Of a DNA stretch of 64,000 nucleotides, positions 1 to 64,000 are shown piece by piece. This DNA comes from Vibrio tapetis subsp. tapetis. GTDB lineage: Bacteria; Pseudomonadota; Gammaproteobacteria; Enterobacterales; Vibrionaceae. Within the stretch, counting starts at the first letter, position 1, and each line of letters starts with the position of its first letter. The position numbers were made by a program, and so were the translations under genes. Where the stretch lies: positions 62,001-126,000 of the forward strand of contig NZ_LT960612.1 in NCBI RefSeq assembly GCF_900233005.1. Direction: 5' to 3'. The notes under the pieces are model-generated. The model was not told the origin of the DNA. It was given only the letters and a program-made list of their open reading frames with translations, and did no database searches.

Positions 1-513
1 CTCTTTTGGTTGCGCTAACCAACGCACGATATCTTCCATCTGCTTGGGCATCATTTGCTCGGCTTCATAAACCGATATATTCAGTTCATCTAAACCAGAT
101 GATACTCGATGTCCCCAATCGCTGACTTGAGATGTTGCCAAAAAGGCCGGTTGATTTTGTAAGCGGACAAGCGCTTCGTGCCACTGTGGCAGAAGTGAGT
201 TGAGTCTTTCACACTGGGTATGATGCCAAGTCTGATAGCACTTTTGAGCATGACGAACAAAACGGCGGCAAGATTCCCAAGGCAAGCCTTGAACCAACCA
301 GCACATTTCTTTTCCCTCATGAATGTGGGCGTGAAACATTAATTTCCCCCAAACAACGCCTCTTTCGATCGTTATTTTTCCGCTCCAAATTGAGAAAGGA
401 ATATGTTCTTCACTAAAATCTGACGCCAAAATAAGCTTATCAGCTTCGATACTGACTTCATTGTATTCATGCTGAACAAAGAACTTGGCTGAAGGGGTGG
501 CGCAAAGTTGCAT
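1..513 (-). CDS. helD: DNA helicase IV (HelD), N-terminal part, cut by window edge
   Basis: The first 171 codons of a leftward gene run off the left edge. The start is ATG at 513-511 with AAGGA about 8 bases upstream. The visible part matches the N-terminal domain of E. coli helicase IV, with the order 'PF..W', 'RGVVWGKL', 'WVQGLPWE..RRF.RH' near residues 40-95. The UvrD-like motor domains lie outside the window. HelD is a cytoplasmic superfamily 1 3'-5' DNA helicase linked to recombination. The divergent neighbour is yccS, and helD and yccS are also close together in E. coli, which supports the call. Identity is by recall of the family and only the N-terminus can be judged. Confidence 0.85.
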   Translation of the reverse strand, partial: MQLCATPSAKFFVQHEYNEVSIEADKLILASDFSEEHIPFSIWSGKITIERGVVWGKLMFHAHIHEGKEMCWLVQGLPWESCRRFVRHAQKCYQTWHHTQCERLNSLLPQWHEALVRLQNQPAFLATSQVSDWGHRVSSGLDELNISVYEAEQMMPKQMEDIVRWLAQPKE

Positions 514-734
514 GGGAGGGTCCTTAAAATCTAACTATTGGCATCATAGTTATTATGCTCAACTAGTACAAGTCACCGATTCGATTACTCTTTTCACTCC
601 ACAAAATCAAAAACAACCTATCTACGGTGAATGTCGCTTACTTATCGGTCAATTGACCAAATTTTTATTTTTAATCATGAAGTTCAAGCCTGACTTTTGT
701 TACACTCTGTTTTTTGAAAATTGAATAATTTAAC

Positions 735-2903
735 GTGTCGATTCGTTCCGTTTTGCGTAAATATTGGACCAACAAAACCATCAACTACAGCGTTAGGGTT
801 GCTATTGCTCTACTCGGTGTGGTTTTCAGCTGCTGGTACCTAGAGCAAAGTGCTGCCATCATCCCGCTAATATTGGGAGTTATTGCTGCCGCTCTAGCGG
901 AAACAGACGACAGCTTGTGGGGGCGATTAAAAGCAGTCGTCCTTACTTTTGGCTGTTTTGCTTTCGCCGCTTTTTCAATTGAATTTCTGTTCGACAAACC
1001 TATTTGGTTTGCGGTCGGGCTGTTTATTTCATCTTTTGGCTTCATCATGCTGGGAGCAATCGGCCCTAGATACGCAAGTATTGCTTTTGGTTCATTACTG
1101 ATCGCTATCTATACCATGTTAGGCGCGCATGAAAGCACGGATCTATGGACTCAACCAATTCAGCTCTTACTAGGGAGTGCTTGGTACTACTTAATTTCCA
1201 TGATTTGGCAAATTTTCTGGCCGATGCAACCGGTTCAGCAAAGCTTGGCAACGGTTTTTAATCAACTTGCTAACTATCTAGAAACCAAGAGTGAGCTATT
1301 CCACCCGGTAACGGATCTGATCCCTCAGCCTCATAGGATCAAAGAAGCCAGTTTAAATGCCGCAACAGTAACATCGTTAAATGATACCAAAAACACCCTG
1401 TTGTCACGTTCGCGTCGAGGGCACATAGATGGCCCAAGTGACCGTTTTCTTAACATCTATTTCATCGCACAAGATATTCATGAACGCGTGAGCTCAACCC
1501 ATTATCGTTACCAAGATTTAGCAGAGAATTTCCGTTATAGCGATGTTCTTTTTCGCTTCAAACATTTAATGAATGTACAAGCGAATGCCTGTCGCACTGT
1601 CGCGAACTCTTTGAATCTGGGAATTCAGTATGAGCACCAAGCAGAATGCTCCTCGGCGTTAAATGAGCTAAAGGACTCGATCACACACTTAGCCGAGCTT
1701 GATAATCCGAAATGGCGTCAATCGCTAAACCAACTGGTGTACCTTTTCCAAAACTTAGCCACCGTTGAAAAACAGCTTAGCAACGTATGCAATCCAGATG
1801 TTAAGCAAAACGAAAACGACGACATCTTAGACGATACGTCAGCTCATACGCCTAAGGCTATGTGGCTGAGAATCAAGACTAATTTAAATACAGATTCGAT
1901 TTTGTTTCGCCATGCGATTAGGATGTCATTAGCACTAACCGCAGGTTACGGCATCATCCAAGGTTTCAATATTGAGCACGGCTACTGGATTTTGCTCACA
2001 ACATTGTTTGTCTGCCAGCCCAACTACAGTGCTACAAAGCAAAAGCTCAGTGCACGAGTCATTGGGACACTTGCTGGCCTGCTTATTGGCGTTCCTCTTC
2101 TTACATTCTTCCCCACCGCCGAGAGCCAATTGGTCCTCATTGTATTGTCGGGAATTTTATTTTTCGCCTTTAGAATTAACAACTATGGATTCGCGACGGC
2201 ATTTATCACCTTACTTGTGCTGTTCTGTTTCAATCAGCAAGGTGAAGGCTATGCTGTGGTGCTACCTAGGCTTGCGGATACCTTAATCGGATGTGGGTTA
2301 GCGGTACTTGCCGTAATGTACATCTTGCCAGACTGGCAAGCCAAACGTCTTCACACCGTTATGGCGGAGTCCGTTGTTGCAAACCAAACTTATTTGGCTC
2401 AGATCATTGGCCAATATCGCATTGGTAAAAAGGACACCTTAGCTTACAGAATCGCACGACGCGACGCACATAATAAAGATGCAGGCTTAAGTTCGTCGAT
2501 CAGTAATATGCTTATTGAACCTGGGAAATACCGAAAAGCGGTCGATGAAAGTTTCAGGTTCTTGACGTTAAATCACGCGTTGCTGAGTTATATCTCAGCG
2601 TTGGGTGCTCACCGCACCCGCATAGAAGATGAGAAGACACATAGACTTGTTTTAGAAGCCCATAGCGTTATCTTTAAACATTTAAAAGTACTGTACGAAC
2701 AACTACAGAATAACAACACTGAATTCTCGTTAGAGCACATTGAAGAAAATACAATGGAGCAACGACTTAGTGAGTGGCGAGATGAAGATGAGAATTCGGT
2801 AAAATTAGTATTACAGCAACTTCACTTGATCTACCGAATGCTGCCAGAACTTCATGAGCTCGCGAGTAAGTTCGCATTATGTAATGAAACGGCTAAATCC
2901 TGA
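735..2903 (+). CDS. yccS: YccS-family inner-membrane protein
   Basis: A 722-residue integral membrane protein of the YccS/YhfK (FUSC-like) family, close to the 717-720 residues of E. coli YccS. It has two membrane blocks (about residues 18-160 and 395-530) separated by a long soluble helical region, and a soluble C-terminal domain. Family hallmarks include 'YASIAFG.LLIAIYTMLG' (about residue 113), 'HGYWILLTTLFVCQPNYSAT' (about 415) and 'LAYRIARRDAHN' (about 570). The start is GTG at 735; no good Shine-Dalgarno sequence is seen, so the start is less sure than the gene. Related FUSC proteins are thought to be exporters of aromatic acids or similar solutes, but the substrate of YccS is not established. 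Confidence 0.9.
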   Translation: MSIRSVLRKYWTNKTINYSVRVAIALLGVVFSCWYLEQSAAIIPLILGVIAAALAETDDSLWGRLKAVVLTFGCFAFAAFSIEFLFDKPIWFAVGLFISSFGFIMLGAIGPRYASIAFGSLLIAIYTMLGAHESTDLWTQPIQLLLGSAWYYLISMIWQIFWPMQPVQQSLATVFNQLANYLETKSELFHPVTDLIPQPHRIKEASLNAATVTSLNDTKNTLLSRSRRGHIDGPSDRFLNIYFIAQDIHERVSSTHYRYQDLAENFRYSDVLFRFKHLMNVQANACRTVANSLNLGIQYEHQAECSSALNELKDSITHLAELDNPKWRQSLNQLVYLFQNLATVEKQLSNVCNPDVKQNENDDILDDTSAHTPKAMWLRIKTNLNTDSILFRHAIRMSLALTAGYGIIQGFNIEHGYWILLTTLFVCQPNYSATKQKLSARVIGTLAGLLIGVPLLTFFPTAESQLVLIVLSGILFFAFRINNYGFATAFITLLVLFCFNQQGEGYAVVLPRLADTLIGCGLAVLAVMYILPDWQAKRLHTVMAESVVANQTYLAQIIGQYRIGKKDTLAYRIARRDAHNKDAGLSSSISNMLIEPGKYRKAVDESFRFLTLNHALLSYISALGAHRTRIEDEKTHRLVLEAHSVIFKHLKVLYEQLQNNNTEFSLEHIEENTMEQRLSEWRDEDENSVKLVLQQLHLIYRMLPELHELASKFALCNETAKS

Positions 2904-2931
2904 CTTTGTCAGCCTCCATTCTCTCCAACAT

Positions 2932-2979
2932 ATAGATCGCGTTTTACTCCAAGCCATGGTGGAGCATAACGTGATCTAT
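2932..2979 (+). repeat. Long imperfect hairpin downstream of yccS
   Basis: Arms at 2932-2951 and 2960-2979 (about 17 of 20 positions pair) enclose an 8-base loop. It starts 29 bases after the yccS stop codon. No T-run follows, so it is not a classical intrinsic terminator. It could stabilise the mRNA 3' end, help termination, or be an isolated repeat unit. Confidence 0.55.
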
Positions 2980-3091
2980 GTCTCGTATCGATCAGATTCA
3001 AATTTATTTGACATAGATTGAACAAAAGCGCCTAACGGTACTCTTATAGTAACTTGCAAACGATTCTTATACCTTTACAAGGAGCCTCGCT

Positions 3092-3316
3092 ATGACGTAT
3101 TGCGCGAATGTTCTACCAATTAGTCACTCTAACGAGATGAATAATCCTATGCATAAACTTCAATTTGAGCAACTGATGACGAGAATTCTAGAATTGCCGC
3201 CGCAGCAATTATTGACACTGAGAAGTGAAATTGAAGGCAAGTTACATGAAGAACCATCGGAAATTATTCTTACCGATGAAGAAATACAGATAATCAGTGG
3301 CCTGTTCAGGGACTAA
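3092..3316 (+). CDS. Small hypothetical protein (74 aa)
   Basis: I do not recognise the family. The 74-residue product is acidic, with no membrane segment and no cysteine pair. It shows a helical stretch around 'LQFEQLMTRILELPPQQL' (residues 24-41) and an acidic C-terminal end 'LTDEEIQIISGLFRD'. A good ribosome binding site (AAGGAG, about 8 bases before the ATG) supports a real gene. A TATAGT -10-like hexamer lies at 3045-3050, but no convincing -35 is correctly spaced. It is probably transcribed alone; the next gene starts 119 bases downstream with its own ribosome binding site. Internal ATGs (residues 16 and 20) are possible starts, but only the first has a Shine-Dalgarno sequence. Confidence 0.6.
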   Translation: MTYCANVLPISHSNEMNNPMHKLQFEQLMTRILELPPQQLLTLRSEIEGKLHEEPSEIILTDEEIQIISGLFRD

Positions 3317-3435
3317 CTTCCTCCACTGAACACTCGTCATACGTAAAGATCCATTTCCTCAGGCTAATACCGTTCAAAAGTTGCACTTTCTCTGGTTAAA
3401 TATTAATCTATATATAGATATAACGGAGAAATATC

Positions 3436-3930
3436 ATGCCAGTCTCCTCAATTCAGTCAGGCCGTAATATCATCCTCCAATCACAGGATATGGCCAAGCG
3501 TTCCACGGAAGAGCTAAATGCTAATGCTCGAAGTGAACAAGCTCGCCTAGAAGAAACCAGATCTGAACAAAAACGCATAGAATCGGCTCAAATGGAGGAG
3601 TCTCGTCTAGAGTCTCGTCTAGAGTCTCGTCTAGAGTCTCAACTTGAGCGAGCGCGACAAGAAACTGCACGATTAGAAGAAATGCAATCACAGCAGGAAC
3701 AGAAATCCAACGTTGAGTTAGCAGATAACAATCAAGTTAACAACCTGCCTTCCGCACAGGAACAACGTGATCTTAACACTCAAAAAGACCTTCACGATCA
3801 ACAAAAAAACGCATCGGCTACTGACGCTGCAGTAAAGCTAGAACAAGCCAAAAGCTATAACCGTGTTGGGACATCTGTCGTCCAGCGTTCCAACGATATG
3901 ATCGGCACGATGCTAGATATTTCGATCTAA
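3436..3930 (+). CDS. Hypothetical coiled-coil protein with in-gene tandem repeat
   Basis: A 164-residue hydrophilic protein with no signal peptide or membrane segment. The centre (about residues 25-95) is almost entirely Glu, Arg, Ser, Gln and Leu with heptad-like spacing, so a long charged helix or coiled coil is likely. Residues 54-68 repeat the unit E-S-R-L, encoded by perfect 12-bp DNA repeats. The non-repetitive ends ('MPVSSIQSGRNIILQSQDMA' and 'NRVGTSVVQRSNDMIGTML') look conserved and may be the functional parts. The ATG has a GGAG site 8-9 bases upstream. A 14-bp palindrome (3406-3419) lies just before that site. The function is unknown. Confidence 0.65.
   Translation: MPVSSIQSGRNIILQSQDMAKRSTEELNANARSEQARLEETRSEQKRIESAQMEESRLESRLESRLESQLERARQETARLEEMQSQQEQKSNVELADNNQVNNLPSAQEQRDLNTQKDLHDQQKNASATDAAVKLEQAKSYNRVGTSVVQRSNDMIGTMLDISI
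3598..3641 (+). repeat. 12-bp tandem repeat, 3 perfect copies plus a partial copy
   Basis: The unit GAGTCTCGTCTA is repeated at 3598-3609, 3610-3621 and 3622-3633, followed by a partial copy to 3641. The unit is four codons (Glu-Ser-Arg-Leu), so copy-number change would keep the reading frame and only lengthen or shorten the coiled coil. Confidence 0.95.
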
Positions 3931-4061
3931 TTCACTCGCTTACTGCTAATTTCATCAAATAAGCCTTCCTGACAGCACGTCTATGCTGCCAAGAAAGCTC
4001 TCTACATAGATTCCATTCCCTTAGCGATTGATGCCCCTGCTCTGATGCCTATACCTCAAAG

Positions 4062-5009
4062 CTAGCCTTCTAGCTTCTCTGGTGCATTATTCTTTAGTAG
4101 CGAAGCAATAACCGCAACCGTCATCACGAACAAGAGTACAGACAACGAGATCCAAGTTGGTATCGCCCAGGCGGTTTCTACTAGGCTCATCTTAATACCG
4201 ATGAACACCATGATAAACGCCAGTGCCGTTCTCAGGTAAACAAACTTGTCTATCATACCTTGTAGTACAAAAAACAAAGAACGTAGCCCAAGCAGAGCAA
4301 ATACGTTTGCAGCCAATACCAAAAACGGCTCTCTGGTTACAGCAAAGATCGCAGGAATCGAGTCGAGTGCAAAAACTACATCCATCATGGCGATCACGGC
4401 AATGACTATCGCCATTGGGGTTAGCCACAACAAGCCGTCTTTTTTCACTATTAACTTATGACCTTCGTAACCATCACTCACTCTGGATACACGTCTGAGC
4501 CAACGCTCGGGTAATGGGCTAATTCCATGATCTTCTTTCTCTGGCTTAAATAGTTGAATACCGGTCCAGATCAGGAAAGCGGCAAAGACATACAACACCC
4601 AATGGAAATTCATTAGTATTTTCGCTCCAATAACAATCATTACTGTGCGTAATACTAAAGCGCCGATGACTCCCCATAGTAACGCTCTCGGTCGCAAATC
4701 GTCTGGTACCATGTACTGATGGAATATGATGGTAAACACAAACAAGTTATCAACACTCAGGGATTTCTCTAGTAGATAGCCTGTTAGGAATGCTGTCGTC
4801 GCTTGCTTAGCGCTATAGTCACTATCTGGCGAATAAAATTCCCAGAAATAGAAGATAGATATGGCAAATGCGAATGCTATCGCGACCCATACCCCACTCC
4901 AAATTGCGGCTTTTTTAACGCTAATTTTACCGCCTCTTGTTTGCCAAATATCAAGAGCAACAAGAAGCATTGTGAACAGGCCGAAGCCATAATAAGTGAA
5001 GGGACTCAT
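4062..5009 (-). CDS. alx: TerC/Alx-family integral membrane protein
   Basis: A 315-residue polytopic inner-membrane protein of the TerC family, about the size of E. coli Alx (321 residues). Diagnostic segments are 'GYLLEKSLSVDNLFVF' (about residues 76-92), 'PRALLWGVIGALVLR' and 'FALDSIPAIFAVT' (about residue 213). The acidic residues in membrane helices (E-S-L-S-V-D-N and A-L-D-S) are the family's presumed metal-binding positions. Established work links E. coli Alx and the related MntP to manganese export or homeostasis. The long leader here holds a yybP-ykoY-type manganese riboswitch, which agrees with that role. The ribosome binding site GAGGAAG precedes the ATG. A small hairpin (4059-4076) overlaps the stop codon. 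Confidence 0.9.
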   Translation of the reverse strand: MSPFTYYGFGLFTMLLVALDIWQTRGGKISVKKAAIWSGVWVAIAFAFAISIFYFWEFYSPDSDYSAKQATTAFLTGYLLEKSLSVDNLFVFTIIFHQYMVPDDLRPRALLWGVIGALVLRTVMIVIGAKILMNFHWVLYVFAAFLIWTGIQLFKPEKEDHGISPLPERWLRRVSRVSDGYEGHKLIVKKDGLLWLTPMAIVIAVIAMMDVVFALDSIPAIFAVTREPFLVLAANVFALLGLRSLFFVLQGMIDKFVYLRTALAFIMVFIGIKMSLVETAWAIPTWISLSVLLFVMTVAVIASLLKNNAPEKLEG

Positions 5010-5058
5010 AAATCTTCCTCAGCACGGAAGATCTCATTTAGGGGGACCTTCCGCATAC

Positions 5059-5116
5059 AAAAAACCTCGCAGATCAATGTACTAAACATTCGATCAAACA
5101 AGCTCAGATGCGTTGG
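5059..5116 (-). terminator. Riboswitch-controlled intrinsic terminator in the alx leader
   Basis: In the leftward RNA, TGCGAGG (71-65 of the 5000s) followed by six U (5064-5059) can pair with ACC-AA-CGCA at the 3' side of the riboswitch P1 helix (5118-5109), with a small internal loop. Forming this stem would break P1. That is the expected layout of a metal-ON switch: ligand stabilises P1 and prevents termination. A small inner hairpin (GATCGAATGT / ACATTGATC) lies in the loop. The pairing was worked out by hand. Confidence 0.55.
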
Positions 5117-5210
5117 TCTCGTTAAGGTGTTTCCACCTTTGCATACCGGATAAGCCTAAAGCTTAACGGGATGACGATATGCAAATTCTCATCAACTACT
5201 CCCCAAAACA
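5109..5210 (-). promoter_or_regulatory. yybP-ykoY (Mn2+) riboswitch upstream of alx
   Basis: Read leftward, the leader holds both signature loops of the yybP-ykoY class: GGGGAGTAG (5204-5196) and AACGAGACC (5123-5115), with CGTCATCCC between. An 8-position P1 helix, one mismatch and one G-U included, forms between TGTTTTGG (5210-5203) and CCAACGCA (5116-5109). This class senses Mn2+ and is known upstream of E. coli alx and mntP. The aptamer lies about 100 bases before the alx start codon. Confidence 0.85.
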
Positions 5211-5317
5211 AGCCGATGTTATTCTCAAAGATCCATTGAGTCTATCTATATTTTACGATTACTCGTAAAAATCCCATCATACATTCAAAAAAACCGTCGA
5301 CTCAGAATCTTATAGGC

Positions 5318-5346
5318 AAAAAAAAGCCCCGCCAAATGGCAGGGCT
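5318..5346 (-). terminator. Intrinsic terminator of the small leftward gene at 5362-5553
   Basis: Stem AGCCCTGCC / GGCGGGGCT with an ATTT loop, followed by eight T in the leftward direction. It sits 16 bases after the stop codon of the 63-residue gene and insulates it from the alx leader. Confidence 0.9.
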
Positions 5347-5361
5347 CTCAACTGTTCGTTT

Positions 5362-5553
5362 CTAACGGTAAATACCGATATCACGCTGCATGTGTGATGA
5401 AAGATCACTAGCGTTATAGTTTTGCTCTGGTTCACTAGATACAAACAAGATATCGAGTAGATGAGCAATCAATCCTTTGAAATTTACTGAATAAGTTTTC
5501 TTATCCATTGACGCTGGAACTGCGATAGTGTTGATTTGCATTACCTGTGCCAT
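5362..5553 (-). CDS. Small protein with a DUF1127-like (YjiS-type) C-terminal motif
   Basis: A 63-residue protein. The C-terminus 'LSSHMQRDIGIYR' resembles the 'L..H..RDIGL.R' motif of DUF1127/YjiS proteins, small Arg-rich proteins often linked to RNA or phosphate metabolism. The rest of the product is not typical, so this is a tentative family link. The ribosome binding site GAGG is 6 bases before the ATG, and a strong terminator follows, so it is a genuine monocistronic gene. It is too short and generic for a functional call. Confidence 0.65.
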   Translation of the reverse strand: MAQVMQINTIAVPASMDKKTYSVNFKGLIAHLLDILFVSSEPEQNYNASDLSSHMQRDIGIYR

Positions 5554-6340
5554 GATTGCCTCACAAAATTGGGTTTATTATTTTCGTTGAAGCAATAATA
5601 GGCATTTTTCATGTGATTAAATAATGACAAATCTTCTTTATTCGCATTAGTTATCCTAATGATACAAGTCATTAACAAAGGCCCATTTCACGGCATCACT
5701 TTTCATGCATTTAAATTCAATATTGTGCATTTATTCCGCATAATGTTTCAAATAATACAATCAACCCTCTTCCACTTTAACAAATAAATTACAATATATT
5801 CTTACTTTTAATTTGCACTAATCAGAGAGCAAACTTGAACTCTAAGTTACTACAGATAAAGGATATATTAACTTCGCGATTAATTTAGCGAACATATAAA
5901 TTAGCAATCATCCTATAAGCACAATCGATAGCTTGAACATTTAGTCCAACCGACTTACACCATCTGACATATTGTGCCAACAATACACCCTTTTAACGAA
6001 CGATTTACTAATAATCAAACTAATCCAAATGCTTCTGTCATCAGTTCTATTCACGGCACGACCCTGCATGAGTAGTTTGCACTTCTTTTTAACTTTACAC
6101 CTGGCAAAGAAGCCTCACGAATCACGGCTAACCTGTCTTAACGCCCATTCAACATAACAATTTGTTACACACTGACTAGATAAGATTAACTTATAATATA
6201 CAATAACTTAAACTGATATATAACATAATAAGCACGCAATCCTGTATTGAATGATTTCTTTTACTCACAAGTTAAATAATAGTCATTCGCAAAAAACTAA
6301 CCATGGATACGATAGTTCGTGATTTACCAAGGTAATTATT
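5554..6340. other. AT-rich intergenic region, no gene supported
   Basis: About 790 bases, clearly AT-rich, between the small leftward gene and the chemoreceptor. A 61-codon frame at 5972-6157 has no ribosome binding site and an unconvincing composition. Two small overlapping inverted repeats (CATTAG / CTAATG at 5645-5661 and TAATGA / TCATTA at 5657-5674) may be operators of the leftward gene. It presumably also holds the promoter of the chemoreceptor gene. I see no RNA gene that I can name. Confidence 0.5.
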
Positions 6341-7993
6341 ATGATTAATAGCATACTCAATCAATTCAGTGTTTCAGCCAAAATACGCTTCATTATTGTG
6401 TTTGCCAGTTTGCTCATTTTGGGCGCTAAAGTTGTGTCAGCCTATTCTCTCAAAGAACAAATATTGGAAGAACGGAACGCAGCAGCAAAAGCCTTAGTCG
6501 AGAGCACCATCAGTCAAATAGACAATCTGACAAAATCGAGAACGGTTCCAGTGCTCCAGGGTAGTGAATTGTCTGTTGAACAACTTAAAAAACTGGCCTT
6601 ACAGCAGATTCAATCTACCCGATATGGGGAAAATGGTTATCTTTGGGTTAATGATCTTAATGGCAACATGTTGATGCACCCAATTAAGCCTGAACTTAAT
6701 GGCCAAAACATGATTAAAAGTAATACCGATTACGTCGCGTATGCGTTTAAGCAATTTGTTACGATTGCCAACCTAAAGGGCAGCGGCTTTGTCTCCTATC
6801 AATGGCCTAACCCTGGAGAGACATTGCTCCAAAACAAGGTCTCTTTTGTTGGTAAAGCCTCTTTCTTACCTTGGGTTGTTGGTACCGGTGTTTACATTGA
6901 TGACGTAGAAGACGCTTTTCAACAGGAACTGATTTCCACCGCTTTGTACACAGTGCTGTTTGTCTTAGCCCTGTTCATCGTTTCAGCCGTGATCGCTAAA
7001 AACATCACCAAGCCATTGCAGCGAATAACAAAAACCATGACGCTCATAGCGGAAGAGAAAGATCTGAGCATCTCGATGAAAAATACAGGCCGAGATGAAC
7101 TGTCGCATATGGCGAAAGCATTCAACAAAATGAATAGTAACCTTCGCGATGTTGTCGTTAATATTCACGGCAATACCGACTCCCTAGCCTCACAAGCTGA
7201 AGAGCTCTCATGCGTAAGCCATCAAATACAAGCAGGCATCGAGGAGCAGAAAAAACAAACCTTGTCGGTAATAGAACGGGTCGATGTACTGTCCAAATCA
7301 TCTTCAGGTGTTTCAGACAAAGCCAAGTACGCCCTCGCAGCGACCAACGAATCGCACCAAACGGTGTCGGATGGGCACGATGAAGTCGCTCAAAATATTG
7401 AAGCCATTCAAAGCGTTTCTAACCATGTAAAAGATGCCGTGAGTGTTGCCGATAAACTGGATTCATCTTCTCAGCAAATAGGCAATATTCTTGATGTCAT
7501 CAAACACATTGCTGACCAAACGAACCTCTTAGCATTAAATGCAGCGATAGAAGCGGCTAGAGCGGGTGAACAGGGAAGAGGCTTTGCTGTTGTGGCAGAT
7601 GAGGTTAGAACGCTTGCACAGCGTACACAGGAGTCTACGGGTAACATTCAAACCATTATTACCGAGCTGCAAGAAGGCGTTCATCAAACAGTGCTCAGCA
7701 TGAAAGCATGCGAAGAAAAAACAGAAATCGGCATCACCAGCGCAACACGTTGTGGACAGGCTCTTGAAAGTATTAAGTCTTCTGTCAACTCACTGAACGA
7801 AGTGGCCGGCGATATTGTTGACTCTACGGAGCAACAGCAACAGCAAATATCCAGTATCAGTCATAGTGTCAGTAGCATTTCAGCGGTGACGGAACAAACC
7901 CAATCTGGCACTCACCACACCGCGCAATCGAGTGAACAACTTAGCAACATGGCGCAGCAACTCAATGGCTTAGTTAACAAGTTTAAGATTTAG
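6341..7993 (+). CDS. Methyl-accepting chemotaxis protein with single Cache ligand domain
   Basis: A 550-residue transmembrane chemoreceptor. Order: N-terminal membrane helix (about 14-36), periplasmic single-Cache domain (about 40-190, with '[11 protein letters not shown]' and '[15 protein letters not shown]'), second membrane helix (about 198-220), HAMP linker (about 220-272), then the cytoplasmic signalling coiled coil with the conserved hairpin tip '[20 protein letters not shown]' near residues 402-422. It would signal through CheA/CheW. Single-Cache domains usually bind small carboxylates, but the ligand cannot be read from sequence. No C-terminal CheR/CheB pentapeptide tether is present. 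An AAGG site precedes the ATG. It stands alone, with no che genes in the window. Confidence 0.93.
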
Positions 7994-8027
7994 TCTATCG
8001 AGATTTGTTTTTAGATTTAAAATCACG

Positions 8028-8051
8028 ACAGCCTTCTACCAAGAGGGCTGT
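8028..8051 (+). terminator. Hairpin after the chemoreceptor gene (weak terminator)
   Basis: ACAGCC-T-TCT / AGA-G-GGCTGT with a 4-base loop, 34 bases past the stop codon. No T-run follows, so it is at best a weak or factor-assisted terminator. Confidence 0.45.
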
Positions 8052-8064
8052 AACCTGTGCTGAT

Positions 8065-8172
8065 TTAACCTGAACCAAGTAATACCTTCATTTTACGAAC
8101 GGCAAGCTCTATCGCAAAAAACGCATTCGGCTCGGCCTTGCCCAGTCTTGCATAACGGCCACATTTTGACTT
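8065..8172 (-). pseudogene. Possible C-terminal remnant of a leftward gene
   Basis: A leftward 35-codon open frame without its own start ends at TAA (8067-8065). Its product, ending 'FFAIELAVRKMKVLLGSG', has a protein-like composition, and the frame is closed upstream by a TAA at 8175-8173. It lies between the chemoreceptor and the insertion sequence, so it may be a gene fragment left by rearrangement. Two other frames are also partly open here, so chance cannot be excluded. Confidence 0.25.
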
Positions 8173-8331
8173 TTAGCACCTTCTGAAAACAAACAACATT
8201 TAATTACGTTATCTGGTTATAAAATCTCATTCACCGAAACGAACTCACATGGCTATTCATTTCAACTAAATGATCGGCCTTGTGAAGGCCTCATTTTCTT
8301 AAACAAATAATCGTTCTTATTCTAGATACAA

Positions 8332-8356
8332 AAAAACCGAGCCTAAGCTTAATGCC
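8332..8356 (+). repeat. Left terminal inverted repeat of the IS4-family element
   Basis: Begins AAAAACCGAGCCTAAGC. Its reverse complement matches 9759-9783 at 23 of 25 positions. The outer boundary is set by the last matching A; one more A precedes it. Confidence 0.85.
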
Positions 8357-8395
8357 GATCGTTTAGCTACTTGAACGATCCTCCAGAGGCCTCAT

Positions 8396-8429
8396 AATCG
8401 GTCGTAACGTAAGTTACGGCCGATTTTTT
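8396..8429 (+). promoter_or_regulatory. Terminator-like hairpin directly before the transposase start
   Basis: AATCGG-T-CGTAAC / GTTACG-G-CCGATT around a GTAA loop forms a 13-pair stem with one T-G pair. The right arm runs into TTTTTT ending at 8429, and the ATG begins at 8430. No Shine-Dalgarno sequence fits between. In IS10 and IS50, hairpins near the transposase start block expression from read-through transcripts; a similar role is inferred here. Confidence 0.7.
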
Positions 8430-9752
8430 ATGTCTGAGTTTTCAAAAGAGTTACAGGTTACCGCAGAGTTTTGCCACGAACGTCCAATCGATGTGTTTAA
8501 TAAACACATTCCTTGGGAATGGGTTGAAGAAGCTGTTCAACAAACTGGACGAGTATCGCTCAGAAAGCGACGCCTCCCCGCAGAGCAAGCTGTTTGGTTA
8601 GTATTAGGGATTGGGCTCCAACGTAATCGCTCCATTCAAGATGTCTGCGACAAGTTGGAGTTAGCATTCCCTGATGTAGATGGTGAACTCACACCTATGG
8701 CAACAAGCAGTATTATCAAGGGGAAAGAACGCCTCGGCGATAAACCTATGCGTTACTTATTTAAAACTACAGCCCAACAGTGGGAGCAACAATCAGACTT
8801 TGACGAAGTTTGTGGCTTAAAGCTTCTTAGTGTCGATGGAACGTATTTCAAAACTCACAATACCGAAGAAAATCAGCATTTTGGGTTTGCTCAAAAAGGT
8901 GCATCATTTCCAAGCGTGTTGGCAGTAACATTAATGTCTACACGTAGCCACCTTGTGTCCGATGCTGCTTTTGGACCAGTAACAAACAGTGAAATATCAT
9001 ATGCCCAACAACTTGTGGGGTCAGCACCAGATGACTCATTAACACTTTTTGATAGAGGGTTCACTTCTGCGGAGTTATTTACCAGCTGGCAGGGTGCTAG
9101 CAGTAACAGCCACTGGTTAACACCAATCAAAACCAAAATGCGCTATGACATAATCGAGAGTTATACTGATTATGATCATCTCATTGAGATGCCTGTTTCA
9201 CCACAAGCTCAAAAGCAGACTCCCTATCTTGGCAAGAGATGGCAAGCACGCCTTATTCTAATTCCAACCCCTAAAGGTGAAATCAAAGGCTTCATTACTT
9301 CGTGCTTATGCCCTGAGCGCTATCTGTTTGATGACTTAGTTAAAGTGTATTGGGAGCGTTGGGAAATCGAACGCAGTTACGGCGAACTAAAGCAGTATCA
9401 GTTACAAAACAAACCAACATTACGAAGTAAGAAAAAAGTCGGGATATATCAGGAGCTATGGGGAATATTAACCAGCTATAACATCGTGAGGCTGGAAATG
9501 GCTGAGATGGCTAAACAACATGAAGTTGAGCCTCTACGGATCAGCTTCATTAATGCCTTATTTTTGATTATGGATGAGATGATTTGGGCGAGCGACACTC
9601 GAAGTCCAGGAGCGATACCAAAAAACTTAAAAGCTCTCAGGGACAATGGGAAGCGGCTTATTCTCCCCAAGAAACGGAAAAGGAAACCATACCCCAGAGC
9701 GGTTTTAAAAAAGCCAGCCCGATACCCCAATAAACATGCCACTCGCTCTTAA
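8430..9752 (+). CDS. IS4-family transposase
   Basis: A 440-residue DDE transposase, full length for IS4-type elements. First catalytic Asp in 'LLSVDGTYF' (about residue 134), second in 'LTLFDRGF' (about 209), and the Glu with the IS4 signature Y-(2)-R-(3)-E-(6)-K in 'YWERWEIERSYGELK' (about 306-320). The C-terminus is very basic ('PKKRKRKPYPRAVLKK'). No frameshift or stop is seen, so the element may still be active. The start codon is flush against a terminator-like hairpin and has no ribosome binding site, which should keep expression low. The gene converges on deaD. Confidence 0.93.
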   Translation: MSEFSKELQVTAEFCHERPIDVFNKHIPWEWVEEAVQQTGRVSLRKRRLPAEQAVWLVLGIGLQRNRSIQDVCDKLELAFPDVDGELTPMATSSIIKGKERLGDKPMRYLFKTTAQQWEQQSDFDEVCGLKLLSVDGTYFKTHNTEENQHFGFAQKGASFPSVLAVTLMSTRSHLVSDAAFGPVTNSEISYAQQLVGSAPDDSLTLFDRGFTSAELFTSWQGASSNSHWLTPIKTKMRYDIIESYTDYDHLIEMPVSPQAQKQTPYLGKRWQARLILIPTPKGEIKGFITSCLCPERYLFDDLVKVYWERWEIERSYGELKQYQLQNKPTLRSKKKVGIYQELWGILTSYNIVRLEMAEMAKQHEVEPLRISFINALFLIMDEMIWASDTRSPGAIPKNLKALRDNGKRLILPKKRKRKPYPRAVLKKPARYPNKHATRS

Positions 9753-9758
9753 GCGAGT

Positions 9759-9783
9759 GGCATTAAGCCTAAGCTCGGTTTTT
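9759..9783 (-). repeat. Right terminal inverted repeat of the IS4-family element
   Basis: Ends ...TAAGCTCGGTTTTT, the imperfect complement of 8332-8356. Beyond it, before deaD, lies a 16-bp palindrome (9787-9802) overlapping the deaD stop codon. Confidence 0.85.
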
Positions 9784-9801
9784 ATTATTCAGAATTCTGA
9801 A

Positions 9802-11748
9802 TTAGCCTTCGCTACGTGGAGAACGCTCACCACGATGGCTACCACGGTGATCACCACCACGGTTGCGATCGAAACGACGCTCGCCGCCTTCACGATTACC
9901 GCCGCCATCGCGAGAACCACGACCGCCTTCACGGTTGCCACGGTAACCGCCACCTTCACGGTTGCCGTCACGTTGACCACGATGGCCTTGACGAGCACCG
10001 TCACGGTTTCCGCCACGAGGGCCACCGTCACGACGGCCACCACGAGATTCGCGGAAGTCATCAAAGTCACATACTACAGCGCCAACTTCTTTCTGACGAA
10101 TACGTAGCTTGCTTAGCTTGCCAGTTACTTCAGAGTTCATTGTTTTTGGAAGCTGTACAAACGTGTGGCCTTGAGCCAGTTTGATTGCACCAATAGAACC
10201 TTTAGTTAGGCCAAGCTCGTTCGCTAGAGCGCCAACGATGTCTTTAACTTGGACGCCTTGCTCACGACCAACTTGTAGCTGGTAAGTAGCCCAATCAGCA
10301 GTGTTGCCACCGTAGCTACGGCCACCATCACGACCGCCATCACGACCGCCATCACGGCTGTCACGTGGATTATCACGACGCTCTTTACGACGCTTCTTAT
10401 CACGCTCGATTGCTTCGATCATTGGGTCTGGACCTTCGTAGAACAAAGGACGCTTGCCTTGTTGACGCTTAAGAAGCATTGCAGCAAGAGTAGTTGCATC
10501 GATTTCTAAGTTCGTTTGAAGCTTCTCGATAAGCTCTACAAAACTTTCTAGTGCTTTGTGTTCTTTATCTGCTTCTAGCTCAGCACCTAGTTTAACTAGA
10601 CGTGCCTCAGCTACTTGATCACGTGCTGGAAGTTCAATTTCTTCCATTTGTGATTTAGTAACACGCTCGATAGTACGTAGCATACGGATTTGGTTAGTGC
10701 GAACAAGAAGAATCGCTTTACCTTTACGTCCAGCACGGCCAGTACGACCAATACGGTGAATGTAAGACTCAACATCGAATGGGATGTCGTAGTTAAATAC
10801 GTGAGTGATTCGTGGAACATCAAGACCACGCGCAACAACATCAGTTGCTACTAGGATGTCGATAACACCTTGTTTGATGTTGTCAACAGTACGCTCACGG
10901 ATAGACTGAGGAATATCACCGTGCAGTGCAGCAGCTTTAAAGCCACGAGCAGATAACCAATCAGCTAGGCGCTCAGTATCTTGACGAGTACGAACGAACA
11001 CGATTGATGCATCAGTTTCTTCAGTTTCAAGTAGACGAGACATTGCTTCGTCTTTTTCTACGCCTTTCACTACCCAGTAGTTTTGCGCTACTTTATCAAC
11101 AGTGTGGTTAGTACCAGCAACGTCAACGCGAGCAGGGTTACGTAGGTAACGGTCAACAATAGTCTTAACCATTGGAGGCATAGTTGCAGAGAACAATACA
11201 CGTTGTGCAGATTCTGGCGCTTTCTCAAGAATCCAAGTAACGTCGTCTACAAAACCCATTTTAAGCATTTCATCTGCTTCATCTAGAACAAACGTATGAG
11301 CTTGGTCTAGGTGTAGGCGTTCACGAGTTAGAAGATCTTTAACACGACCAGGAGTACCAACAACAATGTGAGCACCACGGCTTAGAGCGCGCATTTGATC
11401 AACGATAGATGCACCACCGTAGATTTCTAAAACTTTAAGGCCTTTAACGTCACGACCAAGGTTTTTGATTTCTGCAGCAACTTGAATAGCAAGCTCACGA
11501 GTTGGCGCCATGATGATTGCTTGAGGTTTGTGTTGGTTCAGATCAATTTTGTTCAGCAGAGGAAGAGAAAACGCTGCTGTTTTACCAGTACCTGTTTGCG
11601 CTTTACCTAACGCATCTCTGCCTTCTAGAAGCAAAGGAATAGCTGCTGCTTGAATTGGAGTTGGTGAAACGAAACCCATGCTATCAAGAGCTGAAAGGAT
11701 GTTTTCGTTAAGGGCTAATTCATTAAATTGAATTACAGATTCGGACAT
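9802..11748 (-). CDS. deaD: DEAD-box ATP-dependent RNA helicase DeaD/CsdA
   Basis: A 648-residue cytoplasmic RNA helicase (E. coli DeaD is about 630). Core motifs are in order: Q motif near residue 29, Walker A 'AQTGTGKT' (50-57), 'PTRELA' (82-87), 'TPGR' (132-135), DEAD (156-159), SAT (about 189), 'ARGLD', and 'HRIGRTGR'. After the core come the dimerisation/RNA-binding regions and an Arg/Gly-rich tail made of RDGG- and NREGG-type repeats from about residue 560. The family unwinds structured RNA in ribosome assembly and cold adaptation. The repetitive tail causes the GC-rich repeat pattern seen at 9830-10060 and long false antisense frames. The insertion sequence sits right behind the stop codon. 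Confidence 0.95.
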   Translation of the reverse strand: MSESVIQFNELALNENILSALDSMGFVSPTPIQAAAIPLLLEGRDALGKAQTGTGKTAAFSLPLLNKIDLNQHKPQAIIMAPTRELAIQVAAEIKNLGRDVKGLKVLEIYGGASIVDQMRALSRGAHIVVGTPGRVKDLLTRERLHLDQAHTFVLDEADEMLKMGFVDDVTWILEKAPESAQRVLFSATMPPMVKTIVDRYLRNPARVDVAGTNHTVDKVAQNYWVVKGVEKDEAMSRLLETEETDASIVFVRTRQDTERLADWLSARGFKAAALHGDIPQSIRERTVDNIKQGVIDILVATDVVARGLDVPRITHVFNYDIPFDVESYIHRIGRTGRAGRKGKAILLVRTNQIRMLRTIERVTKSQMEEIELPARDQVAEARLVKLGAELEADKEHKALESFVELIEKLQTNLEIDATTLAAMLLKRQQGKRPLFYEGPDPMIEAIERDKKRRKERRDNPRDSRDGGRDGGRDGGRSYGGNTADWATYQLQVGREQGVQVKDIVGALANELGLTKGSIGAIKLAQGHTFVQLPKTMNSEVTGKLSKLRIRQKEVGAVVCDFDDFRESRGGRRDGGPRGGNRDGARQGHRGQRDGNREGGGYRGNREGGRGSRDGGGNREGGERRFDRNRGGDHRGSHRGERSPRSEG

Positions 11749-12118
11749 TGGGATCCCACTATATATCTAAGTAAACAAAAGGTCCCACGTGCTCTACCAC
11801 TTCCAATACCAATCCAATATCGAGTACTGATTCCATTCAAATGCGGAAAAGTAAAAAAACGCATCAAAGCCGCTTGGGACATATCAAGGGAGCAGGATTC
11901 TGCCCTAAAAGCATAAGAAAAGCTAGAAAAAATTGAATTTCATCACAATTTTGGGGATTTTTTTCCATTTCAGGTCATAAAAAGGTCATTTTGCATAAGA
12001 ATCGCTCTGCAAGCTACGTCACGTCTCATTTTATATGGTTGCATAATGATCACTTTGGCTAGCATTGATGTCCTTCTAGCATTATAGTGATGCAGCCCAT
12101 TCTCAACGACCGAATATG
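11749..12118. other. Divergent deaD-rnb intergenic region
   Basis: About 370 bases between two RNA-metabolism genes read in opposite directions. On the leftward strand it holds a long deaD leader, as expected for a cold-shock gene, with a small GC-rich hairpin near 11895-11914. For rnb, a TATAGT -10-like hexamer is seen near 12084-12089 with no clear -35, and CTAGCATT occurs twice just before it. No open frame here looks real. Confidence 0.45.
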
Positions 12119-14113
12119 ATGTTTCAAGATAATCCTTTATTAGCTCAGCTCAAGCAACAAATCAAACAAACCCTTAAAACAAAAGAGGGTACGATAAAAG
12201 CGACCGAGAAAGGTTTTGGCTTTCTAGAAGTAGACAGCAAGCACTCTTTTTTCATTCCGCCTCCTTATATGAAAAAATGCATGCACGGCGATAAAGTCGA
12301 AGCCATCATACGCACAGAGAAAGACAAAGAAGTCGCCGAACCAGACAAATTAATAGAGCAAGGCTTAAATCGATTCATCGGCCGAGTGAAGATGTTCAAG
12401 GGCCGCCTCAACGTAACGCCCGATCATCCTCAACTCAAAAAGCTGTCTTTAAAAGCCAAAGCAAGAAAAGGATTAAACCCTGAATTACTTGAAGAAGGTG
12501 ATTGGGTCGTCGCTCATCTTACTCAGCACCCCCTAAATGGTGATAAAGACTTCTTTGTCGAGATCTCAGAAAAAATCACCGACGCAAACGACAAAATTGC
12601 GCCGTGGTGGGTGACTCTAGCGCAAAACGATTTACCTAATTCAGAACCTGAGGGTATCGACAATTGGCAACTAAACGATGACGCCGACTTAGAGCGTGTC
12701 GACATGACTGAAACGCCTTTCGTTACCATTGATGGAGCATCGACCAAAGATATGGACGATGCACTCCATGCGAAAAAGCTGCCTTCCGGTGATTTTGAGC
12801 TAACCATCGCAATTGCCGATCCAACAGCTTATATCTCTGTTGAGTCAGATATGGACAAAGTGGCACGACAACGCGGCTTCACTATCTACTTGCCGGGTCG
12901 CAATATCCCAATGCTACCAAGAGATCTAGCCGACAATTTGTGTTCACTTATCGAAAATGAACTGCGCCCTGCCCTATGTTGCAAAGTAACAGTTAGCAGT
13001 GACGGCGTGATCGGGAACGACATCCACTTCTTCGCCGCGAATATCAAGTCTCATGCTCGGTTAGCCTATGACCCGGTTTCTGATTGGTTAGAAACGGGCG
13101 AAAGCAGTGAGTGGTCACCAAGTGCAGAAATTGGCAACGTCGTTCAAGATCTTTACGAATTTTCCAAAGCCCGTGCAACATGGCGTAAAAACAACGCCGT
13201 TGTGTTCCCAGACCGACCTGACTATCGCTTCGAATTAAGCGAAGACAACGACGTGGTGGCCATTCACGCTGATATGCGCCGAACCTCTAATCGACTTGTC
13301 GAAGAGTCAATGATCACGGCAAACATCTGTGCAGGTAAAGCGCTTAAAGAAAAATTTGCAATGGGTGTCTTTAATACCCACTCAGGTCTAAAAGAAGACA
13401 AGATCAAAGATGCACTCGAGCTTGTGAACCCCGACGGTGACAAACCTTTCACTCAAGAAAGCCTAGCGACCCTTGAAGGATTCAGCGCATTGCGCCGCTG
13501 GTTGTCTGAACAAGACACGCCTTATTTAGACAACCGTATGCGTAAGTTCCAAGCCTACAGTGAAATTGGCAACCAGCCACTAGCACACTTCGCTATGGGT
13601 TTAGATATCTACGCAACGTGGACGTCACCTATTCGTAAATACGGCGACATGATCAACCATCGTATGTTAAAAGCGCTGATCTTAGATAAAGAGCCAGAGC
13701 AAACTCCGGATGAAACCGTGGGAGAAGAACTGGCGCTGCATCGCAAGCACCACAACATGGCTGAACGTAATGTCGGTAACTGGTTATATGCGCGTACACT
13801 TGTTGATTCACCTAAAAATGAAACCGTCTACGACGCTGAAATTTTTGATGTGAACCGCGCTGGCGCTCGTGTGCGTCTCATTGAAAACGGGGCAGCGGCA
13901 TTTGTGCCAAGCTCTCAAATCATGGATAACCGCGAGCGTATTGAATGCAACGGTGAAAAAGGCCAGATCTCAGTAGACGGCAACATCGAATGGCAACTTG
14001 GTGACACACTTCAAGTATGCCTAATCGACGTAAACCTTGAGAACAGAAACCTGGTTGCTAAGCCAACTAAGATATTTCCTGAGCCAATAACTAAAGAAGA
14101 GATTTCCGAGTAA
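12119..14113 (+). CDS. rnb: Exoribonuclease II
   Basis: A 664-residue 3'-5' exoribonuclease (E. coli RNase II is 644). Order: cold-shock/OB domains (about 1-170), catalytic RNB domain (about 195-530) and C-terminal S1 domain (about 560-650). The active-site acidic cluster reads '[13 protein letters not shown]' (about residues 204-216), and '[18 protein letters not shown]' (about 500) is the conserved RNB signature. Two ATGs stand in tandem at 12116 and 12119; the second is chosen because E. coli RNase II begins '[14 protein letters not shown]', the same as here. No Shine-Dalgarno sequence is visible. The enzyme degrades single-stranded mRNA; its divergent neighbour is the RNA helicase gene deaD. 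Confidence 0.95.
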
Positions 14114-14125
14114 AAACAGCTTATT

Positions 14126-14151
14126 AGCGAGTACAGGGTTCTGTACTCGCT
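14126..14151 (+). terminator. Hairpin after rnb
   Basis: A perfect 11-bp stem AGCGAGTACAG / CTGTACTCGCT with a GGTT loop, 12 bases after the rnb stop codon. The downstream T content is low, so termination may be partial. Confidence 0.6.
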
Positions 14152-14333
14152 GTCTAGTTCAGCCTAATGCCCTCTACCACAATTCTAAATCTACACATCT
14201 ATCAATAAGTTAAGCAACTCTGATAAACTTGTCTCATTAGTTGGTATCAGTCATAATTCGTTGCATCTTTACTTGCTTTAATCGAAGTAATCTAAATAAT
14301 TAACGTTATGTCCACTAAATTTCGAGATGCACT

Positions 14334-15167
14334 ATGCCGAATGTAACCCTTCAACGATTTTCACATTTTTACCAACGTAATCGTGACAAGTATCACTCGA
14401 CTAGCCCTGTAGTATTTTATGTGCAGAAAGGCAGTGCTTCTTTTCAGTTCCCTGATGGCGTGATCGGGCAACTGAATGAAGGTGAGTTTACGCTTCTTGA
14501 TATTTCGATGCTTACTGAAGTCGAAACCACTAGCAGTGAAGAAGAATTTCAAGCCATAGGTATTCACCTTGATACGTCTCTTTTGCAAGGGGTAAAAGCC
14601 GGCAATCAAGAGTATGTATTTGGAGAGAGCGAAAATGGTTTCGCAAAATTGGATTACACCAACAGCGTCGCCCATTCTGTACTCGACCTTCTTATTTCGG
14701 CTCTCGACAATGGTGAAGCTCCGAACCAAGAAACAATGACATTCTTGGCAAAATCTCTCGTAAGCGAGATGCTCTGTACTTACCCGGGTTTACGCCGTTT
14801 GATTCATAATTCATTTGAGTTAAAAGTAAGCCAACGCGTTATCCAATATATTGAGCAAAACATTCGGAACGAAATCTCCCTCGAAGGGGTCTCTCGTACT
14901 CTAGGTATGTCGCCAGCTACCCTGAAACGTAGGCTATCTGCAGAAAGCCTATCGTTTTCTAACCTTTTAAAAGAAAAACGCATTAATTATGCTGCAAACC
15001 AGCTTCGTGCTTCTCATGAATCTATTTGTGATATCGCTTTTCAAAGTGGCTTCAAGAGTGCAGCACATTTCAGTACGGCATTTAAAAGCGTCCAAGGTAT
15101 TACTCCGAAAGAGTTCCGTTCTCGTATTAACTGGAACAGAGAAGAACTGCGTCATTTAGCGGTTTAG
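14334..15167 (+). CDS. AraC-family transcriptional regulator
   Basis: 277 residues. The N-terminal half (about 1-150) is a cupin-like sensing domain ('VVFYVQKGSASFQFPDG', 'LNEGEFTLLD'). The C-terminal about 100 residues form the two helix-turn-helix AraC domain, with 'ISLEGVSRTLGMSPATLKRR' (about 182-201) and the second helix pair 'ICDIAFQSGFKSAAHFSTAF' (about 228-247) followed by 'TPKEFR'. The cytoplasmic DNA-binding role is secure; target and inducer are unknown. It is monocistronic, closed by a strong two-way terminator. No neighbouring enzyme or transporter suggests the regulon. Confidence 0.9.
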   Translation: MPNVTLQRFSHFYQRNRDKYHSTSPVVFYVQKGSASFQFPDGVIGQLNEGEFTLLDISMLTEVETTSSEEEFQAIGIHLDTSLLQGVKAGNQEYVFGESENGFAKLDYTNSVAHSVLDLLISALDNGEAPNQETMTFLAKSLVSEMLCTYPGLRRLIHNSFELKVSQRVIQYIEQNIRNEISLEGVSRTLGMSPATLKRRLSAESLSFSNLLKEKRINYAANQLRASHESICDIAFQSGFKSAAHFSTAFKSVQGITPKEFRSRINWNREELRHLAV

Positions 15168-15204
15168 CTTTCTTTGAATTCAAATTCTTACTTTCAATTC
15201 AAAT

Positions 15205-15235
15205 AAAAACAGGAGGCAAAATGCCTCCTGTTTTT
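15205..15235. terminator. Bidirectional terminator between the AraC gene and the DUF3024 gene
   Basis: AAAAACAGGAGGCA / TGCCTCCTGTTTTT with a 3-base loop. A-run and T-run flank the stem, so it can serve both convergent genes. Confidence 0.95.
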
Positions 15236-15256
15236 GTATCTAAGGTACTCTCAGGC

Positions 15257-15616
15257 TCAATACCAAATACTGTTATCACGGTCGCTTTCTACCACTGAAA
15301 TCAGCTTCGAAATGTCTTTGTCGAATGCCAATAAAGGGTGTGGTTGCCATAATTTAACCAAACTCTCTTCTTCTCTTTCGTTGACATACAATTTCCAAAG
15401 CGCAGTTTCAGGGTCAAATTCCAGTTTAGCAACCTGAATCGAATAGTCTGCACTGACTGAATCCAGTTTAAAAAATGCTTTACTAAACACAACGCCAGAC
15501 TCAATCACTTGAAAAGAAGCCTTACCGTGCTCAATAGGTAGACCTTGGTTTCTTTGAACGCATAATCGATGAGCCAATTTTTCTAAACGTTGGCGATCAA
15601 CATCACAAACCAGCAT
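15257..15616 (-). CDS. DUF3024-type hypothetical protein
   Basis: About 119 residues. The pattern of an N-terminal 'RQRLEKLAHRLC' helix, a central 'VAKLEFDPETALWKLYVNERE' strand pair and a closing 'LISVVESDRDNSIW' resembles DUF3024 proteins ('...VWKVYW...', '...FLAVVEEDEYGCFW'). Function is unknown. The frame also opens at GTG 15631, but ATG 15616 has a G-rich Shine-Dalgarno sequence (GGGGGA) 8 bases upstream, and starting there fits the family length. It may be transcribed alone; it converges on the AraC gene. Confidence 0.65.
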   Translation of the reverse strand: MLVCDVDRQRLEKLAHRLCVQRNQGLPIEHGKASFQVIESGVVFSKAFFKLDSVSADYSIQVAKLEFDPETALWKLYVNEREEESLVKLWQPHPLLAFDKDISKLISVVESDRDNSIWY

Positions 15617-15729
15617 CGCTTCGTCCCCCACTTCCGTATTGATGACAATAACTATAATACGGAATGCTCAAGCTATCCCGTAAGTTCGCCAAATAATCAG
15701 ATCGCAATCATAAAACAGACCGTTAACGA

Positions 15730-15763
15730 GTTTCACAAAACTGTCATCATTACGACATAAGAT
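15730..15763 (+). promoter_or_regulatory. Pho box and -10 region of the pstS-like gene
   Basis: GTTTCACAAAACTGTCAT (15730-15747) matches the 18-bp PhoB box pattern of two direct TGTCA/TTTCA half-sites. It sits about 10 bases before a -10-like TAAGAT (15758-15763), the spacing seen at PhoB-activated promoters where the box replaces the -35. Phosphate-starvation induction is inferred. Confidence 0.7.
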
Positions 15764-15795
15764 AGGCGGCAATTACTAATAATGGAGTTTTACCT

Positions 15796-16608
15796 ATGTC
15801 TCGAGTTGCGTTAGCTGCTCTACTTTCTGTGCTCGCCTTTTCAACAACGGCCAAGGAAGTAAATATTTCTGGATCAACCTCAGTAAGCCGCATAATGGAT
15901 GTACTTGCTGAGCAGTTCAACAACACGCACCCAGAGACCTACATTGCGGTTCAAGGGATTGGCTCTACCGCAGGCATTACGATGGTAAATAAAGGTGTCA
16001 GTGAGCTTGGTATGAGCTCTCGCTACCTAACTGAAGCTGAATTTAACAAAGATATGATCGTTAAACCGATCGCATTTGATGGCTTGGCTGTTGTAATCAA
16101 CAAATCAAACCCAATCAGCAATCTGTCTCGTGAGCAACTGACCAACATCTATTTAGGTAAAGTCAAAAACTGGAAAGACGTGGGTGGAGAAGACAGGACG
16201 ATTGCCGTTGTGACTCGTGAAGGGTCATCAGGATCACGTTATAGCTTTGAGAGCTTGTTAGGGCTGACTAAAATTGTTAATAACCGTTTGGTATCCAATA
16301 TTAACCCTGAGAACTTGGTCGTAAACAGCAACAGCATGGTAAAGACCATTGTTAATCATAACCCGCAAGCCATTGGTTTCGTCTCTTTAGGGTCGGTTGA
16401 TCAGTCTGTTCGCCTTATCTCTTTTGAGAATGTAAAACCCACTTCCGCAAATATTTCTAACAACAAATATGAGTTGGCTCGTCCTTTTCTCATCATTTAT
16501 CACCAAGAAGACTTAACGAAAAGTGGTCAGCAGTTTGTCAGCTATATCACTTCTGATGAAGGACAAAATATTATTCAAGATTACGGTTATACCCCAATCA
16601 AAAAATAA
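15796..16608 (+). CDS. pstS: PstS-like phosphate-binding protein of an ABC transporter
   Basis: 270 residues with a signal peptide (about 1-19, cleavage after 'STTA'). It is a periplasmic type II solute-binding protein of the PstS family. Phosphate-binding loops are visible: 'ISGSTSVSRIM' (about 24-34), 'GSTAGI' (about 56), 'SRYL', and 'VTREGSSGSRYSFE' (about 139-152). It would capture phosphate for a PstABC transporter, but no pstCAB genes lie nearby, so this is an orphan binding protein. The Pho-box promoter and the strong terminator show a stand-alone unit. A TGGAG site precedes the ATG. Vibrios commonly carry more than one pstS. Confidence 0.88.
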   Translation: MSRVALAALLSVLAFSTTAKEVNISGSTSVSRIMDVLAEQFNNTHPETYIAVQGIGSTAGITMVNKGVSELGMSSRYLTEAEFNKDMIVKPIAFDGLAVVINKSNPISNLSREQLTNIYLGKVKNWKDVGGEDRTIAVVTREGSSGSRYSFESLLGLTKIVNNRLVSNINPENLVVNSNSMVKTIVNHNPQAIGFVSLGSVDQSVRLISFENVKPTSANISNNKYELARPFLIIYHQEDLTKSGQQFVSYITSDEGQNIIQDYGYTPIKK

Positions 16609-16620
16609 ACCTTCATCAAC

Positions 16621-16651
16621 AAAAAAGGAGCTGATATCAGCTCCTTTTTTT
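16621..16651. terminator. Bidirectional terminator between the pstS-like and MaoC genes
   Basis: AAAAAAGGAGCTGA / TCAGCTCCTTTTTT with a TA loop; almost perfectly symmetrical, serving both convergent genes. Confidence 0.97.
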
Positions 16652-16671
16652 AATCTAATAAATTCGACTCG

Positions 16672-17352
16672 TTAGATAACCAGACGAATGACCGATACGG
16701 CAATACAGCCTGGTCTGCGCACGCCATCGATTTCAACTTTAATTTCACGCTCGACTTCTAAGCCCTTTGGAACCGGAGTTACCTTCAATAACTTACTTCT
16801 TGCTCTGATCTGGCTGCCGGCTTTCACAGGGTAAGGAAAACGTACATGATTGAGTCCGATATTGACGGTCATTTTTGCCGTCGGAAACTGAGGTTTCTCT
16901 GGATCGACGCTATCGGTCAGCTTTGGCAGCATCGATAACGTCAAAAAACCGTGCGCTATTGGTGTTTTGAACGGCGACTCTTGCTCTGCTCGTTCTGGGT
17001 CGGTGTGAATCCACTGCATATCTTCAGTGACTTTCGCAAACGCATCAATGCGCTCTTGATCAATCATAACCCAGTCGCCCACGTGTATTTCTTCACCCAG
17101 TTTAGACTGCAGTTCTAGATACAACGCTTCGCCTTCAGGGCTGAGCTCTATTATCGGCTTAGATTCATTTACCGCAGGTGTTTGATAGTCTTTGATCCAC
17201 GGGAAAATCTGCTGGGCATGTGAATTATTAACAAATTCACTCCAGTACTCTCTTAATGTAGGATTCATCAGATCGCGCAATTCCGGCAATTCAAAATGAT
17301 GTTTCCGCGCAAGAGATTCACTCTTGTGCTTAAGAATATCAACGACTTTCAT
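16672..17352 (-). CDS. MaoC-family (R)-specific enoyl-CoA hydratase-like protein
   Basis: 226 residues. A helical N-terminal extension (about 1-75) precedes a hot-dog-fold MaoC domain. The hydratase signature is seen as 'FAKVTEDMQWIHTDPERA' (about 110-127) with the Asp and His positions of the catalytic pair, followed by 'PIAHGFLTLSML'. Members hydrate trans-2-enoyl-CoA to (R)-3-hydroxyacyl-CoA, often for polyhydroxyalkanoate or fatty-acid metabolism. No pha genes are nearby, so the pathway is uncertain. AAGG lies 6 bases before the ATG. Confidence 0.85.
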   Translation of the reverse strand: MKVVDILKHKSESLARKHHFELPELRDLMNPTLREYWSEFVNNSHAQQIFPWIKDYQTPAVNESKPIIELSPEGEALYLELQSKLGEEIHVGDWVMIDQERIDAFAKVTEDMQWIHTDPERAEQESPFKTPIAHGFLTLSMLPKLTDSVDPEKPQFPTAKMTVNIGLNHVRFPYPVKAGSQIRARSKLLKVTPVPKGLEVEREIKVEIDGVRRPGCIAVSVIRLVI

Positions 17353-17654
17353 ATCTAACCTTCATAAATAAAGCCTCTCTAATTAGAGCCTTACATCACA
17401 ATTTTGAACCACTTCTCATATGCAGGCAAATACTTTCGGGCGAACACGCGTATTCCGAATGCCATATAAATAATAAATATCAATAGGTTACATAATAAAA
17501 CATTATTTTATTATCATTTTAAATAGTAAGCAGGTGTCTTAAATAATTAGCGATCAGTTAAATTACGAACCATACATTAAAAATCAGACTAAATCTGTTT
17601 GCCAATCATGCATTTCGCTCAACTAACGCTCGAACGAACACTATTTGCAAATTC
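17353..17654. other. AT-rich intergenic region before tRNA-Ser
   Basis: About 300 bases with no open frame that looks coding. It should contain the promoter of the leftward MaoC gene, but I see no convincing box pair. The tRNA promoter begins at its right end. Confidence 0.4.
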
Positions 17655-17685
17655 TTGCTTTACAACGACACGATCCACTTATAAT
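17655..17685 (+). promoter_or_regulatory. tRNA-Ser promoter
   Basis: A perfect TATAAT -10 at 17680-17685, followed by a GC-rich discriminator (GCGC), as in stringently controlled stable RNA promoters. The -35 is either TTGCTT (17655-17660, spacing 19) or TTTACA (17659-17664, spacing 15). Confidence 0.6.
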
Positions 17686-17700
17686 ATGCGCTTCAACAAC

Positions 17701-17791
17701 GGAGAGATGGCTGAGTGGTCGAAAGCACCGGTCTTGAAAACCGGCAGTCGTTTGTAGCGGCTCTAGGGTTCAAATCCCTATCTCTCCACCA
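17701..17791 (+). tRNA. tRNA-Ser (anticodon TGA)
   Basis: A class II tRNA with a long variable arm, 91 bases including an encoded CCA. The acceptor stem GGAGAGA / TCTCTCC, anticodon loop CTTGAAA (anticodon TGA, reading UCA and other UCN codons) and T-loop GGTTCAAATCC are all present. It is a single-gene transcript between its own promoter and terminator. No duplicated 3' end was seen nearby, so it does not look like an occupied integration site. Confidence 0.97.
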
Positions 17792-17800
17792 ATTCGAAGA

Positions 17801-17828
17801 AACCGCTAATTATTTAGCGGTTTTTTTT
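17801..17828 (+). terminator. Intrinsic terminator of tRNA-Ser
   Basis: AACCGCTAA / TTAGCGGTT-type stem with a short AT loop followed by eight T. Confidence 0.95.
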
Positions 17829-17952
17829 CGTCTTGAATTTGAGGCAAAGATTGCAAGAACGGATCTGTTCTGAGTTCACCAGTTTTAAACGATGCGTGCA
17901 GCGAGGTAAGATCTACTATATTGGCAATCAGTGATAGTAGATCTAATGTCAG

Positions 17953-18126
17953 TTACTGATCTTTTTTCTCGATCGTAATTTCAATCGACTTACTGTTACC
18001 CGCAAACCACTTCTGGACATACAGTGACCCTACGATAGGCGCACTCCCTTCCTCCGGAACTTCCTTATAGCGAACACTATTCTTGGTCTCTTTTTCGTAT
18101 TCAAATTGAACAACTTTCTTCGACAT
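17953..18126 (-). CDS. Small hypothetical protein (57 aa)
   Basis: A leftward gene too short for a standard length cutoff. Start ATG at 18126-18124, stop TAA at 17955-17953. The product begins 'MSKKVVQFEYEKETKNSVRY' and contains 'GSLYVQKWF' and 'SIEITIEKK'. This alternating charged/hydrophobic pattern suggests a small all-beta protein, and it resembles short conserved proteins of about 55 residues that share a 'FE.ETKN..R......GTLY' pattern. GAGA lies 7 bases before the ATG. The function is unknown. Confidence 0.65.
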   Translation of the reverse strand: MSKKVVQFEYEKETKNSVRYKEVPEEGSAPIVGSLYVQKWFAGNSKSIEITIEKKDQ

Positions 18127-18210
18127 AGTTATCTCATCACATTCATTTGTCTAATAAGCTACATATTACACAAACTAACGCCCAAACGTGAACACCAATC
18201 CCCCCTCCTC

Positions 18211-18227
18211 CTAAGCGGACACACACC
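18211..18227 (-). repeat. REP-like unit upstream of the RAYT gene
   Basis: CTAAGCGGACACACACC; its complement reads GGTGTGTGTCCGCTTAG. It lies 114 bases before the transposase start and shares the GGTGTGTGTCC core with the copy at 37498-37509. Confidence 0.55.
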
Positions 18228-18341
18228 AAATAGTATGACTAATCGCCTGAGTTTACGTCAGCTCGCCTCCAAACCCGAACTATTCAACTTCCCCTCCCTT
18301 CTGTAATCGCTATCTTGGCAAAAACCTTACTGGAAAATTTC

Positions 18342-19301
18342 ATGGCTACTGCACGAAAACATCTCATCTCCGTCGATGCAACACCCTACTATCACTGCGT
18401 TTCAAGATGCGTCAGGCAAAGTTTTTTATGTGGCGAAGATAACATTACCAATAAGAGTTACGAGCATCGAAGAGACTGGATCGAGCACAAAATACAGTCA
18501 CTCTCCCACACCTATTGCATCAATGTTTGCGCGTACGCTGTCATGAGTAATCACTACCACTTGGTGTTGCACATCAATCGTGACAAAGCTTTGAAGTTAT
18601 CCCTCGCTGAAGTCATTGAACGCTGGAGCTATAATCATAAACTGCCTGTGCTGGTTCAGCGCTGGCTGAACAAACAGTTAAAGAGCCAAGCAGAAGAAGA
18701 CAAATGTTTAGAAATTATCGAAGTATGGCGAGAGAGGTTATGGTCTCTAAGCTGGTTCATGAAAGAGCTCAACTACGAGATTGCCTGTAAAGCAAATGAA
18801 GAAGATCAGTGTTCAGGGCACTTTTGGGAAAGTCGCTTCAAAAGCCAAGCACTGCTGGATGAAAAAGCCTTAGCTGCTGCCATGGCGTATGTGGATTTAA
18901 ACCCTGTTCGAGTAGGTATCGCACCTTCCCCAGAACAATCTGACTTTACCTCTATAAAAGCAAGGCTTAAAGCTCTTAACGAACATCTTGAAACCGCACC
19001 TTGCTTACACCCGTTCATAGGTAATTCAACTAATCAATTAATCGACGGAATCCCCTTTCGATTAATGGATTACATCGAATTAGTCGATTGGACAGCCAGA
19101 CAATTTCGAGAAGGAAAAGCATCAATAGCTGGACATCTACCACCCATTTTAGAAAGGCTTAACTTTAACCAAAATAGCTGGCTAGAAGTGTGTACTTCAC
19201 TCGAAAAAAAACGCTCCACAGCCATAGGCTCACCAAGCAGCCTAGCGCAAGCAAAAATCGCTTTAGATAAGTCACGAGTTCACTATTATCCACTCGAATA
19301 G
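18342..19301 (+). CDS. RAYT-type HUH (Y1) transposase, REP-associated
   Basis: A 319-residue protein of the IS200-like Y1 transposase superfamily in the stand-alone RAYT form. The N-terminus 'TPYYHCVSRCVRQSFLCG' is typical. The metal-binding HUH motif is in 'YAVMSNHYHLVLHI' (about residues 64-77). 'AMAYVDLNPVRVGI' (about 185-198) is the conserved helix carrying the candidate nucleophilic tyrosine. ATG 18342 is preferred over the upstream TTG (18315) because homologues begin 'MATAR..'. RAYTs are linked to spread of short palindromic REP repeats. REP-like units lie on both sides and elsewhere in the window. The gene is intact. Confidence 0.85.
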   Translation: MATARKHLISVDATPYYHCVSRCVRQSFLCGEDNITNKSYEHRRDWIEHKIQSLSHTYCINVCAYAVMSNHYHLVLHINRDKALKLSLAEVIERWSYNHKLPVLVQRWLNKQLKSQAEEDKCLEIIEVWRERLWSLSWFMKELNYEIACKANEEDQCSGHFWESRFKSQALLDEKALAAAMAYVDLNPVRVGIAPSPEQSDFTSIKARLKALNEHLETAPCLHPFIGNSTNQLIDGIPFRLMDYIELVDWTARQFREGKASIAGHLPPILERLNFNQNSWLEVCTSLEKKRSTAIGSPSSLAQAKIALDKSRVHYYPLE

Positions 19302-19500
19302 ACAACGACTCACTCTTCATAACGCAGTATCCAAGACCGACACTCAGTTGGTTAGTTGCGCTTGGTTCAAATTCAAAATGACAACGATCTTTAATTAACA
19401 ACAACTATTCCATATATCTTTCTGAACCTACTTCCTTACGATATCTAAAAGAAATAGCTTACATTACTCACGTAGTGACTTCATTTGGTGCGTCTTCTTT

Positions 19501-19550
19501 CGTGTGTGTCTATTTAAAATAGCCATCTGCTAAGGTGCCTGTCCCCTTAG
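19501..19550 (+). repeat. REP-like unit at the end of the SDR operon
   Basis: Contains GTGTGTGTC (19502-19510), then CTAAGG-TGCCTGTCC-CCTTAG (19530-19550), whose ends form a 6-bp stem. GGTGCCTGTCC is the same core found at 37463-37473 and, inverted, at 30068-30078. It lies just past the stop codon of the leftward SDR gene, the usual extragenic place for REP sequences. Confidence 0.65.
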
Positions 19551-19563
19551 TACCTTGTGAAGA

Positions 19564-20322
19564 TTACATTCTAAGTCCACCGTCTACCTCTAACACTCTT
19601 CCATTGAAATAGTCATTTTCAAAGATGAATTTAGCGGCCTGAGCTATTTCTGCTGGAGCGCCAATTCGACCCACTGGCACCATCTTGTTAAGCCTTTCTA
19701 TGGCTTCGGGTTTAAGTTGTTCGGCCATAGAGGTTTGAACAATGCCAGGAGCGATGGCAGTGGATCTGATGCCATAGCGTGCCAGTTCTTTCGCCCAACC
19801 TTGCGCCATCGTTGCAACGGCCGCTTTAGAAGCCGCATAATTGGTTTGCCCAATATTTCCTTCTCTCGCCACACTCGATATATTGATGATGACTCCTTTA
19901 CGCTGGGTATTTATCATTTGCGCCGCGGCTTCTCTTCCACATAAGAATGTACCGGTAAGGTTGACGTTGATTACAGAATTGAACTGTTCAAGAGACATTT
20001 TAGTCATCTCACCGTCTTTCACTTTTACTAACAAGCCATCACGAAGTATTCCTGCGTTATTGATTAGCCCATCGAGCTGCCCAAAGTCTTGGCTAATGGT
20101 GTCAAACACAGTCACAACGTCTTGTTCGTTGGTAACATCAACCTCATAAGTTAGCGCTTTAACCCCAAGCATATGGCACTGGTCTTGTGTTTGTTTCAGC
20201 GCTTGGTGGTTCACATCCAATAGTGCTAATTCGGCTCCAGATTGAGCGAGCGTTATCGCCATCATTTGCCCTAAGCCTTGCCCTGCTCCAGTAATAGCAA
20301 TCACACTCTCTTTAAGGTTCAT
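19564..20322 (-). CDS. SDR-family NAD(P)-dependent dehydrogenase (3-hydroxyacyl-CoA type)
   Basis: A 252-residue classical short-chain dehydrogenase with Rossmann motif 'TGAGQGLG' (about 11-18), 'NNAG' (about 89-92), a catalytic Ser in 'NISSVAREG' and 'YAASK' (about 160-164). It is the last gene of a five-gene leftward operon, 4 bases after the HIBYL-CoA hydrolase gene. Given the context it may oxidise 2-methyl-3-hydroxybutyryl-CoA or another 3-hydroxyacyl-CoA of valine/isoleucine breakdown. A FabG-like role is the alternative. A REP-like unit follows. Confidence 0.8.
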   Translation of the reverse strand: MNLKESVIAITGAGQGLGQMMAITLAQSGAELALLDVNHQALKQTQDQCHMLGVKALTYEVDVTNEQDVVTVFDTISQDFGQLDGLINNAGILRDGLLVKVKDGEMTKMSLEQFNSVINVNLTGTFLCGREAAAQMINTQRKGVIINISSVAREGNIGQTNYAASKAAVATMAQGWAKELARYGIRSTAIAPGIVQTSMAEQLKPEAIERLNKMVPVGRIGAPAEIAQAAKFIFENDYFNGRVLEVDGGLRM

Positions 20323-20326
20323 TCTT

Positions 20327-21541
20327 TTATTCCTTATTCTCAGTCATTTTTCTAGTTTGACTATTATCCATACCTAGCCGAGCGAGTGGATGTTGCTTAA
20401 TATTCCACAATGGTGCAAACAAGCCATCAATCACCGACTCATCAACGTTAACAATGCTCGAAAACAACCAATTGGGCTTGCCATCTTTATCGACCAAACG
20501 AGCCCGTACTCCCTCTTGAAATTCGCCGAGCGTAGCGCATCGAACCGATAGTCCGAGCTCCAAACGAAAGCACTCAGCCAAAGACAGCGTATTCCATTGT
20601 TTGATTTGTCGAAAACAGATATGAACCGTTATTGGACTTCCGTCTCGCAAATTACGCTTCGCGCTTTCCAGCCATTGATGTTCATTAATGATTTGAGGCT
20701 CAATTGCTTCTTTTCGGTCGCTTTCACGGCGACATAAAGCATAAAAATCTGTAATTATTTGATTCAAATTTTTGTTCGCGAATATCGTTTGGATCTCGTC
20801 TAAGTATCTCGTTAAAGAACCTTCTGGCTTCAAATCACTATTGAGAACGAATAAACCTTCGAGTAACTCGGTCACGATAAGATCTCGGTCTTCTGTGTCT
20901 TGCCAGTCACAGATCTGCAACTGCTCAAGGGCGGTAATACGCTGCTCGCTAGAAAGATAATGATTTGCCAAACCGACCTCTAACGCATCACACCCATTTA
21001 TCTGAGCTCCTGTTAAGCCAATAAATAGTCCTACGCTTGGGTCTATCCGATTTAAAAACCAAGTCGCCCCTACATCTGGGTAAAGACCGATACTCACTTC
21101 CGGCATTGCCAAGCGCGACTTAGCGGTCACCACTTTATGACTCGAGGCCATATAGAGCCCCATGCCTCCCCCCATTACAATACCGTCACCCCACGCGATG
21201 ACTGGTTTGCTAAAAGTATGAATGAGATAGTCGAGTTGGTACTCCAAAGTGAAATAACGCGTGCAAAAATATTCCACCTCATTTTTTGCCTTTTCCGACA
21301 TCACTTGATACATGGTTCGTACATCACCACCAGCACAAAACGCTTTGCCTCCAGAACCCTCAAGCCAAACGCACGCTACGCGCTCGCAACGATTCCATGC
21401 ATCCAACTGATCCTTCAATTGGTGCAACATCTCAAATGTAAGGGCGTTGAGTGATGCAATGTTATCCAACGTCACCACTCCCACCGAGTGAACGCCGTTA
21501 GAACAAGGAAGCTCTTCAAAATTAACCTGACCTATTGGCAT
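20327..21541 (-). CDS. 3-hydroxyisobutyryl-CoA hydrolase
   Basis: A 404-residue crotonase-superfamily protein of the HIBYL-CoA hydrolase branch, longer than enoyl-CoA hydratases. Key segments: 'FCAGGDVRTMY' (about 64-74), oxyanion loop 'GGGMGLYMASSHKV' (about 123-136) and 'MPEVSIGLYPDVGATWFL' (about 145-162), with the Glu and Asp expected for thioester hydrolysis. It releases 3-hydroxyisobutyrate from valine breakdown. The frame opens earlier, at 21580, but ATG 21541 has a strong AAGGAGG site 6 bases upstream. It starts 13 bases after the preceding stop codon, so translational coupling is likely. Confidence 0.88.
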   Translation of the reverse strand: MPIGQVNFEELPCSNGVHSVGVVTLDNIASLNALTFEMLHQLKDQLDAWNRCERVACVWLEGSGGKAFCAGGDVRTMYQVMSEKAKNEVEYFCTRYFTLEYQLDYLIHTFSKPVIAWGDGIVMGGGMGLYMASSHKVVTAKSRLAMPEVSIGLYPDVGATWFLNRIDPSVGLFIGLTGAQINGCDALEVGLANHYLSSEQRITALEQLQICDWQDTEDRDLIVTELLEGLFVLNSDLKPEGSLTRYLDEIQTIFANKNLNQIITDFYALCRRESDRKEAIEPQIINEHQWLESAKRNLRDGSPITVHICFRQIKQWNTLSLAECFRLELGLSVRCATLGEFQEGVRARLVDKDGKPNWLFSSIVNVDESVIDGLFAPLWNIKQHPLARLGMDNSQTRKMTENKE

Positions 21542-21554
21542 TGCAGCCTCCTTA

Positions 21555-22358
21555 TCACTCGTTCTTCCAACAAGGCTCACGCTTATTCAAAAACGCATTA
21601 ACGCCTTCCGTTTGGTCTTTCGTATCGAACAAATTGACAAACAGTTCCCGTTCTTTAATCAAACCATGTTGTGAAGGCTCACGCCTTGTATTCTGAATTA
21701 AGGTTTTGCACGCAGTTACCGAAGAGGGCGACTGATTCGCAACAGAAGCTGCTAAATCCATGGCAGTCCCAACTGCTGCTCCCTGCTCAACGACTTCTTC
21801 AACAAGCCGTATCTGCAATGCTTGATTACCATTCACTTGCTCACCACATAATATGATTCTCTTTGCCCAACCTTCGCCGACTAATCGTGTCAAATTTTGC
21901 GTTCCGCCAGCACAGGGCAATAGCCCGACTTTAGCTTCTGGTAGCGCCAATTTGGCCTGTTTCTCTGCTATACGTATATCGCATGCCAAAGCCACTTCCA
22001 GCCCTCCGCCCATTGCGTAACCATTGATAGCCGCAATAGACACCCCCCTAAAATTCGACAACATTTCGAACGCCTCGCCAAAGGCTTGTGCCATATCAAA
22101 AGCAACGGATTTATCCCCGCTCGCAAACAGCGTCAAATCAGCGCCCGCCGAAAAGAACTTGTCTCCGTGACCGGTTAGCACGAGAGCATAAACATCAGAA
22201 TTTTGATTTAATGATTCCACCAAATTTTTCAACTCACCAAGACTTTGTTTTGTCCATGTATTGGCAGGAGGGTTGTTCATGGTTACAAGCGCAATATGAT
22301 TCGATATCTCTAATACTAAGGCATGCTTTTTCAGGGAAGAATCGGGGAAGTTTGGCAT
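21555..22358 (-). CDS. Enoyl-CoA hydratase/isomerase family protein
   Basis: A 267-residue crotonase-fold enzyme. CoA-binding 'FFSAGADLTLF' (about 67-77), oxyanion-hole 'GYAMGGGLEVALACD' (about 112-126) and 'LPEAKVGLLPCAGGTQ' (about 138-153), with Glu at a catalytic position. In this operon it probably hydrates methacrylyl-CoA or tiglyl-CoA from valine or isoleucine. The exact substrate cannot be read from sequence. It is the third gene of the leftward operon, 70 bases after the acyl-CoA dehydrogenase. Confidence 0.85.
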   Translation of the reverse strand: MPNFPDSSLKKHALVLEISNHIALVTMNNPPANTWTKQSLGELKNLVESLNQNSDVYALVLTGHGDKFFSAGADLTLFASGDKSVAFDMAQAFGEAFEMLSNFRGVSIAAINGYAMGGGLEVALACDIRIAEKQAKLALPEAKVGLLPCAGGTQNLTRLVGEGWAKRIILCGEQVNGNQALQIRLVEEVVEQGAAVGTAMDLAASVANQSPSSVTACKTLIQNTRREPSQHGLIKERELFVNLFDTKDQTEGVNAFLNKREPCWKNE

Positions 22359-22428
22359 GTTTATTTCCTTAATCGTTGTCGTTATAGGACGGCGACTCTG
22401 CCATCGCTTTCAAAGTTCTCTAAGAAGC

Positions 22429-23583
22429 CTAGAGAAGGCGCGCTTCTTCGGCCAACAAACGGCGCGCTATGATCAACCGCATAATTTCGTTGGTGCCTTC
22501 CAAAATTTGATGAACACGCACGTCTCGGAAATAACGTTCTAATGGATAATCTTTAATGTAGCCATAACCGCCATGAAGTTGCAGCGCTTGGTCACAAACT
22601 CTAAAACCCACGTCGGTTGCAAATCGTTTCGCCATAGCACAATAAGCACTGGCTTCTGGGTCTTGATTATCCAGCTTACTGGCGGCGTATCTCACTAATT
22701 GTCTTGCCGCGACAAGTTCGGTTGCCATGTCTGCAAGCTTAAATTGCAGCCCTTGAAACGACGCTAAGTCTTTGCCAAACTGTTGTCTTTGCTGCATATA
22801 TTCAGTCGCATCATTGAGAGCTTGTTGCGCTGTCCCTATCGAACATGTCGCAATATTGATCCTGCCACCGTCGAGCCCTTTCATTGCAAGGTTGAACCCT
22901 TCACCTTCTCGCCCTAACAGTTGGCTTTTCGGTACGACGACGTGATCAAAAGTGATGCTTCGAGTTGCTTGGCTATTCCAGCCCATCTTTGGCTCTTTGC
23001 GGCCAAAACTGATGCCCTTACTATCAGCTTGAACAACGAAAGCCGATATGCCTTTTGCTCCTTGCTCGCCCGTTCTCGCCATCACAACCAGCACTTGGGT
23101 ATCACCAGCGCCGGAAATAAACACTTTTGTGCCATTGAGCACGTAGTGATCCTCTACCTTGTTAGCAGAAGTGGTGAGTGAGGCTGCGTCTGATCCCGCA
23201 TTAGGCTCGGTTAAACAATACGACCCCAACCATTCTCCTGAGATAAGTCGTGAACAAAAAACGGCTTTAGCATCATCGGTGGCATAGCGAGACACCATCC
23301 AACTCACCATATTGTGAATCGTCATATATGCCGTGGTCGAGGTACAGCCCATCGATAATTGCTCAAAAATAATCGATGAATCTAAACGAGATAAGCCGAG
23401 GCCGCCCTCCTCCTCACCGGTGTAGAGGCTCAAAAAACCAAGACCACCCGCTTGTCGGATAACGTCTTTTGGAAAGTGTTCATCTTGATCCCACTTTGAT
23501 GCCATTGGCGTCAAGTGTTCTTGGGCAAATTGGTAGGCAACATCCGCAAAGGCGCGTTGATCTTCATTCAATTCAAAATCCAT
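22429..23583 (-). CDS. Acyl-CoA dehydrogenase, probably isobutyryl-/branched-chain type
   Basis: A 384-residue FAD enzyme. N-terminal helical domain, then the FAD-binding segment 'CLTEPNAGSDAASLTT' (about residue 130), and the C-terminal end with 'LHGGYGYIKDYPLERYFRDV' (about 345-364) and 'ILEGTNEIMR' holding the catalytic Glu (about residue 369). The frame is open upstream to 23673, but ATG 23583 begins the family-typical 'MDFELNEDQRAF' and has a GGAG site. TGAGATG couples it to the thiolase stop codon with one base between. The operon suggests oxidation of isobutyryl- or 2-methylbutyryl-CoA to the enoyl-CoA, donating electrons to ETF. Confidence 0.88.
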   Translation of the reverse strand: MDFELNEDQRAFADVAYQFAQEHLTPMASKWDQDEHFPKDVIRQAGGLGFLSLYTGEEEGGLGLSRLDSSIIFEQLSMGCTSTTAYMTIHNMVSWMVSRYATDDAKAVFCSRLISGEWLGSYCLTEPNAGSDAASLTTSANKVEDHYVLNGTKVFISGAGDTQVLVVMARTGEQGAKGISAFVVQADSKGISFGRKEPKMGWNSQATRSITFDHVVVPKSQLLGREGEGFNLAMKGLDGGRINIATCSIGTAQQALNDATEYMQQRQQFGKDLASFQGLQFKLADMATELVAARQLVRYAASKLDNQDPEASAYCAMAKRFATDVGFRVCDQALQLHGGYGYIKDYPLERYFRDVRVHQILEGTNEIMRLIIARRLLAEEARLL

Positions 23584-23584
23584 C

Positions 23585-24820
23585 TCACTCCCCTCCAACT
23601 TCAATGGCAATAGCGGTTGCTTCTCCACCACCAATACATAAGGCTGCAATTCCTCGCATCCTTCTTGGCTCATCGTTACCGCTCATGGCGATACCTTGGC
23701 TCTGTTTATATCGCAAGGCATGTATCAAGCTCACGATAATGCGCGCGCCACTTGCCCCAATAGGGTGCCCGAGTGCACAGGCTCCACCATTGACATTCAC
23801 CTTTTCGATATCCAACTTGAGTTCTTGCACCGCTATTTGAGTCACCACTGCAAACGCTTCATTGATTTCCCAAAGATCAACGTCGTCGATAGACCATTGT
23901 TGCTCCTTAAGCAGTTGTTCAATGGCGAATACAGGCGCGATTGTAAATTCGCTAGGGCTCCGAGAATGAGTGGTATGGCCAACAATTTTTGCTAGCGGTT
24001 CGAAGCCCTGTTGTTTGGCGTGCTCTGCGTCCATTAACACAAGCGCCGCTGCGCCGTCAGAAATGGAGCTGGCATTAGCGGCTGTAATTCGGCCATTCGG
24101 AGAAAATGCAGGGCGAAGAAGAGGGATTTTATCGGATTTTATTTCTCTCGGGTGCTCATCAAACGCTAACACGGGGTCATCTTCTCCATAGGTAGAGACA
24201 ACAGGTGCTATTTCATTTTTAAATCGATGGTTTTGCTGCGCATCTAACGCTCTGTTTAACGACAACAAGGCCCATTGATCCATCTCATCTCGACTAATAT
24301 CGTATTTCTCAGCGATACTATCCGCATACACTCCCATCAGTTCATTACTGTAAGCATCTTGTAAACCATCGAGAAACATATGGTCAAACGTTGTTTTGTG
24401 GCCAAGGCGTAAACCCGATCTCGCGTCCTTAAGCAGATACGGAGCGTTAGTCATGCTCTCCATGCCACCAGCCAAAGCGCCTTTTATCCGCCCCGACTGA
24501 ATTAAGCCATGAGCCAACATCACCGACTTCATGCCCGAGCCGCATACCTTGTTAATGGTTGAACACCCGACCGAGTATGGAAGCCCAGCCCCGATGGCCG
24601 CTTGGCGTGCCGGAGCTTGACCACAGCCTGCAGGTAAGACACACCCCATGAAGACTTCTTGAATCATATCTTTGGCTGGAGAGCCGTCGGGAGACAAATC
24701 ATGGAGAACTGATTGAATGGCGACCTGGCCTAATTGAGGCGCAGTGAAATCTCTCAGCAGACCTTGAAAGCTGCCAATAGGCGTTCGTTTTGCAGCTACA
24801 ACCCAAATGGTTTTATCCAT
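23585..24820 (-). CDS. Thiolase (acetyl-CoA C-acyltransferase)
   Basis: A 411-residue cytoplasmic thiolase. Nucleophilic Cys in 'NKVCGSGMKS' (about residue 91), then 'NEAFA', 'NVNGGACALGHPIGASGARI' with the active-site His (about 358) and 'CIGGGEATA' with the second Cys (about 397). It is the first gene of the leftward operon behind the LiuR sites. In this context it may cleave 2-methylacetoacetyl-CoA to propionyl-CoA and acetyl-CoA, or handle acetoacetyl-CoA from leucine. A long variable loop (about 205-240) is normal for this subgroup. Confidence 0.9.
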   Translation of the reverse strand: MDKTIWVVAAKRTPIGSFQGLLRDFTAPQLGQVAIQSVLHDLSPDGSPAKDMIQEVFMGCVLPAGCGQAPARQAAIGAGLPYSVGCSTINKVCGSGMKSVMLAHGLIQSGRIKGALAGGMESMTNAPYLLKDARSGLRLGHKTTFDHMFLDGLQDAYSNELMGVYADSIAEKYDISRDEMDQWALLSLNRALDAQQNHRFKNEIAPVVSTYGEDDPVLAFDEHPREIKSDKIPLLRPAFSPNGRITAANASSISDGAAALVLMDAEHAKQQGFEPLAKIVGHTTHSRSPSEFTIAPVFAIEQLLKEQQWSIDDVDLWEINEAFAVVTQIAVQELKLDIEKVNVNGGACALGHPIGASGARIIVSLIHALRYKQSQGIAMSGNDEPRRMRGIAALCIGGGEATAIAIEVGGE

Positions 24821-24864
24821 GGCTTTGCCCTCATTAACGATATGTATATTTGTTCCGACCTACC

Positions 24865-24909
24865 TTGACGTTTACGTAAGCATAGCACTAACATTTACGT
24901 TAACGTAAA
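24865..24909. promoter_or_regulatory. Two LiuR operators in the divergent promoter region
   Basis: A perfect 16-bp palindrome TTTACGTTAACGTAAA (24894-24909) and a related site TTGACGTTTACGTAAG (24865-24880, 13 of 16 the same) match the TTTACGTnnACGTAAA-type motif of LiuR. A rightward promoter TTGACG-18-TAACAT (-35 at 24865, -10 at 24889) overlaps both, so bound LiuR should block it. The leftward operon promoter probably lies in the same segment. Confidence 0.75.
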
Positions 24910-24953
24910 GAAACAAAAAATTAACAAGCAAGTCAGCATCGAGGAACGGATTT

Positions 24954-25340
24954 ATGGAAACGTTCAAAATTAGTGAGCTTGCCAATGAGTTTAATGTCAC
25001 GACCAGAAGCATTCGATTTTACGAAGACATGGGGCTCATCCACCCAGAACGACAAGGGAAGATCCGCCTCTACCAACGCCGAGATAAAATTAGGCTCAAG
25101 CTTATTCTCCGAGGTAAAAGACTGGGTTTATCCCTAGCGGAAATTGGCGAATTGCTGGAACTGTACGACACCAATCAAGGTGAAGTTCAGCTAAAGAAAA
25201 TGCTTGAAGTCATCGATGGCAAACAAGCGTTACTGCAACAGCAACTTGATGACATCAACGCCGTTATGACCGAGCTTGATCAAGCACGAGAACGATGCCA
25301 GCAAGCGCTGGGAGGTTCGACAAACTCGGCAACGATCTGA
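24954..25340 (+). CDS. liuR: MerR-family regulator LiuR
   Basis: 128 residues. An N-terminal MerR helix-turn-helix ('FKISELANEFNVTTRSIRFY', residues 4-23) with wing, then a long dimerisation coiled coil (about 75-118), with no cysteine-rich metal site at the end. Its place at the centre of a divergent branched-chain acyl-CoA locus and the palindromes in front fit LiuR, the repressor of leucine/isovalerate utilisation in gammaproteobacteria. It probably senses a CoA or acid intermediate, and leads the rightward operon, so it likely represses itself. Confidence 0.9.
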   Translation: METFKISELANEFNVTTRSIRFYEDMGLIHPERQGKIRLYQRRDKIRLKLILRGKRLGLSLAEIGELLELYDTNQGEVQLKKMLEVIDGKQALLQQQLDDINAVMTELDQARERCQQALGGSTNSATI

Positions 25341-25382
25341 TTTGTATACAACCTGATTGGTTTAAAAGATATGGGAGGATTT

Positions 25383-26552
25383 ATGAAAAGTGCGTTTTCT
25401 CCACTCAACTTTGCGCAAGGTGAAACCATCGACATGCTTCGAGAGCAAGTTAACGGCTTCGCGCTGCAATACATCGCCCCTATTGCTGCCGAGGTTGATG
25501 CAAACAACGAATTTCCAAATCATCTTTGGCAAAAATTCGGCGATATGGGGCTACTGGGCGTCACCGTTGCAGAACAATACGGCGGAGCAGACATGGGGTA
25601 TTTAGCCCATGTGGTAGCGATGGAAGAGATCAGCCGCGCTTCTGCATCGGTTGCCTTAAGCTATGGTGCACATTCAAACCTCTGTGTTAATCAAATCTTT
25701 CGTAATGGAACCCCCGCACAACGCGAAAAATACTTACCCAAACTCATCGATGGTCGCCACGTTGGCGCATTAGCCATGAGTGAGCCAAACGCCGGTTCCG
25801 ACGTTGTCAGCATGCAGCTCAATGCCACCTTTGATGGTTCAGATTACGTACTCAACGGAACCAAAATGTGGATCACTAACGGGCCGGATGCTCACACCAT
25901 CGTTGTCTACGCGAAAACAGATCCTAACGAGAAATCTCATGGAATTACGGCGTTTATTGTTGAAAGCCAGTTTGAAGGGTTCAGTCACGCCCAAAAGCTC
26001 GACAAACTCGGCATGCGTGGTTCCAACACCTGCGAACTGGTTTTTAACAACTGCAAAGTACCGCAAGAAAATGTTCTCGGCTCTGTCAATCACGGTATTG
26101 AAGTACTAATGAGCGGGTTAGACTACGAACGAGTTGTATTGGCGGCCGGCCCCCTTGGCATCATGCAATCTTGCCTAGATCTGGTTATCCCTTACGTACA
26201 TGACCGAAAACAGTTTGGCCGCTCTATCGGTGAATTTCAGTTAGTACAGGCCAAAGTCGCCGATATGTATACCCGCACCAACGCCGCTCGTGCCTACCTT
26301 TATGCGGTTGCGGCGGCGTGTGATAGAGGAGAGGCAACCAGAAAAGATTCTGCTGGGGTTATTTTATACGCCGCTGAGTTGGCGACTCAAATGGCTCTGG
26401 ACGCCATTCAGTTACTGGGCGGGAACGGCTACATCAATGAGTTCCCTGCAGGGCGATTGCTGCGCGACGCAAAGCTGTATGAAATTGGTGCAGGTACTTC
26501 GGAAATCAGGCGTATGTTGATTGGCAGAGAGCTATTTGAAGAATCTCGTTAG
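25383..26552 (+). CDS. liuA: Isovaleryl-CoA dehydrogenase
   Basis: A 389-residue FAD-dependent acyl-CoA dehydrogenase. It oxidises isovaleryl-CoA to 3-methylcrotonyl-CoA in leucine degradation. Features: '[13 protein letters not shown]' (about 99-111), FAD-binding '[16 protein letters not shown]', and '[20 protein letters not shown]' (about 344-363) followed by '[11 protein letters not shown]'. As in isovaleryl-CoA dehydrogenases, the catalytic Glu is not at the usual C-terminal spot, which reads Gly-Ala-Gly-Thr here; it is probably the Glu in '[12 protein letters not shown]' (about 248). ATG 25383 follows GGGAGG; the earlier in-frame ATG (25371) overlaps that site and is unlikely. Confidence 0.93.
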
Positions 26553-26599
26553 ATCAACTCCAACTCTGTCCATAACCCTCAACACAAAAAGGAAGAGTC

Positions 26600-28204
26600 A
26601 TGACGATTATTCAAACGAAAGCCAAGCCAAGTGATCCGCACTTTATCGCTAATGAAAAAGTCATGACAACCATGTTAGAGAACCTTCAATCTAACTTAGA
26701 TGTGATCAAACAAGGTGGCGGCGCAGCGGCAATAGAGCGCCAAAAGGCCAAGGGAAAACTTCCCGTTCGTGACAGAATCAACAGCCTGTTAGACGACGAT
26801 TCTTATTTCCTAGAAATAGGCCAATTTGCTGCGTGGCGCGTGTATGAAGCCCCCCTTCCTTGCGCCGGTGTTGTGGCAGGCATTGGGCGAATTAACAAAA
26901 TTGAATGCATGATTATCGCTAACGATCCATCTGTGAAAGGAGGCACCTATTACCCACTCACCGTAAAAAAACATCTGCGAGCGCAAGAAATTGCCGAGGG
27001 ATGCCATCTTCCTTGTGTTTATTTGGTCGATTCTGGCGGCGCTAACCTCCCCCACCAAGATGAAGTATTTCCTGATAAAGAGCATTTTGGCCGAATTTTT
27101 TACAACCAAGCGCGTATGTCTGCCAAAGGCATTCCTCAAATCGCCGTGGTACTGGGTTTATGTACAGCAGGTGGCGCTTATGTTCCTGCGATGGCCGATA
27201 TTTCAATCATTGTTAAACAGCAAGGCACCATCTTTCTTGCGGGACCACCGCTTGTCAAAGCCGCGACAGGTGAAATCGTCACAGCAGAAGCATTAGGCGG
27301 CGCCGATGTTCACTGTAAAAAGTCTGGTGTCGCAGATTATTACGCCAACAGTGAAGCTCATGCGCTAAACATTGCAAGGCAAGCCATCAGCAGTTGCAAC
27401 CAAACACCAACCCGTACAAAAGCCCACTCTGTCGTTCCCCCGCGATATGACGCTAAAGAAATATACGGCATCGTTAACGCCGACTTGCGCCACTTATTTG
27501 ATGTACGAGAAGTCATCGCTCGGGTGGTCGACGATTCAGACTTCGACGAGTTTAAAGCATTATACGGACAAACATTGGTGTGTGGTTTTGCCAAATTGCA
27601 TGGAAACCCGATAGGTGTTGTTGCCAATAACGGCATCTTATTTTCTGAATCGTCTCAAAAAGGAGCTCATTTTATTGAGCTATGCGCTAAGCGAAAAATC
27701 CCGCTGCTTTTCTTACAAAATATCACCGGATTCATGGTTGGTCAGAAATACGAATCTGAAGGCATTGCCAAACATGGCGCGAAGTTGGTCATGGCCGTGG
27801 CGTGTGCTGACGTTCCCAAATTCACAGTCATCATTGGCGGATCTTATGGAGCAGGAAACTACGGGATGTGTGGCCGCGCCTATAACCCAACAATGATGTG
27901 GATGTGGCCAAACGCCCGAATTTCCGTAATGGGGGGGGAACAAGCAGCAGGCGTAATGGCGCAAGTTAAACGCGACATCAAAGAAAGGACAGAGCAAATC
28001 TGGAGCGAACAAGAGGAAGCCCAGTTTAAGCAACCGATCATCGACCAGTATGAACAACAAAGTCACCCATTTTACGCCAGTGCGCGCCTCTGGGACGACG
28101 GGATCATCGACCCCAAAGACACCAGAGAAGTGGTTGGATATGCACTCGCAGCAGCATTACGCGCCCCTATTCCAGAAAGCACATTCGGTATTTTCCGTAT
28201 GTGA
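26600..28204 (+). CDS. liuB: Methylcrotonyl-CoA carboxylase, carboxyltransferase (beta) subunit
   Basis: A 534-residue biotin-dependent carboxyltransferase subunit with the two crotonase-fold halves usual for the family. Conserved stretches include '[20 protein letters not shown]' (about 141-160), '[13 protein letters not shown]', '[14 protein letters not shown]', '[13 protein letters not shown]' (about 370) and '[16 protein letters not shown]'. With a biotin carboxylase/carrier alpha subunit it carboxylates 3-methylcrotonyl-CoA to 3-methylglutaconyl-CoA. The alpha-subunit gene (liuD) is not found in this locus. The gene looks intact and lies 47 bases after liuA. Confidence 0.93.
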
Positions 28205-28248
28205 CCTGGTTATAGATGAAAGGAAGCTCACCATAATAAGGAGATCAA

Positions 28249-29082
28249 ATGATTAATGAGGCTGAACAAGTAAATCATCGTGCCGAAGACGTGCTGTGCC
28301 AAATCGATAGCAAAGGGGTTGCTTCGCTCACACTCAACCGCCCGAATAAATTTAACGCATTCGATGATGTGATTATCCATCAACTGCTAGAACATCTTCA
28401 AGCGCTCGCCGCGAACCCTGCTGTTCGCTGTCTCATATTACAAGCCAATGGCAAGCACTTCTCTGCCGGAGCCGATCTATCTTGGATGCAGTCCATGGCC
28501 AATAAATCGAAGGACGAAAATCAACAAGACGCGCATAATTTGGCACTGCTTCTCCACTCGTTAGATACCTTTCCACACCCAACCCTTGCCGTTATTCAAG
28601 GTAGTGCTTTTGGTGGAGCCCTTGGCCTTATCTGTTGTTGCGATATGGCCATTGCTTGCCAAAGTGCCCGATTTTGCTTAAGTGAAGTAAAGCTTGGTTT
28701 GATCCCTGCGACGATTGGGCCCTATGTGAATAGGACAATCGGAACCCGTCAAGCACGACGTTATATGCTTACGGCCGAAACCATCAGCGCTAACCGAGCG
28801 TTGAAGCTGGGGATCATACACCGACAAGTTGAGGCTCACGGCCTAACCCGTCAACCTTCCACCCCCATCAGCCAGTTTATTGATGCCATACTCGCTCATA
28901 GCCCAAATGCCTTGACTCAAACCAAACAGTTATGTGCCCGTTGTTACGCACACCCCATTGATGACGAGCTAGTCAGCCATACCAGTCAGCTTATTGCTGA
29001 TGCACGAGCATCCAAACAAGGGAAGGAAGGCTTGAGTGCATTTTTTGACAAGCGACCACCTAAATGGTCTTCCGATGAGTAA
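28249..29082 (+). CDS. liuC: Methylglutaconyl-CoA hydratase
   Basis: A 277-residue crotonase-family hydratase. 'LNRPNKFNAFDD' near the start, 'KHFSAGADLSWMQSM' (about 68-82), 'GSAFGGALGLICCCDMAIA' (about 120-138) and 'LSEVKLGLIPATIGPYV' (about 146-162), with the catalytic Glu in the last two. In leucine degradation it makes HMG-CoA from 3-methylglutaconyl-CoA. It has an AAGGAG site before ATG 28249. It overlaps liuE by 8 bases at ATGAGTAA, so the two are translationally coupled with nothing between. Confidence 0.88.
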   Translation: MINEAEQVNHRAEDVLCQIDSKGVASLTLNRPNKFNAFDDVIIHQLLEHLQALAANPAVRCLILQANGKHFSAGADLSWMQSMANKSKDENQQDAHNLALLLHSLDTFPHPTLAVIQGSAFGGALGLICCCDMAIACQSARFCLSEVKLGLIPATIGPYVNRTIGTRQARRYMLTAETISANRALKLGIIHRQVEAHGLTRQPSTPISQFIDAILAHSPNALTQTKQLCARCYAHPIDDELVSHTSQLIADARASKQGKEGLSAFFDKRPPKWSSDE

Positions 29083-30046
29083 TCCGCTTCCCGACAGCGC
29101 CAACTGCTTGCTAGCTCAGGCATCTGAGATTACAAGCAGATTGCCAAACCATGTTCGCATCGTCGAAATGGGAGCTCGTGACGGTTTGCAAAACGAAACC
29201 AAAACAAGCACCGCAGCCAAAATTACTTTGATCAATCAACTTTCAACAACCGGGTTAACCCACATTGAAGCCGGTTCATTTGTTTCTCCTAAATGGGTGC
29301 CACAAATGGCCGACTCTGATCAGGTTCTGCAACGAATACATCGAGCACCCAATGTGGTTTATTCGGCATTGACGCCTAATTTACAGGGGTTAGACAAAGC
29401 CATTGACGCAGGTGTCGATCAAGTTGCTGTATTTGGTTCCGCATCTGAAGGGTTCTGCCAACATAATATTAATTGTTCGATTGCCGAGAGTTTTGAGCGT
29501 TTTGTTCCACTGATTAGCCGAGCCAAACAACACAACATTCCCGTTCGAGGATATTTATCATGCGTGATGGATTGCCCTTACGATGGTTCAACCGACCCCA
29601 AACAAGTCGCCCGCATTGCAAAAGACATGATTGATCTTGGTTGTTTTGAGATCTCCCTTGGCGACACCATCGGGACGGGAACCCCATTGCGTACGGCTAA
29701 AATGTTAGAAGCGGTGTTATCTCAGATACCGAGCCAGAATGTCGCGGTGCATTTTCACGACACGTGGGGTCAAGCTCTCGCAAATATTTATCAGTCACTG
29801 ATGATGGGCATTAAGGTGATCGACAGCAGTGTTGCGGGATTAGGAGGTTGCCCCTACGCACAAGGCGCGGCTGGAAATGTCGCAACCGAGGATGTTCTGT
29901 ATTTATGTCATGAACTCGGTATACATACCGGCGTCGATTTGATCAAAGTCGCGAAAGCGGGTTGGGAAATAAGCCAACAACTTAATCGACAGCCCAGCTC
30001 AAAAGTCTCTCTGGCACTTTATGCACGATCTTTACGCAACTCGTGA
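29075..30046 (+). CDS. liuE: Hydroxymethylglutaryl-CoA lyase
   Basis: A 323-residue TIM-barrel HMG-CoA lyase that splits HMG-CoA to acetoacetate and acetyl-CoA, ending leucine degradation. Signatures: 'VEMGARDGLQNE' (about 29-40, catalytic Arg and metal-binding Asp), 'CVMDCPYDG', 'ISLGDTIGTGTP' (about 202), 'VHFHDTWGQA' (about 226, metal-binding His-x-His) and 'SVAGLGGCPYAQGAAGNVAT' (about 251-270, with the active-site Cys). ATG 29075 overlaps the liuC end. The frame is open further upstream inside liuC, but the coupled ATG is preferred. It is the last gene of the operon and a REP-like unit follows. Confidence 0.93.
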   Translation: MSNPLPDSANCLLAQASEITSRLPNHVRIVEMGARDGLQNETKTSTAAKITLINQLSTTGLTHIEAGSFVSPKWVPQMADSDQVLQRIHRAPNVVYSALTPNLQGLDKAIDAGVDQVAVFGSASEGFCQHNINCSIAESFERFVPLISRAKQHNIPVRGYLSCVMDCPYDGSTDPKQVARIAKDMIDLGCFEISLGDTIGTGTPLRTAKMLEAVLSQIPSQNVAVHFHDTWGQALANIYQSLMMGIKVIDSSVAGLGGCPYAQGAAGNVATEDVLYLCHELGIHTGVDLIKVAKAGWEISQQLNRQPSSKVSLALYARSLRNS

Positions 30047-30067
30047 TTGATACAGCGAATTTACACC

Positions 30068-30094
30068 GGACAGGCACCTTAAGCCACGGACACC
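30068..30094 (-). repeat. REP-like units at the end of the liu operon
   Basis: GGACAGGCACC (30068-30078), the inverse of GGTGCCTGTCC at 19534-19544, then TTAAGC and a second shorter unit GGACACC (30088-30094) followed by ATAAGC. They lie 22 bases past the liuE stop codon and mirror the unit at the far end of the leftward operon. Confidence 0.65.
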
Positions 30095-30128
30095 ATAAGC
30101 CAAGCCCCATAAATCATAGGAATTCATT

Positions 30129-30512
30129 ATGTTTGAATGCACCATCGAACCTCGCTTTACGGATACCGACGCATTAGGTCACATTAGCAATACCGCATTT
30201 CCTATTTGGTTCGAACACGCTAGAACACCGATATTCGAGATTTTTCACCCAAGCCTCGATGTAAAAACGTGGCCTTTGATCATCGCCCGTATTGAGGTTG
30301 ATTTAACAGCCCAGTCTTATTGGAACAAACCGATAACCATACGCACCACAATCGGAAAACTCGGCAACTCTTCTTGCCAAGTTGTGCACACTGCGTGGCA
30401 AGACGGCGTCGAGGTGGCATCAGGGATCGCCGTACTCATTTATTTTGACTACAAAAGCAAAACTTCAATCGCAATACCCGATCACATACGTACTCAGCTA
30501 TTGGCTATTTAA
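30129..30512 (+). CDS. Hot-dog-fold acyl-CoA thioesterase (YbgC/4HBT type)
   Basis: 127 residues, single hot-dog domain. 'RFTDTDALGHISNTAFPIWFEHAR' contains the 4HBT signature with the catalytic Asp (about residue 15) and the conserved Gly-His (about 17-18); the rest forms the expected beta sheet ('WPLIIARIEVDL'). It hydrolyses an acyl-CoA thioester; chain length is unknown. AGGA lies before the ATG. It follows the liu operon by about 80 bases across the REP-like repeats, so it may be co-transcribed or have its own promoter. Confidence 0.82.
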   Translation: MFECTIEPRFTDTDALGHISNTAFPIWFEHARTPIFEIFHPSLDVKTWPLIIARIEVDLTAQSYWNKPITIRTTIGKLGNSSCQVVHTAWQDGVEVASGIAVLIYFDYKSKTSIAIPDHIRTQLLAI

Positions 30513-30579
30513 CGCTCACAGGTACGACAAACAAGCGTAACAAACCTGCGCTTAACAGCCTAAACCTGTTGAGTAAGGG

Positions 30580-30798
30580 TCAGTCGCTTTTAGGCTTATC
30601 TTCCGTTTTCACGGCGTAATAAACGCTACCGACACTGAGAAGTAATAAAAGAAGTGGAATAGCAGCCGCGGTGGCTTCAGTCCAAGGGAGATCCGCAAAA
30701 CTTTTAGCTAAAATAAGGTGTCCAAAGATCAATAAAAAAGCACCCACAATCGTGACGGCTAGAAGTCTTAACTCGTGTTTTGTTTTTGTCGTTTTCAT
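30580..30798 (-). CDS. Small two-helix membrane protein (72 aa)
   Basis: A basic N-terminus followed by two hydrophobic helices (about residues 11-31 and 42-64) and a charged tail 'KTEDKPKSD'. It is probably an inner-membrane protein with both ends in the cytoplasm. I do not recognise a named family. The sequence GGGG lies 8 bases before the ATG. It sits between a thioesterase gene (convergent) and yiiM (same strand, 96 bases upstream). Confidence 0.65.
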   Translation of the reverse strand: MKTTKTKHELRLLAVTIVGAFLLIFGHLILAKSFADLPWTEATAAAIPLLLLLLSVGSVYYAVKTEDKPKSD

Positions 30799-30894
30799 GG
30801 TGAGAACCCCGTGATTAAATGAGTTCCCATTTCAACATGCTAGCAACTGTTACACGTAGAACAGATTTGGTGATAAAAAACAGAACAGTTTGTT

Positions 30895-31578
30895 TTATGC
30901 GTGACCTAACAATCTGAAGTTCCAGTTTTCGACCTCATTGGTTTCTAGACGGATCATGACTTTACTCATCCAACTGTCTGACAATCTAATTTGTTGTTTT
31001 AATTTCTCTAGCCCGTCTTTATTAAGTGGGTCACCAAAAAATGCATCACAGACTTCACGTACAGACATAGCATTGGTTGGGCGTTCTACCAGTTCTAAAG
31101 GCGCGCTGTTACTAACCATACCAGGCGTGATAACACGGTATAACCAGCCACAACGGCTAATGTCTTGCATGCCAACAGATAACCCTTCGACACCCCACCG
31201 CTTATTCAGCTTGAAGCACGGGGAACGCGGCTGGCTCACTTCGATAACGGCCTCGCCCCATTGATAACGGTCCCCAATACATACCGTGTCTTCTGTCATG
31301 CCTTTAGAACTCATGTTTTCTCCCATTCCCGGAGCCAACCAGTTCATACCGTCGCCATACTTTTCTTTCCAGTAAGCATAGTGTTCAACGGGGTATTGAT
31401 GTAAAGCTCGCTCGACACCGCCATGGTGCTTTTGATCGGCGCATTGATCGCCTTCCAAACCTAAAAGTGACAAAAATACCTCGCCTTCAATTGGGCTTTT
31501 ATCAATCGCGGTTTCTAAGCCATAGTTGCGTTGAACCTTTCCGCGATAAATCTCATTTAAGTAGATTCTGTTTGTCAT
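30895..31578 (-). CDS. yiiM: MOSC-domain protein YiiM
   Basis: A 227-residue cytoplasmic MOSC protein. The N-terminal beta domain has 'EVFLSLLGLEGDQCADQKHHGG' features (Gly-x-x-Gly-Asp and the His pair, about 33-54); the conserved Cys is in 'SQPRSPCFKLNKR' (about 115-127), and the C-terminal 3-alpha region follows. E. coli YiiM reduces N-hydroxylated substrates with a molybdenum cofactor, and the same activity is inferred. Coordinates start at ATG 31578 after an AAGGAAG site. Molybdopterin biosynthesis genes are not in the window, though molybdenum-dependent NapA is. Confidence 0.88.
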   Translation of the reverse strand: MTNRIYLNEIYRGKVQRNYGLETAIDKSPIEGEVFLSLLGLEGDQCADQKHHGGVERALHQYPVEHYAYWKEKYGDGMNWLAPGMGENMSSKGMTEDTVCIGDRYQWGEAVIEVSQPRSPCFKLNKRWGVEGLSVGMQDISRCGWLYRVITPGMVSNSAPLELVERPTNAMSVREVCDAFFGDPLNKDGLEKLKQQIRLSDSWMSKVMIRLETNEVENWNFRLLGHA

Positions 31579-31644
31579 GTTTGTCTTCCTTTTTTCAGAA
31601 CCCTAGCAATTTTAATTACCTAGGTAAACCAGTGCTGAAGAGAT

Positions 31645-33075
31645 TTATAAAACACTCATCTTTTGTGCCAATTGAGCGAGTCGTTTAATGGCTTCAAGAA
31701 TTTTACCTTCACATGAGTACGAATAATTAATTCGGATATGTCTAGTGTGGCTTTTCTGGCTACTGAACAAAGTACCCGGTGCAATGGCCACTTGCTCGTT
31801 TAATGCCTGCTCATAGAAAACGGAACAGTCGAATTCCCGGTCAAACTCTAACCAAAAGAAATAACCGCCCCCAGGGTCTGTAATACGAACTGATGCTGGG
31901 AAGTACGCTTTAATGGCCTCATGCATCTGATTTTTACGTTGCTCTAATTTACGTCGAAGTTTTCTTAAATGAGCGTCATATGCGCCGTATTGTAGATAAT
32001 GGCTTATCCCTAACTGGATCGGCACGCTGGTCGACAAGGTCGACATCAATTGTAATCGTTGTATTGCTTCGCTGCGATCCCCCGCGACGACCCAGCCTAA
32101 CCGAAACCCGGGTGACAAACACTTAGAAAACGACCCACACAGCAACACGTTATTATGTTGATCGTAGGTTTTGGCTGGTTTTGGTTTTTCTGCATCAAAA
32201 TACAGCTCTGCGTACACATCGTCTTCTATCATTGCCACACCGTGTTTGTTCAGTATCTCGACCAACGTCTGTTTGTTAGGCTCCGACATACAGTAACCCA
32301 ACGGATTTTGGAAATTAGTCATCAACCAACAGGCCTTAATGGGTAGTTCGGTAAGTGCCTCTTCGAGCGCCGATAGATCAACCCCCTTAGTTGGGTGCGT
32401 CGTAATCTCTACTGCTTTGAGGTTGAGCCGCTCTATCGCCTGCAGCGCACCATAAAAGGCGGGGCTTTCAATGGCCACGAGATCGCCTGGCTCGGTAACC
32501 GCTTGTAGGCTCAAGCTTAAGGCTTCCATCGCACCAGACGTAATTACGATGTGATCAGGAGAAACACTTAAGCCCTGCTGGGCATACCGCTGGGCAATGC
32601 TCCTGCGCAAACTATCGCTACCCGGCGGCATGTTTAATATGGCGCTATTGCCGGGCATATTTCGACTGGCGCTGGCCAGATTTCTCGCCAGTGCTTGTTG
32701 CGGAAAAAGGGAAGGGTCAGGAAAAGCCGAACCTAATGGGATCACATCCGGTTGCTGATTTTTCTTCAATACATCAAACAACAAGTCGTTGATGTTAACG
32801 TCGCTGACTTGCGCTGGAACGATAGATGTTGAAACAGGCTCAGAGTGCGACGCTATCAAGTCCTCTATTTGAGGTGCAACGAAGTAACCTGACTGAGGTT
32901 TAGCAACGACCCAACCTTGGCTCTCCAGTAATTGATAGCTTTGTAACACGGTTGAAATACTGTATCCGGTACTCTTACAGCTCATCCTTACTGAAGGGAT
33001 TTTATCGCCTGAACGCCACACTTTTTGAATGATCTGTCGTTTGAGGTCTTTCGCGAGTAGTTCATAGCGCGTCAT
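31645..33075 (-). CDS. MocR-type GntR regulator with aminotransferase-like domain
   Basis: About 476 residues. An N-terminal GntR winged helix (about 1-75, 'SVRMSCKSTGYSISTVLQSY') is joined to a fold-type I PLP aminotransferase-like domain. PLP-site motifs: 'TSGAMEALSLSLQ' (about 187), 'NFQNPLG' (about 256), and the Lys-containing 'LCGSFSKCLSPGFRLGWVV' (about 318-336), where the Lys should bind PLP. Such proteins are usually transcription factors rather than enzymes. ATG 33075 has GGAAGG 7 bases upstream; the frame extends 11 codons further without a good site. It is divergent from an EamA exporter, its likely target. Confidence 0.88.
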   Translation of the reverse strand: MTRYELLAKDLKRQIIQKVWRSGDKIPSVRMSCKSTGYSISTVLQSYQLLESQGWVVAKPQSGYFVAPQIEDLIASHSEPVSTSIVPAQVSDVNINDLLFDVLKKNQQPDVIPLGSAFPDPSLFPQQALARNLASASRNMPGNSAILNMPPGSDSLRRSIAQRYAQQGLSVSPDHIVITSGAMEALSLSLQAVTEPGDLVAIESPAFYGALQAIERLNLKAVEITTHPTKGVDLSALEEALTELPIKACWLMTNFQNPLGYCMSEPNKQTLVEILNKHGVAMIEDDVYAELYFDAEKPKPAKTYDQHNNVLLCGSFSKCLSPGFRLGWVVAGDRSEAIQRLQLMSTLSTSVPIQLGISHYLQYGAYDAHLRKLRRKLEQRKNQMHEAIKAYFPASVRITDPGGGYFFWLEFDREFDCSVFYEQALNEQVAIAPGTLFSSQKSHTRHIRINYSYSCEGKILEAIKRLAQLAQKMSVL

Positions 33076-33364
33076 TGCAATGCCTTCCACCGTTCCTTGG
33101 CCAGACACTGTATCACCAGATGTTGCGCAGTGGAAATCCGTCAGATACCGTTTTTATCGGCACTCAAATTGGCCTGTTCACTTCCCCTACCGAAACGAGG
33201 TAATCTTCGGTTTAGTCTTTGTTAATATTACGAAAGAAACCAACGTGCAGGTTGCTATTTTTCTGTTTGGGCGTATGCTTCCGCGAGATCTATATTATGT
33301 GTCATTTCCTTCACACTTACCCTGCAAATGATCCACAAATCATTAACGAGATAAAGAGACAAAC

Positions 33365-34234
33365 ATGCGCGGAGAACTCTATCTATTTGTTGCAACCATA
33401 TTGGCCGCTATCGGCTGGATTGCATCAAAAATGGTTATTCAAGACGTACCGGGTGACGCATTCATTGCCACACGATTTTTGCTAGCAAGCTTAATTCTTC
33501 TCCCTTTCTGCTATAAGGCCATCATCAAATTAGGCCTAAAACGAATTGCAGCATCTTGTGGTGTCGGCCTCTTCTTGGCGGTCTCGCTGCAAGTCTGGAT
33601 CTACGCCTTATCAATAAGTGATGGTTTATCAGAAGGTGCGTTCATTATGGCGCTCGCGATGATCATTGCGCCAATGACCGCGTGGATACTGTTTCGTAGC
33701 CGGCCAAACCGAGCGTTCTGGTTTGCTTTACCAATCAGTATTCTCGGCATGGGGTTACTTACGTTAGGCAATGGCTGGCATGTAGAAAAAAGCCAATTAT
33801 TGTTCCTACTCGCCTCAGCCCTGCTGTCTGTTCATTTTGTATTGAACAAAAGAGTCAGTGCGAGTGTCAAACCGTTAGTGACCATCACCCTGCAATTATT
33901 TACGGTAGGCGCCGCTGGCACCATATTCGCTTTACTTAGCGGCACTGCAGAATTTGAAATCACTAATCAAACGATCTTTTGGTTCACAGTTTCAACGCTT
34001 GTTGCCACCTCGATTCGCTACCTATTGCAAACCATGGGGCAATTTACAGTCAAAATTGAAACCGCGTCGTTATTGATGATTCTTGAACCGGTGTGGACCA
34101 TGATCATGAGTTTCACCATGCTCGGTGAGCAATTGGATGTGAAGAAAGTATTAGGCGGTGGCGTAATATTACTGTCTTTATTTGTGTATGTTCGTTTTGC
34201 TCAAATTCAGAAAATGCTTGGCTTTCGTGCCTAG
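33365..34234 (+). CDS. EamA-family (DMT) transporter
   Basis: A 289-residue inner-membrane protein with ten predicted hydrophobic helices in two EamA repeats (about 1-135 and 145-285). The second repeat holds 'ASLLMILEPVWTMIMSFTMLGE' with the family's Pro-Glu pair. Family members export amino acids or metabolites. Its position opposite a MocR-type regulator suggests PLP- or amino-acid-related control, which is inference. No clear Shine-Dalgarno sequence beyond GAGA before the ATG. Confidence 0.85.
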   Translation: MRGELYLFVATILAAIGWIASKMVIQDVPGDAFIATRFLLASLILLPFCYKAIIKLGLKRIAASCGVGLFLAVSLQVWIYALSISDGLSEGAFIMALAMIIAPMTAWILFRSRPNRAFWFALPISILGMGLLTLGNGWHVEKSQLLFLLASALLSVHFVLNKRVSASVKPLVTITLQLFTVGAAGTIFALLSGTAEFEITNQTIFWFTVSTLVATSIRYLLQTMGQFTVKIETASLLMILEPVWTMIMSFTMLGEQLDVKKVLGGGVILLSLFVYVRFAQIQKMLGFRA

Positions 34235-34487
34235 CTTCTCTTTCGTGCTTAACTTGCCTTTCGCACTTTAGGAGCATGACGTCTGTTTGTTTGTGGTTCT
34301 GCCGGAAATACAAACTAAGTTGCCAATAACAGAGCAAGACGCAATGCAAGATAAGGACTAAGCTAACCATTATTGAATCAATCGAACCGTTAACAACGCA
34401 AATCCCTAGCCATTGCTTGTCCTACCATTAGGCGCTATCTTAGCTGGTAGAATAAATATGTATTTTTAATGTCTGTTTGGAAAATGA

Positions 34488-35237
34488 ATGAAAACCCGTG
34501 ATAAAATCATCTATGCAAGCCTAGAGCTATTCAATAAGCTCGGTGAACGTTCAGTTACAACCAACCATATCGCGGCACACTTAGGGATAAGTCCAGGCAA
34601 TCTTTATTACCACTTTAGAAATAAAGAAGACATCATTCACTCCATTTTTGAAGAATATATCTGTTACATGGATGAGTCATTTTTACCTGCCTCTGAAGAC
34701 ACGTCTGCAGCTGAAACCTTACGACAATATTGTGACCAGATATTCGATAGTATTTGGCGATTTCGTTTTTTTCACGCCAGCATGCCAGACATTCTACTTA
34801 AAGACGAAAACCTGCATCAAAAGTACTTAGGCGCCCATAAACAACTGAGTGAACGCGCCCAAACCTCACTGTATAGAATGAGAAAAGAAGGCGTTATTGC
34901 CATCGACGACGACGCCATTTACGACCTAGTAGAACTGATGCGTTTGGTGGCTGGTTTCTGGCTTAGCTCATGGATGGCAAATACTCGAAATCAAGAAATT
35001 TCACGTGCGGCTGTTTATCAGGGAGTATTAAAAATGATCGCCTTGATGAGCCCTTACGCGACCCCCGAGGGCAAACCTACGCTTGATGCTCTTAAAGCTA
35101 AATACGAAGAATTGAGAGTCAGTCACGAAGAGCACACTTTAGACGCTGCGCAAGGTAAAGCACCTCTTAATTCCTACCGGACCGACCAACGTTCTTTAGT
35201 ACGACGTTATGACGAACTATTCGGCAAAGAAGACTAA
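34488..35237 (+). CDS. TetR-family transcriptional regulator
   Basis: 249 residues. The N-terminal TetR helix-turn-helix ('SVTTNHIAAHLGISPGNLYYHFRNKEDI', about 22-49) is intact. The C-terminal ligand domain (about 60-190) is followed by an unusually long charged tail to residue 249, ending 'RRYDELFGKED'. Target and ligand are unknown. A strong terminator follows. It is not in an obvious operon: 253 bases separate it from the transporter upstream. Confidence 0.9.
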   Translation: MKTRDKIIYASLELFNKLGERSVTTNHIAAHLGISPGNLYYHFRNKEDIIHSIFEEYICYMDESFLPASEDTSAAETLRQYCDQIFDSIWRFRFFHASMPDILLKDENLHQKYLGAHKQLSERAQTSLYRMRKEGVIAIDDDAIYDLVELMRLVAGFWLSSWMANTRNQEISRAAVYQGVLKMIALMSPYATPEGKPTLDALKAKYEELRVSHEEHTLDAAQGKAPLNSYRTDQRSLVRRYDELFGKED

Positions 35238-35266
35238 ATCCTCTTCACTCGAATTATATTAAAAAC

Positions 35267-35297
35267 GCCGATAATCTGAATAGATTATCGGCTTTTT
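35267..35297 (+). terminator. Intrinsic terminator after the TetR gene
   Basis: GCCGATAATC / GATTATCGGC with a 6-base loop followed by TTTTT. An A-run on the other side allows it also to stop the leftward hypA operon. Confidence 0.93.
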
Positions 35298-35330
35298 GTT
35301 ATTAACGCGTTTTATTATCCGCACTCATCG

Positions 35331-35672
35331 TTAACACGCGATGATTTCTTTAATCGTAAATTCTTTTCCTCCTAACAAACCCCATTCTGCACTGTTGCAT
35401 TCAGGGCAATGAGACCGATGTTTAATCACATTAAACACATGGTGGCATTGCTTGCACATGGCATTCGCAGGCAGAATTTCGATCTTCAATTTGGTTTTTT
35501 CAAGTGCTGTTCCATCGACCGCGGCAGGGTAGCACTCTTCAATAAACCGAGGGATCATTGATGAAAGTTCACCAATTTGCAGAACAATGGTGTCGACCTT
35601 GGTTACGCCATTATTACGGGCAAAATTGGTCACCGTTTTTGCCACTTCGATCACTACTCCGAGTTCGTGCAT
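35331..35672 (-). CDS. hypA: Nickel metallochaperone HypA
   Basis: 113 residues, full length. The N-terminal Met-His-Glu that binds nickel is present, as is the zinc site of two Cys pairs in 'CKQCHHVF' (about 72-79) and 'CPEC' (about 88-91). HypA delivers Ni to [NiFe] hydrogenase, or in some bacteria to urease. It is the last gene of the leftward cluster, 24 bases after the large oxidoreductase gene, with an AGAGGGAAAGG site. Neither hypC-F nor a hydrogenase or urease is in the window, so its client here is unknown. Confidence 0.93.
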   Translation of the reverse strand: MHELGVVIEVAKTVTNFARNNGVTKVDTIVLQIGELSSMIPRFIEECYPAAVDGTALEKTKLKIEILPANAMCKQCHHVFNVIKHRSHCPECNSAEWGLLGGKEFTIKEIIAC

Positions 35673-35696
35673 ACCCTTTCCCTCTTTTTATGACCG

Positions 35697-38519
35697 TTAA
35701 TTGCCCATAAAGAACATCGATTTAATGCGTTTAATCGGCTTATTAACCGCAATTCTGACTTTACGCTTTAGGGTATATTTTATGATGGTTTTCTTTGCAT
35801 CACGCAGGTCTACGCCTTCCGCGTCGTAGGCTCTAACTAGGGATATCGCTCCAAACTTACATTGAGTGGTACACGCACCACAGCCTACACACATGAATTC
35901 ATCAGCGGTTGCGACGCCGCAACCTAAACATCGCTGGGTTTCAATTTTGACTTGGTCTTCGGTAAAAGTGTCACGCAAATCTTTAAACGTGGTTTTGGCT
36001 TTCCTTCCATCGACATGGCTGACCATCTGTCTGTGGCTATTATCATACCCCGCGAGATTTAAGCTTTGCTTTTCAAAAGATCGATAGTTTCGATTGATGC
36101 GCCCTAGTACCAAACTTTGACCATGTTGAACAAAACGATGAATCGAAATCGCGCCCTCTTTCCCCTGTGCAATGGCGTCTATCGCGAACCTTGGACCCGT
36201 TAATGCATCTCCACCGACAAACACGTCGAGTTCATCACTTTGGTATGTTGTGGCGTCTGCCTGCATGGTATGGTTCGGGTTAAGTTTGATCGCGCTGTCA
36301 TTAAGAAGTGATCCCCAATCCATTGCCTGACCAACAGAAATCAGCACATGCTCGGCCTCTACTGTTTTGGTTTCACTTTCATCAAAGATCGGGCTGAACT
36401 TTCCTGTTTCATCCAATACAGATAAACACTTTTTGAACTCGACCGCTACCACACGGCCGGATTCTGAAATAATTCGAGTTGGTCCCCATCCATTACTAAT
36501 TCCGATGTCTTCCTCTAGCGCTTCATCTATTTCCTCTTGGTGAGCGGGCATGTGCTCTCTTGATTCCAAACAGAACATTTCTACGCTGTTACTCACGCTA
36601 GCGCTAGTACTGCCCAAACGCGTTGCCGTTCTCGCCACATCAATTGCAACGTTACCGCCACCAATCACAATTACGCGACCAGTTAATTGTTTACTGATGC
36701 CTAAGTTCACTTCACGTAAAAAATCGACGCCCGTTGTAACACCAACGCTGTGCTCACCGTCGATCCCCAGTAAGCGCCCTGCTTGTGCCCCAATCGCCAT
36801 GTAAAATGCTTGATAGCCTTGCTCTCTGAGATCGCTAAGACTGAGGTCTTTGCCAATTTCAACACCGGTTTCAAAGTTGACACCAAGCTCTCGGAGCACG
36901 TCAATTTCTGCATTGATCACCTCTTTCTCTAAGCGATAAGATGGAATACCAAGCGCAAGCATTCCGCCAAGTACTTTTTGCTTTTCAAACACAGTGACAG
37001 CGTAACCTTCAATTGCCAAATAATACGCGCACGACAAGCCAGCAGGCCCACCTCCAATGATGGCTATTTTCTTATCGAAGCTGTTTTTGGGTTTCGGAAC
37101 AAAGCGAGTCTTAGCATCGAGATCTTGTTGCGCGATGAATTTTTTGATGTCATCGATAGCAACAGGGTCGTCGATATCACCACGAGTACAATCAGACTCA
37201 CACTTTTTCGGGCAGATACGTCCACAAACCGCCGGGAATGGGTTTTCTCGTTTAATTAGCTCTAGGGCTTCAGTGTATTTTCCTTGGGAAGCGAGTTTGA
37301 TGTAACCTTGAATGCCGATATGAGCAGGACATTCCGCCTTGCAGGGGCTTGTTCCCCCCTCAAGCACCACCGCTTTATTGGTTCGATAATCAGGGTTCCA
37401 TTTGTCGGCTCCCCACTCCGTATCGTAAGGCAGTTCGGTTCGTTGCTGCCCGTTGGAAGTTAGGTGCCTGTCCGGTGAATTCTTGCTCGGTGAATTCGGG
37501 TGTGTGTCCGATGAAGTGCAGAGCTTGTGGCCCAGTTTTAGTGCGTTGGTTGGGCAGGCTTCGACACACTCTCCGCATGCAACGCACTTTTCTCGGTCAA
37601 TTTTCACAATGTAGTTAGAACGTACCATGTCTGGATTTTGCCACTGTTCAGCTAACCTCAGGGCAAAACAACCGCACCCGCAGCAGTTACAAATTGCGTG
37701 CGTTTTTCCTGATCCGTCCAAATTTGGAATACTGTGCATCAACCCATTGGCTTCTGCTTTTTTGATGACCTCGAGCGCTTCGTCTCGAGTGATTTTTCTA
37801 CCCCGGCCTGTGCGTACATAATATTCCGCAGCGTGGCCCATCTGGATGCACATTTCTTCCTTTAAATGCCCGCAACCTTCTCCCATCGCTTCTCTTGATG
37901 TTCTACAGGCACAGTCAGAAATAGAGAAGATGTCATTATCATTTAGATACTTAGATACTTCTTCGTATGAAACCGTCCTGGTGTCGCCGTCTATCGAGGT
38001 TTCAATGGGAATTACCCGCATCGGCCCTGAACCCACAGGGATGTTACCCGCTGCCAATGGGCCTTTTTTCTTACCAAACTCATCAAAAGCAGCGCCTAAT
38101 TGTGGAAACTTCTGAATAAGATCTTTGTTATTAACGATCATTTCCATGTGCCCGGGAACCCACACATCTAGCCAGTACTTATCTATCCCATCTTTTTCAT
38201 TAACGAAAGCCGTCCCCGCCACAGCCGACTGCCATAACAGATCCTCTGTTTCTTCTACGCTTCGTCCGCATAGCTGCGCGACTTCAGCGGCGCTTTTGGG
38301 CTCCCGCAATGCCAAGCAGAGCGTGACTTCTGCCATGTCTTCCGTAAGAATCGGTTCCAGTATTTTGTACTCTGGATCATCTATTGTTATGCCGGATTTT
38401 GAACCTCGTTTTGTTCGGCTAATTTTGTTGGCAAGGTCGAGTACTTTGTCTTTCACTACTCGCGGTTTAGGCTGAATATCCACATCATGATTGTCCAACT
38501 TGGTTTTATCTTCCGACAT
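35697..38519 (-). CDS. Large Fe-S/flavin oxidoreductase (ferredoxin domain fused to GltD-like domain)
   Basis: A 940-residue predicted cytoplasmic fusion. Residues about 1-330 resemble a cysteine-rich Fe-S protein ('DCACRTSREAMGEGCGH', 'CNCCGCGCFALR', then the 4Fe-4S motif 'CVACGECVEACP' at about 307-318). Residues about 390-800 are a GltD-like NAD(P)H:FAD unit with N-terminal Cys clusters ('CKAECPAHIGIQGY', 'CGRICPKKCESDC') and dinucleotide motifs 'IIGGGPAGLSCAYYLA' (about 487) and 'VIGGGNVAIDVAR' (about 620). The C-terminus has more Cys motifs ('CLGCG', 'CVGCGACTTQC', about 860-885). It should pass electrons between NAD(P)H, FAD and ferredoxin-type clusters; the partner is unknown. It lies between hypB and hypA, 3 bases after hypB. 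Residues about 337-356 come from an in-frame REP-like insertion. Confidence 0.85.
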   Translation of the reverse strand: MSEDKTKLDNHDVDIQPKPRVVKDKVLDLANKISRTKRGSKSGITIDDPEYKILEPILTEDMAEVTLCLALREPKSAAEVAQLCGRSVEETEDLLWQSAVAGTAFVNEKDGIDKYWLDVWVPGHMEMIVNNKDLIQKFPQLGAAFDEFGKKKGPLAAGNIPVGSGPMRVIPIETSIDGDTRTVSYEEVSKYLNDNDIFSISDCACRTSREAMGEGCGHLKEEMCIQMGHAAEYYVRTGRGRKITRDEALEVIKKAEANGLMHSIPNLDGSGKTHAICNCCGCGCFALRLAEQWQNPDMVRSNYIVKIDREKCVACGECVEACPTNALKLGHKLCTSSDTHPNSPSKNSPDRHLTSNGQQRTELPYDTEWGADKWNPDYRTNKAVVLEGGTSPCKAECPAHIGIQGYIKLASQGKYTEALELIKRENPFPAVCGRICPKKCESDCTRGDIDDPVAIDDIKKFIAQQDLDAKTRFVPKPKNSFDKKIAIIGGGPAGLSCAYYLAIEGYAVTVFEKQKVLGGMLALGIPSYRLEKEVINAEIDVLRELGVNFETGVEIGKDLSLSDLREQGYQAFYMAIGAQAGRLLGIDGEHSVGVTTGVDFLREVNLGISKQLTGRVIVIGGGNVAIDVARTATRLGSTSASVSNSVEMFCLESREHMPAHQEEIDEALEEDIGISNGWGPTRIISESGRVVAVEFKKCLSVLDETGKFSPIFDESETKTVEAEHVLISVGQAMDWGSLLNDSAIKLNPNHTMQADATTYQSDELDVFVGGDALTGPRFAIDAIAQGKEGAISIHRFVQHGQSLVLGRINRNYRSFEKQSLNLAGYDNSHRQMVSHVDGRKAKTTFKDLRDTFTEDQVKIETQRCLGCGVATADEFMCVGCGACTTQCKFGAISLVRAYDAEGVDLRDAKKTIIKYTLKRKVRIAVNKPIKRIKSMFFMGN
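37461..37509 (+). repeat. REP-like element inserted inside the oxidoreductase gene
   Basis: AGGTGCCTGTCC (37462-37473), then CGGTGAATTC twice (37473-37482 and 37489-37498), then GGGTGTGTGTCC (37498-37509). It combines both REP-like cores seen near the RAYT gene. Read leftward it encodes 'DTHPNSPSKNSPDRHL', a polar stretch in the linker between the ferredoxin and GltD-like domains, without a frameshift. Confidence 0.7.
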
Positions 38520-38522
38520 AAC

Positions 38523-39203
38523 TTATTCCTCACCAAGACCTTTCCATATCGCGACTTGGGTACGAAGCCAGTCCGCCCATTCATCAATGCCCTGTCCCGT
38601 TTTCGCAGAAATCGGAATCACTTTGATATTTGGGTTCAACCTTGTGACACGCTCAATGACTGCGTTCAAATCGAAGTCAAAATAGTCCATCGCGTCGATT
38701 TTATTGATCAGTAATACGTCTACGATTGAGAACATAAGTGGGTATTTTAGTGGTTTGTCGTCCCCTTCTGGCACGCTCAAAATCATGGCATTTTTAGAAG
38801 CACCCGTGTCAAATTCGGCTGGGCAAACTAAATTCCCAACATTTTCTAGAATGGCTAAATCGACACCTTCAACCTCCAACCCAGCAAGGCCTTGCTTAGT
38901 CATGCAGGCATCAAGATGGCACATACCGCCAGTATGAAGTTGGATGACTTTGGCGCCTGTTTTCGCAATGGTGTGTGCATCGACATCCGAGTCTATGTCC
39001 GCTTCCATAATGCCGATGTGCATTTCGTTTTTCAGTGTTTCAATGGTCTTAACTAATGTGGTTGTTTTACCTGATCCCGGAGAAGACATCAGGTTAAGCA
39101 AAAACAGTTGCTTCTCTTTTAGCTCCGCTCTCAACAATTCGGCTTGCTTGTCGTTGTTATCAAATACGCTTTCTTTGATTTCCAGTACTTTGAAGTAATT
39201 CAT
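38523..39203 (-). CDS. hypB: Nickel-handling GTPase HypB
   Basis: A 226-residue G3E GTPase. P-loop 'SSPGSGKTTT' (about 40-49), metal-site 'GGMCHLDA' (about 92-99, the conserved Cys-His), 'ENVGNLVCPAEFD' (about 120) and G4 'NKIDAMDYF' (about 167). It lacks a His-rich N-terminal nickel-storage tail. With HypA it loads Ni into a metalloenzyme at the cost of GTP. The Shine-Dalgarno sequence of the next gene (GAGGAATAA) lies in its last codons, so the two are coupled. The hydrogenase it should serve is absent from the window. Confidence 0.93.
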   Translation of the reverse strand: MNYFKVLEIKESVFDNNDKQAELLRAELKEKQLFLLNLMSSPGSGKTTTLVKTIETLKNEMHIGIMEADIDSDVDAHTIAKTGAKVIQLHTGGMCHLDACMTKQGLAGLEVEGVDLAILENVGNLVCPAEFDTGASKNAMILSVPEGDDKPLKYPLMFSIVDVLLINKIDAMDYFDFDLNAVIERVTRLNPNIKVIPISAKTGQGIDEWADWLRTQVAIWKGLGEE

Positions 39204-39268
39204 ACATTGCTACCTTATAATTATTTATCATCGGCGCGCTCAAATGAACTGACCGAATCAATTTTTAC

Positions 39269-39844
39269 CTAACCTAAAAGTGCCAAAAAGAAACCACTTG
39301 AAGCGACGACCCCTGCAATGAGCTTTTTGGGCAGGAAGTTGGCAGATTGATAACCAACAAACAAAAGCAAAGACGAACTCAATAGCATGCCAGGGATAAA
39401 TTGCATAAGAGCTGCTCCGTGCAACTCTGCGCCATGAGCCCAACCGTGAAATAGCACGAGGCCAATAGATATACTCATCAATACGGTTGATAGCGTATTG
39501 CTGGTATCACGTGCTTTCCAGATTGTGCCTGCCGCCACAAACGCCGAACCCAGAATTAGGAATTCCAAACCGCTGACCGCGCCAGCAAGTTTCCCGACCA
39601 TGGTACCCAAGAACATGCTCCCGATGACTCCAAGTACAATTAAAGCCTTACCCTTTTTGGTCGTAGCTTGCTGAGCCACAACGCCCATTGCGAGTAACAC
39701 CAATAAGTGGTCAAGCCCAAAGATAGGATGCTGAAAGCCCTGTGAGAATGAATTGATTAAACCATGATCCCCAACGTGAGCTAAGGCCGCTTGGGGGGCG
39801 AAAACTGCAGCTAATGCTAAAACTTGAATACTGCTCTTTTTCAT
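39269..39844 (-). CDS. hupE: HupE/UreJ-family nickel transporter-like protein
   Basis: A 191-residue membrane protein with signal sequence (about 1-22, cleaved before 'HVGDHG') and about six hydrophobic helices. The HupE signature 'HPIFGLDHLLVLLAMG' (about 38-53), with the conserved His-Pro and Asp-His, and 'LFHGWAHGAEL' (about 130-140) are seen; such residues bind Ni or Co during uptake. ATG 39844 has AAGGA 7 bases upstream; the frame extends 10 codons further without a site. It is in line with hypB, 65 bases downstream. A long inverted repeat lies in its leader. Confidence 0.9.
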   Translation of the reverse strand: MKKSSIQVLALAAVFAPQAALAHVGDHGLINSFSQGFQHPIFGLDHLLVLLAMGVVAQQATTKKGKALIVLGVIGSMFLGTMVGKLAGAVSGLEFLILGSAFVAAGTIWKARDTSNTLSTVLMSISIGLVLFHGWAHGAELHGAALMQFIPGMLLSSSLLLFVGYQSANFLPKKLIAGVVASSGFFLALLG

Positions 39845-39862
39845 GTCGCTTTCCTTAATTAA

Positions 39863-39920
39863 AGTTAAAACCAATAACCTCAGCCATTCATTTTTCTCGC
39901 CTTTTTCATTGGTTTTAACT
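39863..39920 (-). promoter_or_regulatory. 13-bp perfect inverted repeat in the hupE leader
   Basis: AGTTAAAACCAAT (39863-39875) and ATTGGTTTTAACT (39908-39920), 32 bases apart, ending 18 bases before the hupE start codon. It can form a stem in the RNA next to the ribosome binding site, or be an operator. It does not match the E. coli NikR site (GTATGA-16-TCATAC). A 12-bp palindrome GAACCATGGTTC lies further upstream (39953-39964). Confidence 0.55.
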
Positions 39921-40028
39921 CTGTGTTTCTATCGAGATAAGTCTCTCCATTCGAACCATGGTTCATCCTGTATAGGGTAAAACCAGACGGGCACCGTTTA
40001 CATCCGATGCCCTCCTGCTTGGCTAACG

Positions 40029-40610
40029 TTATGAGTTATCAAGCATGTCTTCTTTCAAGTCACTGTCTGTTGGTTTATCTCCTAACCAAATTGACAAGAC
40101 GGCACGTCGGAACTGCTCACCGGATGTAACCGTCAGTTCCTCACCGTTTTTAAACGCGACAATGCCTTTGGTCGGCACACTCAAAAATGTGAATTGATCC
40201 CCTTCTTGGATTGGCTCTGAAAAGGCAGTAATGAAGGTATCAACGCTTTCCTTTATCGGCGAAATATCACCGTTCATCGCCAACTTGAAACCGTCGTATA
40301 CTGCTTCCGTCATTTTTTCTGACGTGATCATTCCAGACGTAATATTGAGTCGAATCGCAACGGGCTCTTGGACTGCAATAACCTCGGTCGCATTCGACAT
40401 CACTTTTGGCGTAAACAACGAGCCCACGTAAAGATCCATAAAGAACTTGCTTCTCACACCAGCGCCATTAAAAACCATTTGTGAGCCTTGCAAATCTATG
40501 GAGTCTGGAATGCTAACGCCCGATACTTGGGTTTCAGCGATAGCATTGGATGTCATCGCGGCAGACGCCATCAAACACATTGCACTGACGAGTAGAGTTT
40601 TCTTTTTCAT
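40029..40610 (-). CDS. Periplasmic chalcone-isomerase-like protein
   Basis: 193 residues with a clear signal peptide (about 1-25, cleavage after 'SNAIA'). The mature part, with 'VSGVSIPDSIDLQGSQMVFN', 'GAGVRSKFFMDLYVGSLF' and 'GIVAFKNGEELTVTSGEQFR', fits the chalcone-isomerase-like fold family (Chalcone_3 type) found in many Gram-negative bacteria. No bacterial flavonoid role is implied; function is unknown. ATG 40610 has AGGA 7 bases upstream, and starting there leaves a proper signal peptide; the frame begins 17 codons earlier. Confidence 0.8.
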   Translation of the reverse strand: MKKKTLLVSAMCLMASAAMTSNAIAETQVSGVSIPDSIDLQGSQMVFNGAGVRSKFFMDLYVGSLFTPKVMSNATEVIAVQEPVAIRLNITSGMITSEKMTEAVYDGFKLAMNGDISPIKESVDTFITAFSEPIQEGDQFTFLSVPTKGIVAFKNGEELTVTSGEQFRRAVLSIWLGDKPTDSDLKEDMLDNS

Positions 40611-40734
40611 TCGACTGTCCTGTCTTGTTCTTGAATAATTGAAATAGGAAGTTGGCGCCAATACATCCCATCCGAGGGAGAGCAGTGGAAAGTTTTAAAT
40701 GCACTAGCGCCGAACATGGTATTAATGAAATAAC

Positions 40735-41607
40735 CTAAAACGCGTAGTTGTATTCCAACCAATAACTATCATCCGTATCATCACTATCATCGGTTTTGTA
40801 GTTCATACGAAGATTCTGGTGGCTGTTAATTTGGTACGCGACAGAAATCTCGCCTTCAACATTCGCCATTTGCATGCCGCCTTCTAGTACCTCATCACTC
40901 CAGTTTTTACCCTGAATTGCACCTGTATAGCGTGCACTGCCTAACACCCACCAATTATCGTTAATGGTGTAACGGGCATAGGCCATACCCGTCATGATCA
41001 AGGATGCGACATCCACGCCACTGCTTCTCAACCCAAGAGCTCCTGCATTAGAGCCAAGTGCAGAACTCGCCAGCATGTCTATGTTGTCTTCAACTACCAC
41101 GCCCCCCACATACAAAACGGGGAAGATATAGAAATTATCAGTAACCGGAATCGTCATAACCGGGCCTGCTTGAACGGCCGTCATGGTTCCGTAAAATGGG
41201 TGGTCACCTATGGATGCATCTACCGACCAGCCTGTACCGTTAGTCGTATTGATGGTTCCGAAACGGAAACGATAAGAGCGCTCGCTTTTTTCGTCATTAA
41301 AGGTGGGGACTAAACCATACGTCGGGTGATTGACTGTGCCCGAAAACTTAGGCGACTTATCGCCTTCGTTAAAAACATTTTTAGCTTCAAAGATAATGCC
41401 TGTTTTTTGCCCTGAATCTCCCGTTGTTTCAGACAACATTAATTGCCCTTTTAGGTTCATCCCTTCGCTGCCATAGGAAACACCTACTGACGTATATACA
41501 TCTGTTGGGTTCGACATATCGATATCGCTTTTCTTTTCTTCTGCTGCATTAACAAGTGCAGGAGCCATAGACAAAATAATTGCCATTGCAAGAGTGCTAT
41601 TTTTCAT
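40735..41607 (-). CDS. Outer-membrane beta-barrel-type protein
   Basis: 290 residues with a signal peptide (about 1-22, cleavage after 'VNAA'). The mature sequence is rich in alternating aromatic/polar strands ('NWWVLGSARYTGAIQG', 'NLRMNYKTDD') and ends in Tyr-Ala-Phe, a typical C-terminal signal for outer-membrane barrels. Strands near 110-150 and 220-290 suggest a 12- to 14-strand pore or transporter. I cannot name the family. It is co-oriented with the DUF5692-like genes, 109 bases downstream, with AGGTAG before the ATG. Confidence 0.7.
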   Translation of the reverse strand: MKNSTLAMAIILSMAPALVNAAEEKKSDIDMSNPTDVYTSVGVSYGSEGMNLKGQLMLSETTGDSGQKTGIIFEAKNVFNEGDKSPKFSGTVNHPTYGLVPTFNDEKSERSYRFRFGTINTTNGTGWSVDASIGDHPFYGTMTAVQAGPVMTIPVTDNFYIFPVLYVGGVVVEDNIDMLASSALGSNAGALGLRSSGVDVASLIMTGMAYARYTINDNWWVLGSARYTGAIQGKNWSDEVLEGGMQMANVEGEISVAYQINSHQNLRMNYKTDDSDDTDDSYWLEYNYAF

Positions 41608-41716
41608 ATTACTACCTATTTAATTCGTTAAAATTTGGACTAAAAGTATTTTTATTAGCATTGATACTGAAGTTGTTATAATTATATTTATTTGTAATTA
41701 TTTTTATTATTCAACA

Positions 41717-42889
41717 CTAGGCGTGTGACTTGATTCTGCTTGTTTTCCATTTCCCGCTAAAAAATACATATGCGTAGGCCGCGTTAATAATAAAGCTCGC
41801 AAGACCTGCCAATAACATTAATTCATCATTTCGTGGCATCATCACGACATTACTTTCGTACATAAACGGACAGCTGAAGTAATACATAAATGAACCGGCC
41901 AGAGTAAATGCTCGTGCTTGTAGCCATGTGCCTTTCTTAATAAACATGGCAGGAAGCGTTGCTGCAATTAACACCATCATTTGCGCGGTTGCTGACCCTG
42001 GGAAGTTAAGGTAAACAAAAACGATATTCCAAACATCGTAAGCAATGATCCAGAAAGCCGTCATTGCGGGCCACACCATGTCTCGCTCTTTGCTCTTGTC
42101 TGCCGCGATCTTCGCCCAGCCAGTTAGGGTTATGATGGATAACACACCACCAATTGCATTCAATATGTTGGCCATGTTGCCCATACTGAAATCTTGCATC
42201 ACCGCTTCGGAAATATTAATTGCTAGGAAGGCCGCTGCACCGAATTTGGCCCACTTCATATCCCCGACTTTGGTAAATCGTATTAATGTGAATAACGCGG
42301 CCGCACCTACCACTGAATATAGTTTTATCCATTTAAACCAATATGTCACACCATAGCTTGACCATAATGGAATCAACACGATAGGCAGCACGAACCAGAA
42401 TAGATAATTAAGATTTTTGTTTCGACGACACACTTCGTTCAATAACATCAAACCAAACAACACAAACAACACGTGCATGATTGCTCGATACTGATACCAT
42501 TTATGAATGTTGAACCCGTCGTCTGCAAGAGTGAAACGAAACTGCTCCGAATCCAAGACCTTAATTGTCGCACCATCAAAGTCAGTAATTTCATCTCCCG
42601 GGATGCTAGATATACGAATGACATCCCCTTGTTGTACCCAGCGCTGCGTTTCTGTTTTATTGAACCCGCCAGATTGTTTGGTTACCAGCACACTATCGTC
42701 TACGCCAAACTCCAAGCGATAAAACAGGCTACCTTCTCCTGGTTTGCCATCTCTCGTTCCTTGCCATATCTCACCCGCAGGCGTGATAGTTGTGGACTGT
42801 TCATTAGCAGACACACTACCAACAAAACTCGCGCACATAAGCACAACAGCAATCAGCATACTTATGAATTTTTTACTTATGAGTTTCAT
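41717..42889 (-). CDS. DUF5692-like membrane protein with extracytoplasmic N-terminal domain
   Basis: 390 residues. Signal peptide (about 1-29), a beta-rich exported domain (about 30-120, 'EIWQGTRDGKPGEGSLFYRL', a lipocalin- or YjbF-like pattern), then eight or so membrane helices. The membrane part parallels the gene at 42954: 'YWFKWIKLYSVV' versus 'GWFRWVKTVSVL', 'NISEAVMQDFSMGNMAN' versus 'NIAEATAKDFATANYMN', and 'YDVWNIVFVY' versus 'YTTWNLAFVF'. So the two are paralogues, one with an added domain. I assign DUF5692 from memory. ATG 42889 is used since it starts a clean signal peptide. Function is unknown. Confidence 0.7.
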   Translation of the reverse strand: MKLISKKFISMLIAVVLMCASFVGSVSANEQSTTITPAGEIWQGTRDGKPGEGSLFYRLEFGVDDSVLVTKQSGGFNKTETQRWVQQGDVIRISSIPGDEITDFDGATIKVLDSEQFRFTLADDGFNIHKWYQYRAIMHVLFVLFGLMLLNEVCRRNKNLNYLFWFVLPIVLIPLWSSYGVTYWFKWIKLYSVVGAAALFTLIRFTKVGDMKWAKFGAAAFLAINISEAVMQDFSMGNMANILNAIGGVLSIITLTGWAKIAADKSKERDMVWPAMTAFWIIAYDVWNIVFVYLNFPGSATAQMMVLIAATLPAMFIKKGTWLQARAFTLAGSFMYYFSCPFMYESNVVMMPRNDELMLLAGLASFIINAAYAYVFFSGKWKTSRIKSHA

Positions 42890-42953
42890 AATCGATACTC
42901 TCATTGATTATCTATTGGGTGCCCAATTAAAGAGCACCACTCATTTATTAAGA

Positions 42954-43847
42954 CTATGCGTTAACCGCTTTAGCTAAGTGCATAGGACTTTGCTCGGTTT
43001 CTGGCGGCGCATTTTTTCCAAATGGAGGCTCGCCTGTTTCGCTTTTTTGTTTCTTGTAGAAATACCAAATAACAAACGGAACGTGCATAGCCAAGTTCGC
43101 CACACCCCAGTAATAAAGAACGTTTTCATTTGCCCAACTTGAAGAATCCATAATTGGTGTGAAGATATCGCCATTTGCACGAATTAATATATGGAATGCT
43201 AACGTATATACTCTAGCAATAACGTATAACTCAGGACGGCCTTTAATTAATGGGTAAAGCTCTGCTGCCATCAAGATACAGAATGATGAAGCGAAATAAC
43301 CTGGATTTTCTCCAAACACAAATGCTAAGTTCCAAGTTGTATATAGGAAGTTCCATGCAGCTGTTGAATAAAACAGTAAGTCGTGTGGTGAATCTTTGCT
43401 TATTATCCAATAATTCCTCTTTCCGTTCTTATATCGAGGGAACGGAATAGTAATACACAAAATGACGCCACAAATTGCATTCATATAGTTTGCTGTTGCG
43501 AAGTCTTTTGCGGTTGCTTCTGCAATGTTCAAGAATAAAACGGCATAAAGGACTTTTAGAACCCAATCGCCCCTAAAAAACTTCAGTACTCTATTTGGGT
43601 TATCGTGATAAAGCCACGCTAACCTCGCTCCCCCAACCACAATTGCTGTTGGAATTAACACACTGACGGTTTTAACCCAACGAAACCAACCGTCCAAATG
43701 TTCAGCCCACATCGGGGCGGTAAGTAGTGAAAGTAACCAAAAGGCTGCGGTCAGCCTCGGCGTTCGTCGCATTGCTTCAACCAAAACGAGCAGAATTAAA
43801 ATGTAACCACTCATTGAAACAACATATTGCATCATGGGAATTTCCAT
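42954..43847 (-). CDS. DUF5692-like polytopic membrane protein
   Basis: 297 residues, about eight hydrophobic helices, no added exported domain. Shared blocks with the gene at 41717 are given there. Conserved charged residues inside the hydrophobic core (Asn-Ile-Ala-Glu-Ala, Lys-Asp-Phe and Trp-Asn) may line a binding site. A charged cytoplasmic tail closes the protein ('KKQKSETGEPPFGKN'). It has a strong GGAGGGG site and is the first gene of the leftward cluster, 64 bases before its paralogue. Function is unknown. Confidence 0.7.
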   Translation of the reverse strand: MEIPMMQYVVSMSGYILILLVLVEAMRRTPRLTAAFWLLSLLTAPMWAEHLDGWFRWVKTVSVLIPTAIVVGGARLAWLYHDNPNRVLKFFRGDWVLKVLYAVLFLNIAEATAKDFATANYMNAICGVILCITIPFPRYKNGKRNYWIISKDSPHDLLFYSTAAWNFLYTTWNLAFVFGENPGYFASSFCILMAAELYPLIKGRPELYVIARVYTLAFHILIRANGDIFTPIMDSSSWANENVLYYWGVANLAMHVPFVIWYFYKKQKSETGEPPFGKNAPPETEQSPMHLAKAVNA

Positions 43848-44327
43848 AGCCCCTCCAAAAGTTTATCAACATGTCAAATTCGTTCATTTCTACTTTGCGT
43901 AGAAATTAATAGAGCAATAACTTTAAGTTAGATTATTTACTCTAAACTAGAGCTATTACTCTAGATCTGAAATGTGATCTTTTATGTGCTCCAGCTCATA
44001 AAACAATCCCATTAAAATTGTGGGTATTGGTTTTGTTTATAAATCGTGAACTTTGTCTCATTACGGCATGCATGACCGCCAGATAAGTCACATTTTGCAA
44101 TACTTAATGCTTAACTGGGTTATTTCTGCGTGATGTTAGGCTAACGATTTAATGTTACTTAGGTAAATAAACTTAACAAGTTGCTGTGCTGTGGTTGGCG
44201 TAAAGCTTTAGTATCTAGGAAGAGGTGGAGGTGGCACTTCACTAAGTGGAATAGGTGAAGTGCTGGCGCTAGCGGTTAAAAAGAGACATTTCGGTGGTTA
44301 AGAGATCTCTGTTAATGTGGTTATTGA
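43848..44327. other. Intergenic region with inverted repeats upstream of the DUF5692-like genes
   Basis: About 480 bases with no coding frame. It contains CTAGAG-ctatta-CTCTAG (43947-43964), a 6-6-6 inverted repeat placed about 100 bases before the first gene of the cluster and a candidate operator, and a 9-bp perfect inverted repeat GCACTTCAC / GTGAAGTGC (44234-44263) about 65 bases past the MarR stop codon, which could end its transcript although no T-run follows. Confidence 0.5.
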
Positions 44328-44813
44328 TTACTTTTCAAATTGATTTAGCCATAACTTTAAATATTGATCTAATTCTGTAGACGACTCTAAAGACAAATCC
44401 ACTACCAATTCATGCTGAATTTGAACATAGTGCTGCATCATATCATCGATCAATTCGAATCCATCTTTCGATAATTCAACCGAGACACTGCGCCGATCTT
44501 CTTTGCTGTGACAACGCATAATCAACCCTTTCGATTCGAGTTTGTCTAAGCGATTGGTCATGGCACCAGAGGTTAGCATCATAGTATTCATTAACGCTGA
44601 TGGTGTTAAGCGATGAGGACACCCACTTCTTCTCAGTGTTGCCAATACATCGAACTCACCCATTTTCAAATCATAGCTTTTGTGAAATTCACTCAACTTC
44701 GTTTCAATGTGTTTGGACAATCGAAGTAAACGCCCAATCAACGCCATCGGCTTCGTTTCAAGCTCTGGTTTTTCAATTGCCCATTGCCCAATAATTTTAT
44801 CTACTGCATCCAT
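44328..44813 (-). CDS. MarR-family transcriptional regulator
   Basis: 161 residues. Winged helix with 'EFDVLATLRRSGCPHRLTPS' (about 53-72), recognition helix in 'MLTSGAMTNRLDKLESKGLI' (about 79-98) and the wing 'HSKEDRRSVSVELSKDG' with the conserved Asp-Arg-Arg (about 101-117). It is a dimeric repressor type that senses small phenolic or other ligands. It is divergent from an EamA transporter with a palindrome between, so control of that transporter is likely. The leftward DUF5692/hyp cluster begins 480 bases downstream on the same strand. Confidence 0.92.
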   Translation of the reverse strand: MDAVDKIIGQWAIEKPELETKPMALIGRLLRLSKHIETKLSEFHKSYDLKMGEFDVLATLRRSGCPHRLTPSALMNTMMLTSGAMTNRLDKLESKGLIMRCHSKEDRRSVSVELSKDGFELIDDMMQHYVQIQHELVVDLSLESSTELDQYLKLWLNQFEK

Positions 44814-44888
44814 GAGTTTTGACCTAGAAGTTTGTGCTTTCTTATTAGCACTTTAGCATAAACTCACTTCAGATAAAGTGTATTAACC

Positions 44889-44915
44889 AAAGGTATCTCC
44901 ACATAAAGATACTTT
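44889..44915. promoter_or_regulatory. Candidate MarR operator
   Basis: AAAGGTATCT (44889-44898) and AGATACTTT (44907-44915) form an inverted repeat apart from one extra G. A further AAAGATA half-site lies at 44961-44967, next to the EamA start codon. The divergent MarR gene suggests this is its site. Confidence 0.5.
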
Positions 44916-44972
44916 ACTTGTGCTTTTTTTAAGCGTACAGTTCAAATATAACTTCACGTAAAGATAATTAAC

Positions 44973-45887
44973 ATGAATATACTGCTTGCGATGATCCCGG
45001 CCTTTTTTTGGGGCACGACTTATTCAGTCACACAATACACGTTACATGATTGGCCCCCCTTGCTTCTTGGGGCACTGCGTGCTCTGCCTGCTGGTCTTAT
45101 ATTGTTAGCCATAAAACCATCACTGCCAAATAGACAATACTTACCTACTCTTGCAAAACTTGGGTTCGTCAACATAGCCATATTTTTTAGCCTCATTTTT
45201 GTCATGGCACTGACGTTACCATCGGCTATTTCTGGTGTTGGTATGATTTCAGTGCCAGTCTTTGCCATGTTGTATCTATGGATAGTCAAAAAAACAAAGC
45301 CCAACGCAATTCAAGCCGTATGTGGCTTTGGCATCGTCAGCCTTGCATGGAAGCTATTCGATCCTAGCTCTATTTCACTAGATCCCATTGGCCTTATTGC
45401 CATGCTGTTAGCCATAATGTGCATTGTAGTAGGCAGCAGCATCACTAAGTCACTCGGCACCAAAATCCATTGGTGGACGGTACTAACATGGCAACTCATT
45501 TTAGGGGGGACTTTCTTAAGCATCGCAGCCCTAATTCATAGCCTGATCGCGCCAGAATCCTATCGCGACGCCCTCAGCTCATTTGATAGTCGAAACTTCA
45601 TCGGATTACTCTGGGTTATTGGACTCAACACGGCCCTTGGCTATGGCATGTACGTATGGCTGCTACAACGCATGTCCGTTGTGGATTTTACATTTGGCGG
45701 CATCGCCAACCCGATCGCCGGGATTCTTGGTGGCATGTTACTGATGGGTAATACATTTTCATTGGTGCAATACGCATTGATGCTGGGAATGATTTTGTTA
45801 TCGCTGACCCCACAAAGCATTATTATTATGCGAAAACGTTGGGTACCTTCTTCGCATAGCCACTCAAACACACCAAGTAACACGTAA
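44973..45887 (+). CDS. EamA-family (DMT) transporter
   Basis: A 304-residue membrane protein with ten hydrophobic helices in two EamA repeats. It starts with the typical 'AMIPAFFWGTTYSVTQYTL', and the second repeat includes 'VVDFTFGGIANPIAGILGGM'. It probably exports a metabolite or drug-like compound. It lies opposite a MarR regulator and close behind its candidate operator. No relation in sequence beyond the family is evident to the other EamA gene at 33365. Confidence 0.85.
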   Translation: MNILLAMIPAFFWGTTYSVTQYTLHDWPPLLLGALRALPAGLILLAIKPSLPNRQYLPTLAKLGFVNIAIFFSLIFVMALTLPSAISGVGMISVPVFAMLYLWIVKKTKPNAIQAVCGFGIVSLAWKLFDPSSISLDPIGLIAMLLAIMCIVVGSSITKSLGTKIHWWTVLTWQLILGGTFLSIAALIHSLIAPESYRDALSSFDSRNFIGLLWVIGLNTALGYGMYVWLLQRMSVVDFTFGGIANPIAGILGGMLLMGNTFSLVQYALMLGMILLSLTPQSIIIMRKRWVPSSHSHSNTPSNT

Positions 45888-46092
45888 TATCATGATGGAA
45901 ATATCAACCTGAAAAGTACGTTAAAAACAATGTTAAATATATAAAACATGAATGATAAGTGATTGCGGTAGGGCCAACTCAATCACTTATACCATCAGAT
46001 CATCGGATTAGTGTAACGGCGTTTGTCTAGTGCTTGTTTTCTGTAGGCTGAACGGTAAAATCGAGCACCCTGTTCTCCTGATATATGACGCT

Positions 46093-47352
46093 ATGCCTAA
46101 ACTGAACCTTAACTTGAGCCATGCCCCCTTAGAGCTCACCTGCGAACAATCATCAAGTACGCTTGAACAAAAGCTCGCCCCGGTTCATGAGCCCGTAAGA
46201 AACAAGCTTCCACGATCCCCTTTTCTTAGCGTAAAAACGGTAGAAAAACGCTGGCATACGCTAAACAACAATAACGCCAGAACCCAGTTATTAGACGATC
46301 ATACTCAAGAGAACATGAACGTTTTCAGTAAGAATATTGAGAACTTCATTGGTACCGTCAAATTGCCTGTCGGCGTTGCCGGGCCTCTAAGGGTTAACGG
46401 GTTGCATGCCCAAGGTGACTATCATATCCCGCTTGCTACTACTGAAGCAGCCCTTGTTGCCTCTTATCATCGTGGATCTCAACTGATCACGGCAGCGGGT
46501 GGTGCAAGCGTTATGCTACTCAATGAAGGCGTAACCAGAACACCTGGCTTTGCTTTCAGTGGCCTTGCCCAGGCCGGTCAGTTTGTTGCTTGGGTAGTCA
46601 CTCAATATGACATGTTTAGACAATTGGCTGAATCAACCACCCGCCACGGAAAACTGAAAGACATCAACGTCAATATAGAAGGCAATCACGTTTACCTAGT
46701 GTTTGAATACACAACAGGTGATGCCAGCGGTCAAAATATGGTGACGATAGCAACTAGCACTGTGTTTGATTTTATCCTTAAGCACAGCCCGATCGACCCT
46801 GTTTTTGCGGTCTTAGATGGCAACTTGTCCGGGGACAAAAAAGCAAACGCTCACACCATGCGAGGCGTCAGGGGAAAAAAGGTCTCTGCTGAAGTTACGT
46901 TATCCGCAGAACTGGTGAAAAAATACTTACATACGACACCGGAAGAAATGGTTCGCTTTGGGCAAATGACCACATCCGGAGGGCTATTGAGCGGCACTAT
47001 TGGCATAAATGCCCATTACGCAAACGCGCTGGCTGCCTTCTATATCGCAACGGGGCAGGATGCCGCATGTGTTGCCGAATCCGCGATAGGCTTAACCCGC
47101 ATGGAGCTCACGCCTCAAAATGATCTCTATACCAGTGTGACAATGCCTAACCTAATGGTTGGAACGGTTGGTGGAGGCACGAGTTTGCCAAGCCAACAAG
47201 CAAGCTTGGATTTGATGGGGCTTTCTGGATCAGGAAAATCACAAGCCTTAGCGGAAGTATGTGCGACGATATGCCTGGCTGGAGAGCTCTCGATTGTCGG
47301 CGCTTTTTGTGCTGGTCATTTTTCGAAAGCGCACCACAAGCTAGCTCGATAA
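46093..47352 (+). CDS. mvaA: Hydroxymethylglutaryl-CoA reductase (class I type)
   Basis: A 419-residue soluble HMG-CoA reductase. Motifs: 'GTVKLPVGVAGPLRVNG' (about 87-103), 'TTEAALVASYHRG' (catalytic Glu, about 117-129), 'TGDASGQNMVTIAT' (about 209-222, catalytic Asp and NADP-contact region), 'DGNLSGDKKANA' (catalytic Lys, about 245-256) and 'GTVGGGTSLPSQQASLDLMG' (about 357-376). The C-terminal His is in 'CAGHFSKAHH'. It makes mevalonate from HMG-CoA. ATG 46093 is favoured; the frame begins 21 codons earlier without a site. No other mevalonate-pathway gene is visible. Confidence 0.9.
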   Translation: MPKLNLNLSHAPLELTCEQSSSTLEQKLAPVHEPVRNKLPRSPFLSVKTVEKRWHTLNNNNARTQLLDDHTQENMNVFSKNIENFIGTVKLPVGVAGPLRVNGLHAQGDYHIPLATTEAALVASYHRGSQLITAAGGASVMLLNEGVTRTPGFAFSGLAQAGQFVAWVVTQYDMFRQLAESTTRHGKLKDINVNIEGNHVYLVFEYTTGDASGQNMVTIATSTVFDFILKHSPIDPVFAVLDGNLSGDKKANAHTMRGVRGKKVSAEVTLSAELVKKYLHTTPEEMVRFGQMTTSGGLLSGTIGINAHYANALAAFYIATGQDAACVAESAIGLTRMELTPQNDLYTSVTMPNLMVGTVGGGTSLPSQQASLDLMGLSGSGKSQALAEVCATICLAGELSIVGAFCAGHFSKAHHKLAR

Positions 47353-47371
47353 AATAGCTTGGTTGAATTCT

Positions 47372-47413
47372 TACTCTAGTTAACTAACGCTCCAACAGCA
47401 GTTAGCTAGAGTA
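47372..47413. terminator. Hairpin between convergent mvaA and luxQ
   Basis: TACTCTAGTTAACT / AGTTAGCTAGAGTA, 13 of 14 pairs and a 14-base loop, three bases from the luxQ stop codon. No T-run follows on either side, so it may be a factor-dependent or mRNA-stabilising structure for both genes. Confidence 0.6.
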
Positions 47414-47416
47414 CCA

Positions 47417-49984
47417 TTATTGTTGTAAGAACCGCTCTTTATAGAAACTCAAAGCTTCGAATAATGGTAATTCTTTGATTGGTTTAACAATGATGTAGTT
47501 TGCTACTGCGTCCATGAACGCTTGCTTGGTTGATTCGAACGCATCGGCGGTACACGCGAAAATCGGAGTGACTATTCCCAATTCATTTCGAATGATCCGA
47601 GTTGCTTCAACCCCGTCCATGTTAGGCATTTGGTTATCCATTAAAATCAAATCAAATGACTCGACCTTTAGCTTCTCGATAGCAGCGACACCATCTTCAA
47701 CCCAAACCGTGTCCATATTGTATTTAGTACAAAATGCTTGAGCGATAAACGCATTACTCTTGTTATCTTCAACTAACAACACTCGTTGTGGCTCTTCAAA
47801 TAACTCATAATGGTGCTTAGCCTCTTCTATAACTGTATCCATTTGGCCTTGTTCAGACACAACAACCGGAATAGTCACTTTAAATTCAGAGCCCTGACCT
47901 AGCGTACTAACAACGTGTATATAACCACCCATCATATCGAGCAAATTCTTGACAATAGCAAGGCCTAAACCACTACCACCGAACTCTCTAGTCGTGGTTC
48001 TTTCTGCTTGGGTAAACGGTTCAAACATCGACTTAATACTAACGTCAGTTAAGCCAATTCCAGTATCTTGGACGACAACACACAATACACGATCATTCGC
48101 TTTGGCTTCACCATCGTTGTCTGTTTCTCCAAAGTAAAAATGAAGCTTAATGCTGCCAGAACTGGTGAACTTGATCGCGTTGCTCAACAAATTAAGAATA
48201 ATTTGATTTAGGCGAACCTGATCAGTGCAAATAACCGCATCGGTAGGAATGTCATTATGCACGTCAAATTCAAGATTTTTATTAAGGCACAGCTGGTGAT
48301 GGATATTAACCAGAGGCTGAACAAAACGAGTAAACACAAAGTCGCTTGTCTCTATATGTAGCTTACCTTGCTCAATTTTCGAGAAATCAAGAACATCGTT
48401 TAGAACCGTCAAAAGGTGCTCACCGCTACGGTAAAGCAAGTCTACCTGTTCTTTGTTTTTTGTATGCGTTAATGAGTGTTTTAGTAACTGAGACACTCCT
48501 AAAATGGCATTTAACGGAGTACGGATTTCATGACTCATTTTCGCAAGAAAATCAGCCCGTGCATTAGCTGAGCTTTCCGCTTCTAAGCGAGCTAAGTTGC
48601 TTTGTTGTTCAGCATCAATGAGCGCCGTAATATCTTGCCCTTGGCCAATAATGGAGTGAATACCAGAGTCCATTTCAATTGACGACAAATTCCAGCGAAA
48701 AGTTTTGTTTTCGATAGGAATGTTCACACCCATTGCCGTCTCACCTTTCATAACCAAAGTAAGATATAGCGAGACTTTACTTTGAAATGCATCAAGTGCT
48801 TCATCAAAATCTTCGAGTAACAGTGCCTTATGCGCCGCAGGATTCATTTTCATGATCGTGCCATCAGTCCCCCAAACGATGATCGGAGACAATGAAAAGT
48901 TAAACAAATCTTGAAACGACTTATCTTTTTCTTTTATTGAACTGAATGCACCTTCGAGTGCCGTACCTACGTGTTCAAATTCGTAGATACTAGAACCTTG
49001 GAATTTTAAATTATTGTGGTGATCACTTGCACTGCGGGCGTAATCCATCAAACTGCTCAGCTCTGTGTTAATAATCCGTTGAATAATTTGGCGGATCACC
49101 AATGCCAAGCAAAGCATGATGACGAGAGAAATACTGAGCCCTAATTTATAGCTGTCTTCTAGCGACTGTACCGTCGAATTGTTTTGCACAATCGCGACAC
49201 TCAGTGGCGTTTTCACATCATGGATCTTGATATCTGTTATGTTAAAAAGATAATTTTTGAAATAGACGTCTACGTTGCCATCTTTTGCTTTCAAAACCCA
49301 TTCGTAAAGTGGGTCGTCTTCATAGATGGAAGCGGCAACCGCATTGTTTTCGGACAATAGAATAATGCCATCACTGTTCGACGCTTCTTTCATCTGCTCA
49401 ATCAAAGAAAAGTTATTGTTAAGCACCATAGCAACGTACAGGTAGCCTAAAAGCTGACCGTTTTTGGTACTGATGATTGGCGAGCGACGCAACAAGATAT
49501 CACGCATCCCCATAATACTGGATTCGTGTTTAAACGACCAAAAGCTATTCGCATCGGTATCCTTAGCAAAACCAATCAAGCTGTCGTCCGTTAGGCCGTA
49601 AAAATAACTGTTGCCATCACTCCAACGAATATCGCCGTTCAACTCAGTCACAAACCTAAAGTCGGGGGAGTTAACTGGGTCACTTTGCTCGACATCGAGA
49701 AAGAAAAAATCAAGCTCTCGCTCTGCCCCACTTTCGAGTAAGTTTTGCAATGTTAAACTCATGGCATTGCTGTCTTGATGTGACTGCATTGTCATTAGTT
49801 TGTAGTCAAACAAATGCTGAATTAGACTTGAAGCTTGAGAAGAAGTTCGTTCGACTTCCTGTTGAATGATTTTAGACGACCACTGATAGCTAAACAGCAC
49901 AACGCCCATCATCAATACCCGGAAAATCAAGATAATGAAACGAATAAGTAGGGTTGCGAGTTTATGTTTCTTCTTAAAGTGCAT
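47417..49984 (-). CDS. luxQ: Hybrid sensor kinase/phosphatase LuxQ
   Basis: An 855-residue inner-membrane sensor, matching the Vibrio LuxQ length (about 859). Order: membrane helix (about 15-35), periplasmic double-PAS region (about 40-280), second helix (about 280-300), PAS (about 355-470), HisKA with 'SHEIRTPLNAILGV' (about 486), HATPase ('NAIKFTSSG', 'GSGLGLAIV') and a receiver domain with phospho-Asp in 'LILMDNQMPNMDG' (about 785). No histidine phosphotransfer domain is present; LuxU does that elsewhere. It forms the autoinducer-2 receptor with LuxP, encoded 9 bases upstream. Confidence 0.95.
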   Translation of the reverse strand: MHFKKKHKLATLLIRFIILIFRVLMMGVVLFSYQWSSKIIQQEVERTSSQASSLIQHLFDYKLMTMQSHQDSNAMSLTLQNLLESGAERELDFFFLDVEQSDPVNSPDFRFVTELNGDIRWSDGNSYFYGLTDDSLIGFAKDTDANSFWSFKHESSIMGMRDILLRRSPIISTKNGQLLGYLYVAMVLNNNFSLIEQMKEASNSDGIILLSENNAVAASIYEDDPLYEWVLKAKDGNVDVYFKNYLFNITDIKIHDVKTPLSVAIVQNNSTVQSLEDSYKLGLSISLVIMLCLALVIRQIIQRIINTELSSLMDYARSASDHHNNLKFQGSSIYEFEHVGTALEGAFSSIKEKDKSFQDLFNFSLSPIIVWGTDGTIMKMNPAAHKALLLEDFDEALDAFQSKVSLYLTLVMKGETAMGVNIPIENKTFRWNLSSIEMDSGIHSIIGQGQDITALIDAEQQSNLARLEAESSANARADFLAKMSHEIRTPLNAILGVSQLLKHSLTHTKNKEQVDLLYRSGEHLLTVLNDVLDFSKIEQGKLHIETSDFVFTRFVQPLVNIHHQLCLNKNLEFDVHNDIPTDAVICTDQVRLNQIILNLLSNAIKFTSSGSIKLHFYFGETDNDGEAKANDRVLCVVVQDTGIGLTDVSIKSMFEPFTQAERTTTREFGGSGLGLAIVKNLLDMMGGYIHVVSTLGQGSEFKVTIPVVVSEQGQMDTVIEEAKHHYELFEEPQRVLLVEDNKSNAFIAQAFCTKYNMDTVWVEDGVAAIEKLKVESFDLILMDNQMPNMDGVEATRIIRNELGIVTPIFACTADAFESTKQAFMDAVANYIIVKPIKELPLFEALSFYKERFLQQ

Positions 49985-49993
49985 TAATTAGGC

Positions 49994-51169
<1,176 letters not shown>

Positions 51170-51256
51170 TCAGCTTGTTTAACTGGTCATCGTTACATCA
51201 ATTTAGCAAATAATAGTAGAGAACCTACACAAAAACACCTTTTCACAATATTACAC

Positions 51257-51892
51257 TTACTTCATATCACTGCCAAAGTGCTCCAAATAGATAATTGTCG
51301 CGGCAGTTCGAGATGGAACCTCTAGTTTTTTCAGCAAGCTTTTCATATGAACTTTGACTGTTGATTCCGAAATAAATAACCGTTCAGCAATTTGCTTATT
51401 GCGAAACCCTTTAGCCACTTCAGTTAAAATTTGCATTTCGCGCTCAGTCAGTAATTCTGACAGAGACGGTTTATCATCTCGTGTTTCCAAATACTTCTTA
51501 ACTAATTCACTATAGCTTTCATGGCCATCTAATGCTTTTTTGATTAGCCCTATCAACTCTTCGGGTTCGGTGTCCTTCAATAAATAACCATCCGCACCCG
51601 CTTTAACTAACGCGTCAATATCCGATGGATTATCAGAGACGGTAAGGATAACGATAATCCCTTCGACGGACTCATTTCTCATTGCTTTGAGAGTATCTAA
51701 TCCGGACATACCCTTCATGTTCAAATCAAGCAAGATTAAGTCTGGCTCAAGCTTGTTGGCCAAAGCCAATGCATCTGCCCCATTACTTGCTTCTGCCACC
51801 ACTTCAAATTCTGGCTCAAAATTGAGTAACTGCGTGATGCCTCTGCGCATCAACGGATGATCATCAACAACTAACACTTTATGCTGCGCCAT
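51257..51892 (-). CDS. narP: Nitrate/nitrite response regulator NarP
   Basis: A 211-residue NarL/FixJ-type regulator. Receiver domain with acid pocket 'VVDDHP' (about 8-13), phospho-Asp in 'LILLDLNMKGMSG' (about 57) and Lys in 'LLKDTEP' (about 107). C-terminal LuxR-type helix-turn-helix ('LTEREMQILTEVAKGFRNKQ', 'SESTVKVHMKSLLKKL', about 147-192). It overlaps narQ by 14 bases, showing coupled translation. It should act at the perfect 7-2-7 site before napF. Confidence 0.93.
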   Translation of the reverse strand: MAQHKVLVVDDHPLMRRGITQLLNFEPEFEVVAEASNGADALALANKLEPDLILLDLNMKGMSGLDTLKAMRNESVEGIIVILTVSDNPSDIDALVKAGADGYLLKDTEPEELIGLIKKALDGHESYSELVKKYLETRDDKPSLSELLTEREMQILTEVAKGFRNKQIAERLFISESTVKVHMKSLLKKLEVPSRTAATIIYLEHFGSDMK

Positions 51893-53603
51893 TTTCTGCC
51901 TCTTGTCGGTTAGTAAATACTAAATGAATTTTGCATCCAGCGCCGATGTCACTCTGGATAGATAACTTACCGCCTAAGCGTGATGCCCTCTCGTTCATAA
52001 TGCTCAAACCGTAGTGATTAAGTTTATTGCTACTGGTATCAAACCCTTTACCGTCATCAATAATCTTAACGTGAATTTCTTGTTGGTGATTGACGCACTC
52101 GACACAAATGGAGTCAGCCTCTGCATGTTTCACTGCATTGAGTACCGCTTCGCGAATCAATTGAAGAAGATGCACTTGATGATTCGATCTCAATTGAATC
52201 GAAGACAGATGATTCTTAATATTAATCGAAGCGGGGGTTTGATCTTCTAACGGAACCAATAACTGAGTAAGAGCCTCGCCAAAATCAGCCTCTTTGATCG
52301 TTAATCGGAACGTGCTAAGCAGTTCTCGTAACTGGGTATAGGCGGTCGAAAGTCCAAGATCAATATCTCCTATCGCTTGTCTTGCGCCGTTGCAATCGTC
52401 TGTCTGGCAGTCTGTTGCCACTTGCCTTTTAAGTAATGCCACCTGAATTTTTAAGTAGGAAAGTGACTGCGCAATCGAGTCGTGTAGTTCACGAGCGATC
52501 GTCGCCCTTTCTTCCATAAGCAACAACTGTTCTGTTTGTTTTTGCGCACGATTGTAATAAATACCTCTCGCTAATATCTGAGCGACATTGTTAATGAGCG
52601 CCTGATCTGGGCACGGTAACTCAGCTTGCCACTCAAGTGACCCAAGCCATTCTCCATCTAAAGACAAAACCATGTGATGCCACGTATCACCATCTTGATC
52701 GCCGGACGATAAATTAAATTCGCCACCGTTGCTTTTGCCCACCATCAAACGTACCGCTTTGATACCTTCTAAACTGGATAGATACGTCAGAATAGATTGG
52801 AAATGCTCTGTCGATAAATGGCTAACACTCAGCTGCTGAGAACAATCATAGAGCACTTTTAGTGATTGATTGGCGTGCTGTAAACGATGTGTTTTTTCAT
52901 CAACAGCTTGCTCTAATCCACGATACAATTTCCCCAAGTCAGCGGTCATTGCATTAAAAGTCTTGGCCAACATGCTTAATTCAGTATGCCCGTCGATGCC
53001 TATTTCAATGTTGAAATTCCTATTTTTTATCTGCTCACTGGCTCTGGCAAATAAGCGCAATGGACGCACAATTTCTTTGCGAACAAAGTGCACAACAAAC
53101 AACGAGATAATAAGAATTCCGCCTAAGCCTAGGCCTGCAACCCAGCCCAAAATAATGAGTTTCTTTTCAGAATGACGCTGTAGCTCCAAAACGAATCGGT
53201 CAATTTGTTCGACAAAATCGGCCACTTGCAATATATAGTGCTCACGATCCGCCCCTTTCAACAACTCCGACAGCACTTCCCAGCGCTTAATCAGCGCAAG
53301 GTAATGGTAAGTGATCTCGTCTGGAACGTCCCACTCAAGTAAGTCTCTCATGGTCGGGGAATAGAGTGAATGTTCAAATTGGTCAATATGGTGTTCATAC
53401 AACGCAGACTCACCTTGTATATCGTACGCCAGACGATAGCTCTGCATCCGCATCGACCCAGACACATTCACCGCCTCGGCATCACTCAAACTGGACGCCA
53501 AAGTAAACAAAGCAAATCCTGTTGTGATGACCGATAAAAGCAGGATCAAAAACATCGCGCGAGCAACGGTACTCGTAACCGGTCTACGTGGATTAATGCG
53601 CAC
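51879..53603 (-). CDS. narQ: Nitrate/nitrite sensor kinase NarQ
   Basis: A 574-residue inner-membrane kinase of the NarX/NarQ type. Two membrane helices (about 14-35 and 148-170) frame a periplasmic four-helix sensor with the P-box 'VSGSMRMQSYRLAYDI' (about 46-61, the nitrate-binding motif). HAMP (about 170-225), a Cys-containing linker, HisKA_3 with 'RELHDSIAQSLSYLKIQVAL' (about 370-389) and HATPase ('NAVKHAEA', 'DDGKGF'). It phosphorylates NarP. It is divergent from the nap operon it presumably controls. Confidence 0.95.
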   Translation of the reverse strand: MRINPRRPVTSTVARAMFLILLLSVITTGFALFTLASSLSDAEAVNVSGSMRMQSYRLAYDIQGESALYEHHIDQFEHSLYSPTMRDLLEWDVPDEITYHYLALIKRWEVLSELLKGADREHYILQVADFVEQIDRFVLELQRHSEKKLIILGWVAGLGLGGILIISLFVVHFVRKEIVRPLRLFARASEQIKNRNFNIEIGIDGHTELSMLAKTFNAMTADLGKLYRGLEQAVDEKTHRLQHANQSLKVLYDCSQQLSVSHLSTEHFQSILTYLSSLEGIKAVRLMVGKSNGGEFNLSSGDQDGDTWHHMVLSLDGEWLGSLEWQAELPCPDQALINNVAQILARGIYYNRAQKQTEQLLLMEERATIARELHDSIAQSLSYLKIQVALLKRQVATDCQTDDCNGARQAIGDIDLGLSTAYTQLRELLSTFRLTIKEADFGEALTQLLVPLEDQTPASINIKNHLSSIQLRSNHQVHLLQLIREAVLNAVKHAEADSICVECVNHQQEIHVKIIDDGKGFDTSSNKLNHYGLSIMNERASRLGGKLSIQSDIGAGCKIHLVFTNRQEAENGAA

Positions 53604-53872
53604 AAACGAGCCTTATAAAAACAAATTTCTGACAGTGTAATACCAAGCTACCACAGTCCAGCTTAAGAGGATTAAAAACTGTGAAGCGCACAGCGGCAAG
53701 TCACGTTTACGGTCAGTATACGTACAACTTTTCGCGTTATTAATTAATCATTTGCATATCGTGCTGAAACCCAAATATAAGGCTGATTGCACATTTAAAT
53801 ACTTTTATGAACATTGTAAAAAAATCAACGCTCAATTCTTGATTAATATGTGAGCCAAATCTTCCGTATAAA

Positions 53873-53916
53873 TTGATCTAGCGCAAGTATCACATTTATT
53901 TACCCCTTAAGGGGTA
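53873..53916 (+). promoter_or_regulatory. FNR-like site and perfect NarP/NarL 7-2-7 site before napF
   Basis: TTGATCTAGCGCAA (53873-53886) resembles an FNR box (TTGAT-4-ATCAA), with a degenerate right half. TACCCCTTAAGGGGTA (53901-53916) is a perfect palindrome of two TACCCCT-type heptamers in the 7-2-7 layout bound by NarP and NarL. Centres are 29 bases apart. Together they predict anaerobic, nitrate/nitrite-responsive control of napF. The rest of the 430-base narQ-napF gap is AT-rich without genes. Confidence 0.75.
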
Positions 53917-54037
53917 TTTATTAGCGAATATCAAAAATTAAACTAGAGTTATACAGAATATATTTAATTATTAACAACGTACAACAAATAAAGATAATAA
54001 CAATCATTATCAATTAGTTGTTAATTTGAGGTTTGAT

Positions 54038-54529
54038 TTGGTAGATATTGCGCGTCGTCGATTATTCAGCCGAAGCCCTAAGGCGAACATAGATACTTCA
54101 GCACCGTTACGCATGCCGTGGTTGAAAGCTGAATCCGTTTTTTTAGATGATTGCACGCGGTGTGGAAAGTGCTTAGAAAGTTGCGAAACCAATATCATTA
54201 TTAAAGGTGAAGGTGGTTATCCCGAAGTGGACTTTCAAATAGACGAATGTACTTTCTGTGAGCAATGCGCTGATGTTTGCCCAGAGAGCCTGTTTTTGCC
54301 TCGAACTGAAAAACCTTGGCAATACCGCGCTGAAATCGATAACAAATGTTTGTCATTGAATGGCGTCGATTGCAGAACATGTGGTGAACAATGTGAAGTA
54401 TCGGCCATTAAATTTCAACTCAGTGTTGGCAGTGTCGCGAAGCCAATATTGAACCAAGATGAATGTACTGGTTGCGGAGCATGTGTCGCAGTATGCCCAA
54501 CGCAAAGTATAAAAATAAACAATAAATAA
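54038..54529 (+). CDS. napF: Ferredoxin-type protein NapF
   Basis: About 163 residues. Three 4Fe-4S motifs: 'CTRCGKCLESC' (about 39-49), 'CTFCEQCADVCP' (about 71-82) and 'CTGCGACVAVCP' (about 146-157), plus 'CRTCGEQC' between. NapF is a cytoplasmic helper of NapA maturation. A TTG at 54038 is chosen: TGAGG lies 6 bases upstream and the product then begins 'MVDIARRRLF', like other vibrio NapF. An earlier TTG (54026) overlaps that site. First gene of the napFDABC operon. Confidence 0.9.
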   Translation: MVDIARRRLFSRSPKANIDTSAPLRMPWLKAESVFLDDCTRCGKCLESCETNIIIKGEGGYPEVDFQIDECTFCEQCADVCPESLFLPRTEKPWQYRAEIDNKCLSLNGVDCRTCGEQCEVSAIKFQLSVGSVAKPILNQDECTGCGACVAVCPTQSIKINNK

Positions 54530-54540
54530 AAGAGAAAACT

Positions 54541-54795
54541 ATGGGACTAAACGAAGTCCACATTTCCAGTTTAATCGTCCACGTAAAACCGGACCACTTA
54601 ACTGAGACTAAATCTAAGATTGCCTCTTATCCGGGCGCTGAGATTTATGGGGAAAGTGAAGAAGGAAAACTCATTGTGGTAATGGAAACAGAGAATCAAG
54701 GCTTTGTGACCGATACCATCGATAAAATCAATAATTTAGAACATGTACTAAGCACCGCTTTGGTTTACCACCAAATTGAAACGGACTTAGATTGA
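54541..54795 (+). CDS. napD: NapD chaperone for NapA
   Basis: 84 residues, ferredoxin-like alpha/beta fold. 'NEVHISSLIVHVKPDHL' at the start and 'GKLIVVMETE' in the middle are typical. NapD binds the twin-arginine signal of NapA in the cytoplasm and holds export until cofactors are loaded. It lies 11 bases after napF and 32 before napA. Confidence 0.92.
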   Translation: MGLNEVHISSLIVHVKPDHLTETKSKIASYPGAEIYGESEEGKLIVVMETENQGFVTDTIDKINNLEHVLSTALVYHQIETDLD

Positions 54796-54827
54796 AAAAC
54801 ACTGGAATTGTAACCCGAGGGTGATGT

Positions 54828-57317
54828 ATGAAAATGACGAGAAGAGCGTTTGTTAAAGCAAACGCGGCTGCATCTGCAGCAGCAGTAGCGGGGATCACCT
54901 TACCCGCGAAGGCAACCAATCTTATCGCGAGCTCAGACGAAACAAAGATAAAATGGGACAAGGCAGCTTGTCGCTTCTGTGGTACTGGTTGTTCTGTTTT
55001 AATCGGAACTCAAAAAGGTCGCGTAGTCGCGACTCAAGGCGATCCTGAAGCACCAGTAAACAAAGGCCTAAACTGCATTAAAGGCTACTTCCTTTCTAAA
55101 ATCATGTACGGTAAAGATCGTCTAGAGACGCCTCTACTTCGTATGACTGACGGCAAATACGACAAAAATGGCGATTTCGCTCCTGTATCTTGGGACACCG
55201 CTTTTGACGTAATGGCTGAGAAATGGAAAGAAGCTCTAAAGAAAAACGGCCCTTCTGGCGTTGGTATGTTTGGTTCAGGCCAATGGACTGTAATGGAAGG
55301 CTACGCTGCATCTAAATTGATGAAAGCAGGCTTCCGTTCAAACAACATCGACCCTAACGCACGCCACTGTATGGCTTCTGCTGTAGGTGGGTTCATGCGT
55401 ACCTTCGGTATCGATGAGCCAATGGGTTGTTACGACGATTTCGAAAACGCAGACGTATTTGTGCTTTGGGGCTCAAACATGGCTGAGATGCACCCAGTTT
55501 TATGGACTCGTATTACTGACCGTCGCTTAAGTCACCCACATGTTAAAGTAAACGTTCTATCGACTTATCAGCACCGTTCATTTGAACTTGCAGACGAAGG
55601 TTACATCTTCAAGCCACAAAGTGACCTTGCTATTGCGAACTTTATCGCAAATTACATCATCGAACACGATGCCGTAAATTGGGACTTCGTTAACAAGCAC
55701 ACCAACTTCAAGCAAACTGCAACGGATATTGGTTACGGCTTGCGTGATGAGCACCCTCTTCAAGTTGCAGCGAAAAACGCCAACTCAGGCAAGATGACTG
55801 GCATCACATTTGAAGAATACAAAGCATCCGTAGCGCCATACACGGCTGAAAAAGCATCTGAAATTTCAGGCGTCTCTGTAGAGAAGCTAATTACTCTTGC
55901 TAAGCAGTACGCGGATCCAAATACGAAAGTAATGTCTTTGTGGACAATGGGCATGAACCAGCACACTCGTGGTGTTTGGATGAACAGCCTTGTTTACAAC
56001 ATCCACTTACTATTAGGTAAAATCGCGACTCCTGGTAACAGCCCGTTCTCACTAACAGGCCAGCCGTCAGCGTGTGGTACTGCTCGTGAAGTAGGTACGT
56101 TCTCACATCGTCTCCCTGCTGACATGGTTGTAGCCAATCCTAAGCACCGTAAAATTGCTGAAGATATCTGGAAGCTACCTGAAGGCACTATCCCGCCGAA
56201 ACCGGGATACCACGCAGTACTTCAAGACCGCATGTTGAAAGATGGCAAAATGAATGCCTACTGGATCCAATGTAACAACAACATGCAAGCTGGACCGAAC
56301 ATTAATGGCGAACGTCTTCCTGGGTACCGTAACCCTGAAAACTTCATCGTATGTTCTGACCCATACCCAACAGCAACAGCGCAAGCTTCCGATCTTATTC
56401 TACCAACCGCAATGTGGGTAGAAAAAGAAGGCGCTTACGGTAACGCAGAACGCCGTACTCAAGCTTGGTATCAACAAGTGAAAACCGTTGGTGACGCTAA
56501 GTCGGATTTGTGGCAGCTAATGGAATTCTCTAAACGCTTCAAAATTGAAGAAGTTTGGACTGAAGAGCTACTAGCGAAAATGCCTGAGTACCGTGGAAAA
56601 ACCATGTACGACGTGTTGTACGCTAACGGCCAAGTGGATAAGTTCCCCGTGTCAGAAGTGCAAGAACTGAACGACGAATCCCACCACTTCGGTTACTACG
56701 TACAAAAAGGGCTATTCGAAGAATACGCTGCATTTGGTCGCGACCACGGGCACGATTTAGCACCTTACGATGTTTATCACACAGTACGTGGTCTACGTTG
56801 GCCTGTTATCGATGGTAAAGAAACACTTTGGCGTTTTGCCGAAGGGTCTGATCCATACGTTAAGAAAGGCGCTGGTTTCGAGTTTTACGGCAAACCAGAT
56901 GGTAAGGCGCTTATCATATCCGCACCTTACGAAGCGCCACCAGAAGTGCCAAATGAAGAGTTTGACCTCTGGTTATGTACCGGCCGTGTTCTTGAACACT
57001 GGCATACAGGTACAATGACACGCCGTGTACCTGAACTGTATAAAGCCGTTCCAGATGCATTGTGTTATCTACACCCAGAAGACGCTAAATCTCGTGGCCT
57101 GCGCCGTGGTGATGAAGTATTGATGGCAAACAAACGTGGCGAAGTACGTGTTCGAGTTGAAACTCGTGGCCGTAACCGTCCACCAAAGGGACTGGTGTTT
57201 GTTCCATTCTTTGATGCACGCATCTTGATTAACAAACTCATTTTGGATGCAACAGATCCGCTTTCTAAGCAAACCGACTTTAAAAAATGTCCGGTTAAGA
57301 TCACTAAGATTGCATAA
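54828..57317 (+). CDS. napA: Periplasmic nitrate reductase catalytic subunit NapA
   Basis: An 829-residue molybdoenzyme. It has a twin-arginine signal ('[19 protein letters not shown]', cleavage near residue 30), then the 4Fe-4S ligand motif '[10 protein letters not shown]' (about 47-56) with later Cys in 'GLNCIKGYF', and the Mo-bis-MGD-binding domain with the ligand Cys in '[16 protein letters not shown]' (about 180). It reduces nitrate to nitrite in the periplasm using electrons from NapB. Full length for the family, with no breaks. A GAGGGTGAT site precedes the ATG. Confidence 0.97.
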
Positions 57318-57391
57318 CTGTTAGTCAGATGCTCGGGCTATCAAATTGGATAGCCCGTGAAAAGAATTAGCCATAAGGCGGAGATTTAAAC

Positions 57392-57850
57392 ATGAAAAAA
57401 TTCCTTATCGCCCTTTTGTCTGTCGGTAGTTTACTTGCTGGCAGTGCATTCGCTGAGCTTGATAACCCAGGCGGCATTGGTGGTGTTGAGTCACTACGTG
57501 GTGCGAGTGAGCTCGAAACAACACGCGCAGCAGACGATTTCAAGCGTTACCCAAAAGATCACGTTACGCTAGAAAGTGATTACGTGTACCAACCACCCTT
57601 GGTGCCGCACTCAATTCGTAACTATGAAGTTTCATTAAACGCGAACAAATGTCTAGCATGTCATAGCTGGAAGAACGCGAAAGAAATGGGCGCAACTAAG
57701 ATCAGCGTAACTCACTACATGAACCGCGAAGATCAAGTATTGTCTGACGTTTCACCTCGTCGTTACTTCTGTTTGCAGTGTCACGTACCTCAAGCAGATG
57801 CCAAACCATTGGTTGAGAATGAGTTTGAACGTGTTGACTCGTTGCGCTAG
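57392..57850 (+). CDS. napB: Diheme cytochrome c subunit NapB
   Basis: 152 residues with a signal peptide (about 1-21, 'AGSAFA'). Two heme c motifs: 'CLACHSW' (about 86) and 'CLQCHVP' (about 127). The axial His residues expected upstream ('PPLVPHSI', 'ISVTHYMN') are present. NapB passes electrons from NapC to NapA in the periplasm. GGAG lies before the ATG. It is 74 bases after napA with no terminator. Confidence 0.95.
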   Translation: MKKFLIALLSVGSLLAGSAFAELDNPGGIGGVESLRGASELETTRAADDFKRYPKDHVTLESDYVYQPPLVPHSIRNYEVSLNANKCLACHSWKNAKEMGATKISVTHYMNREDQVLSDVSPRRYFCLQCHVPQADAKPLVENEFERVDSLR

Positions 57851-57880
57851 CAGTAGCCAAATTATCAAGAGAGGCTATTT

Positions 57881-58453
57881 ATGAAACTATTAAAAGCGTT
57901 CTGGACTCGATTGAAGTCGCCAAGTAAAGCCGCCGTTGGTGTTGTGCTTTTCATGGGGTTCGCAGGTGGTCTTCTATTCTGGGGGGCATTTAACACCGGT
58001 ATGGAAGCAACCAACAGCGAAGAATTCTGTTCAGGTTGTCACGCACCGATTGTTAAAGAAATCCAAGAGACGATTCACTACTCGAACCGTTCTGGTGTTC
58101 GAGCAATTTGTTCAGATTGTCACGTTCCACATAACTGGACAGACAAAATCATCCGTAAAGTACAGGCTTCAAAAGAGCTAGTTGCATTCGCTATGGGGAC
58201 AATCAGCACAGAAGAGAAATTCCAAGAAAGACGTGCCTATCTTGCAAATCGAGAGTGGCATCGAATGAAAGGCAACGATTCTCAAGAGTGTCGTAACTGT
58301 CATGAGTTCGACTTTATGGATTTCTCAGAGCAAGGGCCGCGCAGTGTGAAACAGCACTCAACAGCACTTGCTTCCGGAGACAAGACCTGTGTAGATTGTC
58401 ACAAAGGTATTGCACACAAACTGCCTGACATGAAAGGCGTTGAAGGCTGGTAA
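57881..58453 (+). CDS. napC: Tetraheme cytochrome c quinol dehydrogenase NapC
   Basis: A 190-residue NapC/NirT-type protein: N-terminal membrane anchor (about 18-40) and four heme motifs, 'CSGCH' (about 50), 'CSDCH' (about 79), 'CRNCH' (about 138) and 'CVDCH' (about 170). It takes electrons from menaquinol and feeds NapB. The operon has no napG/napH, so quinol oxidation relies on NapC. GAGAGG precedes the ATG. Confidence 0.96.
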   Translation: MKLLKAFWTRLKSPSKAAVGVVLFMGFAGGLLFWGAFNTGMEATNSEEFCSGCHAPIVKEIQETIHYSNRSGVRAICSDCHVPHNWTDKIIRKVQASKELVAFAMGTISTEEKFQERRAYLANREWHRMKGNDSQECRNCHEFDFMDFSEQGPRSVKQHSTALASGDKTCVDCHKGIAHKLPDMKGVEGW

Positions 58454-58468
58454 TTAAGGAGCAAAAAG

Positions 58469-58597
58469 ATGAGCACATTAGAGTCGGTTATCTGGCATGT
58501 TCTTGGTTATTCAGCAATGCCTGTCATCATTTTGGCTGGGTTTGCCGGAGTTGCTGCGGTATCTATTTGGTTACTCTCGTTAGGTAAAGACAGCTAA
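58469..58597 (+). CDS. Very small single-helix membrane protein of vibrio nap operons (TIGR02808-like)
   Basis: Just 42 residues: 'MSTLESVIWHVLGYSAMPVI' then a hydrophobic helix to about residue 38 ending 'LLSLGKDS'. A perfect AAGGAG lies 8 bases before the ATG, and it starts 15 bases after napC, before the operon terminator. It matches my memory of the TIGR02808 short protein, found next to periplasmic nitrate reductase genes in Vibrio and Photobacterium. Its role is unknown; a link to NapC or to the membrane end of the electron route is only a guess. Confidence 0.8.
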   Translation: MSTLESVIWHVLGYSAMPVIILAGFAGVAAVSIWLLSLGKDS

Positions 58598-58664
58598 TTG
58601 GAATCCAAATCAGCGTAGACCAAGACAAGTTTGAAGTCTGAATAAAACGGATATCATAAAAAAT

Positions 58665-58693
58665 AAAACGCCACCTTCATAGGTGGCGTTTTT
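58665..58693. terminator. Bidirectional terminator between the nap operon and secF2
   Basis: AAAACGCCACC / GGTGGCGTTTTT with a 6-base loop, flanked by A-run and T-run. It ends both the rightward nap operon and the leftward secDF operon. Confidence 0.95.
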
Positions 58694-58747
58694 CTATTTT
58701 GCTATATTGAGTTTAAGCTTAAGTTTGAGATGTTTTAATTCGTGGCG

Positions 58748-59656
58748 TTACGGAGCATCATCTATTGGCACCGCCATATAGTGCTTAGACTCGAGCTTCA
58801 ACCATTCAGGTAGTACTGTCCCGATTGATATAGACGACCAAGTGCCCGACAAAATACCGATGAACATGGCGGTTGCAAACGCTGATAAAGCATCCCCTCC
58901 TAACAACCATAAAGAAGCAACGGTAATCAACGTTGTACCCGATGTAACCATAGTGCGAGAAAACGTCGCTAAAACGGCGTTATCGTTGTTCACTTCAATA
59001 CTTGTATTAGGCTTAGATACCAATAACTCACGAATTCTATCTGCAATGATGATTGAGTCGTTCAATGAGTAACCCAGAATTGCCAATATCGCGGCAAAAA
59101 CCGTCAAGTTGAATTCCATTTGAGTGGCCGCAAAAAAGCCCAAGACCAACACCACATCATGGAGTAATGCGACGAGAGAACCACACGCTAATCGCCATTC
59201 AAACCGGAAACATAAGTAACCCAGAATACACAACATACAAATAAGCATAGCAAGACCACCTTGGTCTATTAGGTCTTGCCCTACTTGCGCACCAACAATG
59301 CTGTTACTGATGATCTTTACATCCGATGACACCACTTCAAGCTGTTGCTCAATTTGTAATGGTTGAACATCGCTAGACGTTGGATAACGTAAAATCCAAC
59401 GTCCATCTTGGCCACCCTTAGTGACAGTGACTGAATGTTCGGAGATCGTCGTTAGCTGCTCACTAATTTGATTACTGGTAACCGTTGAATTTAGTTGAAC
59501 CTCAGTAACCACCCCTCCGGTAAAATCCAATCCTAGATTAATGCCTCGTACGCCCATAAACACTACAGAAGCAAGCATCAAGGCCAATGAAAGCCAACTC
59601 GTGACGTAACGGATTTTTCGGATGTTATTTTTCATAGCATTTTTAATTGAAGTCAT
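58748..59656 (-). CDS. secF2: Protein translocase accessory subunit SecF (second copy)
   Basis: A 302-residue membrane protein: N-terminal helix (about 17-36) with 'GINLGLDFTGGVVTEVQL' (about 33-50), periplasmic P4-type domain (about 45-125), then five helices. 'LGYSLNDSIIIADRIRELL' (about 195) is the SecF/RND signature; it carries the conserved Asp used in ion-driven cycling. It assists late steps of protein export with SecD. It is 5 bases after secD2. Vibrios have two SecDF pairs; this one is inferred to be SecDF2 because of vemP upstream. Confidence 0.93.
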   Translation of the reverse strand: MTSIKNAMKNNIRKIRYVTSWLSLALMLASVVFMGVRGINLGLDFTGGVVTEVQLNSTVTSNQISEQLTTISEHSVTVTKGGQDGRWILRYPTSSDVQPLQIEQQLEVVSSDVKIISNSIVGAQVGQDLIDQGGLAMLICMLCILGYLCFRFEWRLACGSLVALLHDVVLVLGFFAATQMEFNLTVFAAILAILGYSLNDSIIIADRIRELLVSKPNTSIEVNNDNAVLATFSRTMVTSGTTLITVASLWLLGGDALSAFATAMFIGILSGTWSSISIGTVLPEWLKLESKHYMAVPIDDAP

Positions 59657-59661
59657 AATAG

Positions 59662-61509
59662 TTACACCCTTACGTCGCGACGGGCATCTCTACCCCAAAT
59701 TAGATTAATGATGGATCGAGAAGCAAAAATGCCAGTAAACATGCTGGTTAACAAACCAAGGCCTAGGGTCAATGCAAAGCCTTGAATTGGGCCATTACCC
59801 ATCGAATACAAGACGACCGCCGTGATCATAGTGGTAATATTGGCATCCATAATGGTACTCAGCGCACTATCAAAGCCCGAGTCGATAGACTGTGCAAAGC
59901 TACGCCCTTCTGCCATTTTGTCCTTTATTCGTTCGAAAATAAGCACGTTCGTATCGACTGCCATACCAACCGTCAGCACGAGGCCAGCGATACCCGGCAG
60001 AGTTAATACAGCTCCAGGGACTAACGCGATTAAACCAAGTAAACACAGCATATTGGTTAACAAGGCAACATTTGCAACCCAGCCTAAACGACGATACCAA
60101 AAGGCCATAAAGGTCAGCGTCAGGCCTAAGCCCAATGCAAGTGCTGCGAAACCATTGCTGATGTTTTCAGCGCCCAACGATGCACCAATTGTTCGCTCTT
60201 CGACAATGGTAACGGGAGCCGTTAATGACCCAGCTCTTAGCAGTAGTGCCAATTGTTGCGACTCTTCAATAGAGCCTGATCCTGTGATCCTAAATTGCGT
60301 TCCTAATTGAGACTGAATCGTTGCCACGCTTATTACTTTGTCAAAGCGAGCACTTCCCCCTTTCGCATCCACTTTGTATTCTCGGTACACGGTCGCCATT
60401 GGCTTACCGATGTGTTTACCCGAAAAATCACTCATGATCTTTCCGCCAGCATGATCGAGAGAAATATTCACCTGTCCTCTGCCCATTTCATCTCGGCTAG
60501 CGCGCGCATCGACAATATGTTCGCCCGTTATGACCGGCGTTTTGTTCAGCTTCACTGGCTGACCATTGCCATCTAATACCGTAATATCTCGAATAGAGCG
60601 TGGGTCAGACGCCGATTTTGCTTCATGGAACGCCAAACTCGCTGTCGCACCAATCACTTGTTTCGCTTGTGCTGGGTCTTGAACGCCCGGCAATTCAATA
60701 CGAATGCTGTGCTCACCTTGTCTTTGTACCAACGCTTCTGTTATGCCTAATTCTTCAATACGATCACGCATAATTTTCAGGTTTTGTTGTAGCGTTAGCA
60801 GCGTAAACTCTTGTACTTCTTTTGGATCAGGGGTCACCGTCAAAGATGAGCCACCATGTGCAATTACCCAGTTCGGATAATTGGTATTAATGAATTTACG
60901 TAAACTGCCTAATTTTCCATCTTCTCGAGCGTCGATCTGAATGCCATTATCGCCCGACACCTTAACCACCACTCCGCGGAGTCGGTCATCTCTGACTTGT
61001 TGCTTGAGCTCATCAACCATGCTGTCACGCTTTTCTGCAAAAGCCTGATTGATATCTACATCCAGTAGAAATTGAACACCGCCTCGTAGGTCTAAGCCTA
61101 ACTTGATCGGTTCAAAACCCATATTTTGCATCCAATTAGGTGCAACTGACACGTATGAAAAGGTAATTTGATCTTCTTTTTTCAATGAATTCGACAACAG
61201 AGATCGAGCAACACTTTGATCATTTTCTGAGTCAAAAACGATGGTCGAATTTTCTCCTGTATTGGTAATACTGGTTGGAGAAATATCATGCGCTTTCAGC
61301 AATGCTGCGGTTTGTTGAACCGTAGGAACCGTTTGGTCATAACGGATCTGAATCGCGGGTTTGTCACCGTACCAGGTAGGAATAGCACTTAATGTAAGTA
61401 AAATAACAGTGACAATTAACACCACATATTTCCATGCGGCAAAGTGGTTCATTCTTTTTACGCCAGCGCCATTACGGGTCGGTTTATTAGAAGCGTTTGA
61501 TCTAGACAT
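59662..61509 (-). CDS. secD2: Protein translocase accessory subunit SecD (second copy)
   Basis: A 615-residue protein: N-terminal helix (about 27-46), periplasmic P1 head domain (about 60-430, including 'GLDLRGGVQFLLDVDINQAF') and C-terminal helices with 'GMAVDTNVLIFERIKDKMAEG' divided signature (about 515-535). The Asp in 'VDTN' is the ion-coupling residue. Established work in V. alginolyticus shows that SecDF2 is made when export or sodium is limiting. The Shine-Dalgarno sequence GAGGAG and the start codon lie in a predicted stem with the vemP end. Confidence 0.93.
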   Translation of the reverse strand: MSRSNASNKPTRNGAGVKRMNHFAAWKYVVLIVTVILLTLSAIPTWYGDKPAIQIRYDQTVPTVQQTAALLKAHDISPTSITNTGENSTIVFDSENDQSVARSLLSNSLKKEDQITFSYVSVAPNWMQNMGFEPIKLGLDLRGGVQFLLDVDINQAFAEKRDSMVDELKQQVRDDRLRGVVVKVSGDNGIQIDAREDGKLGSLRKFINTNYPNWVIAHGGSSLTVTPDPKEVQEFTLLTLQQNLKIMRDRIEELGITEALVQRQGEHSIRIELPGVQDPAQAKQVIGATASLAFHEAKSASDPRSIRDITVLDGNGQPVKLNKTPVITGEHIVDARASRDEMGRGQVNISLDHAGGKIMSDFSGKHIGKPMATVYREYKVDAKGGSARFDKVISVATIQSQLGTQFRITGSGSIEESQQLALLLRAGSLTAPVTIVEERTIGASLGAENISNGFAALALGLGLTLTFMAFWYRRLGWVANVALLTNMLCLLGLIALVPGAVLTLPGIAGLVLTVGMAVDTNVLIFERIKDKMAEGRSFAQSIDSGFDSALSTIMDANITTMITAVVLYSMGNGPIQGFALTLGLGLLTSMFTGIFASRSIINLIWGRDARRDVRV

Positions 61510-61601
61510 AGTAACTCCTCTCGACTAAATACAAGCCAAGATAAATCGCGCATGAAGCGCATTAATAAATTAAAAAGATATTGGAGAAAACGGCTGTCTA
61601 G
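61502..61601 (-). promoter_or_regulatory. vemP-secD2 intergenic stem that can mask the secD2 start
   Basis: CTAGACA at the vemP stop codon (61601-61595) is the exact complement of TGTCTAG at the secD2 start (61508-61502, overlapping the ATG). Inside it CTCC (61586-61583) can pair with GGAG of the Shine-Dalgarno sequence (61518-61515). Ribosomes stalled near the vemP end would prevent this pairing and open the secD2 start, as shown for V. alginolyticus. Pairing was found by eye. Confidence 0.75.
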
Positions 61602-62167
61602 GGATGTGCATTCAGGTGGACGTAAAGCGCGTTGCTTTCTTTCCAACCAGATAAACGATAACGTGACGCGATGCTCGCTTGGAAGTGATAAGGGTTAACT
61701 TGAGGCGTGATAGAGCAACTAGCAGCAACGGTAGCCACTGGCACAGAGAAATCATCAACGACTTCAAAATTAGGTTCGTGATTATACAAACACTCAAATT
61801 CAGTTGCGCCTAGCTGACCACGAAAAATCGCAGCAAGGGTTGTTGGTGATTCCATCTGTTGCGTTTGGTTACTTAACGGATCACGCTTAGTCGCCATGTC
61901 TTTGTGGTTAACTTGACATTGGCCAGTGAAATCGGCAGGAAAGTCACCAAGCCAGGTATTTTGAGTGGCTTGCTCTTTATCAAAATCATCGATAATAGAG
62001 TGCACCGACGCAAAGTCGGCTACAACGCCATAATCAGACTCGCTGACGTGCGACTGATTTACATGAAGTGAATTGGTATACGTCTGACTTGCAGGTACAG
62101 CAAAAACACTCACACTAAATAGCGCAAGAGTAAGCAGTAGAGTCCTAACAAAGTAAGAGCGTAACAT
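61598..62167 (-). CDS. vemP: Export-monitoring arrest peptide VemP
   Basis: 189 residues: a signal peptide (about 1-23, 'LALFSVSVFAVPA'), an acidic exported middle region, and a C-terminal arrest motif 'RYRLSGWKESNALYVHLN' close to the stop codon. It matches the remembered V. alginolyticus VemP pattern ('HRISGWKETNAMYVALN'), including the Gly-Trp-Lys-Glu core. VemP stalls its own translation; when export is good it is pulled free, and when export is poor the stall persists and turns on secDF2. It lies directly before secD2 on the same strand. It is longer than the 159-residue V. alginolyticus VemP, mainly in the middle. Confidence 0.88.
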   Translation of the reverse strand: MLRSYFVRTLLLTLALFSVSVFAVPASQTYTNSLHVNQSHVSESDYGVVADFASVHSIIDDFDKEQATQNTWLGDFPADFTGQCQVNHKDMATKRDPLSNQTQQMESPTTLAAIFRGQLGATEFECLYNHEPNFEVVDDFSVPVATVAASCSITPQVNPYHFQASIASRYRLSGWKESNALYVHLNAHP

Positions 62168-62198
62168 TCAAAATACACAAAGAGAAAATCAAGGTTGA

Positions 62199-62227
62199 AT
62201 AGTATTCCTGCGCGGTCAATAGCACAA
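62199..62227 (-). promoter_or_regulatory. Candidate promoter of vemP-secDF2
   Basis: Leftward TTGTGC (62227-62222), 17 bases, then TACTAT (62204-62199), 32 bases before the vemP start codon. Spacing is ideal; the boxes match consensus only moderately. Confidence 0.4.
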
Positions 62228-62330
62228 CTAAAAAGATATAAAAGCCACTGGTCAATTAGCGCTATAGGGCATTTAGATCAAACCTTAAAGGTCATTGAAC
62301 CGCTTAAAAGTATCATTCAATCAAGAAGAG

Positions 62331-63632
62331 CTAGCCTTTACTTGTTGCAGAGATTAAGTACGCAAACTTCTGGTTACCAGACTTTTCCATTTCAGCTAGC
62401 CGTTGCAACATCTCTTCGTTGAGTTTGCTACCGCTTTTGATCAAGATCTTCCCATTAGACAATAACAGATCTCTTTTTAACTCATCCCCTGGGTTAATAT
62501 CATATAGGCCAACACTATAATCGATGCTCCTTGCCTCATCTTGAGGTCGCACATCAAGCATTTTCAAATAGGCTCGAACTACTTCAGGATCATAATAGAT
62601 TTCACTTTTCTCCCGAAGAAAAATGGCCGCTAATTCCGGTGGGCGTAGCTTTTCGAAATTACAATTAGTCACGGTTAGATAATCATAATCCTTTACTACC
62701 CTCAATAACCTAGAGATCAGCGGTATTTTTTCAGCACTAAGACGTTCAGGAAAACCGGTTCCATCATAGTTTTCATCTTGATGCCAAATCGAATCGGTCA
62801 GATCGCTAAACGAAAGGTTATCCTTTAAAAACACCTCTATATTTTGACCATAACAACATGGGCCAACATGATGATAGCTAAAGTTTGAGACCGATTGATT
62901 TTCTAGCTTACTGAATGCTAAGCCAATGGGGTGAATCATTGCACATTTAAACGTTTGATGGATAACATCTTCAGGCAGGTTCATGTACGTTGCTAGTTGC
63001 CGAGCATGTAGTGCTACCCTTCGCAAATCAGACAACTTGTACCAAGAGTGCGATGCCGCAACGGAAGCAATCGCCTGTAACGTGTCTTCAGTTAAAGATT
63101 GATACCTATGTACTAAGGTTTGATATTTACCCGCTAAGCGATTTAAGTGCAATTTTTCTTGTTCGATATAACGGCCAAGCTTTCTATTATCGTCATGCAA
63201 TTGCGCATTTTCTCGCTCTAGTTGTTGCGCATTTTTATCCTCGGTAGCCGGTGTGTTATTTTTCGCTTTGTAGTGACCAAGTACGCTTTTTAGGTCATCG
63301 ATCTCCCATGGCTTCTCGACTAAACGATGTATGCATCCTTCATTAATCGCATGGGTTAAAGTTCTATAACTTGAATCACCAGACATCGCAATGCGTATAG
63401 CGTTAGGCTGAATAGAGTTAACCTTACTTAAAAATTGCACGCCATTTAACTTTGGTGTCCCGATATCAATTAACACGATGCAAACGGAGTGTTGTTCCAA
63501 GTACGTAAGGGCTTGGCTACTGTCATTAAATGCAACGACGGTAAACTCCTTTCTAAGCAGGCGAGTCAAAGACTTTGTGATCTGTAGTTCACCATCAAGT
63601 ACTAGTAATTTGACTAACGAATTTTCGCTCAT
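62331..63632 (-). CDS. Response regulator with degenerate HD-GYP-type output domain
   Basis: 433 residues. Receiver domain (about 1-120) with acid pair 'LVLDGE', phospho-Asp in 'CIVLIDIGTP' (about 56), Thr/Ser in 'AMSGDSS' and Lys in 'EKPWEIDDL' (about 106), so phosphorylation looks possible. After a coiled-coil linker (about 130-170) comes an HD-GYP-like domain. The metal-binding HD pair reads 'CAMIHPIGLAF' (Pro for Asp) and the GYP motif reads 'DENYDGTGFPERL'. Hydrolysis of cyclic-di-GMP is therefore doubtful. It follows a sensor kinase gene by 16 bases, forming a likely two-component pair. Confidence 0.85.
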   Translation of the reverse strand: MSENSLVKLLVLDGELQITKSLTRLLRKEFTVVAFNDSSQALTYLEQHSVCIVLIDIGTPKLNGVQFLSKVNSIQPNAIRIAMSGDSSYRTLTHAINEGCIHRLVEKPWEIDDLKSVLGHYKAKNNTPATEDKNAQQLERENAQLHDDNRKLGRYIEQEKLHLNRLAGKYQTLVHRYQSLTEDTLQAIASVAASHSWYKLSDLRRVALHARQLATYMNLPEDVIHQTFKCAMIHPIGLAFSKLENQSVSNFSYHHVGPCCYGQNIEVFLKDNLSFSDLTDSIWHQDENYDGTGFPERLSAEKIPLISRLLRVVKDYDYLTVTNCNFEKLRPPELAAIFLREKSEIYYDPEVVRAYLKMLDVRPQDEARSIDYSVGLYDINPGDELKRDLLLSNGKILIKSGSKLNEEMLQRLAEMEKSGNQKFAYLISATSKG

Positions 63633-63648
63633 GGACTCACACCTCTAT

Positions 63649-64000
63649 TTACATTGCGATAGAAACCGGCAATTTTATTGTTAGCTTAGTTCCCTTTCCT
63701 AGCTTACTCACGGCACTAATATGGCCGCCGTGGTTATTAACAATACCGAAGCATATCGACAAACCCAGACCTGAATGCCCGGTTGCACTGTGAGTAGTAA
63801 AAAACGGGTCAAAAATACGAGGCAAATGTTCTTCATTGATACCTACTCCATTATCAATAAATACAATCGTTACCTGTTTATTGTCATGCTTGACGGTAAC
63901 CTTTATTGCGCCTTTTTCATCGCCTACTGCCTGCAAAGAATTAGATAAGACGTTAACAAATAGCTGCTCCAATTGAAGCGAGCTACACGAGACCATAGGC
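63649..64000 (-). CDS. Sensor histidine kinase, C-terminal ATPase part, cut by window edge
   Basis: The last 117 codons of a leftward gene whose start lies outside the window. The ATP-binding domain is complete in its late part: N box 'NVLSNSLQAVG', G1 'FIDNGVGI', F box 'IFDPFFTT' and G2 'HSGLGLSI'. The phosphorylated His domain and sensor region are beyond the edge. The stop codon is 16 bases before the response regulator gene, so the two are probably partners. Confidence 0.88.
   Translation of the reverse strand, partial: PMVSCSSLQLEQLFVNVLSNSLQAVGDEKGAIKVTVKHDNKQVTIVFIDNGVGINEEHLPRIFDPFFTTHSATGHSGLGLSICFGIVNNHGGHISAVSKLGKGTKLTIKLPVSIAM

Follow-up and report, generated by a model that had tools for sequence, protein, structure and literature searches.

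A run of eight genes in a marine Vibrio, apparently switched together with fatty-acid uptake genes, probably hydrogenates the double bonds of unsaturated fats by means of a nickel-requiring enzyme. Our favored reading, to which we give a probability of roughly 60%, is that the run encodes a system of the IsrA type that reduces the conjugated dienes of unsaturated fatty acids, and in which a nickel supply, an envelope route for lipid and a fatty-acid-linked operator are brought together.

The cluster is made of two modules

The eight leftward open reading frames at 35331..43847 of the window (the whole 64-kb stretch of DNA that was analysed) were all present where the preliminary description had placed them. 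Read from the promoter end, all on the minus strand, they encode DUFb, a second DUF5692-like polytopic membrane protein and product of the first gene of the run (42954..43847; 297 aa), a DUF5692 polytopic membrane protein (41717..42904; 395 aa), a barrel of the outer-membrane type (40735..41607; 290 aa), a Chalcone_3 protein (40029..40661; 210 aa as listed, with an ATG near 40610 looking the more likely start), HupE, a HupE/UreJ-type membrane protein and probable nickel permease (39269..39874; 201 aa), the nickel-insertion GTPase HypB (38523..39203; 226 aa), an IsrA-like 940-residue Fe-S/FAD/NAD(P) oxidoreductase that is probably a nickel enzyme (35697..38519), and the nickel metallochaperone HypA (35331..35672; 113 aa). 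Three tandem palindromic operator-like sites (43910..43963; starts at 43910, 43929 and 43948, a spacing of 19 bp) lie between DUFb and a MarR gene upstream of the run (44328-44813). At the other end, a TetR-family regulator gene (34488..35237, plus strand) is convergent with hypA, and the gap between the two holds a stem resembling a bidirectional terminator (35267..35292; 11 pairs, with T-rich tails on both strands). A terminator-like stem was also found in the Chalcone_3/hupE gap; the 11 such sites in the region were not above background (10.4 in shuffles).

The cluster is composed of two modules, hupE-hypB-isrA-hypA and DUFb-DUF5692-barrel-Chalcone_3. The closest named relative of the locus is in Vibrio tapetis subsp. 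quintayensis, with an oxidoreductase of 95% identity (among the best 80 of 307 family places). The preliminary description had treated the eight genes as a single cluster, and had named relatives in which the membrane and hyp genes are never linked as counter-evidence. Linkage was seen instead, V. tapetis having the same order, but in other vibrios the hyp-isrA and membrane genes are often separate units.

An IsrA family member with conserved cysteine pairs

The 940-residue flavoprotein, in which Pfam recognizes Fer4_20, Pyr_redox_2 and Fer4 domains, is a member of the family of IsrA, a putative isoprene (conjugated-diene) reductase of Acetobacterium wieringae. From end to end it is homologous to other family members, which span 892-948 aa (the comparison was with members other than IsrA itself), and it has the FAD/NAD(P), DPD-domain II and two ferredoxin-type domains that mark IsrA-type (clade 9) oxidoreductases of ~900 aa. 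Both hypA and hypB adjoin its gene. Full-length relatives occur in several phyla, and homologues at 79 loci have 63-95% identity; because these loci were drawn from the best 80 of 307 confirmed places, the sample favors close relatives. An alignment of 23 family sequences had a mean column identity of 76%, with invariant N-terminal cysteines at positions 203, 205, 216, 224, 277, 279, 280, 282 and 284. The two CxC pairs among these (C203-x-C205 and C277-x-C279) match at equal spacing those of the hypothetical Cys6 site of IsrA (180/182 and 254/256), a correspondence made through a constant offset of 23 rather than through an alignment with IsrA.

IsrA was named in A. wieringae, where it was strongly increased by isoprene, and HypA and HypB were proposed to bring nickel to a Cys6 site with the CxC pairs 180/182 and 254/256 (Kronen et al. 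2023, PMC10134865). In strain Y, which has IsrA, one double bond of isoprene or of 1,3-butadiene was reduced, and ethene, propene and fumarate were left untransformed (Jin et al. 2022, PMC9765523). In a genome note of 2025 the cluster goes by the name of a putative diene reductase cluster (PMC12509576). Most IsrA homologues are described as having uncharacterised substrates (Kronen et al. 2023, PMC10134865). The cysteine-rich N-terminal part of the window protein (~370 residues) had no full-length match in a search of solved-structure sequences, and a weak AlphaFold model (pLDDT 60.6) gave no structural support for nickel in the cysteine site, a point counted against our favored reading.

The association with Hyp proteins is widespread. 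HypA was found within 8 kb at 72 of the 79 loci and HypB at 73 (tblastn; coarser open reading frame calling gave 68 and 66), and the HypA-HypB-IsrA linkage is kept in Bacillota, Spirochaetota, Bacteroidota, Chloroflexota and Pseudomonadota. Both Hyp genes were missing at six loci (L057, which is a 3.7-kb contig, L065, L068, L081, L083 and L092), and five of these six, the exception being L068, have a DUF5692-like gene by isrA. Co-occurrence values published for the neighbors of 988 IsrA homologues are 0.73 for HypA, 0.56 for HypB, 0.40 for DUF5692 and 0.21 for TetR (PMC10134865). The preliminary description had known of no described system with this gene set, a view that falls, since the IsrA-Hyp-DUF5692 neighborhood is already known from that publication (Kronen et al. 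2023, PMC10134865).

Nickel genes in a genome with no detected hydrogenase or urease

HypA matched PF01155 (E 4.7e-30; 104.3 bits, cut-off 28.9) and, as read from the sequence, has MHE at its N-terminus and two CxxC pairs; its score lies under the NCBIfam equivalog cut-off (78.4 vs 88.1). HypB matched TIGR00073 (244.9 bits, cut-off 121.2) and also the CobW/HypB family PF02492, and reading its sequence revealed the CH...C metal motif and no N-terminal metal site. HupE matched PF04955 (E 8e-24), and an ATG near 39844 looks the more likely start of its gene, which is placed upstream of hypB in three further genomes as well (G015, G370 and G574).

The whole source genome (5.73 Mb, three contigs, completeness 100) had one HypA copy and no match to the NiFe hydrogenase large subunit, HypD or urease alpha. 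The absence of hydrogenase and urease previously noted for the window therefore holds genome-wide for these three proteins. A hydrogenase elsewhere in the genome, which had been named as evidence against the proposal, was looked for genome-wide with no large subunit and no HypD found, and the central claim of a nickel-handling cluster tied to a flavoprotein and a DUF5692 pair, without hydrogenase, urease or HypD, was borne out.

Among 61 relatives, HypA scored over the cut-off in 11 and HypD in 8, the count of 11 leaving out two sub-cut-off HypA matches (G003 and G038). Judged from sequence, HypA and HypB belong to the 940-residue oxidoreductase, since in all three genomes with HypA over the cut-off and no HypD (the source genome G000, G015 and G037) an IsrA homologue adjoins HypA. 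The two sub-cut-off matches, also in genomes without HypD, stay unexplained and are counted against our favored reading; the one in G003 is fragmentary, and the 20 kb around it contain no IsrA. The preliminary description had offered either a nickel enzyme elsewhere or a redox system with the flavoprotein as its electron carrier. The nickel cluster stands, and the role of electron carrier is the less likely one: HypA and HypB are the usual partners of the IsrA family, so the 940-residue flavoprotein is the likely recipient of the nickel and probably the nickel enzyme.

DUF5692 and the barrel co-occur with IsrA

The 395-residue protein belongs to DUF5692 (PF18948, E 6.6e-51; 173.7 bits against a Pfam gathering cut-off of 27), and the stretch before its membrane core has low confidence in the structure model. 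DUFb had no Pfam match and is related through a purpose-built DUF5692 HMM (E 8.7e-13), with the reciprocal DUFb HMM finding the 395-residue protein (E 1.9e-17). The pair has 26% identity, and the HMM relation in both directions agrees with the earlier statement that the two membrane proteins are paralogous and DUF5692-like. The Chalcone_3 protein (PF16036, E 1.2e-50), whose gene ends the conserved envelope module of four genes, and the barrel, which had an OmpG match below threshold (E 0.0015), each have a signal peptide by eye.

These genes are rare in Vibrionaceae and concentrated in genomes with IsrA. Full-length IsrA was found in 6 of 296 Vibrionaceae genomes (6 of 7 matches, one of 26% identity and 440 aa in G563 having been dropped), DUF5692 in 10 (the G021 copy being a 104-aa fragment), and close barrel homologues (47-100% identity) in 7, five of them IsrA-positive; 40 more genomes had weak barrel matches alone. 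DUF5692 was present in 6 of 6 IsrA-positive and 4 of 290 other genomes (p 2e-10), and the close barrel in 5 of 6 and 2 of 290 (p 7e-9), by Fisher tests that ignore relatedness and assume identical family and class draws in every search. With the source genome and V. tapetis removed, 4 of 4 and 3 of 4 IsrA-positive Vibrionaceae retained DUF5692 and the close barrel, respectively. A sample of 245 genomes from the Clostridia class (the class of G078) had 18 with an N-domain match to IsrA, of which two short ones (26-27% identity, 406-430 aa) were dropped; DUF5692 was found in 10 of the 16 kept and in 2 of the 229 others. Ten of those 16 have 38-48% identity to the window protein, and one (G278) has an internal stop. 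Across the 79 IsrA loci, a DUF5692-like gene lies no more than six genes from isrA in 32, from several phyla.

The order DUFb-DUF5692-barrel-Chalcone_3 recurs in V. tapetis and five other genomes (G568, G370, G574, G508 and G553), and two more have the DUFb-DUF5692 pair without an adjoining close barrel (G015 and G465). In G568, G370 and G574 the envelope module lies 0.8-1.3 Mb from isrA on the same contig. G508 and G553 have the module without a full-length isrA, an observation that weighs against the favored reading. An alpha/beta-hydrolase gene comes next after the module in G370, G574 and G508.

A palindrome shared by both modules and by fatty-acid genes

We searched for motifs in 19 upstream regions of both modules and the tetR gene, several of them from near-identical genomes, and found the palindrome TAGAGyAATTrCTCTA in 14 of the 19 (up to 3 mismatches, from one seed), whereas shuffled controls of the same regions never gave more than 2 of 19 (three mononucleotide shuffles per width). 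When up to 3 mismatches from the consensus are allowed, the 64-kb window has no sites other than the three ahead of DUFb, with none ahead of hupE or tetR. In three other vibrios the two modules are apart, yet they have the palindrome in common. Of nine gamma-proteobacterial IsrA loci, seven (four from Shewanella and one each from Moritella, Ferrimonas and Vibrio qd031) have a site with up to 2 mismatches upstream of hypB or hupE, at distances of 34-139 bp; a Moritella locus (L030) has a 3-mismatch site 132 bp ahead of hypB, and a Hahella locus (L027) has no site ahead of hypB or hupE. The same palindrome precedes DUF5692 genes in Shewanella, Moritella and Ferrimonas.

On a genomic scale, the strict pattern gave 115 sites in 29 genomes, compared with 13 for the reversed pattern (sums of forward columns). 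We examined 64 of the 115 sites, in 60 regions that comprised one locus for each of 28 genomes, with 40 regions hand-chosen among the sites listed. By classes drawn up after the regions were seen, 49 of the 60 adjoin a listed gene class and 11 fall outside. The neighbors, with overlaps counted twice, were DUF5692 (11), outer-membrane efflux protein (10), FadL (7), FadR (7), alpha/beta-hydrolase (6), Chalcone_3 (4), enoyl-CoA hydratase (3), HypB/HupE of the IsrA module (3), DUF1302 (1) and acyl-CoA ligase (1). The alpha/beta-hydrolase sites are from Shewanella, Moritella and G037, and the hydratase sites from Moritella and G037. In 19 regions from vibrios without HypA the neighbors included FadL (7), efflux protein (4) and FadR (4). 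Because the palindrome is present in vibrios that lack HypA, it marks a wider lipid-related regulon that the two modules have joined.

In the source genome, five of seven strict sites were located, one in the window and the others at efflux-protein, fadL-family, chemoreceptor and phosphopantetheinyl-transferase genes. The fadL-family gene has a strict site 225 bp upstream, as a fatty-acid regulon would predict, and no site with up to 2 mismatches was found in ~800 bp upstream of fadR. The site at the chemoreceptor gene is tandem, with the same 19-bp spacing as in the window.

Homologues of the window TetR protein with 55-60% identity are encoded next to the envelope module (G508), next to a second DUF5692 gene (G553) and next to hupE-hypB-isrA (G015), and because they stand beside the genes of both modules we regard this TetR as a candidate regulator that may bind the palindrome. 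No TetR homologue (E 1e-5) was found near isrA in the palindrome-bearing loci of Shewanella, Moritella and Ferrimonas.

Counted against the favored reading are the presence of the palindrome in vibrios that lack HypA, its occurrence at efflux-protein, chemoreceptor and phosphopantetheinyl-transferase genes, and the lack of a site with up to 2 mismatches in the ~800 bp ahead of fadR in the source genome.

Partial linkage to a polyunsaturated-fatty-acid isomerase homologue

At 17 of the 79 loci, from Clostridia and a Spirochaete, a flavoprotein of ~420 aa is encoded no more than six genes from isrA. The best solved match of one copy (L061) was 2b9w, over the full length (E 1.7e-62; next best 4.8e-7), and another copy (L054) matched it with E 4.5e-56. 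Although listed as a putative aminooxidase, 2b9w is what we take to be the polyunsaturated-fatty-acid isomerase (PAI) of P. acnes. The product that PAI forms from linoleic acid is trans-10,cis-12 conjugated linoleic acid (PMC13365329). Since conjugated dienes are the product of PAI and the substrate of the IsrA family, a PAI-type isomerase and an IsrA-type reductase would form consecutive steps.

PAI homologues are rare, with 3 in the 245 genomes of the Clostridia-class sample (centre genome counted in) and 3 in 36 individually searched genomes, 35 of these from IsrA loci. Co-occurrence with IsrA in the class sample was 2 of 16 vs 1 of 229 (p 0.01), and is weak without the centre genome (p 0.12), which we also set against the favored reading. 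In a quick tree, PAI-linked IsrAs were scattered over several parts, and that of a spirochaete (L090) fell inside a supported set of 19 rows that contains the window protein. The source genome has no PAI homologue at E <= 1e-10, which counts against the favored reading. An oleate hydratase adjoins two Acetobacterium IsrA homologues, with no fatty-acid link drawn in the parts of the paper concerned (PMC10134865).

Proposed mechanism and alternative explanations

In the mechanism that we propose, HupE would import nickel, and HypB and HypA would place it in the cysteine-rich domain at the N-terminus of the 940-residue flavoprotein. Electrons from NAD(P)H would pass through FAD and [4Fe-4S] clusters to a cytoplasmic nickel site, at which a conjugated diene of a fatty acid would be reduced to a monoene, as an electron sink or for detoxification. 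Lipid may be brought in, presented or isomerised along an envelope route made up of the barrel, the Chalcone_3 protein and the DUF5692 pair, and a fatty-acid-linked regulator, probably of the TetR type, would act through TAGAGyAATTrCTCTA. Homology, gene linkage, co-occurrence, the palindrome common to the modules and its site at a fadL-family gene are what the analysis shows, and from these the nickel in the flavoprotein, its substrate, the role in transport and the nature of the regulator are inferred. In a genome without PAI, the conjugated dienes could come from dietary or algal conjugated fatty acids or possibly from isomerisation by DUF5692. More tentatively, the conserved IsrA subfamily as a whole may be a nickel-dependent conjugated-fatty-acid reductase with a single fatty-acid-linked operator. 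Its partner in Clostridia and a Spirochaete would be an isomerase of the PAI type, and in marine gamma-proteobacteria it would be DUF5692 (in vibrios, as part of the envelope module), acting as a lipid importer or as the membrane-bound double-bond isomerase that makes the conjugated diene.

One alternative is that the envelope module is a separate lipid-envelope system, for example for remodelling or efflux, that merely shares a regulator with isrA and came to be its neighbor in two of the genomes examined. Its large distance from isrA in G568, G370 and G574 and its occurrence without a full-length isrA in G508 and G553 favor such independence, but we consider it somewhat unlikely given the DUF5692-like genes near isrA at 32 of 79 loci in several phyla and their concentration in IsrA-positive genomes. 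A different substrate is also conceivable, in that the flavoprotein might reduce small conjugated dienes or isoprenoids (isoprene, or breakdown products of terpenoids or carotenoids) and not fatty acids, in line with the proposal for the IsrA of A. wieringae. FadL-type barrels also transport other hydrophobic compounds, and the only family member with activity data, in the sources drawn on here, is tied to isoprene and 1,3-butadiene. However, the high conservation of the window subfamily (63-95% identity in the 79 loci from the best 80 of 307 places), the partial linkage to a PUFA-isomerase homologue, and the palindrome common to fadL and, in other genomes, fadR argue against small dienes, and we judge this explanation unlikely.

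It is distinctly improbable that the nickel enzyme supplied by HypA and HypB is encoded elsewhere in the genome while the flavoprotein is an unrelated neighbor or an electron carrier. Nickel glyoxalase, acireductone dioxygenase, lactate racemase and Ni-SOD were outside the genome search, which leaves this explanation some room, but the genome has no detected hydrogenase large subunit, HypD or urease alpha, and the HypA-HypB-IsrA linkage is kept across five phyla. Finally, the terminator-like stem between Chalcone_3 and hupE might suggest that the eight genes are an unrelated chance run, but shuffled sequence contains about as many stems of this kind. A chance run is very unlikely, to the point that we give it hardly any weight, because V. 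tapetis has the same order, both module orders are kept in further Vibrio genomes and the palindrome is common to the two modules.

To our knowledge, the hydrogenation of unsaturated fatty acids by anaerobes of the rumen, gut and sediments is a step whose enzymes are poorly assigned. Our searches of open-licence PMC papers turned up no report of the linkage to PAI, of the envelope module in Vibrio, or of the palindrome that the modules have in common with fadL and fadR, and none tying IsrA homologues to a fatty-acid substrate. If true, the IsrA-type fatty-acid reductase reading would add to lipid biohydrogenation a nickel enzyme whose partners can be tested and whose regulon can be predicted from its operator. 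DUF5692, a family of unknown function, would then gain a first role, and the supply of nickel would be tied to lipid hydrogenation and to the anaerobic disposal of electrons in phyla that range from Clostridia to marine vibrios.

Comparison with known systems

HypA, HypB and HupE are shared with the maturation of [NiFe] hydrogenase or urease, from which the cluster differs in that no hydrogenase large subunit, urease alpha or HypD was found in the genome. The Fer4_20 and FAD/NAD(P) core of the oxidoreductase (residues ~390-800) matches the solved NfnB, GltD and DPD-domain flavoproteins, to which the window protein adds its ~370-residue cysteine-rich N-terminal part. PUFA biohydrogenation by a PAI-type isomerase and a CLA reductase would have the same isomerise-then-reduce order as the PAI homologue by IsrA at 17 of 79 loci, whereas the source genome is without a PAI homologue; a CLA reductase gene of Butyrivibrio is reportedly cited in the literature.

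The IsrA of A. wieringae and its putative isr operon, as far as the relevant parts of the 2023 paper describe them (PMC10134865; clade 9), share with the Vibrio cluster an architecture of ~900 aa, CxC pairs spaced like those of the proposed cluster V, hypA and hypB as partners, a genome without NiFe hydrogenase, and DUF5692 and TetR as known family neighbors. A. wieringae IsrA acts on isoprene and those parts give no known fatty-acid substrate, a difference that we set against the favored reading. Whereas the five-gene isr operon has two hypA genes and a 4Fe-4S ferredoxin gene, the Vibrio run has one HypA and no ferredoxin gene, and it adds, in a Gram-negative organism, hupE, the barrel, Chalcone_3, the DUF5692 pair and a palindrome shared with fadL.

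Genes adjoining the palindrome outside the cluster

The palindrome TAGAGyAATTrCTCTA also precedes genes for several other kinds of protein. At two Moritella loci (L191 and L210), and at a third locus (L216) in G037, a genome from another family of the same order, an enoyl-CoA hydratase gene is divergent from the DUF5692 gene with a palindrome site between the two; this divergent pair is a further link to lipids. A gene for a TolC/OEP-family outer-membrane protein follows the palindrome in the window's own genome (L180; G000:C1:825121), and among the 60 regions inspected 10 show such a gene after the site. Two tandem copies were found in the same genome at a chemoreceptor gene (L263:3042-3076; G000:C1 about 2003061), where their spacing is 19 bp, as in the window, which hints at chemotaxis toward the same signal.

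Variation in the oxidoreductase and its neighbors

At all 17 loci with a homologue of the P. acnes polyunsaturated-fatty-acid isomerase (among them L040, L041, L044, L045, L049 and L054), the gene for this homologue is directly preceded by one for a helix-turn-helix protein of ∼355 aa, which is likely a dedicated regulator. Two IsrA homologues of ∼895–902 aa stand in tandem around hypA at two loci in Moritella and at one in Oceanirhabdus (L024:9992-16352, L030:9516-15808 and L029:10001-16070), an arrangement that suggests duplicated reductases with different substrates.

Partial relatives were also found. A 48-aa C-terminal fragment of HypA with 60% identity to the HypA of the window is encoded in the Vibrio genome G003 (L114, G003:C68, about 9953-10096); no IsrA was found in the 20-kb stretch that surrounds it, and the fragment is possibly the remnant of a lost cluster. 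A 440-aa protein at L117 (genome G563) and L108 (genome G568) lacks the flavin part and shares 26% identity with the oxidoreductase's N-terminal domain; it may be comparable to the partner described as a stand-alone protein of the isr operon.
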